Source: Hahella chejuensis KCTC 2396 (lineage in GTDB: Bacteria > Pseudomonadota > Gammaproteobacteria > Pseudomonadales > Oleiphilaceae). Taken from it: a stretch of 64,000 bases of DNA. Made by a program: the position numbers and the translations under genes. Of this stretch, positions 1 to 64,000 are shown one piece after another. Position 1 is the first letter of the stretch, and each line of letters opens with the position of its first letter. Under the pieces are notes generated by a model. It searched no databases. It saw only the letters and a list, made by a program, of their open reading frames with translations, and was not told the origin of the DNA. Location of the stretch: positions 3,192,501 through 3,256,500 of the forward strand of contig NC_007645.1 in the NCBI RefSeq assembly GCF_000012985.1, read 5' to 3'.

Positions 1-1
1 G

Positions 2-532
2 GTTCAGAAAGCCGCCGAAGTCGCCCACAGCACGTCCGTGGAAACCGCGCAGGTATCCCAGAAAGGCGCGCGTATTCTCAAGGAGAACATGGCCAACTCC
101 GAGAAGATATCCACGGATATCGGACGTTCAGCCAAACTTGTCGAGGAATTGAACGAACAGTCCAGTCAGATCACCAATATCGTCACCACCATCAAATCCA
201 TCGCGGAACAAACCAACCTGTTGGCGCTCAATGCCGCCATCGAAGCCGCGCGGGCGGGAGAACACGGCAGAGGCTTCTCCGTAGTGGCGGATGAAGTTCG
301 CTCTCTGGCGGGTAGAACCACCAAATCGACGGAGGAAATCAACCAGATGGTGGATCGCAATAACCAACTGGTGCTGCAGGCGGGGGACAGCATGGATAAG
401 GTCACCAAACAAGCGGAGAAAAACGCCGACCTGATCGCAGAAGCCTCCAGAATTATCGACGAAATCTTCAAAGGCGCGGAATACGTCTCCCAAGTGGTGG
501 GCGACCTGGTGGATAACTCCAGCGAATCTTAA
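2..532 (+). CDS. Methyl-accepting chemotaxis protein, C-terminal part
   Basis: The reading frame is open from the left edge, so this is only the 3' end of a chemoreceptor. It holds the cytoplasmic signalling domain that binds CheW and CheA. The hairpin-tip motif [19 protein letters not shown], the most conserved stretch in this family, is present and is followed by the usual [13 protein letters not shown]. The ligand-binding and membrane segments lie outside the window. An internal GTG at 38 is in frame but is not the real start, because coding sequence of the same helical type continues upstream of it. The protein ends in a short NSSES tail without a CheR/CheB-tethering pentapeptide. Confidence 0.93.
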
Positions 533-604
533 CCTGAAATTGCCTGCTTCGTTGCAGGGACAAACTGGGACGACCTTCGAGGGCCGCGTGAGGCGTGAAA
601 AGTC

Positions 605-1144
605 ATGGCGAATACAGATGACAAATGGGCGGCGGCGTCGAGCTATGACGCATTCATGGGGCGTTGGAGCCGACGCATCGCCGAAGATATGTGCATTGGC
701 TGAATACGCCACCAGGGCTGCACTGGCTGGATATGGGTTGCGGCACGGGAGCGCTGACCCGTGCGATTTGCAATGTCGCTCAACCCGCCTCTGTCAGATG
801 CGGCGACAGCGCACGATCCCGCCGCGAAAGAACTGGACGAAGGCTATCGTTTTCCTCTCTGTCATCACGAGAAACTCATCGAACTGTTCACCAAAACCGG
901 CCTCGATGAACTCCAGTGCGAAACCGTGGAAATCCCAACCCTCTTCACCCACTTCGACGACTACTGGCTCCCCTTCCTAGGCGCAACCGGACCCGCACCC
1001 ACTTACATCGCCTCCCTCACGGCCGATCTAAGAAACGCCATAGCGGACAAATTAAGAGAAATATTCCCCATACAACCAAATGGAACCATCCCACTCAAAG
1101 CAAAAGCCTGGGCGATCCGAGGTGTTGTGCATCGAGCCAGATAG
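605..1144 (+). pseudogene. Broken class I SAM-dependent methyltransferase
   Basis: The start at 605 opens with MANTDDKWAAASSYDAFMGR, a typical beginning for a ubiE/SmtA-like methyltransferase, but this frame stops after about 32 codons. The SAM-binding motif LDMGCGTGALTRAI follows in a second frame (about 685-775). The C-terminal part, with LDEGYRFPLC and FDDYWLPFLG, continues in a third frame to 1144. The roughly 90-100 residues that normally lie between the SAM loop and LDEG are missing. There are thus a frameshift and an internal deletion, so the gene cannot make a working enzyme. All three pieces match parts of one family in the right order. Confidence 0.8.
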
Positions 1145-1163
1145 GAGGTACATATTGAGTGTT

Positions 1164-1253
1164 GTAGGCTGGAAAAGCGCAGCGCCTTCCAACAAATGAG
1201 GTTACATTACATGGATTCAGCTGTCGGATGGCGCTACGCTTATCCAACCTACG
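1164..1253. repeat. REP-like palindrome doublet
   Basis: A 31-base unit at 1164-1194 (GTAGGCTGGAAAAGCGCAGC...) is followed by an inverted copy at 1222-1253. Each unit is an imperfect palindrome around GCGCAGCGC. The same unit recurs at 2065-2095 and as another doublet at 2995-3078. Such short extragenic palindromes are common in gammaproteobacterial chromosomes and are usually moved by a RAYT transposase; none is visible here. Confidence 0.8.
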
Positions 1254-1323
1254 TTTGCTTTACGATATCTCGTTCCACGGCGATGCTCGGCAGAAACAGT
1301 CAATCAAATAAGGAGTTTCCAAT

Positions 1324-1431
1324 ATGAGTTGCTACCCCTGGATGAATGCCGCTGATGAATAACTTACGCGGCTCTCGAATTGGCTCCCGGAAGAACTTAA
1401 ACCTGGGGCGGTTAGAGTGTTTAAAGTTTGA
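1324..1431 (+). pseudogene. Possible remnant of a very small gene with an in-frame stop
   Basis: A good ribosome site (AAGGAG) stands seven bases before ATG at 1324, but the frame stops after 12 codons (MSCYPWMNAADE). The same frame then stays open for 22 more codons, with plausible protein-like content (LTRLSNWLPEELKPGAV), to a second stop at 1431. A short gene that gained a nonsense mutation would look like this, but chance is possible. No family is recognised. Confidence 0.25.
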
Positions 1432-1563
1432 GATTATTGAGTAGTTAATGGTTTTGATTAATGGGGGTGGTGTTTTATATAAAATATAGTTATTAAATAT
1501 TGATGGTTGTAAGGCTTGAATGTTTAATTTTTTGGTTCCCTTTAATAATTTTAAGGTGTAAAT

Positions 1564-1956
1564 GTGAAGAAGATAGATTTTGACAAAGCATTAGATATTT
1601 TTTTTGAGAAATTTATGGAGTTGAATCCAGCTGAAACCCTCCCTGAATGGTTTAAGGACTCTACTATGTATGGTGGTAGCATTGTTGAGGGAAGGTATTG
1701 GGAGCTTTCCTTTATGGCGCATTTGAAAAGTTCGCTTGGAGAAAATGAATGCTGGGAGAAAGACAAAGACGGGAGGTATCGCTTGGTGAGTTATCACCCT
1801 GATACGGGAGAAAAACGATATATAATATCCGGCGGTGGAGGCGAAGCTGTAAAACTTTTTACGTTAAGGATTGATATCAACTCAGGAGAAGTGTCGGATA
1901 TAAGCCAAAGGAACTTTTCGGAAATAGATGGTGATGACTTATTGTCAACGAATTAA
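1564..1956 (+). CDS. Hypothetical protein, 130 aa, AT-rich
   Basis: The start at 1564 is GTG, preceded by TTTTAAGGTGTAA. The product is soluble and acidic, with no signal peptide or membrane segment. It has a glycine run near residue 90 (SGGGGEAVKL) within what looks like a beta-rich C-terminal half. The base composition is clearly more AT-rich than that of neighbouring metabolic genes, which suggests acquisition. Size, acidity and isolation resemble orphan immunity proteins of polymorphic-toxin systems, but I recognise no specific family and see no toxin partner nearby. Confidence 0.6.
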   Translation: MKKIDFDKALDIFFEKFMELNPAETLPEWFKDSTMYGGSIVEGRYWELSFMAHLKSSLGENECWEKDKDGRYRLVSYHPDTGEKRYIISGGGGEAVKLFTLRIDINSGEVSDISQRNFSEIDGDDLLSTN

Positions 1957-2064
1957 TGATTATATGAATAGGTTGTTTCTCATGCATACAGATGGTGTTC
2001 AAATCTTTGTGCAAACAAATTCAGGGGGCGCTCCTGATTCGCAGCGAAAATTTATTTACTCACC

Positions 2065-2095
2065 TGTCGGATGGCGCTGCGCTTATCCGATCTAC
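2065..2095. repeat. Single REP-like palindrome
   Basis: A single copy of the 31-base unit described at 1164-1253, reading TGTCGGATGGCGCTGCGCTT and onward, lies between two convergent genes. Its stem could act as a weak transcript end for either side. Confidence 0.75.
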
Positions 2096-2197
2096 ATTTA
2101 GTTTTTAATTGCGGCGTTTAGTCTGGAGACCTTGCCTAGAATATTATTTGGTTATGTCCAGGAGCATGTTCCTTGCGACTGGAATGGCATTAAATAA

Positions 2198-2728
2198 TTA
2201 AAAATCTATTTCATGTAGGCTGAAATTTCCTCGTTCCACATCGCGAAAGAAAAGCTCTAGTACAACCTTAACTGTATGAAACGCAATGTTATCCATGGGA
2301 ATATCGCTTTTTTTGAATAGTTGAACTTCTGAGCTTTCGCTAGTTGGATGGAAGCGGCTGTCTTTTAGCTTTGCGAGGTAAAAGATATTGACGTGATTTG
2401 CATGAGGCGAGTTTGTAATTGCGAAAAGTTTGTCGGCAGAGATTCTTGCCCCAGTCTCCTCAAAGGTCTCTCTCTCAGCTGCATGTCTCGTCGTTTCGCC
2501 GTTTTCCATAAAGCCTGCGGGGAGAGTCCAAAGCCCGGCCCGGGGTTCTATGGCCCTTTTGCAGAGTAGTACGGAATCTTCTTTGTAAACAATGCAACCA
2601 GAGACGATGTTAGGGTTTTGATAGTGGATAAAATTACATTTATCACAAACAAAGCGGCTGCGATTATCACCCTCAGGTAATCGCCATCTCATGGTCTCAC
2701 CACACTGTGAGCAAAACTTAATCTCCAT
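2198..2728 (-). CDS. Nudix hydrolase with N-terminal zinc ribbon
   Basis: This 176-residue protein likely hydrolyses a nucleoside-diphosphate-linked substrate. Residues about 6-34 form a zinc ribbon with two CxxC pairs (CSQCG and CDKCN). The Nudix box follows as GFMENGE, then RETFEETGA, matching the pattern G-x5-E-x7-RE-x2-EE-x-G. The ribbon-plus-Nudix layout resembles a widespread group annotated as ADP-ribose or NADH pyrophosphatase-like; the substrate cannot be told from sequence. Both domains are complete and the length is normal. The gene stands alone on the minus strand and converges with the hypothetical gene at 1564-1956. Confidence 0.9.
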   Translation of the reverse strand: MEIKFCSQCGETMRWRLPEGDNRSRFVCDKCNFIHYQNPNIVSGCIVYKEDSVLLCKRAIEPRAGLWTLPAGFMENGETTRHAAERETFEETGARISADKLFAITNSPHANHVNIFYLAKLKDSRFHPTSESSEVQLFKKSDIPMDNIAFHTVKVVLELFFRDVERGNFSLHEIDF

Positions 2729-2994
2729 TACTTCATACCTGTTCGCGCAGAATCCCAGCGTTGAGTCTGATACTTCATTAGCATGCCTTTAAGTTCGTCT
2801 AGGCTGACGTGAGGAACCTTATACCCACATGTAACAGCTCTAGCAATCTGTTTTCATTGGTAAAGTTGCTATTTTTACCAGCTTGTGGGATTGCAGAGGC
2901 ACGATCCTATCTCACCCATGCGCTCTCAGAGGCGATTAGAAACGCCAATAAGCACCTCCCGGTACCCGATTGCCTTTCAGCATTGGACTTTAAG

Positions 2995-3078
2995 GTAGGT
3001 TGGAAAAGCGCAGCGCCTTCCGACACCGGAGTTATGGGAGAGCAAGAAGCCGGATAGCGCTTCGCTGATCCGACTTAC
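2995..3078. repeat. REP-like palindrome doublet
   Basis: One unit at 2995-3025 (GTAGGTTGGAAAAGCGCAGC...) is followed by a diverged inverted copy at about 3050-3078. The pair lies just past the 3' end of the lethal-factor-like gene. The rest of the 2729-3104 interval shows nothing convincing; an 82-codon open frame across it looks spurious because it consists partly of the repeat. Confidence 0.75.
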
Positions 3079-3104
3079 TCAACTGTTCCTACTGCTTTCT
3101 CCGC

Positions 3105-3809
3105 TTAGGCCAACACAGCCGTTGTAATTTCATACCAGGGGTAAAGTTGTTTGCCTTGTTCGGAGATGTCCTGGTAGGCGAGGGTGAGGGTTCCGCCGCT
3201 TACCCGGCCGATGACGGTGGCGCGGGCGATGTCGGTCATGTACTTGGCGGGTTCGGCTGGGCGGGCTCTGCGCATGAATGCGGGACCGGTGGTTCGCGCC
3301 GGGCGGGCGGGGACGGCGTCTTTGCGTCTTATGGAGCCATATTGAGTGATATTGCTGTTCGCATTGGAGCGTACGCCGGCGCCTTCCGCCCAGGCGTCCA
3401 GGGTCACTCCGGTGGCGCTTTGCAGGGGACACAGGAAGTCGCTGGTCTGGCGTAAGTCGGCGGGTATGTCGCTGTAGCCGCCATTGAGGTGAAACACTTC
3501 GCCCCGGTTGCGGTCAAAACCGACGGAGCAGCCGGACAGCGCGGCGGTGACGAACCAATAGTCGGCGCTGTCCCGGTTCAGCTTCAATTTGGTGACGCCG
3601 CCTTCCTCCCAGGGCAACCACTGAACGGTTCTGGAATTGGCGCCGTCGCCCAGCACAAAGTTGAAACGAAACGGCGATTCCGAAGCCACTATTTTGATGG
3701 CCCGTTGACCTTTCGAGGTGGAGCCGGGGATATCCACAAAATAGGGCGTGGTATACAAAGGCGTTGCATTTCTAAGTGAGCCCATCACTCTTTCCAGTTC
3801 ACTCCACAT
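3105..3809 (-). CDS. BLF1-like glutamine deamidase toxin
   Basis: The likely start is ATG at 3809, with AAAGGAG five bases upstream, giving 234 residues; a longer frame from 3842 lacks a ribosome site. The protein resembles Burkholderia lethal factor 1 (211 residues), which deamidates a glutamine in the translation helicase eIF4A. Shared features in order are WLPW (64-67), an aromatic-rich strand ending in T88, the deamidase motif L91-S-G-C94, and a histidine at 107 within EVFHLNGG. From memory of BLF1, the catalytic residues are T88, C94 and H106, so spacing is almost identical. LSGC is also shared with the catalytic domain of CNF1. There is no signal peptide, as in BLF1. A loop near residues 165-195 is rich in Pro, Ala and Arg. 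Similarity is recalled, not computed; the host target is unknown. Confidence 0.85.
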   Translation of the reverse strand: MWSELERVMGSLRNATPLYTTPYFVDIPGSTSKGQRAIKIVASESPFRFNFVLGDGANSRTVQWLPWEEGGVTKLKLNRDSADYWFVTAALSGCSVGFDRNRGEVFHLNGGYSDIPADLRQTSDFLCPLQSATGVTLDAWAEGAGVRSNANSNITQYGSIRRKDAVPARPARTTGPAFMRRARPAEPAKYMTDIARATVIGRVSGGTLTLAYQDISEQGKQLYPWYEITTAVLA

Positions 3810-4327
3810 AACTTCTCCTTTCTTTTTCCTTTTATCGATCAACGAAACACATTGTCCTGTTTTGTTGAGTGTAGTTAATTTCTAACGGCGATTAATGTCA
3901 GGCTCTAAATAATGCGATTTATGAGCCGCTCGCCAGTCAGTTATTCGCATTACTTTTTTTGTAGGGCGATGAAGAATCCGATAGCTGGGAAAGTGTCACC
4001 TAACCGTTTTGTATCAGTAGCATACTGGTCCTCTAAATTCCGCTCCCTCGTCCGTTCGGGCGATTGTTTGAGATATGGCGGGTTGTTAGTTTTTGTTGTG
4101 CAAGCGTTTTCATTATCAAAGGGCGCGAATACTGACTGGCGACGCTAGATATGCCAAAAATATATTAATTTAAGCCAGTATTGTATTTGTTTTTTGTAGC
4201 GCTTGAGATCTAAATGAAAGCGTTGTCATTTGTTCGGCTATCACCTAACCACCGCTGTGAATTTTTATGTCCAGACTCAGACAACTTAGAAAAAAACAAA
4301 GAACGAGAGCGATAAAAGGAGGTCACT
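3810..4327. other. Intergenic region without a recognised gene
   Basis: This 518-base stretch separates the lethal-factor-like gene (minus) from the di-heme oxidoreductase gene (plus), so it must hold two divergent promoters. It is AT-rich, especially at 4140-4330. A ribosome site (AAAGGAGG) sits just before the downstream start at 4328. I see no convincing operator, RNA or small gene. Confidence 0.5.
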
Positions 4328-6922
4328 ATGTATACGAATGATTCGTGCCACAATGCGCTTCGGCGCAAGCTCGCCAGAACACTTATCGGCGTCGCTGCTG
4401 CGGCGTCGTCATTTTCCGCTGCGCAGGCGGCGGTCAATCTGGCGGCGGGAAAAAACACATTCGCCAGCACGGAGTTGCGTCAGGCGAGGTTGGCCGTGGA
4501 TGCGGACAGTCGGTCGCGCTGGGAATCCAATCATGGCGTGTCGCCCAGTTGGTTGACCGTGGACCTGGGAAAGACGAGCAATCTGGAGCAGGTCGTCATT
4601 GACTGGGAGGCGGCCAACCCGGAAACCTACGAAATCCAGGGTTCCAATGACAATGAAACCTGGACCACGCTTTCCAGCCAGAGCGGCGGCGTCTTCGGAG
4701 ACCGCACCGATAGCGTCGATGTCAGCGGCGAATTTCGTTATGTGCGAATCTTCGCCACCCAGCGTAGTCGCGGCAACGGCTGGGGGTATTCCATATTCGA
4801 TCTGGAGATATACGGAACGCCGCTGTCAGGCCCGGACGACCCAGATGAACCTGATGGTCCCGGTGATCCTAACGTTCCCGATGTGCCGGATGAACCGGAC
4901 TTGCCGGACAATCTGCCCGCCGCCTTCCAGCCGCTGTATCCCAAAGGCGCGGAGGTGCTGGAGCGGATTCAGTATGTGGACACGGACGGTACGCTGGTCA
5001 CTTTGATGGGCGCCCGACCCACTGAGCGTCACGCCCGCGAACGGGGCGAGCCCTGGGACGCGCCGGACCAGGGGCCGGGGCGTTATCTTACGTTCCCGCC
5101 GTTCTACTTCCAGAACCGCACTTTCGGTCTGGAAATACGCGACTCCGTTCCCGCTGGCGGCGATAAAATCGAAGTCTGGCTGCATGTGAACGCCAACACC
5201 TTCAGAGGCACGACCTTCAGTTTGTTCCGCAACATTGAAAACCCGGACGTGCGCGACTTCGGCTGGTCTCTGAACTACGGCTTCAACAATCCCAATGAAG
5301 GCGGCCAGCCCATCTGCCACGCCGGCAAGCGTGAATGCATGATGGATTTCAATTCCAACTGGCGCACCTCACCCCACAGCCCATTAAAGGTTGGCGACAA
5401 AATCGAACTGGCGCCGGCGCCGCGCTTATTGACGCCCGTGATCGACGGCGGCGGCGAGCGCTATTATTCCTTCGAACAGCTTTACGTAGTGGGCGAGGGC
5501 ATGCGTCCCTGGTACGGCATCGCGCCAAACCTGGATTCCGAGCCGCTGCCGCCGGACACTCTGCTGGGCGGTCAGGCCAGCGTGTCCTACAACTACTCGG
5601 AAGAACCGCACCGCATGTTCCAGCAGATGGCCAACAACATCGGCATCAAGAACAGCCAGCGCTTTGTGGAAGGGCGACGCCTGTTCCACACCTCGTTCGC
5701 CTCCGGCGAGCACTCCGAGTTCTCTGGCTCCAACCCGGTGTTCGACGCCCATATTGGACAACTTGGCCCACGCTATAACAACGAAAGCTGTATCGGCTGC
5801 CACCAGAACAATGGCCGCAGCCAGCCCGCCAAAGCCGGGCAGACACTGGAAGGCTATTCGGTGTTGACCGCGGCGTTTGGCTCTCAGGACGGCGCTGTTC
5901 CCGATCCTTTCTATGGCTTTAACGTGCTGCAAAAATCCCAGGACGCCAGCCAGGAAAGCTACGCCGTCAATCTCAGCCATTATGAAGTGACCACAAAGGA
6001 ACTGAATGGCGGTGATGTGGTTGAGTTGCGTAAGCCTTACTACGCCTTCCAGGGACCGACGCCGGAGCTGTACTCGGTGCGGCAGGCGCCGCAGGTGATC
6101 GGTATGGGTCTGCTGGAAGCCGTTTCCGAGGCCACAATTCTCGCCGGCGTGGACGAGAATGACGCGGACGGCGATGGCGTGCGCGGTCAGCCCAACTGGA
6201 TCAAAAATCCCGAAACCGGCGCGGTGCAATTAGGGCGTTTTGGCTGGAAGGCTTCCAAGCTGAGTTTGCGCCATCAGGTCGGAACCGCGTTCCTGCAGGA
6301 CATGGGCGTCACCACGCCGACCTATCCATCGCGCGCCTGTCAGAAGACCGAAACGGACTGTCATAACAATGCCGCCGACACCCATATCGACAACGCCGAA
6401 ATGGATCGCGTCGGTCAGTACCTGGCGTTATTGGGCGTACCCGCCCAGCGCAGTCTGCGTAGCGGCTATCCTGACGGAATCCGGGTGTCGCCGGAACATG
6501 ACGTCAACCCGGAACGAATCAGCCAGGGCAAGGACGTATTTACGCAAACGGGCTGCGTCGCCTGCCATACCGCCACATTGAAGACGGGGGACACCCACCC
6601 TATGGCGGAGTTGCGCAATCAGACGATTCATCCCTATACAGATCTGCTGTTGCACGATATGGGACCGGGATTGGCGGATACGCTGCCGCAAGGCGACGCC
6701 GCGGCGTCCATGTGGCGCACGCCGCCTTTGTGGGGGCTGGGCAGTCTGCAGTTTGTGCAAGGCGGTCAGGAAAACGTGCGCTACCTGCATGACGGCCGCG
6801 CCAGAACCCTGGACGAAGCGATTCTGTGGCACGACGGCGAAGCCGCCGGCAGCCGCCAGAACTACGAAGCGTTGAGTCCGGCTGAGCGGGACGCCCTGAA
6901 GCAATTCCTGAACTCGCTATAA
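4328..6922 (+). CDS. Secreted di-heme oxidoreductase (DHOR) with discoidin domain
   Basis: The 864-residue protein starts with a ribosome site (AGGAGG) and a signal peptide ending near AAQA. Residues about 35-160 form an F5/8 type C (discoidin) carbohydrate-binding domain, with the NLAAGK opening and the NGWGYSIFDLEIYG ending. An acidic Pro-Asp linker (about 165-195) follows. The rest belongs to the di-heme 'thiol oxidoreductase' family (DHOR, formerly DUF1111), with two c-type heme sites, CIGCH at 488 and CVACH at 743. The Cys pair in RACQKTETDCH is not a heme site. The protein should be exported and acquire heme in the periplasm. The substrate is unknown; the binding domain and the neighbouring pectinase suggest polysaccharide surfaces. 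A tail near residue 840 (EAILWHDGEA) is typical of the family. Confidence 0.88.
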   Translation: MYTNDSCHNALRRKLARTLIGVAAAASSFSAAQAAVNLAAGKNTFASTELRQARLAVDADSRSRWESNHGVSPSWLTVDLGKTSNLEQVVIDWEAANPETYEIQGSNDNETWTTLSSQSGGVFGDRTDSVDVSGEFRYVRIFATQRSRGNGWGYSIFDLEIYGTPLSGPDDPDEPDGPGDPNVPDVPDEPDLPDNLPAAFQPLYPKGAEVLERIQYVDTDGTLVTLMGARPTERHARERGEPWDAPDQGPGRYLTFPPFYFQNRTFGLEIRDSVPAGGDKIEVWLHVNANTFRGTTFSLFRNIENPDVRDFGWSLNYGFNNPNEGGQPICHAGKRECMMDFNSNWRTSPHSPLKVGDKIELAPAPRLLTPVIDGGGERYYSFEQLYVVGEGMRPWYGIAPNLDSEPLPPDTLLGGQASVSYNYSEEPHRMFQQMANNIGIKNSQRFVEGRRLFHTSFASGEHSEFSGSNPVFDAHIGQLGPRYNNESCIGCHQNNGRSQPAKAGQTLEGYSVLTAAFGSQDGAVPDPFYGFNVLQKSQDASQESYAVNLSHYEVTTKELNGGDVVELRKPYYAFQGPTPELYSVRQAPQVIGMGLLEAVSEATILAGVDENDADGDGVRGQPNWIKNPETGAVQLGRFGWKASKLSLRHQVGTAFLQDMGVTTPTYPSRACQKTETDCHNNAADTHIDNAEMDRVGQYLALLGVPAQRSLRSGYPDGIRVSPEHDVNPERISQGKDVFTQTGCVACHTATLKTGDTHPMAELRNQTIHPYTDLLLHDMGPGLADTLPQGDAAASMWRTPPLWGLGSLQFVQGGQENVRYLHDGRARTLDEAILWHDGEAAGSRQNYEALSPAERDALKQFLNSL

Positions 6923-6954
6923 CCACGCTTTTGGAGAGGGCGACCTCTCCCTAA

Positions 6955-6994
6955 AAACACTGCGGTCTGGCAAGCCAGCTTGGCCGCAGTGTTT
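6955..6994. terminator. Strong stem-loop after the DHOR gene
   Basis: AAACACTGCGG pairs perfectly with CCGCAGTGTTT across an 18-base loop. A smaller hairpin (GGAGAGG/CCTCTCC) lies just before it at 6932-6950. The A-run before and T-run after fit a rho-independent terminator for the plus strand. The remaining 6995-7252 holds the upstream region of the pectinase gene; the open frame at 7026 has no ribosome site and is probably not a gene. Confidence 0.7.
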
Positions 6995-7252
6995 CCTTCC
7001 GTTTCTACTGATTATTTATTCTTTATTGCAGCGGCTTCTAATTGCCCGGAGACGTTATCGTCGCCATGGTTTTATGCGCAATGCGTCTAACATACGTCTC
7101 ACGTTAAATGACCAGGAAGGGGATAATGGATTCTTGTCTATGGGTTCAAATAAGGAGGAAAATCAGACTGGGCTGCTGAGAGGCTCAGGCCTTTCCAAAA
7201 AAAACGACCTCAAGCGCGCTCAACCCCTAACGGCAGGAAAAGAGGGATCATT

Positions 7253-8434
7253 ATGAACAGGATGATAAGGATAAAACTACTCGCTGTTGTTCTTATGTGG
7301 AGCGGTCTCGCTCAGGCGGATGAAAATCCAGTCTGCTCAGAGCCGGGAAACATGTGCTGCTATGCGTCGAACTATAACTACAACCTGCCTTCCGCCATCG
7401 CCAATTGCTGCGCGGTGGGAGATTCGGTGAAGAAGTTCGTCTTCATGGACAACCAGGACTCCAAAGTGGACGGTCAGGACGTGCCGATCCAGCTTTGCAG
7501 CAACCTGAATCTGTATATTCTGCACAAACTCAAAGCGCCCTCCAAAGACGACTGGCCGCCCATTCCAAGCGGCGAGAAGCGGTTTCCCCCGCTGTTTAAA
7601 GGAGAAAATCTGGAAAACGTGGTGATTGCCGGGGACGGCGAGATCGACGGCCGCAACAATACCTGGATGGGAGACAAGGACTGTGGCGACTATTCCGGTA
7701 AAGTCAGGCCCATCATGATGGATCTGCAAGGCTCCAAAAACCTGTTGGTGAAGTCCATTACCTTATCCCACGGGCCTGGATTCAACCTGCATGTCGAGCA
7801 CTCCCGCGGCGGCATCAAGATTGAAGACGTCACCATCAACACGCACCATACCGGGTCGAACAGCTCCTGCAGTCTGGACGGCATCGATATCAGCGGAGAC
7901 GACATCAGCGTCAAAGACTCGGAAATCCGCAGTCGCGACGACTGCATCGCCGTCAAAGCCAACGCATCCAACGTGCGCATCTCTAACGTGACCTGCCACA
8001 ATGGCCATGGCCTTTCCATCGGCTCCATCGCGATGAATGGCGTGGTCAAGGATGTGGAAATCGAGAATGTAACGGTGATGGACTCGCGCTTCGGTTTGCG
8101 CATCAAAATGCAGAAGTACGCCAACGGTAAGGTGGAAAACATCAAATTCAAAGACAGCCTGGTGAAGCGTATTTCCAGCAGGCCGATCCAGATCAAAACG
8201 GACTACCACAATGATCATTGCGACGACCCGGGCAGCAGCAAGTGCGATAAAAACGCCCGCTCCAGCATTGAAAACGTCACCTACAAGAAAATCTCGGTGC
8301 ATGGCGGCGAAATGGATCTGGACTGCAAATACGCCGATGTATGCACGGTGAAGCTGAGAAAGCTGCACTGTGAAGACGGCGCAACCATCTCCTGCAAAGA
8401 TGTGGATGTGGACGGAGAATGCAGTTGCGATTGA
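7253..8434 (+). CDS. Secreted polygalacturonase-like GH28 glycosidase
   Basis: The 393-residue product has a signal peptide (cleavage near AQA-DE, residue 22) and the right-handed beta-helix pattern of glycoside hydrolase family 28, which hydrolyses pectin-type galacturonans by inversion. Family landmarks appear in order: LDGID at 208-212 (usually NTDG), RDDCIAVK at 228-235, GHGLSIGS at 251-258, and RIKM at 283-286, together supplying the three catalytic aspartates, the histidine and the substrate-binding RxK. Many cysteines in the first 60 and last 60 residues suggest disulphides in the mature exported enzyme. Replacement of the usual Asn-Thr by Ser-Leu in the first motif may shift substrate preference. 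A terminator separates it from the DHOR gene. Confidence 0.9.
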   Translation: MNRMIRIKLLAVVLMWSGLAQADENPVCSEPGNMCCYASNYNYNLPSAIANCCAVGDSVKKFVFMDNQDSKVDGQDVPIQLCSNLNLYILHKLKAPSKDDWPPIPSGEKRFPPLFKGENLENVVIAGDGEIDGRNNTWMGDKDCGDYSGKVRPIMMDLQGSKNLLVKSITLSHGPGFNLHVEHSRGGIKIEDVTINTHHTGSNSSCSLDGIDISGDDISVKDSEIRSRDDCIAVKANASNVRISNVTCHNGHGLSIGSIAMNGVVKDVEIENVTVMDSRFGLRIKMQKYANGKVENIKFKDSLVKRISSRPIQIKTDYHNDHCDDPGSSKCDKNARSSIENVTYKKISVHGGEMDLDCKYADVCTVKLRKLHCEDGATISCKDVDVDGECSCD

Positions 8435-8471
8435 TGCGCGGGGGAAGCGCTTGAAACGTTCCTCGCGCAGG

Positions 8472-8505
8472 CGTTCCCAGGCTGATGCGCGTCGGCCTGG
8501 GAACG
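8472..8505. terminator. Stem-loop after the pectinase gene
   Basis: CGTTCCCAGGC pairs with GCCTGGGAACG, giving an 11-base-pair perfect stem 38 bases past the stop codon of the GH28 gene. There is no T-run on the plus strand, so it may stabilise the mRNA end rather than terminate by itself. Confidence 0.55.
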
Positions 8506-8587
8506 AATGGAAAAAATTACTTTGACAAAACGAAGCCGCTCCTGAAAAACTCTGCCTGTACGCTTGCGGAACATGGGAGATGAACCT

Positions 8588-9034
8588 TTGAAAATCCGAT
8601 ACGTCATGGAGGCCGACAAAGCCAACTGGCTGGCCTTGCGTCAGGAACTCTGGCCGGAAACCCCACCGCAGGAACACGAAGCGGAAATTCACGCCTACTT
8701 CAGCATGCCGGACCTCGCCACCTTTGTCGCCATCGCCGACAACGGCGATATGCTCGGCTTTCTGGAAGCCGGGCTGCGCTCATACGGGGAAGGCTGCGCC
8801 AGTCACCCGGTCGCCTATGTGGAAGGCTGGTATGTGCTTCCTTCCCATCGTCGTCAGGGCGTGGGTCGTCGTTTGATGGACGCCGCCGAAGAATGGGCCC
8901 TGGACCGTGGCCTGCGTGAAATCGGCAGCGATATGCTGGTCAATAATGAAATCAGCCTGAAAGCGCACGCCGCTCTGGGTTACACCGAGGTGGAGCGCCT
9001 GATTCATGTGGTGAAGAAAATCGACTCCGCCTGA
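8588..9034 (+). CDS. GNAT acetyltransferase resembling aminoglycoside 6'-N-acetyltransferase
   Basis: The product has the acetyl-CoA loop RRQGVGRRL and the surrounding pattern VAYVEGWYVLPSHRRQG, seen in AAC(6')-I type enzymes and related GNAT proteins. A further family trait is the C-terminal SLKAHAALGYTEVER. The start was set at TTG 8588 because GGGAGA lies eight bases upstream and MKIRYVMEAD is the usual family beginning; frames from 8564 or 8573 lack this site. The length of 148 residues is normal. True activity on aminoglycosides cannot be claimed from sequence; many chromosomal relatives have other amine substrates. The HEAT gene follows 48 bases downstream and may be co-transcribed. Confidence 0.8.
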   Translation: MKIRYVMEADKANWLALRQELWPETPPQEHEAEIHAYFSMPDLATFVAIADNGDMLGFLEAGLRSYGEGCASHPVAYVEGWYVLPSHRRQGVGRRLMDAAEEWALDRGLREIGSDMLVNNEISLKAHAALGYTEVERLIHVVKKIDSA

Positions 9035-9082
9035 TTCGCGGACGCTTCGCCATACAGAGAACGGAAAGCCAGGAGGAGGCTC

Positions 9083-9916
9083 ATGCAAAGACAGGATGCG
9101 ACGGAGCAAACCCGGCTTATAGAGAAAGCGCAGACGCTTTTGCAGCAGGGCGCGCTGGAAGACGCCCGGGAGCTGTTGCTGCGGGAGGGCTTTGAGCAGG
9201 GCGATAACCCGTTATTGCAAAACGCCTATTACGAGCTGATTCCGCTGGGAGAGACGCTGCAAGCCAGGCTCGATCCCCTCAAAACCGCATTGCAGCCGCC
9301 TTATGATGAAGCCTCCGTCAAAGCGGTCGCCGCTATCGTCAAAGAGGCGGCGAAAGCGTCGAACAAAGTTACTCACGCCTGGATACGCGACCCTCGCGTC
9401 ACTGACCTGTTGATTGACGCCCTCAGTCACGGCAACGCCAGACTCGTCAAAGAAGCCGCACTGGCATTAACCCATATTGTCCACCGTTACTTCGCCGACT
9501 ACCGTGTACGCGCCGCGTTTGTTCCCTTGCTGAGCAACGCCAATAAAACCCTGCGCCGCGTGGCCTGTGGCGTCGTCGGTCGCTGGCCGGATGAAAGCAT
9601 TGTGGCGATGCTGGCGCCGTTGACGGAAGACAAGGCGGCGGAGGTGCGTCAGGAGGCGACCAAAACGCTGGCAGGCCTGGAGCAGGAAAACATACCCGCA
9701 TTGACGCGACCGCTCTTTGAGGACGCGCTGATCGCCCGTCTTAAAGACTCCGAGCCGACGGTGCGGGATATCGCCGCCTTCGGACTGGGCGCCCATGGCG
9801 TCGCACGGGCGGCTTCGGAACTGGAGGCCGCCCTGCGGGTTGAGGTTTCGCCCTTGGTCAGAGAGTCTATAGAGATAACGCTGGGCAAATTGACGAAAAA
9901 GACGGGACAGGCCTAA
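9083..9916 (+). CDS. HEAT-repeat protein
   Basis: A 277-residue soluble protein preceded by CAGGAGGAGGCTC, a strong ribosome site. Residues about 1-60 look like a short helical TPR-like cap (LLQQGALEDARELLLREG). From about residue 85 onward come four to five paired-helix repeats (for example RVTDLLIDALSHGNARLVKEA and EDALIARLKDSEPTVRDIAA), with the proline/aspartate turn typical of HEAT-like repeats. Such proteins are scaffolds that bind other proteins. No catalytic residues, signal peptide or lyase motif is evident. The role is unknown. It may be co-expressed with the acetyltransferase 48 bases upstream. Confidence 0.8.
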   Translation: MQRQDATEQTRLIEKAQTLLQQGALEDARELLLREGFEQGDNPLLQNAYYELIPLGETLQARLDPLKTALQPPYDEASVKAVAAIVKEAAKASNKVTHAWIRDPRVTDLLIDALSHGNARLVKEAALALTHIVHRYFADYRVRAAFVPLLSNANKTLRRVACGVVGRWPDESIVAMLAPLTEDKAAEVRQEATKTLAGLEQENIPALTRPLFEDALIARLKDSEPTVRDIAAFGLGAHGVARAASELEAALRVEVSPLVRESIEITLGKLTKKTGQA

Positions 9917-10051
9917 GTCTCAACAAACTGGCTAAACTGGCCCTGATCCAGATAATGGGCGAAGACGCCAATGTAGCGCGCATGACAGGGGGAGGGCTTG
10001 TATAAGTCTGACGTCCGTTAATTCTTAGTTTGCCTAATAACTTATGAGTAA

Positions 10052-10136
10052 CGGGCCTGACCTGTGCAGGCCCTGTCGTTGCAGACAAATAGGTTGCAGA
10101 CAAATAGAAGGAAGCTATTTGACTGCCTGATTAATA
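10052..10136. repeat. Two-hairpin dispersed repeat, copy A
   Basis: This copy reads GGGCCTG...CAGGCCCTG and then CAGACAAATAG...CTATTTG, two adjacent inverted repeats. The arm GCAGACAAATAG is duplicated in tandem, as in copy B. It lies between two convergent genes and could end both transcripts. Copies B (11891), C (33618) and D (49651) share the sequence almost base for base. Confidence 0.85.
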
Positions 10137-10140
10137 GAAG

Positions 10141-11730
10141 CTATGACTGACTTCGTTTGCTCCAGAACTGTTTAGCCAGTTCCTGCAAAGCGGAAGTGAG
10201 CTGCGCCACGTCTTCCGCCCGCTTGCGGTTGTACTGGCCCACGGTGGCGTTGGCGCTGGCGGTATCCCGGATAGCGACGATGTTGTTGTTGATGCCTTCA
10301 CTGACGGCGCCTTGCTGTTCCACCGCGCTGGCGATCTGTGTGCTGATATCCGAAATCTGATTGACGCGGCGGCCGATGGCGGTCAATTTCTCCGCCGCCT
10401 GATGGGCGTGATCCACGCTGTGGTTGGCTTTTTCGCGGCTTTTCTCCATGGCCGCCACAGCGGAGCGGGCGCCGGCCTGCAAGGAGTTGATCATTTGCTG
10501 GGTGTCGGTGGTGGATTGCTGGGTGCGCGAGGCGAGCTGGCGCACTTCATCCGCCACTACGGCGAAGCCGCGTCCCATTTCTCCCGCGCGGGCGGCTTCA
10601 ATGGCGGCGTTCAGGGCCAGCAGATTGGTTTGCTCTGCGATGTCCTGGATGGCGTTAAGAATGGTGGAAATGTCTTTGCTGTGTCTGTCCAGTTGATGAA
10701 TCACTTCCGCCGCCTGATGAATCTCATCCGCCAGTGAGCTGATGATGCGTTTGGTGCTGGTGACCAGCTCCTGCCCCTGGGAGGTTTCCTGATCGGCATG
10801 ATCCGCTGCGCTTGCGGCTTCCTGTGTGGTGGCGGCCACTTGTTGAATGGTCGCCGTCATTTCGTTGATGGCGGCGGCCACCTGATCGGTTTCCGATTGC
10901 TGGCCATTGGTTTTGTTATTGCAATCTTCTATTTCCGACACCAGCTCTTCGGTGAGCGCTTCCAGTTGGTTGGCGGCGTTGGCCATGCGGCCGATCACGG
11001 CGGTGGTTTCCGCCTGCGCCATGGCCATGGCGAACTCGATCTCACCAAACTCGTCATGGCGACCGGTGTACAGAACCTGGCTCAGCGGATTGTCGGCAAT
11101 GGTGCGGGCCTTTTTCACCAGTTTGTGTAAAGGGGACAGCCATAAATAGATAAACAGCACGTTCAGCAGTCCCAGCGAGACGCCCATGATGGCGGTGTCG
11201 GCGACGCTGATCGACAGCATATGGGAAAGGAACAGCAGGACCGGAATCAGGCTCAGCGTGGACAACAGGGAAACCTTGAGGCGCACGTCCAGGCGCGGCA
11301 GACGCCAGGCCAGGGGCGTTTTGCCGTTGCGGATGTCGGCGTACAGCTTTTCCGCCGCGTCAATTTGGCCCGCCGTCGGTTTGGTGCGCACGGACTGGTA
11401 TTCCACCGTACGCCCGTCTTTGGTAATAGGGGTGGCGTAGGCGCTGACCCAGTAATGATCGCCGTTCTTGCAGCGGTTCTTCACCAGTCCCATCCAGGAG
11501 CGGCCGCCTTTCAACGTCCGCCACATATGCTGGAACGCCATGGGCGGCATATCGGGGTGGCGTACGATGTTGTGGGGCTGGCCAACCAGTTCTTCCTTTG
11601 AGAATCCGCTGATTTTGATGAAATCCGGGTTAACGTAAGTGATATGACTGTCCGGCGTGGTGGTGGACAGGATATTGGCGTCCGGCGATAGTTCCAGGTT
11701 GCGGCCTGTGACAGGCTGGTTGACCCGCAT
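10141..11730 (-). CDS. PAS-domain methyl-accepting chemotaxis protein (Aer-like)
   Basis: The 529-residue receptor has an N-terminal PAS domain (about 15-125, with [21 protein letters not shown] and HPDMP), as in the redox/energy sensor Aer, which binds FAD. Two membrane segments follow at about 150-200 ([18 protein letters not shown] and [20 protein letters not shown]). A short HAMP-like linker leads to the signalling domain with [19 protein letters not shown] near residues 365-385. The protein likely sits in the inner membrane and reports redox or oxygen through CheA. The PAS domain is cytoplasmic by topology. The gene is flanked by direct copies A and B of the two-hairpin repeat. Start ATG at 11730 follows GAGG. 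Confidence 0.93.
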
Positions 11731-11890
11731 AATGAATCGTCCTCGTTCGGCGAAAAGTGAGCGTGAGAAGTAAGTATATGCCTGTATTCGTAGTTTGGGA
11801 GATGAGGAGCGCTACGGAATATTATGCTGGAAACTACGTAGCGTTACGGAGCCGTGGGCGCTATTTTGAGATAGAGTTCCTTATTCTGGA

Positions 11891-11969
11891 TGGCCTGCTT
11901 CAGGCCCTGTCATTGCAGACAAATAGGTTGCAGACAAATAGAAGGAAGCTATTCGTCTGCCTGATTAAT
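11891..11969. repeat. Two-hairpin dispersed repeat, copy B
   Basis: Same orientation and almost the same sequence as copy A, including the tandem GCAGACAAATAGGTT duplication. It lies upstream of both the PAS chemoreceptor and the DUF3703 gene. Open frames drawn through it (LQTNRLQTNRRK) are an artefact of the repeat. The rest of 11731-12010 shows no gene. Confidence 0.85.
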
Positions 11970-12010
11970 AATGTCCTTTCGCCTCAAGAATTTATGGGAA
12001 CAGATCAACC

Positions 12011-12370
12011 ATGACTATGGCTTTGCAACAAGCGTTCGCCGCAGAACTGGACGCTGCGCGAGATAACTGGCGCCAGGGCCGCCTCGACGCCGCTTTTACA
12101 CATCTTGAAAACGCCCACGTTCTGGGGCAACGCCGCCTGGGCTGGCACTTTCACGTCCATCTCTGGATGCTGCGGGTAGGCTGGGTGAAACGAGATTCAC
12201 GCGAAGTCCTCGGCCAACTATGGCGCCTGTTCCTGACTCCGTTCGGCCACCTGACCGGCCGCCTCCCCATCGGCAACACCGGCGGCGCCAACGTTAGCGC
12301 GTTTAAGCCAATGCCGGTGCGGAAGGAGTTGGAGGAGGTGTTGCGAGAACATTCACCTTTGGACCGTTAG
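12011..12370 (+). CDS. DUF3703 family protein
   Basis: This 119-residue protein matches DUF3703, recognised by the C-terminal LPIGNTGGANVSAFKPMPV and the histidine-rich segment RRLGWHFHVHLWMLRVG. The N-terminal half is a pair of helices with a tetratricopeptide-like feel (AARDNWRQGRLDAAFTHLENAHVLGQ is the family's usual opening, here residues about 14-40). The function is not known; relatives often lie near metal-efflux genes, but none is nearby here. The ribosome site is weak. The product has no signal peptide. Confidence 0.85.
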   Translation: MTMALQQAFAAELDAARDNWRQGRLDAAFTHLENAHVLGQRRLGWHFHVHLWMLRVGWVKRDSREVLGQLWRLFLTPFGHLTGRLPIGNTGGANVSAFKPMPVRKELEEVLREHSPLDR

Positions 12371-12414
12371 TTTAACGGACAGGCGTTAACCGATTGCTTA
12401 AATACTACATCTTT

Positions 12415-13071
12415 TTATGTGTTATGGAAGGCTTGTAAACTGTATGTGACCTTCTTCTTTCCTTTACCTCGACTAGTTCTAAAGTTGCCAGCTAGAGATT
12501 GTCTCAACTTTTCATCCTCTCTTGATTTTAATTGGCTCAAAACAGTATTTAGCAATGTATTTATGCCTGGGTGGCTACTGCTATTAACATGAGAAATAGA
12601 TTTGGCTAAGCAGGCAAGCCCAGCCATACGGTGATCTTCCAGTACCTCAGCTACTTCTTCATAGTAAGTCTTTCTTGCGGTTATAGGAAATTGAAATCTA
12701 AGTCTAAACTCACCAGGGTTGTTAGTTGTACCGAGAAATCGTTGGCAGTTTTCGCAAGGTGGCACGTGAATATTACTACTATTTTTAATGTTCTTTATTT
12801 TTAAATTAGGGAGCTGCCTCCATTTGTCGCTAATTGCTGTCTTAATGACAGCATGAGCTTCAGCGCAGTCCTTACTATCATGATTATTTATGAATCTAGA
12901 GTTAGAGAAATGATTATATATGACTTCTAAGTATATTTTTCTAAGACTGTCATTTTCTTTGTCAATTATATGATGTAGTTTTTCCATGTTTGACTCACCA
13001 CCACCTGATCCAGCCTCATTGTGGCTATTCCAGTCATCAGTAGAGTATATGCATTTAACAGTGTTTGCCAT
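12415..13071 (-). CDS. Stand-alone deaminase-fold protein, possible toxin or nucleic-acid deaminase
   Basis: A 218-residue AT-rich gene. The protein contains C69-A-E71 followed 34 residues later by P105-C106-E-N-C109, the zinc-binding and catalytic pattern (C/H-A-E plus PCxxC) of the cytidine-deaminase-like superfamily, as found in YwqJ-type and other polymorphic-toxin deaminases. The wider pattern CAEAHAVI suits that toxin group better than housekeeping cytidine deaminase. The tail after residue 180 is basic (RTSRGKGKKK), consistent with nucleic-acid contact. There is no secretion-related N-terminal domain and no obvious immunity gene alongside. The family placement rests only on motif order and spacing, so the substrate is unknown. 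Confidence 0.6.
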   Translation of the reverse strand: MANTVKCIYSTDDWNSHNEAGSGGGESNMEKLHHIIDKENDSLRKIYLEVIYNHFSNSRFINNHDSKDCAEAHAVIKTAISDKWRQLPNLKIKNIKNSSNIHVPPCENCQRFLGTTNNPGEFRLRFQFPITARKTYYEEVAEVLEDHRMAGLACLAKSISHVNSSSHPGINTLLNTVLSQLKSREDEKLRQSLAGNFRTSRGKGKKKVTYSLQAFHNT

Positions 13072-13197
13072 GATCGTCCTTTTTCTTCTGAGGAGTTCGT
13101 ATAAAAATAATTATTAATTTATATTGTCACGCAATCCTTTTTTGTATCCTACAGATGTAGGATAAAGCGCTGTTTTATGCCGATTTGCTGAATGCTC

Positions 13198-13409
13198 ATG
13201 AGTGACAGCATATTCGCCACGTACCCAATTACCGCCACCAACTAAAGAGACAAAAGACTATCGTCAGCATTGACGATGATGGCGGCACTGTAAGGTTTCA
13301 TGTCGACCGCGTTGGAGAGGAGTGGGTGTCCGACGATATCGAAGGATTTAGCGAGGCGGTGCTTGTGCTGGAGTCAACTGATATCAAAGAGATCAAAACG
13401 TTAAGTTAA
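13198..13409 (+). pseudogene. Possible frameshifted small gene
   Basis: ATG at 13198 opens MSDSIFATYPITATN and stops at 13245. A frame shifted by one base is open from 13206 to the stop at 13409 and reads as protein-like (KTIVSIDDDGGTVRFHVDRV, ending in LESTDIKEIKTLS), but it has no start codon of its own. A single-base shift near 13240 would join the two into a protein of about 70 residues. No family is recognised. It may be a decayed gene or a coincidence. Confidence 0.3.
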
Positions 13410-13418
13410 AAACCATAC

Positions 13419-14495
13419 TTACAATATTCCAGAAAGCCATTCGCTGATCGCATTCAACACCCTGGGATCAATCGTTGTATCGATCAAGATGTAATCTTCT
13501 ATCCGTCCTGTTTCCGAAGGTTGCAACAGGTGGTTGAGCTTTTCTAATACAAGCACCTCGGATTCAGGATTAGTCAGGAGACTCTTCATGACGGGCGCGT
13601 TTTCAGCCGCCGACACTTGCAAGTCGCTGCCGCCAAACAGGGCCAAAACGGGATGTTGAAAGTTCCTGAATGCAGGAAGCGGGTCGTAACTTGCGTAATG
13701 ACGTCCCCAATCCGAACCCCATACTTCCATGTTGGCTTTTATTTCCGCCCGCGTGAGGCCATGGGACTGCAAGCGTTTCTCTATTTGGCTTCTTGCATCT
13801 GCTACGGAAGGGCTTGTTCTCAGTATCTCCGTAAGGTCCCTGCATAACGCTTTCTCCCGCTCTATGTCCTGCTGAGATTTACCCTGCGAGCGCGCGATAT
13901 CCGCCACTTGCGTGGCCATCACATCAGGAAGTAAGGGAAGGGCGGGCGCGGCGAGAAAAATCATGAACGCGGCAGGAACAAACTCCGCAGCGACGGAAGC
14001 GATATAACCGCCTTCCGAATGACCAAGAAAGCCGATTTTTTCCTGGTTGATGGCAGGGATGTTCTGAAGGAACCGGTATGCAGCGGCGGCGTCCTGTGCG
14101 AAATCCCTTAAAGTGGGCTTCCACCTGTTCTCACTTGAGAACGTACCAGTGCTTTCGCCAACACCTCTGTCATCATAGCGAAGCACCGCGAATCCATTGC
14201 GGGTAAGGAAATCCGACAAAACCAGAAAGGGCTTATGACCGGCGATGGTCTCATTACGATCCTGAGGGCCTGAGCCTGTAATCAATATAATTGCCGGGAA
14301 CGGCCCTTGCCCAAAGGGCATGGTCAATTCCCCCGCCAGGGTGATATCCGCGTCGCCTCCCTGAAATCGCACCTGCTCAATACGATAGTTCCTGTCTTTA
14401 GGATCTTGTGGTCTGGATAACCAGCCCAGAGAGTCAGCGCATGCGGTTAAAAACATGAGAACACTGGTTAGCAGAGAGAACTTTTTCAACGTCAT
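13419..14495 (-). CDS. Lipoprotein alpha/beta hydrolase
   Basis: With ATG at 14495 the protein is 358 residues and begins with a lipoprotein signal peptide whose lipobox is LTAC (cysteine near residue 19), so it should be anchored to a membrane. The longer frame from 14576 would bury this signal and lacks a ribosome site. The hydrolase fold shows the nucleophile elbow GHSEGG, an oxyanion-side ITGSGPQDRNE, the acid in FGGSDLQ, and a late histidine in KLNHLL. These form a complete Ser-Asp-His set as in the dienelactone hydrolase/prolyl-oligopeptidase-like esterases. The substrate is unknown. The gene stands alone. Confidence 0.85.
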   Translation of the reverse strand: MTLKKFSLLTSVLMFLTACADSLGWLSRPQDPKDRNYRIEQVRFQGGDADITLAGELTMPFGQGPFPAIILITGSGPQDRNETIAGHKPFLVLSDFLTRNGFAVLRYDDRGVGESTGTFSSENRWKPTLRDFAQDAAAAYRFLQNIPAINQEKIGFLGHSEGGYIASVAAEFVPAAFMIFLAAPALPLLPDVMATQVADIARSQGKSQQDIEREKALCRDLTEILRTSPSVADARSQIEKRLQSHGLTRAEIKANMEVWGSDWGRHYASYDPLPAFRNFQHPVLALFGGSDLQVSAAENAPVMKSLLTNPESEVLVLEKLNHLLQPSETGRIEDYILIDTTIDPRVLNAISEWLSGIL

Positions 14496-14648
14496 GCCCC
14501 GATTGTTCTTTTGTTGCTGAGTGGGTGAAGCGGTCGACTCGTTGATCAGGAAACAGCATTCAATACCATGGGACATTAAGGCCGTCTTAAGAAGAGCTGG
14601 AAAGTGGTTGATCGATTGAAATGAATTAGGGTTTGACCTGGCGATTGA

Positions 14649-14855
14649 ACTTCCCTTAGTCTGGCCGACCTGCCAGAAAGTGCGCTAAGAGAATGGTTCG
14701 AACTTCACTATCAATCTTATTGGTTTGTTAAGCCAAATCAGTCCATCCTAGACAACCTTATCTCTCTTATCGACAAGGCGAAAACGGTTAAATCCATGAA
14801 GATACTTGACGCTATAGAGAAATATGTTTTTTCACTGAATGCGTCGAAGGTATAG
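14649..14855 (+). pseudogene. Coding-like stretch without a start codon
   Basis: A frame of 68 codons runs from just after a stop at 14646 to TAG at 14855, with protein-like content (SLADLPESALREWFELHYQS and a helical KAKTVKSMKILDAIEKYV). There is no ATG, GTG or TTG near its beginning, so it looks like the 3' remainder of a gene that lost its start. It lies directly upstream of the next small gene on the same strand. No family is recognised. Confidence 0.3.
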
Positions 14856-14877
14856 GACGCCAATAAGGAACCTCCCC

Positions 14878-15258
14878 ATGGAAAAAGACCCACGCGACAC
14901 GTACCCCATTAACGTCATCAACCTGAGAGACAAGCCGCTGCTTGAGGCGTTGTTCGAAGTCGAAAAAAGGCCTTGGTTGTGGCTTCAGAATCACGATCTG
15001 CCTTGCTTGATGTCGTTCGTAAACGGTTGGGTTGTGGGGCGGAATGATGCGAAGGATGATAAGCTGCTGACTGCGTTTGATCTCTTTGTCGCCAAGGAGT
15101 TGGACGAGGGGAGTTCAACTGTTGGCTGGTGTAACATGATTCTGAAGCATTTCGGGGAACAGGATGCGATAGCTGCATTTTTTCGGCTGTTGCGCCAGTT
15201 TCAAATTATGCAGGTCACCCAGGCGCGGCTCCAGGTTGGAGCCTTAAACGGTACTTAG
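14878..15258 (+). CDS. Hypothetical protein, 126 aa
   Basis: Start ATG 14878 is preceded by AATAAGGA at good spacing; an earlier frame start at 14839 lacks a site. The protein is soluble, helical and rich in Trp and Leu (RPWLWLQNHDLPCLMSFVNG, residues about 28-47). It has no recognised domain. The stop codon is one base from the stop of the minus-strand gene 15260-15445, so the two converge tail to tail. Confidence 0.6.
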   Translation: MEKDPRDTYPINVINLRDKPLLEALFEVEKRPWLWLQNHDLPCLMSFVNGWVVGRNDAKDDKLLTAFDLFVAKELDEGSSTVGWCNMILKHFGEQDAIAAFFRLLRQFQIMQVTQARLQVGALNGT

Positions 15259-15259
15259 C

Positions 15260-15445
15260 TTATTGCGCCCCTTTCTCCAACCGCTCCCGATTTTTCTCCA
15301 TGGCCTCTTCAATCTGCTTCTGCGCCTGATCGATCTGCTGTTCGGCTTTCTCTTTCTGGCGCTCCGCCTCTTCGCTGTGTTCGACGGACAGGAAGGCGAC
15401 GTAAAGGAGCGCCAGTAGGATGCTGATGATGCCGAGAGCTTTCAT
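15260..15445 (-). CDS. Small membrane protein with coiled-coil tail, 61 aa
   Basis: Residues about 4-19 (LGIISILLALLYVAFL) form a single membrane helix or uncleaved signal anchor. The remaining 40 residues are charged and heptad-like (QKEKAEQQIDQAQKQIEEAM), a clear coiled coil. This layout fits a small inner-membrane protein with a cytoplasmic or periplasmic helical tail that binds a partner. No family name can be given. The ribosome site is weak. Confidence 0.6.
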   Translation of the reverse strand: MKALGIISILLALLYVAFLSVEHSEEAERQKEKAEQQIDQAQKQIEEAMEKNRERLEKGAQ

Positions 15446-15816
15446 TAAGGGGACCGCTGAAATGCCGATTTGTTGTGTTGGGTTGATAAGGAAAATCTTC
15501 CTGCACAGATAGTGTAGCGTGAATTAACCGGTTTGGTTTTCCGGCGCCCCCCCAGAAGCAACCGTTAAAACAATGCACAAAAATGTACAGGTAATTCCCC
15601 TGGTTAGTATTTGAGCCAGATAGGCGCACGTTGTCTAATGATTGAACTCTCAGGCTTTCCCTGTTTTCCTGATACCCAAACCTTCAATCTGACAAGTTAA
15701 GCCGCCCAGAGCCATCGCGTCTTTGGGGCAGGTCGCTTGTCGCCTGCAGAAAGTTCGCGTCGCTGTGGACGTCAGTCGCCGCGGAGGCGAGGAGCTTTTA
15801 ACCAGAGAGAAACGCC
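15446..15816. other. Intergenic region upstream of the binding-protein pair
   Basis: A 371-base stretch between divergent genes. I see no ribosome-site-bearing small gene, no repeat of the families noted elsewhere, and no clear operator. The CCAGAGAG before the start at 15817 is a modest ribosome site. Confidence 0.4.
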
Positions 15817-17178
15817 ATGAAGCACCGCAGTAACTATCCGTTTGTAACCCTGTTGATGTTGAGTCTGGCCACGCTGCTTGCAAGCGTTCCAAGTCGGGCG
15901 GTTGAGATTGTCGTCGCCACAGTCGACAACGCGGATATGTTGAATATGAAGAAACTGTCGCGCCATTTCGAACAGCAGAATCAGGACATCCAGATTAGCT
16001 GGAAAATTGTGGATGAGTCGGTTTTACGGCGCATGCAGGCCAGCGACAGCAAGCGGAAACGCGCCCAATACGATGTCTATACCCTGGGTCTGTTTGAGGC
16101 GCCCATATGGGGAAGCAAAGGGCGTTTGTCGCCGTTGCCTGAGGCGTATCAATCTGAGCCTGAGATGAAGAAGTGGATTCCCGAAATTATTCAGGGGTTT
16201 CGATATAACGGCGAATACTACGCTTTGCCCTATTACGGCGAGAGTTCCATTACCTATTACCGCAAGGATGTGCTGCGTCGCTATGGTCTGCAGATGCCGC
16301 CGCAGCCGACTTGGCGTGGTATTGAATCAACCCTGGCGCAGTTGCGGCAGGCGTCGCAAGGCGAACATGGGCGATTGTGCCTGCGCGGCAAACCGGGGTG
16401 GGGTGAAAATGTGGTTATTCTGGCGACCATGCTGAACGGTTTCGGCGGTCGCTGGTTCGATGAAGACTGGCGTTCGGCGCTGGCTGAGCCCGCCTGGAAA
16501 GAGACCATTGAGTTCTACTTATCCATGATGGCGGAATATGGTCTGGCGTCTTCCTGGAGCAACGGCTATTCCGAGAATCTGCAGGCGTTTATCGCAGGCC
16601 AATGTGATATCTGGGTGGACTCCACCGCCGCTGGCGGCGCTATCGCCCAGGCGCCTTTCTACTCCCAGGTGGATTACGCCGCCGCGCCTTCCCAGGTCAC
16701 TGACAGGGGGACCAACTGGCTGTGGTCATGGGGCTTCGCCGTGCCGCGAGGCTCACGCCATAAAGAGGCCGCCTGGCGTTTCGTGAGCTGGGCGACTTCG
16801 GATGAATATCATCGCCTGGTGGAAAGCAATTTCGGCATCTCGCAGACGCCGCCGGGCGCCCGTCACGCGCTGTATGAAAATCCCTCCTACCGTGAATACG
16901 CCAGCTTCGCCGATATCACGCTGCAAGCCATCAAAAGCGCCGACTTCGACAGCCCCAGCATGCAGCCGGTTCCTTACCGGGGTATTCAGTTCATTCAGGT
17001 GGAGGAGTTTCAACAGATAGGCGACTTTATCGGTAAAAAGCTGTCCGTCCTGCTGGAGCGAAAGCTCACCGGCAAACCGATCAATCTGGAGCAGGAGCTG
17101 GTCCATATGTCTGAGTTCGTGCAGGCGTCGCGCTATATTGCGGAAAGGCTGCGGCAGAAAGGCGTTGATGCTTATTGA
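15817..17178 (+). CDS. Extracellular solute-binding protein, family 1 (sugar type)
   Basis: A 453-residue exported protein with a signal peptide (about 1-28, ending SRA). The body matches ABC sugar/polyol-binding proteins of SBP family 1: VYTLGLFEAPIWG, YALPYYGESSITYYRKD, GRLCLRGKPGWGEN and IWVDSTAAGG. These proteins capture a solute in the periplasm and give it to an ABC permease. No permease or ATPase gene is adjacent. The downstream gene (17330-19381) carries a second copy of this domain with the same landmarks, so the two arose by duplication. They are 151 bases apart on one strand and probably share a transcript. The ligand cannot be read from sequence. Confidence 0.88.
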   Translation: MKHRSNYPFVTLLMLSLATLLASVPSRAVEIVVATVDNADMLNMKKLSRHFEQQNQDIQISWKIVDESVLRRMQASDSKRKRAQYDVYTLGLFEAPIWGSKGRLSPLPEAYQSEPEMKKWIPEIIQGFRYNGEYYALPYYGESSITYYRKDVLRRYGLQMPPQPTWRGIESTLAQLRQASQGEHGRLCLRGKPGWGENVVILATMLNGFGGRWFDEDWRSALAEPAWKETIEFYLSMMAEYGLASSWSNGYSENLQAFIAGQCDIWVDSTAAGGAIAQAPFYSQVDYAAAPSQVTDRGTNWLWSWGFAVPRGSRHKEAAWRFVSWATSDEYHRLVESNFGISQTPPGARHALYENPSYREYASFADITLQAIKSADFDSPSMQPVPYRGIQFIQVEEFQQIGDFIGKKLSVLLERKLTGKPINLEQELVHMSEFVQASRYIAERLRQKGVDAY

Positions 17179-17329
17179 TGGCAGGGGTGTTGTTGAAAAA
17201 CTGAAAAGCTGAAAAGCGATGAAAGGAAATGTCGTTAGACGCGCAACGCAGGAAGAAACAACTATGGCCTTGAAAAAGCGGCCCTGGTTGATAAGACTTG
17301 CTAGATAACCTCTCTCATCAGGTGAGCAA

Positions 17330-19381
17330 ATGGCCTTGCACACAGTAATAAAGCGTTGTCTATGCATTCTCCTGTTCGGGGTGATGTCGGCGGTGGGAGC
17401 GGAGCCGGTGGTTGAGCTGGTAAGTGGGGAGAAAGAACCCTACATCGGCGTAAATCTCTGGAACAAAGGCTACGCGCATCAGGTGGTGACGGAGGCGTTC
17501 AAACGTTCCGGCGTTTCCGTCCATATCTCGTTCCATCCCTGGGCGCGAGCCAGCGCCATGGCGCAGCGCGGCAAGGTTCAGGGCATTGTTCCTGTCTATG
17601 AGGGCGCCTTCCCGGAGCAGGATTTCAGGCTGAGCGACCCTTTTCCGGGAGACTCCATCGGCATTCTGAAGCGCAAGGATAATTACTTTCAGTATCCCGT
17701 TCCGCCATCGGTAAACTTGATGCAGGCGTTAAGCGGCCTTTCCGGCGGCGTGATCGGACTGGTTCGGGGCGAGTCCACCTTGCAGGAATTGCGCAGCATT
17801 CCCGGCGTCCAAATCGAGGAAGTCACCAGCGAGCTGCAAAACATCGATAAGCTGGCGATCAACCGAATCCAGTTTGTGCTGATCGATAAGTTCACCGCGG
17901 CGGATCTTATTGTCGGATATCGACCTCACTACATCGGCAAACTGGACTTTGTCTATCCGCCTCTCGCCAGCAAGCATTTTCATGTCGCCTTTTCGACCCG
18001 CCATGGGGCCGCCGACAAGTGGGTGACGGCGTTCAATCACGGTCTCAGGCAAATGCGCGAGGACGGGACGCTGGACAGGCTGCGCTTTGAATACGGCCTG
18101 CTCCCCAATGTCGATAGCGGCGACAATAAAGTCAGGCTGGTTATCGGCACCGTGAACAATCCCGACATGGTCATCATGCAGGGGCTGGCGAAGGTGTTTG
18201 AGGAGCAAAACCCGGACATCGAACTGGACTGGCGGATCATCAACGAGAGCACGTTGCGTCGGCGTTTGCTGGGCGATCTCGCCATTTCCGGCGGCCAGTT
18301 CGATGTGATGACCATCGGCATTTATGAAATCCCCTTATGGGCGGGCAATGCGTGGATTTCTCCCATCGACCCGCTGCCGGAAGCATACCGCATCGAGGAT
18401 ATTCTGCTGACGGTCAGGCAGTCGCTGACCTACAAAGAACAGCTCTATGCGCTGCCGTTTTATGGCGAAAGCGTCATGACCTACTACCGCAAGGACCTGC
18501 TAAGGAAAGCCGGTCTGACGATGCCGGAGCATCCCACCTTTGCCGACATAGAGCGCATCGCGCACGCGCTGCACGACCCTGACAATCAGGTCTACGGCAT
18601 ATGCCTGAGAGGGAAGCCCGGATGGGGTGAAAACGTGGCGCTGTTGTCTTCTTTGGCGCACGCCTTCGGGGCGCGTTGGTTTGATATGGACTGGACGCCT
18701 CAGCTTGATTCAAAAGAATGGCGTCAGACCCTGGACTATTATGTGAATCTGATAACCGCCAGCGGTCCGCCGAATCCCACCAGCCTGGGATATCGGGAAA
18801 GCCTGGATCTCTTTGCGCAAGGTCATTGCGCGGTCTGGATCGACGCCACCGTGGCGGCGAGCTTTCTCTATAATCCTGAATTCTCCCAGGTCAGCGATAA
18901 GACAGGGTTTGCGCCTGCGCCGAGAGGCAAGATGAATCAAAGCTGGTTGTGGGCGTGGTCGCTGGCGATCCCCGCCGCGTCCAAACACAAAGCGGCGGCG
19001 AAGAAGTTCATTACCTGGGCCACCTCCAAGGAATACATTGACCTCGTGGCGAAAACCAAAGGCTGGGTGACGGTCCCCCCGGGAACCCGCAGATCCACCT
19101 ACGAAAACCCCGCCTACCATCAGGCAGCGCCGTTCTCCCACCAGGTCCTGAACGCCATCGAACGCTCAGACGTCAGCAAAGTCACCGCCCTCCCGGTTCC
19201 CTACACCGGCGCGCAATACGTCAGCATCAACGAATTCTCCTCATTCGGCGCACAAATCAGCCTCCACTTCGCCAATATCCTGGAAAACAAAATAACCATC
19301 GACGACGCCCTGAAAAAATCCCAGGCCCTCATCAAAAATCAGATGATCAACTCGGGTTATTTGAAGGAGAGGGGGGACTGA
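17330..19381 (+). CDS. Fusion of two periplasmic binding proteins (SBP family 3 + family 1)
   Basis: A 683-residue protein with signal peptide (about 1-24). Residues about 25-255 resemble family 3 (amino-acid type) binding proteins (PYIGVNLWNKGYAHQVVTEA, WARASAMAQRGKVQGIVPV). Residues about 265-683 are a full family 1 sugar-type binding protein homologous to the upstream gene (ALPFYGESVMTYYRKDL, CLRGKPGWGENVALL, WIDATVAASF). There is no membrane segment, kinase or cyclase domain after them, so this is a free tandem receptor and not a sensor kinase input. Two unlike ligands might be bound by one chain, or one domain may only act as a partner surface. The ribosome site is CAGGTGAG. No transporter gene is adjacent. 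Confidence 0.87.
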   Translation: MALHTVIKRCLCILLFGVMSAVGAEPVVELVSGEKEPYIGVNLWNKGYAHQVVTEAFKRSGVSVHISFHPWARASAMAQRGKVQGIVPVYEGAFPEQDFRLSDPFPGDSIGILKRKDNYFQYPVPPSVNLMQALSGLSGGVIGLVRGESTLQELRSIPGVQIEEVTSELQNIDKLAINRIQFVLIDKFTAADLIVGYRPHYIGKLDFVYPPLASKHFHVAFSTRHGAADKWVTAFNHGLRQMREDGTLDRLRFEYGLLPNVDSGDNKVRLVIGTVNNPDMVIMQGLAKVFEEQNPDIELDWRIINESTLRRRLLGDLAISGGQFDVMTIGIYEIPLWAGNAWISPIDPLPEAYRIEDILLTVRQSLTYKEQLYALPFYGESVMTYYRKDLLRKAGLTMPEHPTFADIERIAHALHDPDNQVYGICLRGKPGWGENVALLSSLAHAFGARWFDMDWTPQLDSKEWRQTLDYYVNLITASGPPNPTSLGYRESLDLFAQGHCAVWIDATVAASFLYNPEFSQVSDKTGFAPAPRGKMNQSWLWAWSLAIPAASKHKAAAKKFITWATSKEYIDLVAKTKGWVTVPPGTRRSTYENPAYHQAAPFSHQVLNAIERSDVSKVTALPVPYTGAQYVSINEFSSFGAQISLHFANILENKITIDDALKKSQALIKNQMINSGYLKERGD

Positions 19382-19447
19382 GGGGGCGTCATGAGCTAAG
19401 GTACGACCTGATATCTGGAAAGAATACTTATCGAATGAGGGCGAGAG

Positions 19448-19681
19448 TTGAAAATCGAAATAGATGACGAAATAGCCCAAAAGCTGCAACTCACAGAGAA
19501 AGAGGCGCTAGAACTACTGGCGATCGCCTTGTACAAAGATCGCGGCATTCACGGCGCTTTAGCTGGAAAAATCGTGGGAATTTCCGAATTTGAATTTCAC
19601 GGCCTACTGGCCAAAAAGGGCTTCTGCGTGAATTACGATGTCAGTGATTTTCTTGAGGATATTGAGAATAACGATTTGTGA
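19448..19681 (+). CDS. UPF0175 family protein (antitoxin-like)
   Basis: A 77-residue protein beginning at TTG 19448 behind GAGGGCGAG. It matches UPF0175: the helix LTEKEALELLAIALYKDRGI, then AGKIVGISEFEFHGLLAKKG, a ribbon/helix-type DNA-binding pattern. In many genomes UPF0175 pairs with a PIN-domain toxin gene (DUF3368). Here the only frame touching its stop is a 26-codon open frame that is not a PIN protein, so the toxin partner is missing and this appears to be an orphan antitoxin or a lone regulator. Confidence 0.8.
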   Translation: MKIEIDDEIAQKLQLTEKEALELLAIALYKDRGIHGALAGKIVGISEFEFHGLLAKKGFCVNYDVSDFLEDIENNDL

Positions 19682-19771
19682 TGTTGTACAAACTCAAAGA
19701 AAGTTCGCGCCACGCCAAATATAGCGGGAAGTGTTGTTCGGGTAACAGCATCTTGGCGTAGTTTAAGTAAC

Positions 19772-19933
19772 ATGGATTTAGTATTTGGTGATAAGCGCCC
19801 TGTTGAGGCCAGCCCACACACATTCCCCTATCTCAGTAGAGAGTCAGCCATTCGCCACTTACAGATGAACGGTTATCACAAGAGAGCGGAAAAGCTGGCG
19901 AAGCTTACTATGAAGGAATTTGGCATATCATGA
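19772..19933 (+). CDS. Hypothetical small protein, 53 aa, overlapping the next gene
   Basis: This short frame starts at ATG 19772 and ends in an ATGA overlap with the start of the 249-residue gene at 19930, a sign of translational coupling. The product is basic and helical (YLSRESAIRHLQMNGYHKRA, then EKLAKLTMKEFGIS). No family is recognised. Overlap with a longer unknown gene, AT-rich composition and isolation from neighbours suggest one acquired two-gene unit. Confidence 0.6.
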   Translation: MDLVFGDKRPVEASPHTFPYLSRESAIRHLQMNGYHKRAEKLAKLTMKEFGIS

Positions 19934-20679
19934 TCAAGCAACTGGTGAGGCCGCTTATAACCGGTAAAGGGCCGAACTTTTCAAATCTGACCGCAAAGGA
20001 GTGCGGTATAGGTGACTACAGGCTAGGGTATAAGTTGCCGGGGAACGCTATTGATATCGGCAGACCTAAGAAACCAAGACCCGCACAAGTCAATCTGGGG
20101 AGCGACATATTCAATTCTTATGGTTGCGAAAAAGAATACAATCGCACATTCGTACGGATGGAATTTGAATGGTGGGCCTATAAGGGCGCGTTCCTACAAG
20201 GCTATTTCGGTCAACTTAGCCGTGTGTGCTTATACATTGACGTAAACTGTGTAGAACACCATACCCCACTTCAAGAGGGTTGCCTTGATAGCCTTGAATC
20301 ATATTTAAAAAGGGACTATTGGGAGTACTACGAAACGGAGCGCAACAATGATGGCAATGTAGGAGTCAACTGGGAAAAACGTAACAAGCGTGAAGAAAAC
20401 CCTCATGGGTACGGACTATCTCCTTTGCTCGTAAAGTTGCCTGAAACATATGAAAGATTGTCTCTCAATGGAGTGCAGTGGTTGAAATATTGCATTGACG
20501 GAGAAGGAATTCCGGGAACTGGTATTACTTATTATTGGGCTTACCCATTAACCAATAACTATTATCTGACATTTAACTTTCGGATGACGTCAGAAGTCGG
20601 TGATAAGAAATTGAGATACCAACGTATGTACGAAGATGCCAAACGTATCATGTCTATGGTTGAGCTCATTAAAGTATAG
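19930..20679 (+). CDS. Hypothetical protein, 249 aa, second gene of a coupled pair
   Basis: The start overlaps the stop of the 53-residue gene by ATGA. The product is soluble, without a signal peptide, and unusually rich in Tyr and Trp (FEWWAYKGAFLQGYFG; DYWEYYETERNND; YYWAYPLTNNYYLTFNF). Base composition is lower in GC than that of surrounding genes. It does not match any family I know. Size and the small coupled partner are compatible with an effector/immunity or accessory pair, but that is only a guess. Confidence 0.6.
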   Translation: MIKQLVRPLITGKGPNFSNLTAKECGIGDYRLGYKLPGNAIDIGRPKKPRPAQVNLGSDIFNSYGCEKEYNRTFVRMEFEWWAYKGAFLQGYFGQLSRVCLYIDVNCVEHHTPLQEGCLDSLESYLKRDYWEYYETERNNDGNVGVNWEKRNKREENPHGYGLSPLLVKLPETYERLSLNGVQWLKYCIDGEGIPGTGITYYWAYPLTNNYYLTFNFRMTSEVGDKKLRYQRMYEDAKRIMSMVELIKV

Positions 20680-20787
20680 AATTTTTAACTATTCTTGCTT
20701 CTACATTTAATGGGTATGTTTATATTTTTAATAAACATAACGAGTTAGGCTCTGTGGAACTAAGTGTATGGTGGATAATTACACAAC

Positions 20788-21663
20788 TCACCCCCCAGTA
20801 ACCTCCCGAATCACCTCCACCACATGACTCACCGCCTGATCCCCATGCTTTCTCACATGCCATGCCAGGTGCAGTGGGAAGCCTTCTACTGGTATGGGGG
20901 GCGGGAAGACGGTGAATTTTGTGGTGTCTTGGGGGACGCAGTGGGTGGGGAGGAGGGCGATGAGGTCGGGGGCCATTTGGAAGTAGGGGACGACCAGGCC
21001 GACGCGGCGGCGCAGTCCTCTGGCTTGTAATGTCTGGTCGACGGGGCTGTCGGCGTCGCCGCGGCCGGAGACCAGGACATGGGGATAGGCGAGCCATTGT
21101 TGCAGGTTGAAGTTCTGGGCGGCGGGGTGGTCTTTGCGCATCAGCACGCAATAGTCTTCATACAACAGTTCAACACAGCGGAATGAGGCGCCGACATTGG
21201 GGAACACCGATACGGCCAGATCGGCTTCTCCTTTGGCAAGCTGCTCCAGCGCGGACTTGGCGCCATGCCAGGGCTGCACGATCAAATCCAGGTTGGGAGC
21301 GCTGGTGATCAGGCGTTGATGTAATGGGCCCAGCAGGGCGGAAACGGGGAAGTCCGCCATCAGAATGCGTATGGTCTGGCGTAGTTCCGCCAGCGGCGTA
21401 TCGGCTTGATTAATCACGCGCTCCGCCTGCGTCAACAACGCCTTGATCGGCTCACGCAGAGATTCCGCTTTGGCGCTGAGGCGCATTTCACCGCGACCGC
21501 GAATCAACAGCGGGTCGCCAAACAGGTGGCGACAGCGTTCCAGGGCGCTGGAGGTGGCCGGTTGCGACAAGTGCAGGCGTTTCGCTGCGCGCGTGACATG
21601 ACGCTCGTCCAGCAAGGCATCAAGAATCACCAACAGATTTAAATCGACGCCGCGTAAATTCAT
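20788..21663 (-). CDS. LysR-family transcriptional regulator
   Basis: A 291-residue regulator with the N-terminal winged helix-turn-helix (VDLNLLVILDALLDERHVTR, then AAKRLHLSQPATSSALERCR) and the C-terminal effector-binding domain of LysR proteins. It is transcribed away from the oxidoreductase gene at 21786, with about 120 AT-rich bases between the starts; LysR proteins usually control the gene they diverge from. ATG 21663 was chosen over the TTG at 21678 because MNLRGVDLNLL is the standard start of this subgroup. Neither has a strong ribosome site. Confidence 0.9.
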   Translation of the reverse strand: MNLRGVDLNLLVILDALLDERHVTRAAKRLHLSQPATSSALERCRHLFGDPLLIRGRGEMRLSAKAESLREPIKALLTQAERVINQADTPLAELRQTIRILMADFPVSALLGPLHQRLITSAPNLDLIVQPWHGAKSALEQLAKGEADLAVSVFPNVGASFRCVELLYEDYCVLMRKDHPAAQNFNLQQWLAYPHVLVSGRGDADSPVDQTLQARGLRRRVGLVVPYFQMAPDLIALLPTHCVPQDTTKFTVFPPPIPVEGFPLHLAWHVRKHGDQAVSHVVEVIREVTGG

Positions 21664-21785
21664 AAAACGAATAATCAAATATATAAACTATCGATTAGAT
21701 TAATATAAGCCTAAGGCGCAAGCTAGGTCCTATCGAAACAAAGCGCTACAACGCACTGAAAACGAACTGAAAAGGACCGCCCAAC
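21664..21785. promoter_or_regulatory. Divergent promoter region, LysR gene and oxidoreductase
   Basis: This 122-base AT-rich interval lies between the two divergent starts. TATATAAACTATCGATTAGATTAATATA contains short A/T-rich dyads of the T-N11-A sort LysR proteins bind. A GAAAAGGA ribosome site precedes the downstream start. No exact operator can be assigned. Confidence 0.45.
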
Positions 21786-22337
21786 ATGAAAACCACACTG
21801 CTGATGTTCCACTCCCGTTATCGTCCTTCACGCATCAACGCCGCGTTGATGGCGGCGGCGCAAACCCTCGACAACCTGAATGTGGTGGATATGAATCGAC
21901 TGTATCCGGATGAACGCATTGACGTCGCCACGGAGATCGACCGACTGCTGCAAAGCGAACGCCTGATTCTGCAATTTCCTATTCAGTGGTACTCCACGCC
22001 GCCATTGTTGCAGCGCTGGCAGGACCTCGTGCTGACCCACATGTACTACCTGGATTACGAAAATACCGGAAAACGCTTCGAAGGCGCGCCCATCCTGGTC
22101 GCCACCACTGCCGGCAATACCGAGGCCGCCTATCAACCGAGGGGGCAGAATCGTTTCACCATGGAAACCCTGCTGACGCCGCTGCAAGCGACAGCTAATC
22201 GTTGCCGTCTGCCCTGGGGAGATCCGTTCGTGGTGTATCAGGCGGATTACCTGACCGACGCGGATCTGGATGTCGCCTGTCAGCGTTATCTCACCCATAT
22301 TCAAAGCTGGCGCGCTCAATTTGTCCGCGGCCAGTAA
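21786..22337 (+). CDS. NAD(P)H-dependent flavin oxidoreductase (KefF/MdaB-type)
   Basis: The 183-residue product has the flavodoxin-like fold of NAD(P)H:quinone reductases and KefF-like proteins. Landmarks are the short N-terminal strand and phosphate-binding HSRYRPSRINAAL, then ERLILQFPIQWYSTPPLLQRWQDLVL with its FP(I/V)QWYS(T/S)P core, and VATTAGNTEAAY. These bind FMN or FAD and use NADPH to reduce quinones or related electrophiles in the cytoplasm. Divergent LysR regulation suggests induction by a small toxic compound. The gene is single; no KefC-type potassium efflux gene is adjacent. Confidence 0.87.
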   Translation: MKTTLLMFHSRYRPSRINAALMAAAQTLDNLNVVDMNRLYPDERIDVATEIDRLLQSERLILQFPIQWYSTPPLLQRWQDLVLTHMYYLDYENTGKRFEGAPILVATTAGNTEAAYQPRGQNRFTMETLLTPLQATANRCRLPWGDPFVVYQADYLTDADLDVACQRYLTHIQSWRAQFVRGQ

Positions 22338-22416
22338 ACATCCGGAACGTTCGCTGACAGCGTGTGGATTTGAGTCGCATCGACGGGAAGGGCAATTCTG
22401 AATTGATGCGAATCCC

Positions 22417-22443
22417 ACAAAAAAAGCCCGGCGAACGCCGGGC
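22417..22443 (-). terminator. Rho-independent terminator for the minus strand
   Basis: Seven A residues, then GCCCGGCG-AAC-GCCGGGC. Read on the minus strand this is a GC-rich hairpin followed by a run of T, an ideal terminator for the opp-pepP operon arriving from the right. It also lies 80 bases beyond the plus-strand oxidoreductase stop. Confidence 0.75.
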
Positions 22444-22568
22444 AATAACATGGATGGACCTTCTTGTACTTCTACTACCTGTACTTCATTGGCTATTAAC
22501 ATGACAACGATGCTGACAGGTTAATAGCCGGGCGCACGAAGGCGCTTTTGCGGCGACACGCCGCGGGA

Positions 22569-22636
22569 GGCCGGGCCCGAACATGAAACAGGCCCGGCCG
22601 ATGGCGGACAAACAGCCGGAAAGCGGCTTGTCCGCC
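22569..22636. repeat. Two adjacent GC-rich hairpins after pepP
   Basis: GGCCGGGCC pairs with GGCCCGGCC (22569-22599), and GGCGGACAA pairs with TTGTCCGCC (22603-22636). The two-hairpin layout recalls the dispersed repeat family (copies A-D) but the sequence is different. The position, 30 bases past the pepP stop, suggests an mRNA 3' end structure. Confidence 0.55.
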
Positions 22637-22665
22637 GGGTCTGGTTATCGGTTGGGACGAGGCCG

Positions 22666-24453
22666 TTAAATCGGTTTGGTGGCGTTTCTCAACCACGCGG
22701 TCTGTGAAGCTTCCAGATAAGGGCTGAGGGCTTCATACACGCGCCAGTGATAGGCGTTGAGCCAATCGGTTTCCTCGGCGCTGAGCATGGACAGATCCAG
22801 GGCGTTGACGGCGATGGGCGCCAGGGTGATGGTTTCGAAGCCATAGAAGACGCCGAACTCGTTTTCCTCCAGCTCCACCACCTTCATGATGTTCTCGATG
22901 CGCACGCCGTACTCGCCTTCACGGTAGACGCCAGGCTCATTGGTGATGACCATGCCGGGCTTGAGAGCGACTTCCTTGGGATTCTGCGAGAAGTTCTGCG
23001 GACCTTCATGCACATTCAGGCACAGGCCGACGCCGTGGCCGGTGCCGCACTTATAGTCGATGCCATGCCGCCACAACATGCCTCGCGCCATGATGTCCAG
23101 ATTGGCCCCGGTGGCGCCTTTCAGGAATACCGTCTGGGTTAGGCGGATCACCGCCTTGAGCACCAGCGTGTAATCCTTGCGCTGCTGAGCGGTGGGCGCT
23201 CCAAAATGAAAGGTGCGGGTGATGTCGGTGGTGCCGCCCGGATACTGGCCGCCGGAATCCACCAGGAAAAAGTTGCTCTCATCCACGGTGGCGTTGCTGT
23301 CGGCGGTGGCGGAATAGTGCATCTTCGCCGCGTGAGGGCCAAACCCGGCGATAGTGCGGAAACTGTCGCTGATATAGCTGGACGTGGCGCGCCGATACTC
23401 CCGCAACTGCTTCTCCGCAGACAGCTCGGTGACCTTGTCGCCGGGAACCTGCGCCTGCAGCCAATACATGAAATTCACCATGGCCACGCCGTCCAGACGC
23501 AGAACCTGCTCGAAGTTCTCCATTTCCGTGGGGTTCTTCTGCGCTTTCATGTCCGTGACCGGACAGGGCGTCTCCACCAGAGAAACAGAGCTCGGCGCCT
23601 GATTCACCAGCAGACTGTTGGCGCTGGCCGGGTTAATGGAAAGCCTGCAACCTTCCGGCAGCTGGGCGAGGGCGTCAGCGATCTGGTCGTAGTCGTGCGC
23701 CGTGACGCCATACTCCGCCAGGGTGCACTCCACCGCCTCCGGCAGTTTTTCGCGGTCGATGAACACCCGGCTTTGCTGCGCGCTGACCAGCAGATAGGAC
23801 TCGGAAATGGGACAGTAAGGCGTATCGCCGCCGCGAATGTTCAGCGTCCACATCACATTGTCCAGGTTGGACACCAACAACGCGTCCACTGCCTGCTCCG
23901 CCATCCATTGGCGGATGCGCTGGATCTTTTCCTGCGCGTCCACGCCGGCGTAACGTAAATCATGGTTGAACACCGGCGCTTTGGGCCGGGCGGGGCGGTC
24001 ATACCAGAGCGGCGTAATCAGGTCCTGGTCCAGAATTAACTGAATGGACTTGGGCGCGAAGGCCTGCATCAGCTCCTGATAAAACGCGCGGCTGATGGAG
24101 CGGCCATCCACGCCGACGCGGGATTGTTCTGGCAGCGTGGCGGCCAGCCATTCCGCAATGGTGGGCGTTTCCGGCAACTTGGCCTTGAACAGGCGCAGGC
24201 CGGACCCCGCCAGTTGTTCTTCCGCCTGGATAAAATAGCGACCGTCGGTCCAGAGGCCGCCGCCGTCGCCGGTGACGACCACATTGCCCGCCGAACCGTT
24301 GAAGCCGGAAATCCACGCCCGCGCCAGCCAGTGATCGGCGGAGTATTCGCTGGAATGCGGGTCATTATTGGTGACGATATAGGCGGCGAACGCATGCGCT
24401 TTCATCGCCTTGCGAAGATGATCGAGTCGTTGCGTGACTGAGGGCGTGTTCAT
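22666..24453 (-). CDS. pepP: Xaa-Pro aminopeptidase (M24B, aminopeptidase P)
   Basis: A 595-residue metallopeptidase that removes the N-terminal residue from peptides whose second residue is proline. The length and the two N-terminal creatinase-like domains (about 1-300) match the long eukaryotic-type aminopeptidase P. The C-terminal pita-bread domain has all five metal ligands: aspartates in LVDSGGQYPGGTTDITRTFH, a histidine in GTGHGVGLCLNVHEGP, and glutamates in NEPGVYREGEYGVRIEN. It has no signal peptide, so it acts in the cytoplasm. It is the last gene of the opp operon, 126 bases after oppF, which suggests that imported peptides are rich in proline. Confidence 0.92.
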   Translation of the reverse strand: MNTPSVTQRLDHLRKAMKAHAFAAYIVTNNDPHSSEYSADHWLARAWISGFNGSAGNVVVTGDGGGLWTDGRYFIQAEEQLAGSGLRLFKAKLPETPTIAEWLAATLPEQSRVGVDGRSISRAFYQELMQAFAPKSIQLILDQDLITPLWYDRPARPKAPVFNHDLRYAGVDAQEKIQRIRQWMAEQAVDALLVSNLDNVMWTLNIRGGDTPYCPISESYLLVSAQQSRVFIDREKLPEAVECTLAEYGVTAHDYDQIADALAQLPEGCRLSINPASANSLLVNQAPSSVSLVETPCPVTDMKAQKNPTEMENFEQVLRLDGVAMVNFMYWLQAQVPGDKVTELSAEKQLREYRRATSSYISDSFRTIAGFGPHAAKMHYSATADSNATVDESNFFLVDSGGQYPGGTTDITRTFHFGAPTAQQRKDYTLVLKAVIRLTQTVFLKGATGANLDIMARGMLWRHGIDYKCGTGHGVGLCLNVHEGPQNFSQNPKEVALKPGMVITNEPGVYREGEYGVRIENIMKVVELEENEFGVFYGFETITLAPIAVNALDLSMLSAEETDWLNAYHWRVYEALSPYLEASQTAWLRNATKPI

Positions 24454-24501
24454 AGTTAATAACTTCCTAATGACAGACGATTAATTCGGCGGAAAAACTG
24501 A

Positions 24502-24541
24502 AAACGACAGACCCTGCGCATGCCGGGTCCCGTCTCCCGAG
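24502..24541. repeat. Degenerate copy of the two-hairpin repeat (second hairpin only)
   Basis: AACGACAGACCCTGCGCATG followed by CCGGGTCCCGTCTCCCG resembles the CAGGG...CCCTGTCTCCCG end of copies C and D, in the oppF-pepP gap. Some positions have diverged and the first hairpin is not clearly present. Confidence 0.4.
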
Positions 24542-24579
24542 ATAAGCGCATCCCGGCGCGGGAAAGTTGGCGAGCAATC

Positions 24580-25575
24580 TCATTGGCCCGCCAATAACAA
24601 GGTGTTGGAACAGAAAATACGGTGTTCCTCCGAGCCGCTCTGGGTGGGAGGCTGGCGCCCACAGAGATCGGTGGCTTCCGGGCATCTTGTGCGGAAGACG
24701 CAGCCGCTGGGCGGGTTGAGCGGCGAGGGCAGATCGCCGGGCAAAAGCTGCACCTCCCGGCTCCGCGCCAGTTTGGGATTGGCGATCGGGACTGCGGATA
24801 ACAGCGCTTTGGTGTAGGGATGCTGCGCCTGATCGAAAACCCGGTCATACAGGCCGACTTCCATGGGCTTGCCCAGGTACATGACCATGACCCGATCGCT
24901 GATATGGCGCACCACGCTCAAGTCGTGGGCGATCATCACCAGCGTCCCCCCCATCTCTTGTTTAAGGTCGTCCAGCAGATTGATTACCTGCGCCTGAATG
25001 GACACGTCCAGCGCGCTGACCGGTTCGTCGCACACCACCAGATCCGGGTTGAGAACCAGGGCGCGGGCGATGCCGACGCGCTGACACTGGCCGCCGGAAA
25101 ACTCATGGGGATAGCGATTGCGATGGCTGGCGGACAGGCCCACTTTGTCCATCATGGCGATCACCTGGCGCTTGATTTCCCGGCGTTTGAGTCTCGGCTC
25201 ATGGGTTAATAAAGGCTCAGCGATGCACTCCGAGACGGTCAGGCGCGGGTTGAGGCTGGCGGTGGGGTCCTGAAACACCATCTGGAATTCACGACGACGG
25301 CGCACCAGCGTGGTCTTGCTGAAGGCGCGCATGTCTTCGCCTTTCCAGCGCAATTCCCCACGGGTGGGTTCGATCAGTCGCAACAGGGCGCGCGCCAAAG
25401 TGGACTTGCCGCAGCCGGATTCACCGACAATGCCTAGGGTTTCGCCCCGGTACACATCCACGTCAATGCCGTTCACGGCTTTCAGTCGCGGGCGTCGGCT
25501 GGGCAGGATGTGGTTGCCGACGGGGAAATGCACTTCCAGGTTGCGGGCGGAGAGTAAAACGTCTTTTGTATTCAT
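24580..25575 (-). CDS. oppF: Oligopeptide ABC transporter ATP-binding protein
   Basis: A 331-residue ATPase of the oligopeptide/dipeptide transporter. The Walker A is GESGCGKST, the ABC signature is FSGGQCQRVGIARAL and the Walker B is LVVCDEP with DVSIQAQ. The C-terminal extension with CRFRTRCP-like cysteines (CVFRTRCPEAT) is the OppD/F signature thought to bind an iron-sulphur cluster. It would form a heterodimer with OppD to drive uptake. It follows oppD by 24 bases. Start ATG 25575 has CGCAGG just upstream. Confidence 0.93.
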   Translation of the reverse strand: MNTKDVLLSARNLEVHFPVGNHILPSRRPRLKAVNGIDVDVYRGETLGIVGESGCGKSTLARALLRLIEPTRGELRWKGEDMRAFSKTTLVRRRREFQMVFQDPTASLNPRLTVSECIAEPLLTHEPRLKRREIKRQVIAMMDKVGLSASHRNRYPHEFSGGQCQRVGIARALVLNPDLVVCDEPVSALDVSIQAQVINLLDDLKQEMGGTLVMIAHDLSVVRHISDRVMVMYLGKPMEVGLYDRVFDQAQHPYTKALLSAVPIANPKLARSREVQLLPGDLPSPLNPPSGCVFRTRCPEATDLCGRQPPTQSGSEEHRIFCSNTLLLAGQ

Positions 25576-25599
25576 CCTGCGGGTCCTGTGTCGATGGCG

Positions 25600-26589
25600 T
25601 CAGGCGGTGCGGGCCAGCGGCGTGGTTTTGTTCTGCGCCAGTGCGTGGCAGGCAGCCAGTTGCGTGGCGCCGAGCCGCGTCAGGGGCGGAAGGGCGGTCT
25701 CGCAGGTGGGCTTTTGCAAGTCGCAGCGCTCCCGGAACGGACAGCCTTTACTGTTGATCAGCGCGTTGGGCGGATTGCCGGGAATGGTGGGCAGGCGCGG
25801 CATATCCTCGGTAATCGAGGGAATCGCCTTCAGCAGTCCCTGGGTGTAAGGATGAGCCGGGCGCTCGAATAGCGTCTCGGTATCCGCCTCTTCCATCTTG
25901 CGGCCGCCGTACATCACCAGCACCCGGTCGCACATTTCCGCGACCACGCCCATATCGTGGGTGATCAGCAGGATCGCGGTATTGAACTCGCCCTGCAGCT
26001 CCCACAGCAGCGACAGAATCTGCGCCTGCACGGTGACGTCCAGGGCGGTGGTGGGTTCGTCGGCAATCAACAGTTCCGGACGGCACAGCAGCGCCATGGC
26101 GATCATGATGCGCTGGCGCATGCCCCCGGACAGCTCGTGGGGATACTGCCCCATGCGCGTCTGCGGCGAGGGGATGCGCACCGCATCCAGCATGCGGATG
26201 GATTCCGCCCGCGCCGCCGCTTTGCTCATGCCCTTATGAATCATCAGCACTTCGGTAAGCTGCTTGTCGATCTTCAGGAAGGGGTGCAGAGAGGTCATCG
26301 GGTCTTGGAAAATCATGCCGATTTTTTCCGCCCGGATGCGGTTCAACTGGCGTTTGGACATGGCCAGCAGATTTTCGCCATGAAAGTTGGCGGCGCCGGA
26401 AACTTCTCCGTTGTCAGCGGTCAGTCCCATCAGGGCGAACACCGACTGGCTTTTACCGGAGCCGGACTCGCCGACAATGCCGAGGGTTTCACCGGCGCGC
26501 ACGGTGAAGGAAAGATCGCTGACCGCCTGCACCAGTCCGTCCGGCGTCGCGAAGCGAACATTCATGTTTTCAACGGATAAAATGGTCAT
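25600..26589 (-). CDS. oppD: Oligopeptide ABC transporter ATP-binding protein
   Basis: The true start is ATG 26589, with AGGAG five bases upstream; the longer frame from 26679 would overlap oppC. The 329-residue protein has Walker A GESGSGKSQ (final Ser-Gln in place of the usual Ser/Thr), signature LSGGMRQRIMIAMAL, and Walker B LLIADEPTTALDV. A C-terminal CPFRERCDLQKPTC segment matches the OppD/DppD family. It is the ATPase partner of OppF. The order A-B-C-D-F is standard. Confidence 0.93.
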   Translation of the reverse strand: MTILSVENMNVRFATPDGLVQAVSDLSFTVRAGETLGIVGESGSGKSQSVFALMGLTADNGEVSGAANFHGENLLAMSKRQLNRIRAEKIGMIFQDPMTSLHPFLKIDKQLTEVLMIHKGMSKAAARAESIRMLDAVRIPSPQTRMGQYPHELSGGMRQRIMIAMALLCRPELLIADEPTTALDVTVQAQILSLLWELQGEFNTAILLITHDMGVVAEMCDRVLVMYGGRKMEEADTETLFERPAHPYTQGLLKAIPSITEDMPRLPTIPGNPPNALINSKGCPFRERCDLQKPTCETALPPLTRLGATQLAACHALAQNKTTPLARTA

Positions 26590-26659
26590 GAGAGCTCCTG
26601 GCGCTTGCTGGATAATTGCTTTTTTATTGGATGCATGAGAGGTCCGGGGCGCATGAGAG

Positions 26660-27592
26660 TTAGCGGTCCTTCGGGTCAAGGGCGTCGCGCAGGCCGTCGC
26701 CGATGAAGTTGAAGCAGAACAGGGTGGCGACCAGAAACAGAGACGGAAACATCAGCAGCCACAGCGCCACGTCAATGGTCTTCGCCCCTTCCGCGATGAG
26801 AATTCCCCAGCTGGTGTCCGGCGGCTGCACGCCCAGTCCCAGAAAACTCAGGAAGGATTCAAACATAATGAAGCCCGGAACCATCAGCGAGGAATACACC
26901 ATCACAATGCCCAGCACGTTGGGCAGCACATGACGACGCACGATGGTGAGTTTGGACACGCCGATGGAGTGCGCCGCTTCGATAAACTCGCGTCGCTTGA
27001 TGCTGAAGGTGACGCCGCGCACCACGCGGGCGATGTTGAGCCAGGACACCATGCCGATGACGATAAATATCAGATAGATATTGTTGCCGAACAACGTGAC
27101 GAACAGGATCACCATGAACATGAACGGCACGGAATCCAGCACTTCGATCACGCGCATCATGACGCTGTCCACCAGCCCGCCCACATAGCCGGAAATAGCG
27201 CCCCAGACCGTGCCGATCACCACCGCCACCAGCGCGCCCATAAAACCCACCATGATGGACAGGCGACCGCCTTGCATGGTGCGGGCGAACAGGTCCTGGC
27301 CCAGATCGTCGGTACCGAAATAATGCCCGGTTTCCAGGGAGGGCTTGCCCAGCTCGTAAGGATCGGCCACCACATTCCAATCGATTTCATCGTGGCTGAA
27401 AGGCGCGACGTGCGGCCCGACCACAATGCAAGCGACGATAAACAATAAGACGTAAACCGACGTCATGGCGGCGCGGTTCTTGCGAAAGCGCATCCAGGCG
27501 TCCTGCCACAGGCTGCGTCCCGCCACGGCCTCGACATGGTCCGACACCTGATCGGCGAACAGCTGCGGGTCGATTTTTCTGGTTGTCAGCAC
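26660..27592 (-). CDS. oppC: Oligopeptide ABC transporter permease
   Basis: A 310-residue inner-membrane permease with the cytoplasmic N-terminal segment, a first helix near residues 44-64 and the remaining helices in the C-terminal two thirds. The EAA coupling loop reads REFIEAAHSIGVSKLTIVRRH. Family landmarks include YFGTDDLGQDLFAR and LGVQPPDTSWG. The start is GTG 27592, directly behind TAGGAGG, nine bases past the oppB stop, so the two are translationally close. Confidence 0.93.
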   Translation of the reverse strand: MLTTRKIDPQLFADQVSDHVEAVAGRSLWQDAWMRFRKNRAAMTSVYVLLFIVACIVVGPHVAPFSHDEIDWNVVADPYELGKPSLETGHYFGTDDLGQDLFARTMQGGRLSIMVGFMGALVAVVIGTVWGAISGYVGGLVDSVMMRVIEVLDSVPFMFMVILFVTLFGNNIYLIFIVIGMVSWLNIARVVRGVTFSIKRREFIEAAHSIGVSKLTIVRRHVLPNVLGIVMVYSSLMVPGFIMFESFLSFLGLGVQPPDTSWGILIAEGAKTIDVALWLLMFPSLFLVATLFCFNFIGDGLRDALDPKDR

Positions 27593-27601
27593 GACGGCCT
27601 C

Positions 27602-28522
27602 CTAAATGCGAATGCGCGGGTCGATGACGGTGTACAGCAGGTCCACCACCAGATTGAAAAAGATGGTCAGGGAAGCCACGATCAGGGTGATGCCCATCAC
27701 CAGACCGTAATCCCGGTTCAGCGCGCCGGAGACAAAGTGCTGTCCCATGCCGCCAGTGCCGAAGAAGATGTCGATAATCACCGAACCAGTAACGACCGCG
27801 ACGAAGGCGGGGCCCAGCATGGCCACCACGGGAATCAACGAGGGCCGCAAGGCGTGATGAAACAGCAGATAGGGCGTGGACAGTCCCTTGGCGATGGCGG
27901 TGCGGATATAAGGCTGGTTCAACGTCTCGATCATGGCGCCGCGCATGACCCGGGCGATGCTGGCCACAGAGCCGATGGCCAGGCTCAGCACGGGCAGGAT
28001 TAAAAAGGCCGTCTTGCCGCCTTCCCAGCCGCCGGCGGGCAGCCAGTCCAGCTGAATGGCGAAAATAGTGACCAGCACCGGCGCCAGCACGAAAGCGGGA
28101 ATCACCACGCCGGTCATGGACAGGGACATCAGGGCGTAATCCAGCTTGCTGTTGCGATTGAACGCCGCCAGGGTTCCCAGCAGCATGCCTACCGGCACGG
28201 AAATACAGAAAGACAACATGCCCAGCGTCGCCGACACCGGCCAGGACTGGCCCACCAGTTGCGTCACGGTGAAGTCCTGGTACACGAAACTCGGCCCCAG
28301 GTCGCCTTGTACGAAGTCGCGAATATAGATGAAAAACTGGGTGAAAAACGGCTCGTTCAGGTGATACTTGGCTTCAATATTGGCGCGCACGATTTCCGGC
28401 ATGGGGCGCTCCATGTCGAAGGGGCCGCCGGGAGCGATATGCATCAGCCAGAACGAGACCAGGGCGATGAACAACAGCGTCGGAATGGCGATCAGCAGGC
28501 GACGCAGAATGTATAGCAACAT
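27602..28522 (-). CDS. oppB: Oligopeptide ABC transporter permease
   Basis: A 306-residue permease with the N-terminal LLYILRRLLIAIPTLLFIAL helix and the characteristic AP(G)GPFD after it. The coupling loop is MIETLNQPYIRTAIAKGLST, typical of OppB/DppB. It pairs with OppC to form the membrane channel. The oppA-oppB gap of 84 bases holds a terminator-like hairpin, the common way to make more binding protein than permease. Confidence 0.93.
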   Translation of the reverse strand: MLLYILRRLLIAIPTLLFIALVSFWLMHIAPGGPFDMERPMPEIVRANIEAKYHLNEPFFTQFFIYIRDFVQGDLGPSFVYQDFTVTQLVGQSWPVSATLGMLSFCISVPVGMLLGTLAAFNRNSKLDYALMSLSMTGVVIPAFVLAPVLVTIFAIQLDWLPAGGWEGGKTAFLILPVLSLAIGSVASIARVMRGAMIETLNQPYIRTAIAKGLSTPYLLFHHALRPSLIPVVAMLGPAFVAVVTGSVIIDIFFGTGGMGQHFVSGALNRDYGLVMGITLIVASLTIFFNLVVDLLYTVIDPRIRI

Positions 28523-28551
28523 AATGACGCTCTCAGGAATCCGTTAAAAAA

Positions 28552-28591
28552 GGCCTGGAGGCGCCGGCTCTGTACTTCCGACATCCAGGCC
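28552..28591 (-). terminator. Attenuator-like hairpin between oppA and oppB
   Basis: On the minus strand GGCCTGGA pairs with TCCAGGCC and is followed by a run of six T. It lies between the oppA stop and the oppB start, so transcripts would partly end here, giving excess OppA. Confidence 0.65.
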
Positions 28592-28606
28592 AAGAGATCG
28601 CCCACT

Positions 28607-30223
28607 TTAATGGGCTTTCACATACACGTTCTTGCGGTAGTAAGAGGCTTCCGGATTGGTGCGTTCATAACCGCCGATGTAAGGCTTGATCAGGTATTGA
28701 TCATTGCCGTAGCGGTACAGCGGGATGATCGCCATGTCATTGATCAGCAGGGTCTCCGCCTGACGGTATTCCTTGGAGGGATCGCTCAGCACTTTGGAGG
28801 CTTGCATGAGTTGGTCGTAGCGCGGGTTGCTGTATTTGGAGTCGTTGAACTCGCCAGTGGACACAAATACGTCCAGCCAGGAGGAGGCTTCGTTATAGTC
28901 GGCGACCCAGCCGCCGCGGTGAATGTCGCCGGTATCTTTCAAGGCGTAGAACACCTTCGGCTCCAGTTGCTTGATCTCCACCTGCACGCCCAGCACGCTC
29001 TTCCACATGCCCGCCATGGCGGTGGCGATCTTCACGTCCGTGGAGAAGGTAGGAACGGTGAAGGTCAGTTTCAGCGGCTTGTCCTTGCTATAGCCTGCTT
29101 CCGTCAGTAGTTGTTTGGCCTTTTCGTTGCGCTGCTTCTGGGTCCAGGTCGCGTACTCTGGCGTGTAAGGCTTGTAGCCGTCGGTTTGCGGCGGCACCAG
29201 CGTGTACATGGGAACGCCGCCGTTATTTAGAATCGCGTTAGTCATAATGTCGCGATCGATGGCGTAGGACAGCGCAGTGCGCACGCGCACGTCCTTGGTA
29301 GGTCCGGCGACGGTGTTCATATAGTAGTAGACGGAACCCAGGGAGGCGCTGGTGTTGGCCACTTCTTCAGGGAATTTCTTGAGCAGTTGCTTCTTCTGTG
29401 CGGAAGGAATGGACAGGGCCTGATCGATCTCGCCGGCCAGATAGCGGTTCAACGCCACATTGGCGTCGCCGATGGGCAGCCAGGTGATCTTTTCCAGCAC
29501 TACATTATCCGCATCCCAATAATGAGGGTTTTTCTTCAGCACCATTTTTTCGTTCACTTTCCACTCGGACACAATAAAGGCGCCGTTGGTGACGATATTC
29601 GCCGGCTGGGTCCACGCAGCGCCGTATTTCTCCACGGTCGCCTTATGCAGGGGGACCAGCACGGGATGGCTGATGAGTTTGAGAAAGAAAGGAACGGATT
29701 GCTCCAGGGTGACTTCAAAGGTGTAATCATCCACCGCGCGCACGCCCAGGGTCGCGGGGTCCGCTTCGCCTTTCATGATCTGCGCCGAATTCTTGATTTT
29801 CGGCATGGCGGCGAACCAGGCGTAGGGCGAGGCGGTTTTGGGATCGAGCAGACGGCGCCAGCTATAAACGAAATCATGCGCGGTCACCGGATCGCCGTTC
29901 GACCATTCGGAGCGCCGCAGTTTGAAGGTATAAACGGTGTTGTCGTCGTTCGCCGACCAGCTTTCCGCCACACCGGGAATGGTTTTACCGGTCTTATCCT
30001 GAATAGCCAGCCCCTCAAACAGATCGCGACCCAGATTGAAAGCAGGCTCCGCCGCATACTTGGCGGGATCGACGGAAGTAACCTCTCCGCCGTTATTCAG
30101 GGTGATCTCCTGACTGGCCGCGAGTTGAGTTCCTGGAGGGTAAGGCTTCGCCACCGCGCTTACCATAAACACGCTGCTCATCAGAGAAATAGCGCCCAGC
30201 ATCAGTAGTTTGCTTATCTTCAT
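28607..30223 (-). CDS. oppA: Periplasmic oligopeptide-binding protein
   Basis: A 538-residue family 5 binding protein with signal peptide (about 1-25, cleavage near AVA-KPY). Landmarks are EVTSVDPAKYAAEPAFNLGR, ALSIPSAQKKQLLKKFPEEV, and DRDIMTNAILNNGGVPMYT. It captures peptides in the periplasm for OppBCDF. It is the first gene of the operon, with an operator-like palindrome 46 bases upstream of its start. Sequence is close to the E. coli OppA/MppA type, so sequence-independent binding of short peptides is probable. Confidence 0.93.
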   Translation of the reverse strand: MKISKLLMLGAISLMSSVFMVSAVAKPYPPGTQLAASQEITLNNGGEVTSVDPAKYAAEPAFNLGRDLFEGLAIQDKTGKTIPGVAESWSANDDNTVYTFKLRRSEWSNGDPVTAHDFVYSWRRLLDPKTASPYAWFAAMPKIKNSAQIMKGEADPATLGVRAVDDYTFEVTLEQSVPFFLKLISHPVLVPLHKATVEKYGAAWTQPANIVTNGAFIVSEWKVNEKMVLKKNPHYWDADNVVLEKITWLPIGDANVALNRYLAGEIDQALSIPSAQKKQLLKKFPEEVANTSASLGSVYYYMNTVAGPTKDVRVRTALSYAIDRDIMTNAILNNGGVPMYTLVPPQTDGYKPYTPEYATWTQKQRNEKAKQLLTEAGYSKDKPLKLTFTVPTFSTDVKIATAMAGMWKSVLGVQVEIKQLEPKVFYALKDTGDIHRGGWVADYNEASSWLDVFVSTGEFNDSKYSNPRYDQLMQASKVLSDPSKEYRQAETLLINDMAIIPLYRYGNDQYLIKPYIGGYERTNPEASYYRKNVYVKAH

Positions 30224-30264
30224 GACTACCTCGTCATATTATTTTCGTTATGCAACGACGAAAT

Positions 30265-30284
30265 GTATATTGTATACAATTTGT
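30265..30284. promoter_or_regulatory. Palindromic operator-like site upstream of oppA
   Basis: GTATATTGTATACAATTTGT contains the perfect dyad ATTGTATACAAT (30269-30280), located about 46 bases upstream of the oppA start. A nearly identical 20-base perfect palindrome stands at 63869-63888 before the dapA-like gene. The form TTGTATACAA fits sites of GntR-family (FadR/FCD) repressors. Confidence 0.7.
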
Positions 30285-30415
30285 TCTCAATAGCCTTTGA
30301 AGACCTCAATATGAAGGATCAGAATCAGAGCTTGGCGGTCTCAGAAAGTGAGACTGGTTGGGGAGTTGGGATTGGCTGTGGTTGAATAGCTAATCAAAAC
30401 TTTAGGTGGCCGCCG

Positions 30416-30865
30416 TTGAAAGTATATTTCGAGAATATTGAGCATGGCTGGGTGGATTTTCGACTTGAAGCAAATGGAAAGAACCAAATCCATGAAGGTT
30501 TTTCCTATACCCCTTACGACTCCTTTTTAGAGCTGGTTGACGCCCTGTTTGACATGAAGTCCCAGCAGTGGCCTGTGCAAAAGAAAGCCACTTTTAATAC
30601 TGAGCCATATGAATATGAATTTCACTTCAAAAAAGAGAATGAAAAAGTTCACCTAAATATAGTTGGTTATCCTGACCATCGAAGAATGGACAAATCTGAG
30701 ACTATTTACGCAGCCGAAGGAACGTACGAAGAGATCTGCCTCCCGTTTTGGCGGGGCCTGCGTAGACTTCAAGGGATGCACAGCGCAGAAGAACTTGATA
30801 AAAGGTGGCAAAGGTCATTTCCTTCGTCAGAAATTGATGCTTTGACCAGGTTGTTGAAAGGATAG
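30416..30865 (+). CDS. Hypothetical protein, 149 aa
   Basis: The likely start is TTG 30416, without a clear ribosome site. The product is soluble, acidic and rich in aromatic residues (IEHGWVDFRLEANGKN; YEYEFHFKKENEKVHLNIVG). A Trp-Asp strand at the N terminus suggests a beta sheet. It is AT-rich relative to the opp genes and is the first of three consecutive small unknown genes (30416, 31029, 31496) on one strand. No family is recognised; the sizes resemble immunity proteins. Confidence 0.5.
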   Translation: MKVYFENIEHGWVDFRLEANGKNQIHEGFSYTPYDSFLELVDALFDMKSQQWPVQKKATFNTEPYEYEFHFKKENEKVHLNIVGYPDHRRMDKSETIYAAEGTYEEICLPFWRGLRRLQGMHSAEELDKRWQRSFPSSEIDALTRLLKG

Positions 30866-31028
30866 CGGCTAAGGGCTGTGTTATACCGTTTCCCATTGGA
30901 TTATGTGGGCGATGGTGGTCAAGGCGTTTGAAGTCGATCCTTACAAGCCGGCATTTTATTTTTTATCGCGAGCTGAGTTTCTATTCTTTTAATGGGTCTT
31001 TATAGGAAGACCGGATAAGAGCTGGTTT

Positions 31029-31409
31029 ATGAGCACATACGTATTCGCCTTCATTGAAATTAATCACAACGGGGAGTGGATCATTGCGGATAACCTCGTT
31101 GAAGATGAGGAGTATGAGGGTAAGCCGGTTCCGAAGAACGTCGCTCCATGGTGGTGGGGCAAGAGCGCATACGCAGACATTTACGAATTATCGGGTGAAA
31201 GGGGTTTCCCTGCTGACCTCAGCGCTGAGATGTTGAGCTTCATAAATGAGTACTGGCAGGATGCAAACCGGCCGTCGTGGCTGTTAATGTCGGAACTAAA
31301 ACTATTACAAGAAGACGCGAATGGCCGCTGCCCTGCTATAGACTTAATCCTGTTCCCAGGCGCCTTGCCAGACAGCGAAGTCAGGCTAGTGTTTTGGGCA
31401 GACCAGTGA
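31029..31409 (+). CDS. Hypothetical protein, 126 aa
   Basis: ATG 31029 opens MSTYVFAFIEINHNGEWI, a beta-strand-rich start followed by a Trp-rich segment (NVAPWWWGKSAYADIYEL) and LILFPGALPDSEVRLVFWAD at the end. It is soluble and acidic, without a signal peptide. The three-tryptophan run and the strand-turn-strand opening recall small single-domain proteins of phage or plasmid origin, but no family is recognised. It has no close coupling to its neighbours. Confidence 0.55.
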   Translation: MSTYVFAFIEINHNGEWIIADNLVEDEEYEGKPVPKNVAPWWWGKSAYADIYELSGERGFPADLSAEMLSFINEYWQDANRPSWLLMSELKLLQEDANGRCPAIDLILFPGALPDSEVRLVFWADQ

Positions 31410-31495
31410 GTCCACGTAAATTACGAAATCACGCGGGTCAACTTTCGCTGCATCAATGACTACTTGTACAGTGTTGGAGACTTTCACATTCAGTT

Positions 31496-31960
31496 ATGAA
31501 TCATGCCGAATTAATAGAAAAGCTCAAAAAGTCGGGATTCGAACAGCTAGGGACAGCAAGTGCTTTTGGGTACGCTGGTGAGTGGGTGATAGGGCTCATA
31601 GGGCTAAGCGGACGGTTTCAGCAAGCAGGGACAAAGGCTTTTGTAATTTGCGCAAGACCAATCAGCTTTGACTATATGGAAAGGCCGAAGGGGAAATACC
31701 ACGACGACCCCATGGAGTATCCATTTAAATTAACGCTGAATAGCTTTGGCGAAAAGTTAAAATACCAATCACAGCTATTGCGCTTCGAGCACTCAAGAAT
31801 TGATACCGAAGGCGATTGGTCAAAGGTTTTCGATTTTCTTGTAAGCGACCTGCCAGAATCACTTTCAAGTCTTGGCGTGTCAGGGTTGGTTCAGCAGATC
31901 AAAGAGATTAAAGAGCCTGGATATATAGAGAAAATATGGCTTGGAGAATTGGGGGCATAA
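31496..31960 (+). CDS. Hypothetical protein, 154 aa
   Basis: Starts at ATG 31496. The protein is soluble, beginning with a helix (MNHAELIEKLKKSGFEQLGT) and a glycine-rich strand (GEWVIGLIGLSGRFQQAG). A C-terminal helical part contains DLPESLSSLGVSGLVQQIKE. No family is recognised. It is the third unknown gene in the AT-rich patch between oppA and the sigma-54 regulator. Confidence 0.55.
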   Translation: MNHAELIEKLKKSGFEQLGTASAFGYAGEWVIGLIGLSGRFQQAGTKAFVICARPISFDYMERPKGKYHDDPMEYPFKLTLNSFGEKLKYQSQLLRFEHSRIDTEGDWSKVFDFLVSDLPESLSSLGVSGLVQQIKEIKEPGYIEKIWLGELGA

Positions 31961-32146
31961 GGCCACGGAGTAGCGCGCAGGATCTTGCTTCGGGCCCGTC
32001 TCGGCTGGACAGACGAAGAAATGCTGCTGAATGTCTAATAAAGGCTTTGCATGTCGTTGGCTTCCGAGGATTTGGTCTAGCCTTTTAGGTAACTGGAATT
32101 TGTTTGGGTCAGAAGTGAAAACTCACCCATCTTGGAGGTGAACGGA

Positions 32147-33637
32147 ATGACGCAACTGACGATTCCTTCTCACGAGCGGAAGTTGCTTGAAGGGCTGGCG
32201 CGGTCGATTCCCCTGAATCCCTTTGGCGGTGAGCGCATTCCGCAGTTGGCTGAGTTGATCGGGGTTTCGTCTCCGCCATCGGAAGGCGCGCTCGTTGACT
32301 GGCTGGATCAACGCATCAGCGCCTTGCGCGCTTTAGGCGGAAATCGTATTAACGATTTTCCTCTGGCGGACCAGGCGTTGGTCACCATGCTCTATCTCTA
32401 TCGTCAATACCACAGAGCGTTCCCTGCACTGGATCGTCTGATCGCCGATGAGTTGCAAGGTAAAAAGTACGATGTCGCCCCTCTGGCGGAGATCCGGGAT
32501 AATCTCGAAAAAAAAGGATTCACTGCCGCGCAGGCGGATCATTACCTGGCGCTGTTCTATCAGTTTCGACGCACCTTTCATTTCATTCTCGACGCTCTTG
32601 TAGGCGAAGCGCCCTGTATTAACGAATTACGGGCGTCTTTGTGGAACAACATATTCACCAGTGATCTGCTTCTTTATGAGCGCCACTTATGCCGGCGGAT
32701 GCGTGACTTCTCAACGCTGCTATTGGGCGAAACCGGAGTCGGGAAAGGGACCGCCGCTGCGGCGATCGGACGTTCTGGATATATTCCCTACGACCGCTTT
32801 ACTGGTAGATTTGTCGAACCCTTACAAGCGGCTTTCGTGGCGGTGAATCTTTCTCAATTCCCTGAAAGTCTGATTGAATCCGCTCTGTTTGGACATCGCA
32901 AAGGCGCTTTTACTGGCGCAATCGCCAACCATTACGGCGTCTTCGGGCGTTGCAGCGCATACGGCGCTTTGTTTTTGGATGAAATAGGAGAGCTGAGCGT
33001 ATCTATTCAGATCAAACTGCTGCAGGTCTTGCAGGAGCGTTGTTACACGCCCTTGGGCAGTCAGCAGGCGCAGCAATTCAGCGGCAGAGTCATCGCGGCC
33101 GCCAACCGGCCGTTGCAAGAACTGCGGGCGGAGGGGCTGCGGGATGACTTCTATCATCGCCTGTGTTCGGATGTCATTATTCTTCCCCCTTTACGTCAGC
33201 GCCTTCAGGAATACCCCGGAGAGATGGCGTTGCTGGCGGATCTGACGTTGCAACGGCTGCTCGGTGAGCAGGATAGAAAGCTGAGCGCCTACGTGCAGGA
33301 GGTTCTCCATCGAGATGTTCCTGAGGATTATGGTTGGCCTGGTAACGTGCGCGAGCTGGAACAGGCGGTCAGGCGAATTCTGTTGACCGGGCGCTATCTC
33401 AACGACAACGGAAGCCTTCACGCGGAAGTCGCGACGCCAATAACCTCAGAAAACCTCTTGCGCCTGCAGGAAGCCTTGCAATGCGGATCGCTGTCGGCCT
33501 CGGAGCTGTTGGCGCAGTACTGTGCGCATTTGTATCAACAACTGGGCGCTTATCAGGATGTGGCGCGCCGAACGGGTTTGGATTGGCGCACCGTTAAGCG
33601 GTACGTGCAGGAAGCTGTTAATCAGACAGACAAATAG
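32147..33637 (+). CDS. Sigma-54-dependent transcriptional activator
   Basis: The start is ATG 32147, with TTGGAGG eight bases upstream; the frame from 32132 has no site. The 496-residue protein has an N-terminal domain of about 170 residues of unknown type with no receiver aspartate motif, then an AAA+ domain with Walker A GETGVGKG (194-201), the sigma-54 contact loop GAFTGA (253-258) and Walker B ALFLDEIG (274-281). The C-terminal Fis-like helix-turn-helix (YQDVARRTGLDWRTVKRYVQ) binds an enhancer. The gene stops inside copy C of the two-hairpin repeat, whose first arm encodes the end of the protein. It likely activates the adjacent genes from 33979. Confidence 0.92.
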   Translation: MTQLTIPSHERKLLEGLARSIPLNPFGGERIPQLAELIGVSSPPSEGALVDWLDQRISALRALGGNRINDFPLADQALVTMLYLYRQYHRAFPALDRLIADELQGKKYDVAPLAEIRDNLEKKGFTAAQADHYLALFYQFRRTFHFILDALVGEAPCINELRASLWNNIFTSDLLLYERHLCRRMRDFSTLLLGETGVGKGTAAAAIGRSGYIPYDRFTGRFVEPLQAAFVAVNLSQFPESLIESALFGHRKGAFTGAIANHYGVFGRCSAYGALFLDEIGELSVSIQIKLLQVLQERCYTPLGSQQAQQFSGRVIAAANRPLQELRAEGLRDDFYHRLCSDVIILPPLRQRLQEYPGEMALLADLTLQRLLGEQDRKLSAYVQEVLHRDVPEDYGWPGNVRELEQAVRRILLTGRYLNDNGSLHAEVATPITSENLLRLQEALQCGSLSASELLAQYCAHLYQQLGAYQDVARRTGLDWRTVKRYVQEAVNQTDK

Positions 33638-33688
33638 CTTCCTTCTATTTATCTGCAACGACAGGGCTGCGCATGCCAGGCCCTGTCT
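33618..33688. repeat. Two-hairpin dispersed repeat, copy C
   Basis: TTAATCAGACAGACAAATAG...CTATTTATCTG, then CAGGG...CCCTG. One mismatch (TATC for TGTC) lies in the first stem. The stop codon of the sigma-54 activator is the TAG in the first arm, so the last residues, NQTDK, come from the repeat. Orientation is opposite to copies A and B. The rest of 33689-33978 holds a sigma-54-type promoter and no gene. Confidence 0.85.
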
Positions 33689-33902
33689 CCCGCGGCTGGC
33701 CGCCGCGCAGGCGCATCCATGCGCCTGAGTATCAACATGTCAATATTATTGCCACGTTAATAATATAGCCTGCATTAGATGCCTGTTATGCCGACACTGG
33801 ATGTCTCCATTCTTGTTCGTTTTGACCCATTTTTTAAAACCACGTCCCTTAAAGAAATAGATAATTCAATAAAAACAACAGGCTATATCTGATCGCCAAG
33901 AC

Positions 33903-33918
33903 TGGCCCAACGCCTGCA
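33903..33918 (+). promoter_or_regulatory. Possible sigma-54 promoter (-24/-12)
   Basis: TGGCCCAACGCCTGCA has the invariant GG and GC at the right ten-base spacing and matches nine to ten positions of TGGCACGNNNNTTGCA. It lies about 60 bases before the methyltransferase start at 33979, so transcription would begin just upstream of the gene block. The adjacent sigma-54 activator supports the call. Confidence 0.5.
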
Positions 33919-33978
33919 ACAGGCAACAGTGCGAACGGCGGAGTGATCCGCAGTATTCAATCTGGACGGGAGAAGGCC

Positions 33979-34584
33979 ATGACATTCCTGATTGTTTTTA
34001 AGATGCTTTCCTGGTTAATCCTTAGCGTTTTCTTCTACTACGGTTACGACATGCGGCGACGCCCTGGCTGGCGCGAGCTGGCTCCAGGCAGGAGCACCCG
34101 GATAATGAAAAGCGCAGCTTTGACTCTGGGCGTCATACTGGTGACGGCAATCGCATGTCTCACACGGTTGAGACCGACGGACTACGTCGCGTTGTTATGT
34201 TTTCTGGCGGGCGCCTTACTGGTGCGTGAAGCGAAAAAAGAACTGGAGAAGAGTGGCGCCTTCACCTGGACCGGTTATGCGCTGGTCACACCGCACTTAG
34301 TAACCTCGGGTATCTACGCATGGCTGCGCCATCCCCTATATGCAGGCGTGCATCTGGTGGAGATCGGCGGCGCCTTGCTGGTTCTTCCTCATGCTTCGGA
34401 CTGGTTTCCGCAAGCCCATTTGGAGATAAGCCTTGGCCTGTCAGTGGCGTTGCTATACGCCATCTTTTTCAACTTGAAACAGGCCGCTCGCGAATCTCAG
34501 TTTTTGGCGCAGGTTTTTGGTGAGGAATACCGACGCTACGCCTCACGGGTCAGAGCGTTTATTCCCATCACCAAAGGTCACTAG
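33979..34584 (+). CDS. Integral-membrane isoprenylcysteine/phospholipid-type methyltransferase
   Basis: ATG 33979 is preceded by GGGAGAAGG, giving 201 residues. Four or so membrane helices are visible (about 3-21, 42-62, 70-90 and a long C-terminal pair). The motif LVTSGIYAWLRHPLYAGVHL followed later by RESQFLAQVFGEEYRRYASR is characteristic of the ICMT/PEMT-like family, membrane enzymes that methylate small or lipid acceptors with S-adenosylmethionine. The start of the next gene is 13 bases away, so they form one transcript. Confidence 0.85.
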   Translation: MTFLIVFKMLSWLILSVFFYYGYDMRRRPGWRELAPGRSTRIMKSAALTLGVILVTAIACLTRLRPTDYVALLCFLAGALLVREAKKELEKSGAFTWTGYALVTPHLVTSGIYAWLRHPLYAGVHLVEIGGALLVLPHASDWFPQAHLEISLGLSVALLYAIFFNLKQAARESQFLAQVFGEEYRRYASRVRAFIPITKGH

Positions 34585-34597
34585 AGGAGGATTGGCT

Positions 34598-36022
34598 ATG
34601 TTTGCATTATCGTTACGGTTCAACAATTTTCGCTTCAGGAAGGGAGTGGCTGGCATTCCCGACAGTGCGGTTTATAAACAGGCCATGGCTCATTATTACC
34701 TGAATAAACGGCGTCATAACGCAGATCTCGGCGTGGCTTGTCAGGCTTTCGAACAGGCTTATCAGGACCGGCGCCGTGAAGGGGACTTGGTTAATGACCT
34801 GATTATTGTCGAGCAGGACGGCGTGCGCATCAAAGTCCGTAAACCGGATGGCGCCGAGTTCGCGACGTTGAATCTGGCCACCAATTCATATCAGGATCTG
34901 GACCTGGAAGCGGCTCCCCGGCAGCAATTGGCGGAATACGTGATGACCAATGCGCTGTCGAGCTGCCTGTCGAGAAAAATAGCCGGCCGGCTGCCCGTTC
35001 ACGCTCAATTGGAGGAGGAAATTCGAGACTTTCTAGAGTATGAATCCTGCCTGCTGGCCACTTGTGGCTACATTGCGCAACAGGCGGTTTTGTTCGCGTT
35101 ATTTCAGAAAGGTGACGTGATTTTCTCCGATGAGCACAATCACTCGTCATTGATCGACGGCATGCGCCTGACTGGTTCTGATGTGGTGATATATCCCCAT
35201 TTGGATTACGACAGGCTGCGCGCCCTCGTGAGAAAGCATCGATCTCGCTATAACTGTGCGGGCATTGTGTCCGACGGCGTGTTCAGCGCCCACGGAACCA
35301 TGGCGAATCTGGACGCCATCGCCGCTATTAAGCAGGAGCATAACCTGCTTTCCATTATCGACGACACCCATGGCTTCGCCACCATCGGACGGCGCGCCCG
35401 CGGCGTGCTTGATTACTATGAATCCCGCCCGGATGTATTAACGGCCAGTCTGGCTAAGGGCCTGGCCGGGTTTGGCGGCATGGTGGCGGCGAGTCGTCCT
35501 GTGTTGAGAGTGATCGACTGCTTCGGTCGGCAGAACATCAATACCTCGCATTTATCTCCCCTGGCGACAGCGCAATCCTATTTCAACCTCAAGCATCTAC
35601 GCGCCAATCTGTCCGCCTTCACCGCCGACCTTAATCAGGCGGTGAGGTTCTTTAACCAGGCGCTGGACAGGAGAAGTCTTAAGCAATATCAGGACGCCAA
35701 CACGTATGCGCACCCTATATTTTCCTTTTATGGCGATTCGGAGACGCAGGTGGTGGAGGCCTACCAGTTATTGCTGGAGAACGGGTTTACGGGCGCTTTT
35801 TTTCCTCCTCCCGTAGCGCCTGCGCCAACCATCCGGTTCTCTCTGCATCGTAAGGTGGATTCGGAGTCTTTAACGCGTCTGGCGGTGTTGATTGAACGTT
35901 GCGGTCTGCGGCCGCTAAGTCGTGAGTATTGGCCCCACATGCAAGCAGTTCGGCAAGTGCAGTCAGCATCCGCGACGCCATTAGAATTGCTCCGTGATTC
36001 CCGGTTGGCGTCTCTGAAATAA
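34598..36022 (+). CDS. PLP-dependent alpha-oxoamine synthase-like acyltransferase
   Basis: ATG 34598 has GAGGAGG upstream and gives 474 residues. The fold type I PLP enzyme has LATNSYQDL near the start of the catalytic domain, DEHNHSSLIDGMRL, SDGVFSAHGTMANLDAI, DDTHGFATIG and the PLP lysine in TASLAKGLAG. This arrangement matches alpha-oxoamine synthases (KBL, BioF, ALAS, serine palmitoyltransferase, CqsA/LqsA), which condense an amino acid with an acyl thioester. An N-terminal extension of about 100 residues (FALSLRFNNFRFRKG) is unusual and also seen in some long-chain or acyl-carrier forms. It is probably a biosynthetic enzyme for a lipid or a ketone signal. Confidence 0.85.
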   Translation: MFALSLRFNNFRFRKGVAGIPDSAVYKQAMAHYYLNKRRHNADLGVACQAFEQAYQDRRREGDLVNDLIIVEQDGVRIKVRKPDGAEFATLNLATNSYQDLDLEAAPRQQLAEYVMTNALSSCLSRKIAGRLPVHAQLEEEIRDFLEYESCLLATCGYIAQQAVLFALFQKGDVIFSDEHNHSSLIDGMRLTGSDVVIYPHLDYDRLRALVRKHRSRYNCAGIVSDGVFSAHGTMANLDAIAAIKQEHNLLSIIDDTHGFATIGRRARGVLDYYESRPDVLTASLAKGLAGFGGMVAASRPVLRVIDCFGRQNINTSHLSPLATAQSYFNLKHLRANLSAFTADLNQAVRFFNQALDRRSLKQYQDANTYAHPIFSFYGDSETQVVEAYQLLLENGFTGAFFPPPVAPAPTIRFSLHRKVDSESLTRLAVLIERCGLRPLSREYWPHMQAVRQVQSASATPLELLRDSRLASLK

Positions 36023-36033
36023 GGAGTTTAAAA

Positions 36034-36810
36034 ATGAAAAAACGTAAGCTTCCGACGCAGGTAGCGACATCGATGAACTATAAACGGATTCAAAGTGAGT
36101 CTTTCTTGTCCTGTTGGTTTCTGAGTTACTGTCTTCTGGTGAGTTCCGCCGAGCGCTTTATTATTCGCAGCGCCGGCGACGCCATGCGGGACGTTGACAA
36201 CGCCGAATTAAAAGACAACCTGAAACTCTGTTTCTTTCAGGAAGCGCAACACGCCAGGAGCCATGGCGCATTTAGCGAGGGTTATTTCGAACAAAGGCCA
36301 ATACTGCGCAAATTCGTAAAGGTGAACGACTTTCTGAACTACGGCGTGATTGAGACTCTGGCGCCCTGGAAACTGAAGCTGTCATTCGCCGCCGCGATGG
36401 AGCAATTAAACGCGGAAATCGCCTGCTTTGGTTTGCAAAGACTGAGCGAAATCAGCAAAGAAGAGTCGTTCCGGCAGATGCTAAGTTGGCATTTCGTGGA
36501 GGAAATAGAACATCGGGAGCATGTTTATGACCTGATGCAGGAAAAAGGAGTGGGGCAAGGGGCAAGAGTGCTTGGAATGATTCTGGTCTGGTGGTCTTTT
36601 TCCTTCTGGATCACATCAGGAGCTGCGCTGATTTGTGGGATGCAATGGAGGTTGTTGCGGCAGGGCGGAAAAGATATACGGAAACAGGGCGTCCTCCTGC
36701 GATTGTTACGATCAGCGTGGCGATATTGCCGCAAGGAGTATCATCCTTCTGTGGAGAAACTTCCGCCGGAATTCTTTATTTACCAGAAACGTGTACAGGT
36801 ATTGGAGTGA
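36034..36810 (+). CDS. Predicted metal-dependent hydrolase (PF10118, ferritin-like)
   Basis: A 258-residue protein with two ExxH-type metal-binding helices, FFQEAQHARSH (about 67-77) and HFVEEIEHREHVYDL (about 152-166), as in the PF10118 predicted metal-dependent hydrolase family with a di-iron ferritin-like arrangement. A membrane-like segment (VLGMILVWWSFSFWITSGA) follows near 178-196. Members often accompany fatty-acid or secondary-metabolite genes; no reaction is firmly known. It is 11 bases downstream of the oxoamine synthase and is likely to act on the same product. Start ATG 36034 follows AAGGAG. Confidence 0.85.
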   Translation: MKKRKLPTQVATSMNYKRIQSESFLSCWFLSYCLLVSSAERFIIRSAGDAMRDVDNAELKDNLKLCFFQEAQHARSHGAFSEGYFEQRPILRKFVKVNDFLNYGVIETLAPWKLKLSFAAAMEQLNAEIACFGLQRLSEISKEESFRQMLSWHFVEEIEHREHVYDLMQEKGVGQGARVLGMILVWWSFSFWITSGAALICGMQWRLLRQGGKDIRKQGVLLRLLRSAWRYCRKEYHPSVEKLPPEFFIYQKRVQVLE

Positions 36811-36860
36811 TACTTGAGTGGTATATGAATAGCTCTGCCGAGTCGCATAATCAGGAGATA

Positions 36861-36903
36861 AAAATGGCCTCCCTGAGTCATGTGAGATCAGGAAGGCCAT
36901 TTG
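36861..36903. terminator. Bidirectional terminator hairpin
   Basis: AAATGGCCTCCCTGA pairs with TCAGGAAGGCCATTT with one mismatch, giving a long stem. The flanking A and T residues serve both strands, so it ends the plus-strand oxoamine cluster and the minus-strand lipoprotein genes that converge here. Confidence 0.8.
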
Positions 36904-36937
36904 TGCAGAGCGTCTATCTCTCTGCGAGGCTCGCTGC

Positions 36938-37600
36938 TTACTGCCCCTGCGTCTCAACCTTCAGATACGGCCCCGGCAACAGGCCATTACCGGGTGAGTT
37001 GATGGTTCTGTAGTTGGCGTTGGCGGAGAGTTCCGGCGTTTTATCGCTCACGGAGTTCACTACCTGCTCAACCACAGCGGCCACCAGCATGCCCGCCAGG
37101 CCATTGCCGCCGCCGTCACCAGAGGACTGCTGGGCATAGGCGCGGCCTTGCCACAGAGTTTCGCCGGTTCTGGCGTCAATCAGGCGCCAGGACGAAGACA
37201 CCACAGCGACGGAGGAGATAATCTGGTATTGCTGTCCCCAATCGTCAATGGTGACGTACAACACCGCGTCCGGACCAATGTGCTCGCGCAACTTGTCCAG
37301 GGGGACGCTGTTCATTTCCGCCGGCGTAGGCAGGCCGTTGTCCTTCAGAAACTGATCTATCACCGCGACAGGGAAGACGTAGTAGCCTTTTTCCGCCAGC
37401 GGCGCAGAGATCGTGGACAGGAAAATGTAGGGCGCATTCACTTCCACTGTGTTGTTTTGCGGCGGAATCACCAGAATTGAACGCGGTTTGCTCGCCAACA
37501 GCGCGGAATAGTCATAGGGCTGTTGCGTGGCGCAGCCAGTGCTCAACACAACGGTCAGCGACAACAGGCTGAGAAGCTTCCAAAGTGGTAAAGATCTCAT
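36938..37600 (-). CDS. DUF799 (GNA1162-like) lipoprotein
   Basis: A 220-residue lipoprotein with signal peptide and lipobox LSTGC (Cys about 23). The body matches DUF799/GNA1162, an outer-membrane-associated family whose fold resembles TolB-like N-terminal domains (SILVIPPQNNTVEVNAPYIF, then LIDARTGETLWQGRA). Its gene overlaps the stop of the DUF4810 gene by four bases. It is the third member of the three-gene unit CsgG-DUF4810-DUF799. Confidence 0.9.
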   Translation of the reverse strand: MRSLPLWKLLSLLSLTVVLSTGCATQQPYDYSALLASKPRSILVIPPQNNTVEVNAPYIFLSTISAPLAEKGYYVFPVAVIDQFLKDNGLPTPAEMNSVPLDKLREHIGPDAVLYVTIDDWGQQYQIISSVAVVSSSWRLIDARTGETLWQGRAYAQQSSGDGGGNGLAGMLVAAVVEQVVNSVSDKTPELSANANYRTINSPGNGLLPGPYLKVETQGQ

Positions 37601-37965
37601 TTAGCCGCCCCCTTTTTGGCTCTCTCCAGAATTCCGTCGATAAATGTCGCGGATTCAGGGTAGAGCGCTTTTTCCTGATTGAACGCCTCCACCGCCAAGC
37701 CGGGCTCTCCCGCGCTGGCGTAGATCATGCCCAGATGCGCGTAAAGCCCTGGAGGGACCTGCTGGCCATGGTTGTTGGCCTGCTCGATGGTGACCGTCAG
37801 TTTTTCAATCTGCGTGTTGTTGTCCGCTTCGCCGGGCTTGGTGTACATGTCCAGCAAAACGTCCTGATAAGACCCCCAATAATAGAGGCCTCGCGGTTGG
37901 TTGGCGCACCCCGCCAAGATGGCGAGAGCCAGAGCCGGCGCAATAAGGCGTAAAGTTTTCTTCAT
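37597..37965 (-). CDS. DUF4810 lipoprotein
   Basis: A 122-residue lipoprotein (lipobox LAGC, Cys about 20) with the DUF4810 start CANQPRGLYYWGSYQDVL. A short TPR-like helical part follows (LYAHLGMIYASAGEPGLAVE, then AFNQEKALYPES), suggesting a partner-binding surface. It lies between the CsgG-like gene (31 bases upstream) and the DUF799 gene (four-base overlap). Confidence 0.9.
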   Translation of the reverse strand: MKKTLRLIAPALALAILAGCANQPRGLYYWGSYQDVLLDMYTKPGEADNNTQIEKLTVTIEQANNHGQQVPPGLYAHLGMIYASAGEPGLAVEAFNQEKALYPESATFIDGILERAKKGAAK

Positions 37966-37996
37966 TCCAGTATTACCTGACAGCGAATGTAAGCGG

Positions 37997-38662
37997 TTAT
38001 TTCAGTCTCAGTGAGCCTGAGTCCAGGTCACGAACCAGGTTGTTGACCACTTCGGTAATCGCGAAGTTCAGCACTTTGCCGTTTAACGTGGCGTCATAGC
38101 CCGCGGTGCCGCCGAAACCGACGATTTCGCGGTTGCTCAGTTCGTATTCGCCAGCGCCCTGGGTGGAATAGATGATGGCGGAGGTTTCTACGTCAACCAC
38201 AGACAAGGCGACTTTCGCGTAAGCGACTTGTTGCTTGCCGCGGCCCAGGATGCCGAACAGCTGTCTATCGCCCACTTCTTTGCGGCCGAATTCGGTGACG
38301 CTGCCGGAAATAACATAACGCGCGCCGGCGATTTTTTGTTTAACGCCTGCGATCTGCGCTTCTTGTTGCAGCTCCTGCATGTTGTCGCGGTCCACCAGGT
38401 TGAAACGCTGGGTCTGCTGCATATGGGTTTTCAGGATGGATTTGGCCTGGCTGCCCAGACGGTCCGTATCCGATGAAAACAGTCCTTGCATGTAGTTGGA
38501 GCGGTTCTGGAAATTGCCGACCACCAGGGTGGTGCGCTCGCCGTTGTAGGATGTGCCGTAAGAGGCGACTTTCTGGGGTTCGATGGCGCGGTGGCTTTCA
38601 GTGGCGCACGCGGAAACCATAATGGTCAGCGCGATCAACGCTGCATTTTTCATGGCCTTCAT
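37997..38662 (-). CDS. CsgG/HfaB-family lipoprotein
   Basis: ATG 38662 has AAGGAG ten bases upstream; the 221-residue protein begins with a lipobox (VSAC, Cys about 19). It matches the CsgG family (HfaB, curli assembly), with NFQNRSNYMQGLFS, FNLVDRDNMQELQQEAQIAG and ALSVVDVETSAIIYSTQGAG. CsgG forms an outer-membrane ring that exports curli subunits. This copy is shorter and is not next to curli genes, so it may be a non-curli CsgG-like component, as in other CsgG-DUF4810-DUF799 trios. An alternative start (MKNAAL) lies three codons downstream. Confidence 0.88.
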   Translation of the reverse strand: MKAMKNAALIALTIMVSACATESHRAIEPQKVASYGTSYNGERTTLVVGNFQNRSNYMQGLFSSDTDRLGSQAKSILKTHMQQTQRFNLVDRDNMQELQQEAQIAGVKQKIAGARYVISGSVTEFGRKEVGDRQLFGILGRGKQQVAYAKVALSVVDVETSAIIYSTQGAGEYELSNREIVGFGGTAGYDATLNGKVLNFAITEVVNNLVRDLDSGSLRLK

Positions 38663-38789
38663 GGAAAAGTTACTCCTTAAGGGGGGATCGACTTGAAGTG
38701 TAGTTGAGCGCGCCTTGGCGCTCAAAGGTGACTTATACTTTTTACAATTGGCTTATGCAACCTTAAATCTCCACCTTAGGGGTTCTCCC

Positions 38790-39968
38790 TTATTCTGTCG
38801 TCAGCATGGCCTCTTTTGCGCCATCCGATAAATGGCCGACGCCAATTCGCCGCTTAGCCCAGAATGGAGAGTGCGCGAACCTTTTGGGGCCGGCGTAGGT
38901 GAGCCGGAGGTGGGTTTGATAGCGTTCGGCGACGCGCAGCATTTCCGCACGATAGGCTTCCCAGGCGTCAGCTTTAAAAGGAAAACCCTTGTTAATTGCG
39001 TTAGCCGCGCTGACGGCGCTCGCCAGACAGTGAAACAATCCCTGAGAAGAGATCGGGTCGAAAGCGATCAAGGCGTCGCCGATGGCCATAAGCCCCTGTT
39101 GGGCGAGCGCCTGCGTCTGTGAAGCGGTTAAATCCAGCATCGCGGCGCCGGCGGGATGATAGCGCAGGGATTCCGGCTCTGAATCTGCAATGACTTCCCG
39201 CAGAATGGCGTGACGGCGAGCGAGATTCAAAAAAGCGCGGGGTTCCCGCCATTGATGTCGCAATGGGTCATGGGCGTCAAAATGATAGGCGAGCACTCTT
39301 TTTCCATGAGGAATGCGGGCGCTGTACCACCAGCCGTTTGCGTCCGCACAGGTGCGAAGCGTTGCTTCCTGATCGTTGGGAAGGCAAGGCAAAAAGGCGA
39401 AGGCGCAAAGCAGGTCGTCATCACCCTGGCGAGGCGCTCCTAAACGACGGGCAATGGCGCCGGAGCGGCCGGTGGCGTCTATTAATACTTGAGCGGTATG
39501 GGGCGAGTCTAAGTGAGGAGATTGAATCCGCCAGACACTCTCGCGCCTGTCGATGTCAATCTGGCGACACCCTGTAATTATACGGGCGCCAGCGTCGATC
39601 GCGCCTTGATACAAGAGCTGATCAAACCCCCGCCGATCCAGTAGCCAACCGGGACCGGAGGGATCTAACAACGCGTCCCGCCAAACCGGAAATTCGGTGT
39701 CCCAGACCGATAAGGCGGAGCCCCGCTGCAAGTGGGGGCCTTGCAGGAAGCGTTCCCACAGATCCAGCTTGCGCAGCAGTACGCTGGCGGCGCCGGGGAG
39801 CGACTCGCCAATGCGTGGACCTGTCTCTACGGTCGCGCGCCGCTCAATCACCAGAACGTCATGAGTCGGGCGCAGAAGTCTCGCCAGCGCTGAACCAGCG
39901 GGGCCTGCGCCTAATATAATGACATCCCGGCGCCGCTGGTCCGACGCGCTCCCTGTCGCCTCCATCAT
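38790..39968 (-). CDS. lodB: LodB-like FAD-dependent oxidoreductase for quinone cofactor formation
   Basis: The 392-residue flavoprotein has the Rossmann motif VIILGAGPAGSALARLL at residues 15-31 and the later FAD-binding GLMAIGDALIAFDPISSQGL, as in tryptophan-halogenase/geranylgeranyl-reductase-like monooxygenases. It follows seven bases behind the lodA gene. In the studied LodA/LodB pairs, LodB helps make the tryptophylquinone of LodA. The family placement rests on the motifs and the neighbour. There is no signal peptide, so it acts in the cytoplasm. Confidence 0.85.
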   Translation of the reverse strand: MMEATGSASDQRRRDVIILGAGPAGSALARLLRPTHDVLVIERRATVETGPRIGESLPGAASVLLRKLDLWERFLQGPHLQRGSALSVWDTEFPVWRDALLDPSGPGWLLDRRGFDQLLYQGAIDAGARIITGCRQIDIDRRESVWRIQSPHLDSPHTAQVLIDATGRSGAIARRLGAPRQGDDDLLCAFAFLPCLPNDQEATLRTCADANGWWYSARIPHGKRVLAYHFDAHDPLRHQWREPRAFLNLARRHAILREVIADSEPESLRYHPAGAAMLDLTASQTQALAQQGLMAIGDALIAFDPISSQGLFHCLASAVSAANAINKGFPFKADAWEAYRAEMLRVAERYQTHLRLTYAGPKRFAHSPFWAKRRIGVGHLSDGAKEAMLTTE

Positions 39969-39975
39969 GAGTTGA

Positions 39976-41835
39976 CTATCGCCGTGGCGCTTTCTGCCGC
40001 ATGAGCTCCCGGCGCATGGCGTGGTCAGTGAGGCGACGCTCTTCTTTCGTCATGGCCGGACCGCCGCGATCCTCGACCTGCATCACCGGCGGAAAGTCCG
40101 GGTCATTAGGCACGCCGGGACGCACTTCGACAATGCCCATTTCCGGGAAGCGATCAATCATATTGGCCAGCTGGTTGTCATAGCCGACGCCAAGGGTGCG
40201 GTCCCAGTCAGAGCGCGCTTGATAGGCGGCGATACGTTCCTGACGCGTCAGGCCGGTATCCATCACCTTGCTGTAGTTCTCTTCGCTCAATACCTGATTC
40301 GGCACCCGGGCGGGCCAGAAGGTGGGCAAATAAGGATCGTATTGAGAGTCATAGCCGGACCGGCAGCTTGCCGTGTCCGTTTGCCACGGAATCGCCATCC
40401 AGCGGGTAATGGAGCCGGGGAACTGAGCATAGAGAGGCCCGTTATAGGACAAAGCTTCCGCCGAGGTGAGCGTGCTTCCATAGTTCGGCTCTGGATTATT
40501 GGGCGTGCGGTGACGCCAGCGATAAGGTTCGCTATACATGGTGGCGTGACGTACCGGCCAGGTCATCTCACAACCAGGATGGAAGGCGTCCGCCAGGCAG
40601 AACTCCAGCGCGGCTTTGTCCAGACAGGCGGGCTGCTCGCTGATCGGCACGTCGTCGATGGAGCGGGGCGGGTTGGCGTCCGGGTCGTAATCAGACTCAA
40701 ATTGCCCCTGCGCCCAGTAGCCCAGCATGGCCAACTGGGTTTCCGTCAACGCGTTCATAGCGTTGGTGACCGGCGGCATCGGGATATTCATGGCGTCGCC
40801 ATATACCCAGGGCCAAAGGTTCAGGGAAATATCATTGCGGCCGGGATGACGAAATGCGTTGGCGACGGTCCGTCGCAGCTCCGCATAATCATCGCCGGGC
40901 ATGGAAAGCTTGCGCAGGTAGTCAGGGTCGAGAAAATGTTGCGGCATGCCGAATCCGAAGCCCGCCGCAAATCCTGCGTTCATCCACTGCAAGTCGCACA
41001 TGGCCTTGAGGACAGGCAGGATGTCATTCTGAAAGGAGGGGCAGGTGGGGGCGGGCGCCATGCCGGCGTTGATCGCCAGATCCGTCATCAATGCGTACAT
41101 GGTGCGCACGGACTTTTGCTGCGGCCCGTAATTGGGCGGCGCCACCACCACCCAGGCCGGCGCCACATCCAGTTTTCTACCGTTGAAAACGACTGTAGCG
41201 GTGACCGGACCATCGCTGGTGTCGTCATACCAGCCGTCGTTATTGGCGAAGGTAGTGGGCGGCTTGCCATCGTATGAGGCGGACTTGCCATGACCGCCGA
41301 ACACCAGCAGACGACCGGTCGAATCAGTGCGCAATTCTCCCAACGGTACGTCTATCCCCATGAACTTACCGCCCCGGAACTGGTACTCCGGCCCATAGCT
41401 GGAAGGGGTATTGATAGAACGGGGGCCAGGAGTAATGGATAGCTCGCTGCGGTCTTGCACGCTGGCGTTGCGTAAAGTGCTGGGCGTGGCCGTCGCAGCC
41501 TCCGGAATATCCAGCGCCAGTTCAAAGTTGTACCAGGCCGCCTTGTGGTTGGCCAGCTCCACTGTCCACTCGATCTCGGTGACATCGTCAATCGACAACT
41601 CCCGCACCACCTGCCCGTTACCGTCATATCCATAGATCCGAAACTCCGCCACCTCACGCTTCAAGGCGCCGGTGGCGTCACGATATTCACCAGGCTCCTT
41701 GGGAGGCGGGTTCGACACCTGCGGCCCAATATAAAAACCGTCTTCTGCGAGGGAATTACCAACCCGAGCGATGCCAATGGAGGGATGAATCTTGGCGTAA
41801 ACAATCTGGTCGTCGGATTTGCTGCTGTTCGTCAT
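39976..41835 (-). CDS. lodA: LodA-like cysteine-tryptophylquinone amino acid oxidase
   Basis: ATG 41835 with GGGAG upstream gives 619 residues; the longer frame lacks a site. The protein matches LodA (L-lysine 6-oxidase) and GoxA (glycine oxidase), with YAKIHPSIGIARVGNS at the start, WVVVAPPNYGPQQKSVRTMY in the middle and the conserved LWPWVYGDAMN. The cysteine-tryptophylquinone partners are most likely C422 (in FHPGCEMTWP) and W484 (in IPWQTD), by the C...W order of LodA. The enzyme would oxidise an amino acid, releasing hydrogen peroxide and ammonia, often extracellularly. Whether lysine, glycine or another amino acid is the substrate is not clear from sequence. It is translated before lodB. 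Confidence 0.9.
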   Translation of the reverse strand: MTNSSKSDDQIVYAKIHPSIGIARVGNSLAEDGFYIGPQVSNPPPKEPGEYRDATGALKREVAEFRIYGYDGNGQVVRELSIDDVTEIEWTVELANHKAAWYNFELALDIPEAATATPSTLRNASVQDRSELSITPGPRSINTPSSYGPEYQFRGGKFMGIDVPLGELRTDSTGRLLVFGGHGKSASYDGKPPTTFANNDGWYDDTSDGPVTATVVFNGRKLDVAPAWVVVAPPNYGPQQKSVRTMYALMTDLAINAGMAPAPTCPSFQNDILPVLKAMCDLQWMNAGFAAGFGFGMPQHFLDPDYLRKLSMPGDDYAELRRTVANAFRHPGRNDISLNLWPWVYGDAMNIPMPPVTNAMNALTETQLAMLGYWAQGQFESDYDPDANPPRSIDDVPISEQPACLDKAALEFCLADAFHPGCEMTWPVRHATMYSEPYRWRHRTPNNPEPNYGSTLTSAEALSYNGPLYAQFPGSITRWMAIPWQTDTASCRSGYDSQYDPYLPTFWPARVPNQVLSEENYSKVMDTGLTRQERIAAYQARSDWDRTLGVGYDNQLANMIDRFPEMGIVEVRPGVPNDPDFPPVMQVEDRGGPAMTKEERRLTDHAMRRELMRQKAPRR

Positions 41836-42360
41836 AACACACTCCCTTTGGTTAATCAGATACCCGCCATGCCGTATCAGATGGCTGTTAATGGAGTGTA
41901 GATGGTGCTTGGGGATTAACAAGGCGGAAGAAATAACACTATTGGCGTTCGGCGATATCTACATTGAATTCAAAGCTACGCTAAAGAACCTCTCTCAGTT
42001 TTCTAGGGTTTCCCCTATCAGCCAAATAGCCCCCGCCGGTTTACCGATTGAGACAAGTGCTTATCTATCGTTAGGATGAAAATACTTTTGTCTCATTCTT
42101 TCGGAACACAGTATGCAAGAAGGCATCCACACAACTTCCCTCCCAAGCTCATGCCTCTTATGTGCTTTCAATTCCAAAAGCAAATCCAACTTGGTAAGCC
42201 GGTTTGTTTATACGAATAGGTTATAGGCCGTTGTTCTGTGAAGAATTATGCTGACGCAATCATGAGTGATAACATCCATCCCGGTTGGCGCTCACGGAGA
42301 GAAGACCTCCGTCGATTACCGTCTCTATTTATATAAAACACCGTTAAACAAGGCCTTTCT
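41836..42360. other. Intergenic region between lodA and the LRR gene
   Basis: A 525-base stretch between divergent genes, holding promoters for lodA (minus) and the leucine-rich-repeat lipoprotein (plus). The last 50 bases before 42361 resemble the region before 44992 (TATATAAA...ACA...TTTCTATGCTTCAGCG), evidence that the second LRR gene was duplicated with its promoter. Nothing else is recognised. Confidence 0.5.
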
Positions 42361-43365
42361 ATGCTTCAGCGCACTCTAGCTCTAATGATATTCACTCTGC
42401 TTGCCGGATGCGGACAATCCGAACCTCAAAAAGCTGAACCTGAGGCTAATAATGCTCCTCAGTATTCTGAGGCTGAGATCCAACGATATGTGGACCAGTG
42501 TGACAAGCACGATGGGAAGTCCCCACTGGAGATTGTGAGGGCATGTGTAAAATTAATTAAAGCAACACATTACCATACTCTTGATTTGAAGGGACTAAAT
42601 ATCGACAGTCTTCCCGATGATGTTTTTAAGGGCTTGGAGCATGTCAAAATTCTATATCTTAGCGAGAACTCGTTGTCCAGTTTGCCAAAGTCTATATCTG
42701 AAATGAAAAGTCTTAAAGTTGTACACTTAGGATGGAATGAATTTAAGGAGTTCCCAGTTGAATTGTTTGATATAGAAGGATTGAAGGATGTATATATATC
42801 AAAGAATAAAATATCTCATATTGATGAAGGTTTGAAAAATATAAACTCTTTGAGGCGAATTATTCTTTCGCATAATGAACTGAAAGAGTTTCCGCATGTT
42901 TTTACAGAGATGCCGAAACTTAAGATCCTTGACCTAGGAACAAACGCTATCAGTGAAATCCCTGAATCTATAAGAAATATGTCTGGGCTTATAGGGTTGT
43001 CCTTGTCTTATAATGATGTTAAAGCAATTCCTGCGGGAATAGGTGGTCTGGAAAATTTAACCATGTTGGATCTAAGTTCTAATGATCTACGGTCACTACC
43101 TATTGAGATTGCACATCTTCCGAAACTAATTGAACCAGTTGAAAATCATAGTGGATTTGTAAATAACTTGCTGGGCTTAGGGTTTGAAGAAGATGGCGAG
43201 GAAATTTATGGTGTTTCAATATTGAAAGGTTATAAAACCACCCCTTCAGTGAGCGAATATTCAGGAATAAACCTTCTATTTAATGACATTTCATCGCTGG
43301 ATAGAGAATTTTGTAAAGTTTTCTTTATGAAGCTAGATAGTAAGGTTGTTATTAATTGTAATTAA
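42361..43365 (+). CDS. Leucine-rich-repeat lipoprotein (first copy)
   Basis: A 334-residue AT-rich gene with lipobox LLAGC (Cys 17). Residues about 70-270 hold seven or eight leucine-rich repeats of 23 residues (SLKVVHLGWNEFKEFPVELF and LKILDLGTNAISEIPESI), of the short bacterial/ribonuclease-inhibitor-like type. The C-terminal 60 residues with CKVFFMKLDSKVVINCN look like a capping domain with two cysteines. It probably sits on the periplasmic or outer face of a membrane and binds a protein. A 13-base gap leads to the unknown gene at 43379. A paralog lies at 44992. Confidence 0.85.
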   Translation: MLQRTLALMIFTLLAGCGQSEPQKAEPEANNAPQYSEAEIQRYVDQCDKHDGKSPLEIVRACVKLIKATHYHTLDLKGLNIDSLPDDVFKGLEHVKILYLSENSLSSLPKSISEMKSLKVVHLGWNEFKEFPVELFDIEGLKDVYISKNKISHIDEGLKNINSLRRIILSHNELKEFPHVFTEMPKLKILDLGTNAISEIPESIRNMSGLIGLSLSYNDVKAIPAGIGGLENLTMLDLSSNDLRSLPIEIAHLPKLIEPVENHSGFVNNLLGLGFEEDGEEIYGVSILKGYKTTPSVSEYSGINLLFNDISSLDREFCKVFFMKLDSKVVINCN

Positions 43366-43378
43366 GAGGTGAGACTGT

Positions 43379-44569
43379 ATGGCTTTAGACCCTGACTTAA
43401 GCGAAGGATTGGTAAATGACCAGTTTACTAGGGTTACTCAAGATATACTTCTAGCATCTAAGAGATGGGAAGCATCTGTATGGGAATTTATGTCAAGCTA
43501 TGAAGTGGCGCTGTTAAGGTTTAAAGCAACCATTCAGTCGCAGGAAGAGCTTGAGAGAAAGGCTGTTGACTATGCATTTACAGCGCTTGCCTTGGCTGGT
43601 GGAGGTATTATAACCGCTTCTGTGGCGAGATCTATTGAAAAGTATGTTTATGATAAATCCCTTTCATTTGTTTGTAAGAATAATCTTGAAACTGTTTTTA
43701 ATCGTGTTTATGCCAATGAGAAGGTGAAGAGTATTGTTGGTGGGATTATAAAGAAAGGGGAGGATGCACTCTCTCAGAAAATCATTGGCGCCATCAAAGG
43801 AGGGGTTGGAAAATACCAATATGTGAAAACTCCTACGAATAACAGTGAAATGTCTGTTCTATCTGGAATGATGTATTATATAAAGCATAAGGCTAGTCTT
43901 TTGAGTGATGCCTTAAGAGACGCGGCGGAGTCGTATCTCATCTCTGTCGGTACGCGTTTCGAAAGCTATAGATTGGATAATTATAACAATACAATTAGTG
44001 AGGTTATTGGGTGTAAGTATATGTTTCCACCTTTTACGGATAGTTCTGGCAGCAAGGCCTCTTTCTCTCAACAAATGAAAGATAGGGTTCAAGAAAAAAT
44101 CGAACTTTCAATGTATCTTGCTAGATTGCTGGACTGTGATACTTTGGTTCAACGATATGAAAATAGTCCACTTGTGAAGTCTACAAATGTGCGTACACCT
44201 ATCTACCACTCGCCATCCCAGGTTGGATATCCAAATACACTGCCCGAGCGCGCGCAAAGTTATAATAACACCGGACTGATTGGGCAACGAGTCGTATACT
44301 CACCTTATGGTTATAAGGTTGCTGAGCAACTTAATAGGTTGGCGAATAAGATATATAACAATGGGAATATTGTCGAGTTTTCCTATTGGAGGGGGACAAG
44401 GCCAACGGCAGAGTCTTTGGTAAAAGCAGAGAGCTTAGCGAATATACTTGGTCAGCCTTATAACCAGCATTTAGTTGGATCAGATCGACCTATACTACCG
44501 AGGGATTCTAAATTGTTGGGACTTACTGAACGTCAGAAAAAGGTAATAAAGCAAAATAGTAGATTTTAA
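43379..44569 (+). CDS. Hypothetical protein, 396 aa, between two LRR lipoprotein genes
   Basis: The start follows GAGGTGA at good spacing. The protein has helical content and a hydrophobic patch (AVDYAFTALALAGGGIITASVA, about residues 62-82) that could be one or two membrane segments. The C-terminal part is rich in Tyr and Asn (YSPYGYKVAEQLNRLANKIY) without catalytic motif. No family is recognised. Position between two lipoproteins of one family, and AT-rich composition, suggest one acquired module in which the LRR proteins bind or control this product, but that is inference. Confidence 0.65.
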   Translation: MALDPDLSEGLVNDQFTRVTQDILLASKRWEASVWEFMSSYEVALLRFKATIQSQEELERKAVDYAFTALALAGGGIITASVARSIEKYVYDKSLSFVCKNNLETVFNRVYANEKVKSIVGGIIKKGEDALSQKIIGAIKGGVGKYQYVKTPTNNSEMSVLSGMMYYIKHKASLLSDALRDAAESYLISVGTRFESYRLDNYNNTISEVIGCKYMFPPFTDSSGSKASFSQQMKDRVQEKIELSMYLARLLDCDTLVQRYENSPLVKSTNVRTPIYHSPSQVGYPNTLPERAQSYNNTGLIGQRVVYSPYGYKVAEQLNRLANKIYNNGNIVEFSYWRGTRPTAESLVKAESLANILGQPYNQHLVGSDRPILPRDSKLLGLTERQKKVIKQNSRF

Positions 44570-44991
44570 TTTTGCGGATAATAAAGTCGCCTTAATCTCA
44601 GGTGACTTTTGCTTTCAAGGTCATTCAATAAACCCTTTGTAAGTGATTTCAATAGCAGTTTTTCAACTGTATTTTCCTTTTTTAGTATCTCGATGTTAAA
44701 AGCCTTATAAAGCTAGTGTTGGAACTGAAGTGGCGCCAAAGTATACCGCGACAAGGTCGAGGAAAATGTCAGCTCCTGTGGTGCCTATCCTCCATAGGAG
44801 TCAAGTACTAATACAGGCTATTGTTAGAGAGTTTAGTATGTAAAAGACGTATTGGTCTGGATTGTAATGAGTTCGAAACTTTTCCTGTCTCATTGGTTAA
44901 CCATTAAGATGCCAAGTCAATTATTTATCACTTGGCGCGATTTCTTGGATGTCACCTATAGCTATATAAACACTGGTAACATGGCTTTTCT
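44570..44991. other. Intergenic region with terminator hairpin
   Basis: AAAGTCGCC pairs with GGTGACTTT (44583-44609) and T-rich sequence follows, a good terminator for the LRR/unknown pair. The rest of this 422-base stretch shows no gene. The last 50 bases repeat the promoter-region sequence found before 42361. Confidence 0.6.
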
Positions 44992-45984
44992 ATGCTTCAG
45001 CGTGTTCTAACTCTGACTATACTCATCTTGCTTGCAGGATGCGGGCAATCCGAACCCCCAAAAATAGAGCCTTCGACAGCTCCTCAGTATTCAGAGGTTC
45101 AACTGGGGGAGCTTTCTAAACTGTGTGATGCGGATGAGCCTTCAGAAGCTAGCGTCGTTGCCTGTACCACACTGAATAGAATAAGTAAATATATAATTCT
45201 AGACTTAGAAGGCATGGATATAAGAAGCCTGCCGGAAGATGCCTTTGAGGGAATGGAACATGTTCGGATATTAAGGTTGGGGAATAACTCTCTTTTTGAG
45301 TTGCCAAAGTCAATAACTGAGCTGAAGGAATTAAGGCAGATATATATTGACGATAATGATTTTTCTGAGCTTCCTACCGTTTTATTCTCATTAACAAACC
45401 TGAGAGATATATTTGCGTCTAACAACCATATTGGTTCCATACCAAAAGAGATAGAAAAATTAAGATCACTTCGAAGACTAATTGTTTCGCTGAATGATTT
45501 TAGAGAATTTCCCGTTCAGCTAGAAAGCAATGAAGAGCTCAAGATACTTGATCTGTCAATGAATAAAATCTCTATTATTCCGAATGAGATTGGAAATTTT
45601 CATGCTCTTGTAGGCCTTTCCTTGTCAGGTAACAAGCTGAGGGAGGTATCTAGAGAAATTGGAAAGGCGAGAAAATTAACTATGTTGGATTTGAGCGCAA
45701 ATGAGTTAAAAGGGTTGCCGGTGGAGATAGCCAGGTTGCCTGAGTTAAGAAAGCCAGTAGAAGGTCATCACGGTTTTGTTAGAGCCTTTGTAAGTCTTAG
45801 CTTTAATGAAGATGTTGAAGATATATATGGAAGTTATGCCGCGAAAGAACACGATATCTATGACAAGCCTGAAAAATTTTCAGGGATAAATATTCTGTTT
45901 AATAACGTTGAGAATCTTGATTCGGAGTTTTGTAATGTATTCTTTATTAAAAAGGACTCCGGTACTATTCTTAACTGTAACTAA
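44992..45984 (+). CDS. Leucine-rich-repeat lipoprotein (second copy)
   Basis: A 330-residue paralog of the gene at 42361, with the same lipobox LLAGC at residue 13-17, the same order of repeats (LRQIYIDDNDFSELPTVLF, LKILDLSMNKISIIPNEIGN) and the same C-terminal CNVFFIKKDSGTILNCN. The two proteins clearly differ in the middle, so the duplication is not recent. It is not followed by a copy of the 396-residue gene; a 17-codon frame MSSTEGLSPLGENIPAH at 45996 may be a vestige of one. Confidence 0.85.
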   Translation: MLQRVLTLTILILLAGCGQSEPPKIEPSTAPQYSEVQLGELSKLCDADEPSEASVVACTTLNRISKYIILDLEGMDIRSLPEDAFEGMEHVRILRLGNNSLFELPKSITELKELRQIYIDDNDFSELPTVLFSLTNLRDIFASNNHIGSIPKEIEKLRSLRRLIVSLNDFREFPVQLESNEELKILDLSMNKISIIPNEIGNFHALVGLSLSGNKLREVSREIGKARKLTMLDLSANELKGLPVEIARLPELRKPVEGHHGFVRAFVSLSFNEDVEDIYGSYAAKEHDIYDKPEKFSGINILFNNVENLDSEFCNVFFIKKDSGTILNCN

Positions 45985-46326
45985 AGGGTAGTGGAATGAG
46001 CAGCACCGAAGGTTTGAGTCCTTTGGGGGAGAATATTCCGGCGCATTAAAACAGGTGATGCTGTACTTATTGGTTGAATTCAAGATCTAGCATCGATATG
46101 AAAGTAAGCTCTTTTATATCCCTCGTCTGGCAGTGGCGATGTTTTATCAGTAATGAGAAAAAACTCAAGAGTATGGAGTTCAATATCGATTTACTTGGTT
46201 GATGTTTACTTTGAAGCGCTGGCTGAGCATGGCTTACGTAAGGTCCGAAATGCCTCAGGCATTTTCGTTAGAGCAGGGTTACACTATTAATCCCAGTAGA
46301 TTTTTGTGCGAAAAAGCGAGCCAAAT
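45985..46326. other. Intergenic region
   Basis: A 342-base AT-rich stretch. A 17-codon open frame at 45996-46049 behind GGGTAGTGG may be a decayed gene. No repeat or regulator site is recognised. Confidence 0.35.
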
Positions 46327-47301
46327 ATGCGAACGAACCAGGGCGTTCCCAGAATTCAAGAAACGGCTAATTGTTGCCCGGACACGGGTGAGGTGGTGTG
46401 GGCGCCTTTGAAATCCTTTTGGTATTTGGGGCATTTGTTGATTGCGCTTATTGGTGGGTATTTGACGTTTTCGCTGGATGCGTTGTTGGTGTTTGTTGTG
46501 TTTACCGCGGCGACGCTTTGTCTGGGACATTCCCTGGGGATGCATCGGCGGTTGATTCATGGGAGTTATGAGTGTCCGAAGTGGATGGAGTATTTCTTCG
46601 TGCATCTCGGGGTGTTGGTGGGGATGGCGGGGCCGTTGGGAATGGTGTATCAGCATGATCTGCGGGACTGGGCGCAGAGGAAGGCCAAGTGTCATTCGTA
46701 TCTTCGCCATGGAACCCGTTTTTTGACGGATGGGTGGCGGCAGCTGAATTGTGATTTGCGTCTGGAGCATCCTCCCGAGTTTTGTCCAGAAAGCGCCATC
46801 AAAGATGATCCTGTCTATCGGTTTATGGAAAGAACCTGGATGTGGCAACAATTACCCTGGGCGCTCTTGTTGTATTGGCTCGGAGACATTGGCTGGGTGG
46901 TCTGGGGGATCTCGGCGCGTATTGCGGTGTCTGTGACGGGGCATTGGCTTATCGGATACTTTGCGCATAACAGCGGCGAGCGGGACTGGCATGTCAATGG
47001 CGCGGCGGTTCAGGGACATAACGTTCGCTTTGCAGGACTGCTGACCATGGGAGAGTCCTGGCATAACAATCATCACGCTTTCCCTGGCTCCGCCATGCTG
47101 GGGATTTATAAAGGACAGTCTGATCCCGGTTGGTGGGTGTTAAACCGGCTTATGAATATCGGACTGGTGTGGAACGTTAGGTTACCGGAGCATTTGCCCG
47201 TCAGACCGGAGCTAAGCCCATTGACGCCAGCGAGGGCGGAGAAAGCGTTGCTGAAAACCCCTTCGTCCTGCCGGCTCAAGCCGCAGTGGCGCTCATCGTA
47301 A
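46327..47301 (+). CDS. Acyl-CoA/lipid desaturase
   Basis: A 324-residue integral-membrane desaturase; ATG 46327 was preferred over GTG 46306. Histidine boxes are GHSLGMHRRLIH (first), the degenerate HDLRDWAQRKAKCH (second) and SWHNNHHAFP (third), with hydrophobic helices between them. These bind two irons for dehydrogenation of a fatty acyl chain. The second box has the HD-RDWAQR form seen in a distinct bacterial desaturase subgroup. Acyl substrate and position are unknown. The C-terminal tail is Pro-rich and hydrophilic. Confidence 0.85.
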   Translation: MRTNQGVPRIQETANCCPDTGEVVWAPLKSFWYLGHLLIALIGGYLTFSLDALLVFVVFTAATLCLGHSLGMHRRLIHGSYECPKWMEYFFVHLGVLVGMAGPLGMVYQHDLRDWAQRKAKCHSYLRHGTRFLTDGWRQLNCDLRLEHPPEFCPESAIKDDPVYRFMERTWMWQQLPWALLLYWLGDIGWVVWGISARIAVSVTGHWLIGYFAHNSGERDWHVNGAAVQGHNVRFAGLLTMGESWHNNHHAFPGSAMLGIYKGQSDPGWWVLNRLMNIGLVWNVRLPEHLPVRPELSPLTPARAEKALLKTPSSCRLKPQWRSS

Positions 47302-47502
47302 TAAAGGGTGTAAGTTCTCTGGGAATCATCGCGGCACAGAGCGAAACAGCGCCTGTTGTAATTTTTTTGATGAACTATAGTTACTACACTCGCTATATAA
47401 CGTCATGGGACGTCTGCATCCGCGTTCTTCATGGCGCGCTAGAAGATTCGCGAGGCTGACCTAAAGTTCTGAAATCGTTCACTATGCAGGGAAGAGCGGG
47501 CT

Positions 47503-47820
47503 ATGAGCGTAGAGACAAAATCCTCCACTGATGGCTCTGTGACCATTTCCATTCGCGGTCAGTTTGATTTCGGAGTGGTCAATCAATTCAGAAAAGCCTA
47601 TGAAGCGCATCCACAAGCGCGAAGCTTTTGCGTCGATATGCGGCAGACAGTCCGTATAGACAGTTCGGCGTTGGGCATGTTGCTGAATATGCGGCTATAT
47701 CTCGGAGGCAATAGGGCGAAAATCAGGATCATCAATTGCTCTAATGAGATCAGGAAGATTTTCGAAATAGCGAAATTTGAAAAGTCTTTTATTATTGAGT
47801 CCGACGCTGATGTCCTCTAG
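47503..47820 (+). CDS. STAS-domain protein (anti-sigma-factor-antagonist type)
   Basis: A 105-residue single STAS domain: an N-terminal strand (VTISIRGQFDFGVVNQF), then the phosphorylatable serine site in VRIDSSALGMLLNMR, and a C-terminal helix (SNEIRKIFEIAKFEK). Such proteins bind or release a kinase or anti-sigma partner, depending on phosphorylation of the Ser. No anti-sigma kinase or phosphatase gene lies next to it. The neighbouring diguanylate cyclase (opposite strand) is not obviously linked. Confidence 0.88.
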   Translation: MSVETKSSTDGSVTISIRGQFDFGVVNQFRKAYEAHPQARSFCVDMRQTVRIDSSALGMLLNMRLYLGGNRAKIRIINCSNEIRKIFEIAKFEKSFIIESDADVL

Positions 47821-47897
47821 TCGCTCTTCACTCGGGAAGGTCGGATTTCACTAATGGGTCTTGAATTTCCGGCGTCCCGACAAAGATATGGATCGAG

Positions 47898-49565
47898 TCA
47901 CTTCTTTCTGCTTTTGAGGTCGACAACCACGTTGACGGCTGATTCGTACACGATGCGATTTCTTCCCGTGCGTTTTGCCTGGTAAAGCGCTTCATCCGCT
48001 TTTTTGAGGATGTCTTTAGGATGAGACGACTCATTGCGGTATTCGGCCACGCCAAAACTGCAGGTGACCTGAAAGGCTTCACCCTCATGTTGAAAATCCA
48101 ATAGCGATATTTCAATGCGGAGCCGGTCGATAAAGGTCTTCACGCCCTCATCCAAATGCTCAGGCAGGATAATGCAAAATTCTTCGCCTCCTATTCGGGC
48201 GATTAAGTCGGAACTTCTAAGCGATTGGCTTAAAAACGAAGACAGCCTGATCAACACCTCATCTCCTGCAGGATGACCTTTGGTGTCGTTAATTATTTTG
48301 AAGTGATCGATATCCAGCAACACCAGCGTCAGTCCCGAGCCGTATCGCTTCGCCCGGTTGAATTCGTAGTTCAAGCGGTTCTGAAAGAAGCGTCTGTTGT
48401 AGAGTCCGGTCAAAGAATCCCGGGCGGCGATTTCACGCAGTTCGAGGTTTTCTTTATCGAGCTCTTTGGTTCTCTCGAATACCTGACTTTCAATATTATT
48501 TCTGAGTTCGTTGATGGATCTGGACATGCTGTTAAAGGTGCCAGTCAGACGTTTAACTTCGAATAAACTGGCTGGAAGCGTGTCTTCATAAGGGCGACCG
48601 TCGGCGGCGTTTTCCACATGTTTGATCAGACCTTCGATCGGCCTCGCAACATACAGACTGACGGCGGCGCCCAGTCCTATTGAAAAGATAACGATCATCG
48701 TCTCAATAAAGAACAAGCGACGCTTTTCCTCCGCGACGATGGCGGCGGCTTCGGATTCGTCCAGCATGGAAACCAGGCCCCAGCCCAGGCTCGGCAGATA
48801 TCGGGTGGAAGCGATTACTGACGTTCCATCCAGGTCTGTCGCTTTGCGCAGGATGACTTCGTTGCCTTGCAGCGCTTCAATGATTGGCGTGTTCTTTGGG
48901 CCGGACGGAATGACTTGATAGGAAACCCGCGCTTGTTTGTGATCTATGGACTCAACCAGCAAGAACTTTTCATTGTCGCGCAAAGCGAACCTCCATTTCT
49001 CGCTGTCGCCTAACCCCTTGCTTTGCTCATGCAGGATGCTGCTCAAGTCGTAATCAACCTTAATGGCGCCAATTAGCGCCTCATTGAATATCAAACGCAT
49101 GATGACGGACACCTGCGTGACGTTTTCCTCTTGATTGAAAGAAAAGAAGATATTGCCGTGGGCTGACGGCGGCGTACGCAGAGGTTGCATCGTACTTGCC
49201 GTACTGGAGACAGGATGACGACTTTTATCGTAAACCGTGATGCTTCTGATATTCTCCCGGCCAGCCTTGGCGTCCTCTATGATGCTTTTTATGGTCCGCG
49301 CTTCGCTCTGATTCTCCCTGTTATTCCAGTTGCTGAGGCTAACGCGCATTTGCGTTCGGCTGGAGATCAGCGCGGTGCTTTCCAGCAGACTTTCTACGGA
49401 GCCAAGCAGGCGGTTCTTGTGGGCGAGTGAAACTTCAGACAGGCGGGACTCGATTTTGGAGTGGTATTGTTCGGTAGTGAAACTGTTCAGGTACTGCAAC
49501 GTGAACATGAGAGGAAGTGACGCAACTAATGTAAACGCGACAATCAGCAAATACTTGAGCTTCAT
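47898..49565 (-). CDS. Membrane diguanylate cyclase with extracytoplasmic sensor
   Basis: A 555-residue protein. A first membrane helix (about 3-23) and a second near residue 278-298 enclose a Cache-type periplasmic sensor. A HAMP segment follows (about 300-350). The C-terminal GGDEF domain, with active-site motif RIGGEEFCIILPE (a GGEEF variant of GGDEF), synthesises cyclic di-GMP. The inhibitory RxxD site is RSSD in SLRSSDLIARIG, so product feedback is likely. The gene stands alone; copy D of the repeat lies 85 bases upstream of it. Confidence 0.92.
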   Translation of the reverse strand: MKLKYLLIVAFTLVASLPLMFTLQYLNSFTTEQYHSKIESRLSEVSLAHKNRLLGSVESLLESTALISSRTQMRVSLSNWNNRENQSEARTIKSIIEDAKAGRENIRSITVYDKSRHPVSSTASTMQPLRTPPSAHGNIFFSFNQEENVTQVSVIMRLIFNEALIGAIKVDYDLSSILHEQSKGLGDSEKWRFALRDNEKFLLVESIDHKQARVSYQVIPSGPKNTPIIEALQGNEVILRKATDLDGTSVIASTRYLPSLGWGLVSMLDESEAAAIVAEEKRRLFFIETMIVIFSIGLGAAVSLYVARPIEGLIKHVENAADGRPYEDTLPASLFEVKRLTGTFNSMSRSINELRNNIESQVFERTKELDKENLELREIAARDSLTGLYNRRFFQNRLNYEFNRAKRYGSGLTLVLLDIDHFKIINDTKGHPAGDEVLIRLSSFLSQSLRSSDLIARIGGEEFCIILPEHLDEGVKTFIDRLRIEISLLDFQHEGEAFQVTCSFGVAEYRNESSHPKDILKKADEALYQAKRTGRNRIVYESAVNVVVDLKSRKK

Positions 49566-49650
49566 CAGCCGGTCCTAGCCAGGAATTCCATTGGGAGGGT
49601 AGTAAAAGATTAGTTAAGCCGCCGAGAACGCGCAAATCCCCAGTAACTTA

Positions 49651-49720
49651 TTAATCAGGCAGACAAATAGCTTCCTTCTATTTGTCTGCAACGACAGGGC
49701 CTGCACATGTCAGGCCCTGT
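49651..49720. repeat. Two-hairpin dispersed repeat, copy D
   Basis: The cleanest copy: CAGACAAATAG-CTTCCTT-CTATTTGTCTG (49660-49688), an 11-base perfect stem, then ACAGGGCCTG...CAGGCCCTGT (49694-49720), a 10-base perfect stem. A short CTCCCTCGGC tail continues as in copy C. Orientation is the same as copy C and opposite to A and B. Confidence 0.9.
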
Positions 49721-49776
49721 CTCCCTCGGCTCTCCGCCACGGGATTAATAACACAGTCAGATAGCCGAATCCCTAT

Positions 49777-50136
49777 TCAGTGAGCCTGGTACAACTGAAA
49801 ATATTGCATTGCCCATTTCTTGAATAAACTGTTTTTAGGATAACTATCTTCCTGCAAGCGCTCTTCCACAAATCGCTGCATTTGCGACACCTCGGAATTA
49901 CGGGACGCAATGTCATACAAGCGCCGTATTTCAACCGCTTTCTTGGCGATGGAGAATTCATGGCGCTTTCCTGAATCTTCTACGATCCGCCCTATGGATA
50001 TGTCCAGTATCGCGCCAAGTCGGCTTGCGTTTTCCTGGGGGCGAGACATTGTGGCGTTAAGGTCTTGTATACCGGCGGTCAGGGTCGAATAGTTGATGTA
50101 CAAGGGAAGTTCTCCTTCTACTTCGGCGTCACACAT
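49777..50136 (-). CDS. Hypothetical protein, 119 aa
   Basis: ATG 50136 gives MCDAEVEGELPLYINYSTLT and a helical body (EFSIAKKAVEIRRLYDIASR, residues about 65-84), ending in KKWAMQYFQLYQAH. A longer start at 50220 is possible but would add a stretch of unlike composition, and neither has a strong ribosome site. No family is recognised. The product is soluble. Confidence 0.55.
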   Translation of the reverse strand: MCDAEVEGELPLYINYSTLTAGIQDLNATMSRPQENASRLGAILDISIGRIVEDSGKRHEFSIAKKAVEIRRLYDIASRNSEVSQMQRFVEERLQEDSYPKNSLFKKWAMQYFQLYQAH

Positions 50137-50548
50137 ACGAGAAAAGTTGTAATGCTGTCCAGAATATACGGCTGACGCCCGCCTGAGTATTCGTACCGCT
50201 ACGCAAAAATGAACAGTCATATCCGTAGCGCTACTGAGTCGGAGCGAAAAAACAGTAGTAAGCGTGGTTTATGACCTGGGTCTGCGCCAGATAAGACGAT
50301 GGTTATGTGAGTTCATTAAGCTGGCGCTCAGTAATACTACGGAAATATTCAATAGAAAGTTCCGTAGCCGCCCGCATTACTCTCTCGCCGATACTCGCCT
50401 AGAGTAACGACTTGGAGATACTTAACTCTGGACAAGTCTGGCGCGCCAGCGTCATCCGTTTTGCGCCAGACTCTTTTTTCTACATCCTTCAAATTCTGAA
50501 TAATGGCGGCTTCACAAGGGCCGTGGCCATTATGTTTAGAGGTCCGCT
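50137..50548. other. Intergenic region
   Basis: About 410 bases between divergent starts. A frame of 60 codons ending at 50401 reads protein-like (RQIRRWLCEFIKLALSNTTE) but has no proper start; it could be a relic. No repeat or regulatory site is recognised. Confidence 0.35.
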
Positions 50549-50839
50549 ATGAACAACGCCTTATTGATTGACGAAGCCTGGAGCAGGATTGGGGTTACTT
50601 ACCGGAAACAAGAAGCGTTAACCTGCATCAACGGAAAGATGCGCCAACTCTCCGAACTGGAAAGCGACAAGGCGCTGTCGGAAGACATACTGCGGCAAAT
50701 CAGAATCTGCAAAAACTGGATGGATAATCTCAAACGTCACCTTGGCGGAGACGACCATATCACTCACCACTGCCTGACCACCGATGAGCTCAAGCTATTG
50801 GAGAAGATGGTGGTGAAGCTGAACGACCACGGGTCATAG
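50549..50839 (+). CDS. Hypothetical helical protein, 96 aa
   Basis: Starts at ATG 50549. It is a short, soluble, entirely helical protein (QEALTCINGKMRQLSELESD, then EDILRQIRICKNWMDNLKRH). No signal peptide, motif or known family. Its last six bases overlap the stop of the StrG-like gene on the opposite strand, so the two converge. Confidence 0.6.
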   Translation: MNNALLIDEAWSRIGVTYRKQEALTCINGKMRQLSELESDKALSEDILRQIRICKNWMDNLKRHLGGDDHITHHCLTTDELKLLEKMVVKLNDHGS

Positions 50840-51475
50840 TTCCATCTTTTCAGCGGGCTGGCGATCAGCCAGAACATCACGCCAGGGAGAGGCTACTCTG
50901 TCAGGCGCTTTGGCTTTGAATCTGAAGTCGCAACTGACCCGGGTGTGGTCAGTCTGATTGGGGAAGGTGCCGTGTTTCAATAACCCTCCGTCCCACAGCA
51001 ACGCTTCGCCATATTTCAGGTTGAGCGGCTGGTAACGGTTGCTGCCGTAGCCGGCTTCGCACCATACCGTCGCGGTTTCGAAGACGTCGGTGAACGGCAA
51101 ATAACAGTTGATCTGGTCCAGACGACCGGTAACGTCCGCATCCCGGTGAAAGTCGCTGACGCAGCCTGTTCCAGCCAGATGCACGCGCATCTTCGGGTGG
51201 GCGGAATAGCTGATTTTGCCTCCGTAGCAGGGCGCCAGCACAGCGGCGATCCAGGCGTGATAAACCTTGTAGAACGGAGAATCGTCAGGCAGACGCTGCA
51301 TGAGTCTGCGCAGCGTCATGTTGTCCTGATAATGCAGTTTTTCCCGGTTATTCTGTCGCCGCCACGCCACATGAAGCTGATCCAGCCGCCGCACTTTGAA
51401 CACATAGTGCGACAGCACTTTCTGAAACGGGTACAGCTCCGTATCGTAAGTCAGAGTCAGGGCGCGGCTGAGCAT
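50834..51475 (-). CDS. StrG-like Fe(II)/2-oxoglutarate oxygenase-type protein
   Basis: A 213-residue protein resembling StrG of streptomycin clusters and similar iron/2-oxoglutarate enzymes. H110-R-D112 and H168 form the 2-His-1-carboxylate iron site, and R179, eleven residues later, is placed to bind 2-oxoglutarate. Further landmarks are NCYLPFTDVF, TVWCEAGYGS and YGEALLWDGGLLKHGT. It is the last gene of the minus-strand operon and starts four bases after the repeat-protein stop, so it is probably translated with it. It could hydroxylate or otherwise oxidise a peptide or small molecule from this cluster. Confidence 0.8.
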   Translation of the reverse strand: MLSRALTLTYDTELYPFQKVLSHYVFKVRRLDQLHVAWRRQNNREKLHYQDNMTLRRLMQRLPDDSPFYKVYHAWIAAVLAPCYGGKISYSAHPKMRVHLAGTGCVSDFHRDADVTGRLDQINCYLPFTDVFETATVWCEAGYGSNRYQPLNLKYGEALLWDGGLLKHGTFPNQTDHTRVSCDFRFKAKAPDRVASPWRDVLADRQPAEKMEL

Positions 51476-51479
51476 GGCG

Positions 51480-53069
51480 TCAGAACTCCAGCGTGCTTTC
51501 GCTGCTGAGTGTTCGCCCGCGGAATTTTGTGGATATTTTCATCGTTCCGCTGACTTTTCCTGATCCGGCGTCAACGCCGCTGACGTCGATACTGTAGGTC
51601 TTGCCGATGGTTTTGCCGTCCGCGGCGTACAGCGTCACGGTGACGGTTGTCGGCTTGCCGTCAGCCAGGTTGGTGATCACTGTTTTCAGCGGTGAACCGT
51701 CGCTGCGGGCGATGGTTTTTTTATAGGCCGTCGTTTGTCCGTCCGCATTCTTCATTGTGCTGGTGTGAGTCGCATACTGCGGCGTAGACGCCTGCGCCGA
51801 CGCAGCGAGAAGCTCGCTGGCTTCGATCGCCGCGTTAACCGCTGTGGGAGAAGTAAAGTTCTTCACTGTCTCGACTGTGCTGGAATCCTGCAAATTGGTG
51901 GTGGTGATTTTCGCATGCCCGCCTATGGGCTTTCTGCGATAGTTAAACACCGTATTCGCGTAGTCGGTCTCGGTCAGAAACAGGGGCGTTTGCGTATCCG
52001 GATCAAGGGTGCGGCTTTGGGTCTTGCTGGGCGCGCCATGGCTGTCGTAGGTTGAGTCCGTCATGGATGTCAGCTTCTCGTTCGCATCATATCCACGCGT
52101 GTGGACGGTGCTGTTGATCGCCCTCAGTTCGTTGTCGAAAGCCGCTCCCTCATAGGAGGAAACCACTTTACTGTGAAGTTTTGCGTCGACATAGTTTTGG
52201 GTGACGGCGTTAGAGGGAACGCCGTTTTGATATGAAACGACGGTTTTACTCTGGATGACGTTATTGCTATCGCTGACGCTGTAATGCGCTTCCCCCCCTG
52301 AAATCTTGTTGCGGGCGTTGAACTGGGTGTTTTTGAACTCGGTCAGCACTTGGGATTTCAGTTGTGCGGTAGCCGGGTCGAAGTTCTTGGTGTGGATTTG
52401 ATCAATGGCTCCGGTTGAGGTCATGAAAACGTGAGACTGCGCGTTTTCCGCCCGTGCCGCGTTTTTGGAGGAAACGGAAAAATAGCCGCCGGTAATACGG
52501 TCGCCAATGAACTTGGTCTGGCTGTAATCGATGTCCGTATAGCCTTCCACGCCGCCCTGTCCCTCGGGGGAATAGTGGCGGAAAGCGCCGGTGGCGATCT
52601 GTTCGTTGTCGTACGTCACCACGCCGTCGCTGCGCAGGCGCTGAGTGTCTCCCCGTCGTGAAGAGAACTTGACCTGGCCGCTGTGGATAGTAGAGGCGGG
52701 CGTCCAGCGTACATTAGTGAAGTCTGCTTCCACCTGTTTGGCTACGCCGGAAGCGAAGCGATTGTGGATGTCCGTTTTGGCGGAGGCCACTTTGCCGTTG
52801 GTGAAGGTGAGGGTGGAGCTGTTGATGGGGCGCCCGTCTGTGTCGGTTGACGTATGACTGAGGGTTCCCCCTTGAACAGCGCCCTCCGGAGAGAGCTTCA
52901 GGTTGGCGTAATCGGTTTTGGAATAGGCGGCGACGGTCTGGCCGTCGGGGCCATAGTGGGTTGTGGAAGCGTTCTTCGGCAGGCTTGCTATTTCACCCGC
53001 CAATTGGCTGACGTTGGCGATATGCTCTGAGGCTTCGAGGTGATCGCTGAGTTCGTGTGTGGCGTTCAA
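51480..53069 (-). CDS. Unknown protein made of six ~63-residue repeats
   Basis: A 529-residue soluble protein with no signal peptide. Anchors of the form (D/E/S)(Y/F)xxxxF followed by a GG or SG turn recur at residues 53, 116, 181, 244, 305 and 369, spaced 63, 65, 63, 61 and 64. Examples are TDYANLKLSPEGAVQGG, IDYSQTKFIGDRITGG and TDYANTVFNYRRKPIGG. Between the anchors lie Thr/Ser-rich beta-strand segments (SHTSTDTDGRPINSSTLTF), much like antiparallel beta-helix or YD/RHS-like repeats without the YD motif. The last 110 residues differ from the repeat (KTYSIDVSGVDAGSGK). Function unknown. It lies 21 bases after the methyltransferase gene. Confidence 0.75.
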   Translation of the reverse strand: MNATHELSDHLEASEHIANVSQLAGEIASLPKNASTTHYGPDGQTVAAYSKTDYANLKLSPEGAVQGGTLSHTSTDTDGRPINSSTLTFTNGKVASAKTDIHNRFASGVAKQVEADFTNVRWTPASTIHSGQVKFSSRRGDTQRLRSDGVVTYDNEQIATGAFRHYSPEGQGGVEGYTDIDYSQTKFIGDRITGGYFSVSSKNAARAENAQSHVFMTSTGAIDQIHTKNFDPATAQLKSQVLTEFKNTQFNARNKISGGEAHYSVSDSNNVIQSKTVVSYQNGVPSNAVTQNYVDAKLHSKVVSSYEGAAFDNELRAINSTVHTRGYDANEKLTSMTDSTYDSHGAPSKTQSRTLDPDTQTPLFLTETDYANTVFNYRRKPIGGHAKITTTNLQDSSTVETVKNFTSPTAVNAAIEASELLAASAQASTPQYATHTSTMKNADGQTTAYKKTIARSDGSPLKTVITNLADGKPTTVTVTLYAADGKTIGKTYSIDVSGVDAGSGKVSGTMKISTKFRGRTLSSESTLEF

Positions 53070-53090
53070 GGCGCATTCCTCCTCAAGGTT

Positions 53091-55301
53091 CTAAAGAAGA
53101 TGGGTTAAATAGCGATTGACGATGAGCGTGGTGAGGTTGAACTTTTCCCACTTGTGCCATAACAACAATCCTCCCTTACTGCTGTTGCGATAGACGATAT
53201 CCGCCACATAGCCCGCGGCCCAATCAGGGAGCGACGGGCCGCAGTATGCGGGCGGCGTCTGGACGATGGATGAGCCGTAGCAGGTGAACGCGCCGTCCTC
53301 TTCGTTGGAACGGGTCACGCCGTACAGCTCAATCGTATTGATAATGGGGTCGCGTAAAAAAGTGGCCTCTCCCTGATGGCACGCTTTATCGCCGCCGCGC
53401 CAGCGCAGTGCGCCGTTGCTGAAAGAGAACTCAGGCACGGAGCGCTGATTGATCGTCAGTCCCGTTTCCGACAATGTGAATTGGTTGATGTCGCGGTGGA
53501 AACGTCCATCGGTTCTGACGGCGTATTCGCCGTAAACCGCGCGCAGGTCATCGCATTCGCTGAAGCCGCACGCCCGCGCGCTGAGCGCCTTGCGTTCAGG
53601 GTTGGCTTCCGCTGCGACGAAAGCGGGCTGTGCGCCGTCGAGGCTGGCGTCGCTCCAGATTTTTCCGATCAGTCGCCGGCCGCCATTGGCGTCTATATCC
53701 AGACGCAGAAAGCCATGGTGGGGAATATGAGCGTTTGCTTTCCAGCGAATCGCTCCAGCCTCGAAGGCGAAGGAGCGAATACGTTGATCGTTGATGTAGA
53801 GAATGCTTTTGTGACGATGTTTGCGAGCGCCGATGATCGTAATGACGAAACGTTGTTCCGGCTCAATATAAATACCCGTCCAGGGGTACAGGTTATTGCG
53901 GAAAATAAAGTCGACGGCGCCACCCAGGCGTCCCCATTCGACCTGATGTCCGCGCGACGCCAGCCAGGCCTCAAAGGCGACCCTGGCTTCGGCTTTCGGC
54001 AGATTTCCCAGGGCTCTCATTAATCCCGTCGCGAAAGATTTTTGCGTCAGGCAGGCGGTCACCATGGCCTCCGTCGCCGGTGAGCGGATATAGGCGCCCT
54101 TGGCGGCGATCTGTATAGCGCCGGAATCCCGCGACGCCAGCATCGCCCGTTCACGGTCCGATAAGCCGCTAAAGCGCGGATCTTCCAGGGCGGCGAGAGG
54201 ATCGCGGCGATACAGGTCCTGTAAGCGGGTGTCGAAACGTAGTTCAATCAGAAAGCGACTGGCGGCGGTTTGGTCTTGCCACTGGTAGGAAGCGGGGATG
54301 CGAAAGCGTTTGAAGGCGTCGAACGCCTTCATCTCCCTCGGCCCGTAGCGGTCGATTTCCCTTAAAGGCGAGCGGGGCGTCAATAGCTTTTGTCCGGGCT
54401 CGATGACGCCGAGATCCACGGCGGTTTGATAATCCGTCGGGACCGCCTGCATGGGGGGAATATAAAACGTGGAGAGTCCGGTGATCTTGATCTGAATTTC
54501 CGGATTGTGCAGCGCGCTGAGCTTGTAGGTCTCAATGACCGGATCAATGGTGGGATAGCGGGAGCCGATGTAATGAGTCACCTCATAGTCGTCGCCGTAA
54601 ACAGACTGCAGCCAATGGATGAAATAGGAGAACTTGTTATTCAGATAGCCTTGTCTGCGATAACCCATTTCCCCGATCAGTCCGACTTGCCAGAGCACCA
54701 CATGAAGGCTGGCGTCCAGATGGCGACGCCGGATCAGGCAGTCAGTGGCTTCGTGAGTCTGCAGGCCGGGGTAACAAGGGTCGATGCCCAGGTCGGAGCA
54801 GAGCGTATCCAACGCGCACACGCCGGCTTTCATGGTGGCTTTGTAGCCTTCCCGTCGCGCCAGCTTAATCGCGCGATGGGTGGACAGTACGAATACGCCG
54901 GGGTGACCATAGAACACCACGACTACTTTGAGTCCCTCGCGCACCCAGTAGAGCTGGGCTTCCGTCATCTGCATGTAGGTGGTGTAGCGGACTTTGTCTT
55001 CCCCGTACAGCACGTACAAGTCCAGGGCGTCGGGTCGTAACTGCTTCAGCCAGACCACGGTGGCGGGGTCCGCCACGCAGTACAGCACTTTGTCCGCTTC
55101 CTCGATGAGGCGAATGTCGCCGACGGAGACGCCAATGGTTTCGATGCCGGTTCCCAGAATGATCAGCTCGCCTTGCTTCGAGCCGGCGGGAATTTCGCCT
55201 TCTTCCACCTCTCTGACTTTGTCTCTCAGCGCCGCGATGCCTTGCGCCAGTTCTTCCCAGTGCTTTTGATGCTCTTCGTATTTAGGGTAAGCGCTCGCCA
55301 T
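53091..55301 (-). CDS. Borosin-type peptide alpha-N-methyltransferase with borosin-binding-like and beta domains
   Basis: A 736-residue protein. Residues about 44-300 are a tetrapyrrole-methylase-fold SAM-dependent domain like OphMA and SonM, which methylate backbone amides of borosin RiPPs. Matching landmarks are ILGTG (48-52), R105-YTT-Y109 (the R and Y of the active site), YGHPGVFV (131-138) and LGIDP...GLQTHEATD (171-187). Residues about 353-400 (RFDTRLQDLYRRDPLAALED, then GLSDRERAMLASRD) resemble the borosin-binding domain found in precursor peptides such as SonA, so enzyme and binding domain are fused. Residues 484-556 and 605-665 form a duplicated beta unit (LYINDQRIRSFAFEAGAIRW and LTINQRSVPEFSFSNGALRW). 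A hydrophobic C-terminus (TTLIVNRYLTHLL) could be a core peptide. The whole layout is not one I know. Confidence 0.82.
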   Translation of the reverse strand: MASAYPKYEEHQKHWEELAQGIAALRDKVREVEEGEIPAGSKQGELIILGTGIETIGVSVGDIRLIEEADKVLYCVADPATVVWLKQLRPDALDLYVLYGEDKVRYTTYMQMTEAQLYWVREGLKVVVVFYGHPGVFVLSTHRAIKLARREGYKATMKAGVCALDTLCSDLGIDPCYPGLQTHEATDCLIRRRHLDASLHVVLWQVGLIGEMGYRRQGYLNNKFSYFIHWLQSVYGDDYEVTHYIGSRYPTIDPVIETYKLSALHNPEIQIKITGLSTFYIPPMQAVPTDYQTAVDLGVIEPGQKLLTPRSPLREIDRYGPREMKAFDAFKRFRIPASYQWQDQTAASRFLIELRFDTRLQDLYRRDPLAALEDPRFSGLSDRERAMLASRDSGAIQIAAKGAYIRSPATEAMVTACLTQKSFATGLMRALGNLPKAEARVAFEAWLASRGHQVEWGRLGGAVDFIFRNNLYPWTGIYIEPEQRFVITIIGARKHRHKSILYINDQRIRSFAFEAGAIRWKANAHIPHHGFLRLDIDANGGRRLIGKIWSDASLDGAQPAFVAAEANPERKALSARACGFSECDDLRAVYGEYAVRTDGRFHRDINQFTLSETGLTINQRSVPEFSFSNGALRWRGGDKACHQGEATFLRDPIINTIELYGVTRSNEEDGAFTCYGSSIVQTPPAYCGPSLPDWAAGYVADIVYRNSSKGGLLLWHKWEKFNLTTLIVNRYLTHLL

Positions 55302-55314
55302 GTATCGGTCTCCC

Positions 55315-57162
55315 TTAAAGAATTTTGGCGACGAATTTCAGGGCGACGCTGGCGCCGACTTTCAACGGCAGCGTTTTACCCTGATAGGTGTAGCCGGCGA
55401 GCGTGGTGTACGCCTTGGGCCAGTCGCTTTGCGCGGAGTACTGCGCCATGGCGTTGACCGCCGCGTTCTCGTCGTCCTGACTCCAGCGCCAGGCGCTGAA
55501 GGCCTGATCCTCGGCGTCGTTTTTCAGGGAGAGAATGCCGGAGACGGCCATGTTCTGTTCATCGGCGCTGGCGCCTTGATCCACGTAGTAGGAGAAGGTG
55601 GTCCAGCGTTCCTGAATGGTGTTGGCGGGGTTTTCCATGTAATCCATCAACAGACCCAGCGGCGCGGCTTCGGAAGGTTGTTCGTCGGCGTAGCTGGCCC
55701 CGGCTTTTTTGCCCCACATGCCCAACAGTTTCTGGGCGGCGGTCATGCCTCCCATCACGGCGGCGTTTTTAAGCACGAACTTGAAAATGGCGCCTTTGTT
55801 CGCCCACAGAGACTGGCCGATGTTCTTCACCAACGAGCCCAGGGCGGAGCTGTCGACATTGATATCGGTGTCGATGTCGGTGTCGATATCGGTCACGTTG
55901 TCGACGACATTGTCCACTACGGTGTCCACATCCGTGTCGATGTCCACGTCGATATCCACATCCACGTCCACCACCACCAGGGCGTCGATATCCACGTCAA
56001 TGTCGACGTCAATATCCACGTCTACATCCACATCCGTATCCACGTCGGTATCGACGTCAACGTCTACATCCACGTCCACATCGGTATCCACATCCACGTT
56101 CACCAGATCGCCGTTTTCCGCCGCCGCGCTGGTGAACTTGCTGGATATCCATTGCGCGACGTTGCTGAGGTCGGATTTGACCGCGCTGATCACCGCCTGG
56201 CCCCCGGTTTTCAGCGCGTTGAACAGCGTGGGCAGGTTCTTCGCCAGGGCGATGACCGTCTGGCTGATCATGATGATGTTAATGGCGGTGTAGGCGGTGT
56301 ACGCCAGGTCATAGGCGGACATCCACCAGGCCAGTTGCGGAACCTGATAGGGCTGGACAATGACGTCGTCGCCATTGACTTTGCCGGTAAAGAACAGCTC
56401 GTAAACGCCGGCGTCGCCGCTATGCATGATCATGTCCTGCATCACCGCGCTCAGGTTGACGCCGCTGGTGTCGGTGGCGCCGTTGGAGGTCAGCGTCCCT
56501 TTGCTCAACGTAAGCTCCACCGTGCTTCCGCTGGTGGGCTGGTAGAGGGCGCTGCCGTCGGCGCCCAGGATAATCTGGCCACTGCTGTCTTTCGGCAGCA
56601 CCAGCGGAATAATGGGTTGCGGCGGCTGTGGGTTATAGCAGTAGAGGGTCAGGCCCTCGCTGCCCGCCCAGGCGCGCACGTCGTTTTCCGCCCAATAGGA
56701 AACGGAGGAAAAGGTGTTGTAGTCAAAGCCGACGTTGTTGTCGGAGAACCATTGGTTCAGCTTCTGGTTCTGTTGCGTCAGGTCGCTGTTGTTCAGAATG
56801 ATGTCGTTGACCGCCAGCGCATTGGGGCTGTATGGACTGCCTTTGTAGGCTTTGTAGAACGCAAAGGCTTTCTGCGCGCTGGTGAGGTCGTCCGATGTGA
56901 TGGTGACATTGGTGTCGCCCAGGATATTGGTGACCTGATTCAGCAGCGGCATGCCATCGGACTGGCGCGCAAACGATAAATTCTCCAGCGGGTTGGAAGG
57001 GGTGTAGGTTTTTTTGGAGTTGGCGGCGACGGAGTCCACTTTGGTGTAGACCGGATACATCGTGCTGGGATTATCCGCCGAGGCGCCGGAGGGCACGGTA
57101 AACGTATAGATATCAAGAGCTTCGCTATATTGATTGTCGATGTTAACCACATTCGCGGCCAT
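55315..57162 (-). CDS. Large membrane-associated protein with an alternating Asp tract
   Basis: The start is ATG 57162, with AAGGAG six bases upstream, giving 615 residues. The N-terminal 270 residues form a beta-rich domain homologous to that of the upstream gene. Residues about 283-315 (LAYTAYTAINIIMISQTVIA) are hydrophobic and probably span or bind a membrane. Residues about 355-437 are a striking run with Asp at nearly every second position, separated by Val, Ile or Thr. The C-terminal part has a further hydrophobic stretch (GAIFKFVLKNAAVMGGM) and an acidic, Trp-containing end. No signal peptide and no known family. It precedes the methyltransferase by 13 bases. Confidence 0.75.
   Translation of the reverse strand: MAANVVNIDNQYSEALDIYTFTVPSGASADNPSTMYPVYTKVDSVAANSKKTYTPSNPLENLSFARQSDGMPLLNQVTNILGDTNVTITSDDLTSAQKAFAFYKAYKGSPYSPNALAVNDIILNNSDLTQQNQKLNQWFSDNNVGFDYNTFSSVSYWAENDVRAWAGSEGLTLYCYNPQPPQPIIPLVLPKDSSGQIILGADGSALYQPTSGSTVELTLSKGTLTSNGATDTSGVNLSAVMQDMIMHSGDAGVYELFFTGKVNGDDVIVQPYQVPQLAWWMSAYDLAYTAYTAINIIMISQTVIALAKNLPTLFNALKTGGQAVISAVKSDLSNVAQWISSKFTSAAAENGDLVNVDVDTDVDVDVDVDVDTDVDTDVDVDVDIDVDIDVDIDALVVVDVDVDIDVDIDTDVDTVVDNVVDNVTDIDTDIDTDINVDSSALGSLVKNIGQSLWANKGAIFKFVLKNAAVMGGMTAAQKLLGMWGKKAGASYADEQPSEAAPLGLLMDYMENPANTIQERWTTFSYYVDQGASADEQNMAVSGILSLKNDAEDQAFSAWRWSQDDENAAVNAMAQYSAQSDWPKAYTTLAGYTYQGKTLPLKVGASVALKFVAKIL
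55852..56100 (-). repeat. Degenerate hexamer tract encoding alternating Val/Ile/Thr-Asp
   Basis: The DNA is a run of GTxGAT/GTGGAC-type hexamers that encode the alternating tract of the membrane-associated protein, about 83 residues. The codons vary (GTC, GTG, GTA; GAC, GAT; ATT, ATA), so the repeat has diverged at the DNA level while the amino-acid pattern is kept, a sign of selection on the protein rather than a recent slippage event. Confidence 0.85.
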
Positions 57163-57259
57163 GCGGATCTCCTTCAAGCGTGGGTAGGACGTGTCAAAGG
57201 CGACGACGGGACCGCGCGTCGTCGTGCAGCCCGTCGCCAATGGTCAGTGGGTTAGACGT
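57163..57259. other. 97-base gap between the two paralogous genes
   Basis: A GC-rich spacer with a possible hairpin (GACGACG...CGTCGTC, 57199-57222), between the 3' end of the upstream gene and the AAGGAG of the next. It could reduce read-through or separate expression of the two paralogs within the operon. No T-run. Confidence 0.4.
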
Positions 57260-59050
57260 TTAGAAGTCTTCGAACGGCTTGATTTCGTCTTCCGCTTTGG
57301 GATCGTCGTTGGCGGCGTCCTCTTCCGCATTTTTCTCGGAATTCTCGATATCTTCGCTGACTTTTTCGCTGGCGGCCTGATTGCTTTCGATCTGCGCCTT
57401 CTGCTCGCTGGAAATGGTCTGATCGAGGGACTCTGTCAGTGCGGAGGTATTGGCCTGAATGTCTTTGAATGCGCTGGTCTGCTCGGTGACGACATCATGG
57501 AGATTCTCTTCTGTGGCGCTGTTCAGCGCGTCATTGGAGTTCTTGATGCTGGTGGCGCTGGATTCCAGTTGCTCCAGCTGTTGGCCATTCATTTCGCTTT
57601 CATATTGCGCCTGAATTTCCAGCGTGCTGGCTTCGGCTTTCAGGCCTTCTTCCAGATTGATGGCGTTCAGGTTGTCATCAATGGAGCCCCGTTCAGAATT
57701 GATTTCATCCAGCGCGCTTTCGGTATCCTCTGGGGCGTTCTGCTGGCCATTGGTGAGCTTCTGCACGGCGGTGTCGATCTTCTCGTTGAGGGCTTTCTCT
57801 AAAGCTTCCTGCTGTTGCTTGAACAGATCCTCAGTGGTTGGCTCTTTGGCTTTGCCGCGGTTTTTGACCCACTTGAAGATGCCGTACAGGGTCGATCCTG
57901 CGAAATGCAACATCATCACCGCGCCGCCAATGGTCATGATGGAGTTGAACACCTGCGCGGAGTTTTTCGGGTGGAACAGGGTATTCCAGAATTCCGAACT
58001 CTGGTCGGTGCTCAGTTGCGGAGAGTCGAACCCAATACAGGTTTCCCCGGCGATGCTGCCGGTTATAACCGGAATGATTTGGGTGTCGGACGGGTTTTGG
58101 GTGAAGACGCGTTTCAATTGAAATGTGCCTTTCACCGCTACGTCTGGGATATCCGCGTTTACGTTGTCCACAAATAAGGCGTTAGTGTAAGTCAGCGTTT
58201 TCGCCTGTGATGAGTCAACATCCACGGTGCTGGTGTCAGTGGGATTTTTCGCTGGGGTAAAGGTGCAGGTGTAGCCCGCATTGGGTTTGCTGAGATCCAG
58301 CGCGGACGGTTTGGTTAAAGAGAGCGTGCCCACAAAGGACGTGGTCTTGCTGTCGCTGCTGTACAGGTAATAGGTCGTACTGTCATATTGCGCCCACACG
58401 AAAGGGAACTTGCTGTAGTAGGACTCCACCGCGACCAGGCCAGCCAGGGTGACGTTCTGGAAGCCCTTGGTGGACGCAAAGAAAGCATTGACGCTATTGG
58501 TGATGGAGTTCGCCACATTGTCGGAAGAATTCGCGCTGCCGTCCGCCTGACCCTGCGCCGTGGTTTGCGCGCCGTTCATGGCGGCTTCATAGTTCTTGGT
58601 TAACTGGGAGGTAGGGTAGGCGGCGATGGTTTGATAGAAAGTGGCCGCATTTGCGATGGACTGTTGTTCGGCGGTGGTGACAGTCTGCGCGGGAAAGGTC
58701 ACGGGCGTGCCGAAAATATTTTGCATGACGCCGATATTGTCTACCGGGAAGTACCAGCTGGAGGTGCTGGCCAGCAGGTTATAAACCAGCGAATACTGCT
58801 GCTGTTTGGTATTGGGATCAGTGTAATACTGATCCAGATAAACCGTTCCGGAACCGTTCTGACTGATAACGGTTCCGCCTTCGAGCAGAGAGAGAATTTC
58901 CAGATCCTGATCGTAAACACTGGCGTTCTGTGTATCGCCAGGAGCCTGTGCGGTAGTAGGAGACAGAATGACGATATCAGAGGTGCAGTTATTGGTGATC
59001 ACACACTCTTTGCTTTGGTCCGGTTTAGTGGTGGAAGCGGCTGTTGACAT
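57260..59050 (-). CDS. Large protein with beta domain, membrane helix and acidic coiled-coil tail
   Basis: A 596-residue protein, first gene of the operon. Residues 1-330 resemble the N-terminal domain of the next gene (shared pattern NIFGTPVTF / NILGDTNVTI followed by a helix). A membrane helix lies at about 375-400 (SIMTIGGAVMMLHFAGSTLY). The tail (about 400-596) is Gln/Glu/Asn/Ser rich with heptad pattern (KQQQEALEKALNEKIDTAVQ), an acidic coiled coil. No signal peptide; the N-terminal domain would be on one side of the membrane and the coil on the other. No known family. Start at ATG 59050 follows GGACAAG. Confidence 0.75.
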   Translation of the reverse strand: MSTAASTTKPDQSKECVITNNCTSDIVILSPTTAQAPGDTQNASVYDQDLEILSLLEGGTVISQNGSGTVYLDQYYTDPNTKQQQYSLVYNLLASTSSWYFPVDNIGVMQNIFGTPVTFPAQTVTTAEQQSIANAATFYQTIAAYPTSQLTKNYEAAMNGAQTTAQGQADGSANSSDNVANSITNSVNAFFASTKGFQNVTLAGLVAVESYYSKFPFVWAQYDSTTYYLYSSDSKTTSFVGTLSLTKPSALDLSKPNAGYTCTFTPAKNPTDTSTVDVDSSQAKTLTYTNALFVDNVNADIPDVAVKGTFQLKRVFTQNPSDTQIIPVITGSIAGETCIGFDSPQLSTDQSSEFWNTLFHPKNSAQVFNSIMTIGGAVMMLHFAGSTLYGIFKWVKNRGKAKEPTTEDLFKQQQEALEKALNEKIDTAVQKLTNGQQNAPEDTESALDEINSERGSIDDNLNAINLEEGLKAEASTLEIQAQYESEMNGQQLEQLESSATSIKNSNDALNSATEENLHDVVTEQTSAFKDIQANTSALTESLDQTISSEQKAQIESNQAASEKVSEDIENSEKNAEEDAANDDPKAEDEIKPFEDF

Positions 59051-59544
59051 GGTACTTGTCCTTGTTAATCGTTGTAGTGAATAGAGAGTCCTTCGTACTA
59101 CAAACTTCGCCTTGCGGCAGTGCGCGCGCTTCCTTACTCACGGCGCGAGAACAGAGGGGGTTCGGCTTATCTCGCATGTCCCGGAGAAGCGTGCGCGGGA
59201 ACGCGCCATACTTTTCGGCGCATACTCAGAGGAATGACTCCCCTGATGCGTCATAACTGTTTAGTCAGGATTATCGGTTTAAGCAAGGCGACCACGGAGA
59301 AAAAACTAAAACAGTTTTGTCTTACTTTTTATGGGCTGATCGCGGCCGGTTATATCGGGACGTCAGGCCATTGTTATATATTGATTTATGATTTTTAGGT
59401 TTTTAATTAATGGCGCGTGAGTTATAAAAAATATTTATTCTATAAATCTAAAAAGTATATGCGACATCCCTGAAAGTTAAGCCGAACGATTAATGTGATA
59501 AGTCAAGTTAATAGTTTAAGAAAAAGATTAATAAGAGAAACTCA
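59051..59544. other. Promoter region of the minus-strand operon
   Basis: About 494 bases between the 596-residue protein gene (minus) and a small frame at 59545 (plus). The last 160 bases are very AT-rich, likely promoter DNA. The open frames at 59044 and 59120 are uneven and lack ribosome sites. No operator is recognised. Confidence 0.45.
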
Positions 59545-59715
59545 ATGACATTATTGATGTCTACGCCTATGTTCACGGAAGAGCCGCGAGTTTCGCTTGT
59601 AGGCGCCGAAGCGTTCAAGGGCGCTAGAGTGCAAGAGGGCGCCATATCCTTGCGGAAGGACGCCATTATGGGGGGGAGGAATAATGTCGGCGTCACTCTT
59701 TGTGGGATACACTAA
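59545..59715 (+). CDS. Possible small protein or precursor peptide, 56 aa
   Basis: ATG 59545 opens MTLLMSTPMFTEEPRVSLVG, then EAFKGARVQEGAISLRKDAI and a glycine/cysteine end GRNNVGVTLCGIH. The upstream AATAAGAGA is a weak ribosome site. The frame is GC-richer than its upstream DNA and looks codon-biased. It diverges from the borosin-type operon, so a precursor peptide or regulator role is conceivable, but nothing shows it directly. Confidence 0.4.
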   Translation: MTLLMSTPMFTEEPRVSLVGAEAFKGARVQEGAISLRKDAIMGGRNNVGVTLCGIH

Positions 59716-59766
59716 GGCGCTGATTCGGGGTTTGTCGCCTCGGAAATCGTTAAGGAGAGTTGAATC

Positions 59767-60159
59767 ATGATTTCAGGTAGCTGCCTGTGCGGCAGAGTGA
59801 AATACGACATTACGGGAAAAGTGGGCGACATCATCCATTGCCACTGCCGAACCTGCAGAAAAGCCCACGGCGCCGCTTTTTCCAGCGTGGCGCGAGTCGA
59901 CGACAATGACTTCAACCTGAAAGGCGCTGAGCACCTGAACGCCTTCGAATCCTCCCCGGGAAAATCCCGCTTCTTCTGCTCCCATTGCGGCACGCAGGTC
60001 TACGCGAAAAGAGAAAACACCCCCTTCATCATTCTACGACTGGGCTCCTTGGATAATGACCCACAATCCCAGGAAAAAAGCCACATCTGGGTCTCCGACA
60101 AAGCAAGCTGGTATGACATCAATAAAGAGCTGCCGGTGTATGAGGAGTATGAGTCGTAG
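59767..60159 (+). CDS. GFA-family zinc protein (glutathione-dependent formaldehyde-activating-like)
   Basis: A 130-residue GFA/CENP-V family protein. The zinc-binding pattern SCLCGRVKYDITG (residues 4-16), then HCHCRTCRKAHGAAFSS (24-40) and FFCSHCGTQVYAK (69-81), is complete. Such proteins bind two zinc ions and may capture small thiol adducts; most are of unknown substrate. Start ATG 59767 follows AAGGAGAGTTGAATC. It stands alone. Confidence 0.9.
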   Translation: MISGSCLCGRVKYDITGKVGDIIHCHCRTCRKAHGAAFSSVARVDDNDFNLKGAEHLNAFESSPGKSRFFCSHCGTQVYAKRENTPFIILRLGSLDNDPQSQEKSHIWVSDKASWYDINKELPVYEEYES

Positions 60160-60204
60160 GCTTGTGCGGGCTACAGGTATACCGTCTTAAAACATCAATG
60201 GGGT

Positions 60205-60561
60205 GTGTCTGTTGATCTCCATGCGTCGGTTTGCTCCAGTGTGCGTGGAGAATGGAGAAAAGTGCAGGAAGTTGTCTATTTATCTGACTCCCTTTCTTGG
60301 ATGGATGAAAACGAGATACATTACCTCGTCAAAGGATTAAGCATTGTTGATGGTGATATAAAAAAGTCTCTTGGAAAGGATGCGTTTATATATATTGAAG
60401 AAATAGACTTTAATGAATGTGACTTTCAGCCAGAGGGGCTATCCTGCGCTATGGCTGGCTGGGTCAGAGAATATCTCGGTTTGTCATTGAAGGAAGTCAA
60501 TGTGGAGTTTGATAAACAATCTAGGCGTTACAGGTTTTCTATCAATGGCGTTGATTTGTAG
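60205..60561 (+). CDS. Hypothetical protein, 118 aa
   Basis: The likely start is GTG 60205, with a weak site. The product is soluble and acidic (VQEVVYLSDSLSWMDENEIH), with two cysteines within NECDFQPEGLSCAMAG and a beta-rich end (VEFDKQSRRYRFSINGVD). No family is recognised. Size and acidity fit an immunity-type protein, without evidence of a toxin partner. Confidence 0.5.
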   Translation: MSVDLHASVCSSVRGEWRKVQEVVYLSDSLSWMDENEIHYLVKGLSIVDGDIKKSLGKDAFIYIEEIDFNECDFQPEGLSCAMAGWVREYLGLSLKEVNVEFDKQSRRYRFSINGVDL

Positions 60562-60893
60562 ATCCACGATGACAGGTTGCTCCTAGTAATCAAGGGCCTT
60601 TCGTTACCTAAAGCAGCCTTGGGTTGTTCTGTTCTCTCTCGTCAAGCAGGTTCTCCCTAATTCTCTTGAACCCCTTCCAGAAAGTGATGTAGAACATTTA
60701 ATTTCATCTTAACTTACTGTTTATACGCCAGTTAATTTACTATCGAGGCATCTTGGCGGTGTTTGAGCTGAGAGGTTAATGCGCCGGCTTTTGTTGGCGT
60801 TATTGATCATGTTGTATGAGCAGAAAGAGGTATCCAAAGGGGATTTATTTCCTTTGGGAGAAATTAGAAGTTTGGCGAGTAAGGAGAACAGAA
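60562..60893. other. Intergenic region
   Basis: About 330 bases between two plus-strand hypothetical genes. Open frames at 60779 and 60816 run into the next gene but lack ribosome sites, so the AAGGAG before 60894 decides that gene's start. Nothing else is recognised. Confidence 0.4.
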
Positions 60894-61313
60894 ATGCCAG
60901 ATGCGAGAGAGCGTATTTCCGAGGCGACCAAATCCAGCAAGAGTTGGTTTGGTCAGCTGGTATACGGAACGAACAAGTTTCTTGCGGAGAATAAAGTGCC
61001 TTTGAGCGATCAAAGCGCCAACTTTGTGATAGAAAACGCCAGAAAAGCGAATGACGGCGTAATTTTTTCCAGCACGGCGCATAGACGGGAAGCCTGGCAC
61101 TGGTTGCGGGAATGGCGCAAACCGCAGGATATGCAGCTGAATAACGCGATCAGCTCCTTGGACCCTAACTGGTATCTGAGAGGCGTTGTGTTGAATACGG
61201 CGGCTTCGTTTTGGAATTGCATCGACCCCGCCAGTGAAGGGCTGGAGTTCGCGCAAACAGGATTCGATCCAGGCGTTGACGCCTATAATTTATTTAAGCG
61301 TTCTGCAGGCTAG
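60894..61313 (+). CDS. Hypothetical protein, 139 aa
   Basis: ATG 60894 follows AAGGAGAACAGAA. The product is soluble and mildly basic, beginning MPDARERISEATKSSKSWFG and ending GFDPGVDAYNLFKRSAG. A helix with Trp-His-Trp (AWHWLREWRKPQD) lies near residue 70-80. It has no recognised domain. It converges with the aldehyde dehydrogenase gene, with a stem-loop between. Confidence 0.6.
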   Translation: MPDARERISEATKSSKSWFGQLVYGTNKFLAENKVPLSDQSANFVIENARKANDGVIFSSTAHRREAWHWLREWRKPQDMQLNNAISSLDPNWYLRGVVLNTAASFWNCIDPASEGLEFAQTGFDPGVDAYNLFKRSAG

Positions 61314-61332
61314 GACCTGACGGATTTTTGCC

Positions 61333-61358
61333 AACGCTGCGCGGTGATGCGCAGCGTT
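61333..61358. terminator. Perfect 10-base-pair hairpin between convergent genes
   Basis: AACGCTGCGC pairs with GCGCAGCGTT across a six-base loop, 20 bases after the 139-residue gene and 18 before the aldehyde dehydrogenase stop. It likely ends both transcripts, although T-runs are short. Confidence 0.65.
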
Positions 61359-61375
61359 ATTGGCGCAATTAGACT

Positions 61376-62863
61376 TTATCCCCCATACCACAGTGTCTTG
61401 GTCTGCACATACTGCTCCAGTGCTTCCAGGCCTTTGTCCCTGCCGCCGAAGCCGGAGGTTTTGTAGCCCCCAAAAGGCGTGGCGATGTCGCCTTCGGAGA
61501 AGCAGTTGATGGAGACGGTTCCGGCTTTGATTGCGCGGGAGACCCGTTGCGCGCGGCGCAGGTCGGAAGTGTAGAGAGAGGCGGCCAGACCGTAATTGGT
61601 GGCGTTGGCCAGATGAATCGCCTCGGCTTCGGTTTCGAATGTGGTGACTGCGAGCACGGGGCCGAACACTTCCTCCTGGAACAACGTCATTTCCGCCGTG
61701 ACGCCATCAAAAATCGTTGGCTCGACACTCATTCCCGCACCCAATTTCAGGGCTTCGCCGCCCCGTATCAATTTGGCTCCTTCCCCTTTCGCGGTTTTGA
61801 TGTAACCGCAGACCTTCTCGAAGTGCGCCGGCTCGATCATAGGTCCGATAGCGGTTTCCGGATCTTGTGGATCGCCGACTTTCCAGCCGTCCACCAAGCG
61901 CTTTTGCAGTATCTTGAGCAGCTTGTCTTTTACGCTTTTGTGAACGATCAAACGAGAGCCGCAACTGCAGTTTTCACCCATGTTCCAGAATGCGGCGGAG
62001 AGAATACTGTCCGCGATTTCCTCCAGCGCGTAGCTGTCTTCAAACACAATCTGCGGGCTCTTGCCGCCGCACTCCAGCACGATTTCCTTCAGGTTGCTTT
62101 GCGCTGAATAAGTGAGGAACAGACGACCCACCTCGGTTGACCCCGTGAAAGACACCATGTCCACGTCGGGGTGCAGCCCCAAGGGTTTTCCGGTTTCTTC
62201 ACCGAGGCCGGTGACAAGCGTCAGGACATCTTTCGGTACGCCCGCTTCGTGGGCCAGTTGCACGATGCGGTAGGCGCTTAGAGAGGTCAGCTCTGCGGGC
62301 TTGATCACCAATGAGTTGCCGGCGGCGAGGGCGGGCGCCGCTTTCCAGGCCAGCATCAGGGCGGGGAAGTTCCAGGGCAGCACGGCGCCGACGACGCCGA
62401 TGGGCTCCTTCACGATCAGCCCAAGATTGTCGCTGGCGGTGGGGGATATTTTCCCGAACAGCTTGTCGATGGCTTCGGCGTACCAGGCGATAGTGTGAAT
62501 GGTGTCGGGAATGTCGGTATTCAGACACTCTGTGATGGGTTTGCCGGCGTCCAGGCAGTCCAGCGCCGCCAATTCCTCATGGCGCTCCTGTAGCAGCGCC
62601 GCCCAGCGCAACATAATGCGTTTGCGCTCAGCCGGCGACAGTCTCGACCATACGCCGGATTCAAAGGCGGCGCGACCGGCTTTCACCGCCGCGTCCACAT
62701 GGCCGCCGTTGCACTGTTGCACCCGTCCGATCACTTGCTGGGTGAACGGATTCAAGGTATCGAAATGAGGCTCATGGTCATCGTCCAGACCTGGGATCAG
62801 CGCGCCGGCGTATAGTTGAGCGTCCCGCGCCAGTTGAAATACGTCTTCTTTTTTTAAGGGCAT
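61376..62863 (-). CDS. Aldehyde dehydrogenase, candidate 2-oxoglutarate semialdehyde or similar
   Basis: A 495-residue NAD(P)-dependent aldehyde dehydrogenase. The fold is complete: NAD-binding PWNFPALMLAWKAAPALAAG, FTGSTEVGR, the catalytic Glu in LECGGKSPQ and the catalytic Cys in ENCSCGSR (first Cys of that pair). It resembles the gamma-glutamyl-gamma-aminobutyraldehyde/PuuC and related groups. Here it lies 21 bases after a dapA-like gene, the arrangement seen in hydroxyproline (or glucarate) pathways, where the aldehyde is 2-oxoglutarate semialdehyde. Thus the reaction is probably conversion of that aldehyde to 2-oxoglutarate, but the group similarity alone does not prove it. Confidence 0.85.
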   Translation of the reverse strand: MPLKKEDVFQLARDAQLYAGALIPGLDDDHEPHFDTLNPFTQQVIGRVQQCNGGHVDAAVKAGRAAFESGVWSRLSPAERKRIMLRWAALLQERHEELAALDCLDAGKPITECLNTDIPDTIHTIAWYAEAIDKLFGKISPTASDNLGLIVKEPIGVVGAVLPWNFPALMLAWKAAPALAAGNSLVIKPAELTSLSAYRIVQLAHEAGVPKDVLTLVTGLGEETGKPLGLHPDVDMVSFTGSTEVGRLFLTYSAQSNLKEIVLECGGKSPQIVFEDSYALEEIADSILSAAFWNMGENCSCGSRLIVHKSVKDKLLKILQKRLVDGWKVGDPQDPETAIGPMIEPAHFEKVCGYIKTAKGEGAKLIRGGEALKLGAGMSVEPTIFDGVTAEMTLFQEEVFGPVLAVTTFETEAEAIHLANATNYGLAASLYTSDLRRAQRVSRAIKAGTVSINCFSEGDIATPFGGYKTSGFGGRDKGLEALEQYVQTKTLWYGG

Positions 62864-62884
62864 GATGTTGCTCCGTCCCTGTCG

Positions 62885-63766
62885 TTATGAATTTACGATG
62901 GCGGCCGCCAGAGCTTCCAGAAACTCCGCTTTGTCCTCTTCGCTGATCGGCGCCAGTGGCGGACGGGTGTCGCCAACGGGATAGCCCAGATAAGCGCAGC
63001 CGATTTTGGCCTTCTGGTTGTAATCCGCTTTCTCCTGATTCTTGAGGACAGGAAGGATCTTGCGCATGCCTTCGCGCAGGCGCTGATAGTCGCCAGCTTG
63101 CGCCGCGTCGATCAGCGCGACATGCTCCTTGGGAAGATAGTTGGCCGCGCCGCCGATCCACGAACGCACGCCCCAGAAGAAATAATCCGCCGCCTGATCA
63201 TCGGAACCACACACAACCTGAAAGTCAGGCAGGTCGGCGTTGATCAGCGTCAGTGCGCGGCTGAAGTCGCCGCTGCTCTCTTTGATGCCGATGATGTTTT
63301 TGTCCCGGGCGAGTTCCATGACCGCTTCTATGCCGATTTCTACGCCGGAGCGGGCGGGAAAGTTGTACATGATGACCGGCATTCCCACTGTCGCGCTGAC
63401 GCTTTGATAGTGCTGAATAATTTCATGCTGCTGAGGCAGACAGTAAATGGGCGGCGCCAGCATCAGGGCTTGATAGCCCATCTCTCTGGCTTCCTTTGCT
63501 TTGGCGATGGAGCCGGCGGTGTGGGTGTCGTTGACGCCGGCGATCAATAACGCGCGTTGACCGACATGTCTGGCGATATACGCCATCAAGTCGCGGCGCT
63601 CCTCCACGCTGAGCGTGTAGTACTCGCCGGTAGTGCCGCAGGCGACGACGCCGCGTACGCCGGATTCTATGAGGTGGTCGAGCAGTCGGCCCAGCGCCGG
63701 ATAGTCAATCTGATTGCGGTTATCGAATGGAGTGACGACAGGAACCAGTACGCCATCTATGTTCAT
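62885..63766 (-). CDS. DapA-family lyase, candidate 1-pyrroline-4-hydroxy-2-carboxylate deaminase
   Basis: ATG 63766 has AAGGA seven bases upstream, giving 293 residues; the frame from 63883 is too long. The protein is a DapA/NAL-type Schiff-base lyase with GTTGEYYTLS, the active-site Tyr in MYNFPARSG and the lysine in GIKESSGDF. Family members include dihydrodipicolinate synthase, N-acetylneuraminate lyase, 5-keto-4-deoxyglucarate dehydratase and the hydroxyproline deaminase. The downstream aldehyde dehydrogenase favours a route to 2-oxoglutarate. The operator-like palindrome 103 bases upstream matches the one before oppA. Confidence 0.8.
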   Translation of the reverse strand: MNIDGVLVPVVTPFDNRNQIDYPALGRLLDHLIESGVRGVVACGTTGEYYTLSVEERRDLMAYIARHVGQRALLIAGVNDTHTAGSIAKAKEAREMGYQALMLAPPIYCLPQQHEIIQHYQSVSATVGMPVIMYNFPARSGVEIGIEAVMELARDKNIIGIKESSGDFSRALTLINADLPDFQVVCGSDDQAADYFFWGVRSWIGGAANYLPKEHVALIDAAQAGDYQRLREGMRKILPVLKNQEKADYNQKAKIGCAYLGYPVGDTRPPLAPISEEDKAEFLEALAAAIVNS

Positions 63767-63868
63767 CCTTATTTCCTTTGCGATTGATCGTTTTTGTTTT
63801 TCCATCCAGCCGCCTTGGTTAAGGAAAGGGGCTGGGCTGGAGTTATCGCTCTTCATCTTATGCAAAGC

Positions 63869-63888
63869 GTATATTGTATACAATATAC
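63869..63888. promoter_or_regulatory. 20-base perfect palindrome upstream of the dapA-like gene
   Basis: GTATATTGTATACAATATAC is a perfect 20-base inverted repeat, 103 bases before the dapA-like start. Its core ATTGTATACAAT is the same as that before oppA (30269-30280). The gene open at the right edge may encode the regulator. Confidence 0.75.
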
Positions 63889-63965
63889 ATTTCCGGGAAA
63901 TTTAGGATTCTGGTTCCCGGGGGAGAGACAAACCGTTATCAACGGCCAAACCCGAAAGCGTGGCT

Positions 63966-64000
63966 ATGGCGAGGATAGATGAAAGGGAGAGCGAGTGCGG
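63966..64000 (+). CDS. Possible start of a divergent gene, cut by the window edge
   Basis: ATG 63966 opens MARIDERESEC and remains in frame to the window end. It diverges from the dapA-like gene and shares its palindrome, which suits a GntR-type regulator, but too little is visible to identify it, and the frame is open further upstream (from 63906). Confidence 0.3.
   Translation, partial: MARIDERESEC

Follow-up and report, generated by a model that had tools for sequence, protein, structure and literature searches.

Which protein does the methyltransferase encoded at this locus modify? In the window, by which we mean the whole stretch of 64,000 nucleotides from Hahella chejuensis KCTC 2396 that was analysed, five genes follow one another on the minus strand from 59050 to 50834 with successive gaps of 97, 13, 21 and 4 bases. 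The genome itself is a single contig of 7,215,267 bases. A preliminary description, made from the DNA letters alone, had seen in these genes an operon around a borosin-type peptide methyltransferase. The operon is real, as its coordinates and gaps were reproduced, and the remark that it contains no small precursor holds in the window. The substrate had been called new and was sought either in the large partner proteins or in a core at the enzyme's C-terminal end. The genes and the parts discussed below are:

Gene 1 (P0003, 596 aa), 57260..59050, minus strand: coreless distant paralogue of the gene 2 N-terminal domain, a putative partner protein.
Gene 2 (P0002, 615 aa from ATG 57162), 55315..57162, minus strand: proposed large borosin precursor.
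Proposed core of gene 2 (83 residues), 55852..56100, minus strand: 35 Asp on one parity, with a D-ALVVV-D belt in register.
Part of gene 2 after the core (178 residues), 55318..55851, minus strand: the last approx. 115 residues form a predicted helical domain.
Gene 3 (P0001, 736 aa), 53091..55301, minus strand: borosin-type peptide alpha-N-methyltransferase, as judged by homology.
Methyltransferase and clasp region of gene 3 (aa 40-403), 54093..55184, minus strand: alignable with OphMA/dbOphMA.
C-terminal part of gene 3 (aa 405-736), 53094..54089, minus strand: helices, two strand-rich regions (about 476-565 and 591-678) and helices again at the end.
Gene 4 (P0004, 529 aa), 51480..53069, minus strand: about six repeats of 61-64 residues, an optional partner.
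Gene 5 (P0005, 213 aa), 50834..51475, minus strand: Fe(II)/2-oxoglutarate oxygenase-like, with HxD...H and Arg.

On sequence grounds, P0001 is a borosin-type peptide alpha-N-methyltransferase, as had been proposed. In comparisons with PDB sequences it matched dbOphMA, OphMA and SonM with E values from 2e-69 to 3e-36, a homology beyond that to other TP methylases. Y96, Y99, R105, Y109 and Y131, the counterparts of OphMA Y63, Y66, R72, Y76 and Y98, as well as Q205, the family-conserved Gln, were invariant in all 24 aligned rows including that of the window. Moreover, OphMA chains mutated at those five active-site positions scored 1.8-4.2 bits below wild type against P0001. The position of KchMA S136 is occupied by C162 in P0001 and by Cys or Ser among the relatives, an equivalence assigned by eye. 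That P0001 is an ordinary methylase of tetrapyrroles or rRNA sharing this fold would account for TP_methylase being its sole Pfam match, but is scarcely credible given the far better fit to borosins. The porphyrin methylase lacking borosin active-site residues that the preliminary description had considered as a counter-hypothesis was rejected for the same reason.

The core of fungal omphalotin-type borosins is short, hydrophobic and fused to the enzyme. In OphMA and dbOphMA the methyltransferase thus carries its own core, whereas P0001 has another 330 residues instead, and a sequence search found no PDB relative for aa 408-736. P0001 might likewise methylate a core at its own C-terminus, with gene 2 as a partner only. 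Fungal borosins and KchMA act in this way according to PMC11395268, and one distant relative (L039), which has no separate tract ORF, carries at the end of the enzyme itself an alternating Glu/Ala/Val tail. However, P0001 is predicted to end in a helix, where W715 and W718 are nearly invariant, and the enzyme lacks any acidic alternation, its score not exceeding 6. Furthermore, 26 of the 30 loci carry the acidic tract described below in an ORF next to the enzyme. A core at this end of P0001 was therefore rejected, and a fused system of the kind represented by types I-III is improbable here.

Gene 2 contains a more plausible substrate region, an Asp tract that had been overlooked in the preliminary description. 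In the numbering of P0002, which counts 641 aa from the upstream TTG 57240, residues 381-463 (window 55852-56100) read NVDVDTDVDVDVDVDVDTDVDTDVDVDVDIDVDIDVDIDALVVVDVDVDIDVDIDTDVDTVVDNVVDNVTDIDTDIDTDINVD. The translational start is best placed at ATG 57162, just downstream of AAGGAGATCCGC. The 83 residues of the tract follow the pattern NVDVDTDVDV...VNVD, with all 35 Asp sharing one parity as compared to a maximum of 26 in 10,000 shuffles. Its alternation score of 15 is the highest possible, the next best value among the 253 ORFs of the window being 7. Between three pairs of Hahella strains, the core codons showed 22/1, 24/1 and 31/0 synonymous/nonsynonymous differences. Since the changes are almost exclusively synonymous, the protein sequence of the core is kept by selection. 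Mean pairwise identity was higher in the core (0.667, a value inflated by its few residue types) than in any other region, including the two domains at 0.372 and 0.426. A structural model of gene 2 built from 21 sequences (mean pLDDT 63) comprises a folded N-terminal domain, helices, the core with a pLDDT of about 30 and a helical C-terminal domain, and thus predicts a disordered core. Scans of genes 1, 2 and 4 against Pfam, NCBIfam and PHROGs and searches of PDB sequences revealed no convincing match, the profile searches against the PDB being confined to genes 1 and 4 and the Pfam scan of gene 4 to the window's single sequence. Matches of gene 2 to MSCRAMM and baseplate proteins were discarded, as they were confined to the Asp tract and look compositional.

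The combination of enzyme and tract recurs well beyond Hahella. Scanning genome contigs with the enzyme alignment yielded 30 loci from which, in several phyla, a same-strand tract ORF near the enzyme gene was recovered in 26. Across these 30 loci, an alternation score of at least 10 was reached by 30 of 1756 ORFs, namely the 26 tract ORFs, three ORFs antisense over a tract and one Gly-Asp repeat. In 23 of the 26 loci the tract ORF immediately precedes the enzyme gene (gap -59 to 228); in one it is upstream across one gene, and in two it is 20 bases downstream. The 26 are not all independent, as L036 and L037 hardly differ, L013 is closely related to L014 and L034 to L041, and L029, L031 and L032 share the same core; L012 and L035 are the same loci as those in G004 and G037. 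Besides L039, three loci gave no tract ORF. In L027 and L030, the match to the enzyme starts less than 700 bases from a contig end. In L040, the enzyme is distributed over two frames, and an upstream gene encodes a tract-free protein of 168 residues belonging to the gene 1/2 family. The enzyme of Hahella sp. HN01 matches P0001 at 86%.

We examined 28 cores, i.e. those of the window, L007, L008 and 25 relatives, with L036 left out. In 25 of them, a regular expression found five mostly hydrophobic residues between two in-register Asp, for instance ALVVV, VFAII or AIAVV; the belt of L024, IFAFI, falls outside the expression. Parity shifts at the break in two cores (L028 and L035), and a further eight of the 28 have one to four Asp off parity. 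The number of residues after the core is 174-188 in 19 cores, among which the window has 178, as well as 321-621 in eight and 12 in one, that of Pseudoalteromonas.

In the two near-identical Pseudoalteromonas loci (L036/L037), the enzyme is 44% identical over residues 9-575 and the tract forms a separate ORF of 94 residues with DVDVDVDIDIDIDVDAIAVVDVDIDIDVD, located directly after the enzyme gene. It is followed by an oxygenase relative (34%) and a gene resembling radical SAM peptide maturases; relatives of gene 1 or gene 4 were absent from the part of the locus that was examined. The arrangement resembles that of a conventional split borosin cluster. As the tract is retained beside the enzyme without the large domains, it appears tied to the enzyme. 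Two further annotated loci, on plasmids of Mycetohabitans and Azospirillum, display the order of one or two gene 1 relatives, tract protein, enzyme and oxygenase. Their enzymes match at 55% and 53% and their oxygenases, annotated as StrG, at 63% and 55%, respectively, and the precursor is annotated as hypothetical in both records.

These loci also bear on the role of the tract. Asp-rich low-complexity stretches are able to bind metal ions, and the tract might be an unmodified metal-binding or charged linker while the enzyme acts elsewhere, for example on gene 1 or gene 4. The weak NCBIfam matches between the tract and Ser-Asp repeat adhesins, compositional as they are, would suit such a linker. 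Nevertheless, its parity, its conservation beside the enzyme across phyla and its persistence next to the Pseudoalteromonas enzyme, where gene 1 and gene 4 relatives are missing, all argue against a mere linker, and so does the activity reported for a related enzyme on its own alternating acidic core (PMC11395268). An unmodified tract is thus unlikely.

Consequently, we consider it probable, at roughly 80%, that the locus is a split borosin system whose precursor is unusually large, in which gene 3 methylates the tract of gene 2. The suggestion that a large partner protein serves as substrate is therefore likely to have been correct, although the substrate need not be new, since the gene 2 tract looks like a borosin core and fits the description of type VIII in PMC11395268. 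According to the same paper, acidic residues alternate with others in the cores of type III borosins. Types VII and VIII, found among the matches of the type III enzyme AboMA and predominantly bacterial, consist of a separate methyltransferase and precursor, with type VIII having some 160 residues beyond the core. Here, the inferred core is situated on a protein apart from the enzyme, both in the window and in the 26 of 30 loci, and the 178 residues that follow it are close to the approx. 160 described (PMC11395268). The system is therefore probably a type VIII split borosin, an assignment that draws on this one secondary description. The named type VII/VIII enzymes are PruM and PmoM, of which the former, going by its name, could be an enzyme of Pseudoalteromonas rubra. 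It differs from the published account of types VII and VIII in that the text consulted in PMC11395268 mentions no role for a 2-oxoglutarate oxygenase or a coreless paralogue.

KchMA, a bacterial fused borosin of type III, belongs to the type with alternating acidic cores and bears as many as 11 modifications, mostly at Ala, Val and Leu with some on Asp, as PMC11395268 reports. Its core is fused to the enzyme, whereas the putative core considered here belongs to another, larger protein. In SonM/SonA, a type IV split borosin, enzyme and substrate are separate, and the enzyme, which has the same catalytic domain, acts iteratively from N to C (PMC8429565). SonA, however, is small and itself contains a binding domain (PMC8429565 and PMC11285071), and the SonM alignment covers only residues 44-307 of P0001, without the clasp. 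P0001 bears a clasp, and the gene 2 precursor is large. The literature searched contained no paper combining borosin and Hahella, and the part of a Hahella genome-mining paper at hand (PMC9030710) names RiPPs once and borosins never.

How might such a system work? In our model, gene 3 provides a peptide alpha-N-methyltransferase with the clasp region fused on, and gene 2 the precursor, in which the disordered 83-residue tract of Asp, Val, Ile and Thr is suspended between N- and C-terminal domains. The tract would thread through the active site of gene 3 and have its backbone amides methylated many times, mainly, by analogy with the preferences published for a relative, at the Val, Ile and Thr residues between the Asp. 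On geometric grounds, the Asp side chains of an extended strand of this kind would all point to the same face, and its N-methyl groups would all line the same edge. Because parity fixes both face and edge in an extended chain, methylation of the non-Asp residues alone would place every N-methyl on a single edge. The product may be a protease-resistant, anionic ribbon able to pair on one edge only. That alternate residues are methylated over all 83 positions is a guess, as only one residue, and none of the acidic ones, was modified in the KchMA variant engineered to carry a protease site (PMC11395268). Two further observations speak against the model: some relatives deviate from strict Asp parity, and relatives of the oxygenase, gene 1 and gene 4 are each absent from some tract-bearing loci.

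The gene 5 oxygenase probably hydroxylates tract residues, with Asp or Val being a guess. HxD...H forms the iron triad and Arg is the 2-oxoglutarate residue in Fe(II)/2-oxoglutarate oxygenases. The corresponding H110-x-D112, H168 and R179 of gene 5 were invariant in 18 of 18 aligned rows, that of the window included. Its family matches in Pfam and NCBIfam remained below the curated cut-offs, and its profile found no PDB sequence at E 0.1. An oxygenase relative is present in 22 of the 26 tract-bearing loci, and one of the four loci devoid of it is at a contig end. Gene 1 and gene 4 are probably binding or assembly partners. Gene 1 shares with gene 2 a distant common N-terminal domain (probability 85%, E 5.8e-6), and its C-terminal part is charged and coiled in appearance by eye. 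The long list of PDB matches for gene 1 was set aside as generic helical matches to its last part. In gene 4, a crude ungapped periodicity did not exceed shuffled sequences, whereas a motif test for the repeats did. Relatives of gene 1 accompany 20 of the 26 tract-bearing loci (missing from six) and those of gene 4 seven (missing from 19), some of the absences of partners being due to contig ends. Conservation of the five-gene order, raised in the preliminary description, therefore extends to the core genes but not to gene 4. As genes 1, 4 and 5 are each missing from part of these loci, none of them is needed by every member.

Whether the tract leaves its protein is a separate matter, and either outcome is compatible with methylation by gene 3. 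Release of the tract as a small peptide natural product, with the large domains serving as leader and follower, stands at about even odds. The 94-residue precursor and the nearby radical SAM peptide-maturase-like gene of Pseudoalteromonas recall ordinary RiPP clusters, and peptidases may sit elsewhere in the genome. On the other hand, no RiPP-type peptidase was recognised among the 15 neighbours scanned, although one of them, in L015, is a beta-lactamase-family hydrolase. Furthermore, five neighbour families other than genes 1-5 recurred in three or four of the 31 loci clustered; four of them are response regulators, a histidine kinase, a chitinase-like protein and an alanine dehydrogenase, and the fifth had no Pfam match. 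Conservation of the part after the core (mean identity 0.426) also speaks against release, but recognition by the enzyme could equally account for it. Given that these 15 neighbours included no recognisable peptidase, the tract may remain part of the large protein. In this rather doubtful scenario, alternate N-methylation and hydroxylation between two folded domains would create a charged strand blocked along one edge for binding to or assembly with coreless paralogues. Backbone N-methylation would then be a way of shaping large proteins.

The type of enzyme is already known. With the split borosin reading, an orphan enzyme gains a putative partner with a named substrate region. The tract, if modified, would be a long, predictable and repetitively N-methylated sequence useful for studying the movement of the enzyme along its substrate. 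The signature of an enzyme and an alternating Asp tract, often accompanied by an oxygenase, would also aid annotation.

The cassette has a patchy distribution. Judged by enzyme, precursor C-terminal domain and oxygenase, it is present in four of seven Hahella genomes and absent from three. A match to P0001 was present in 12 of the 369 genomes of the class, that of the window included; only the window's own genome has a full-length match, and two of the 12 match solely within residues 515-681. The precursor C-terminal domain was likewise found in the window's own genome only. At the same time, the cassette occurs across several phyla, partly on plasmids. A tree of the enzyme places the window beside Aquimarina (Bacteroidota) and two loci from a metagenome-assembled genome labelled Williamsia (support 99/97), suggesting horizontal transfer; the Williamsia label may be a binning error. 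Viral contigs contained one distant relative of the enzyme, with 40% over residues 40-303.

The locus of Pseudoalteromonas rubra (L037:10877-13105) is a compact, RiPP-like form of the cassette. Its Asp-Val precursor has 94 residues, and downstream of it are encoded an oxygenase and, in addition, a protein resembling radical SAM/SPASM enzymes. A further arrangement occurs in a Halothermothrix MAG, where two enzyme fusions, each about 1,365 residues long, are encoded in tandem (L039:7425-16084). The first of these, read to its end, carries a C-terminal tail of alternating Glu, Ala and Val and is a fused-core relative of P0001, the borosin-type methyltransferase of the operon. Two other genomes of the class (L051 and L052) match P0001 only weakly (E about 1e-4) and exclusively over residues 515-681, which belong to the strand-rich part towards its C-terminus. 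As this part is matched on its own, its sequence may also be present in other proteins.

Among relatives of the large precursor, those of loci L021, L022, L026, L029, L034 and L041 are longer (945-1106 residues), the part following the core comprising 493-621 residues as compared with about 178 in the Hahella protein. A relative of gene 1 with 986 residues (L032:2346-5306) terminates in a run of Gly-Asp repeats.

Several further genes lie close to the cassette in Methylococcaceae MAGs, encoding a D-mannose-binding lectin-like protein (L034:213-1685), a chitinase-like protein (L022:10519-11145) and two tandem proteins of about 450 residues each (L034:9253-12083). The family of about 450 residues found near these cassettes had no Pfam match; it is represented by pairs in L034 and L041 and by a single copy in L022. 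In the Hahella window, a protein with a GGDEF-like domain, as judged by eye, is encoded downstream of the operon and, like it, on the minus strand (47898-49565).
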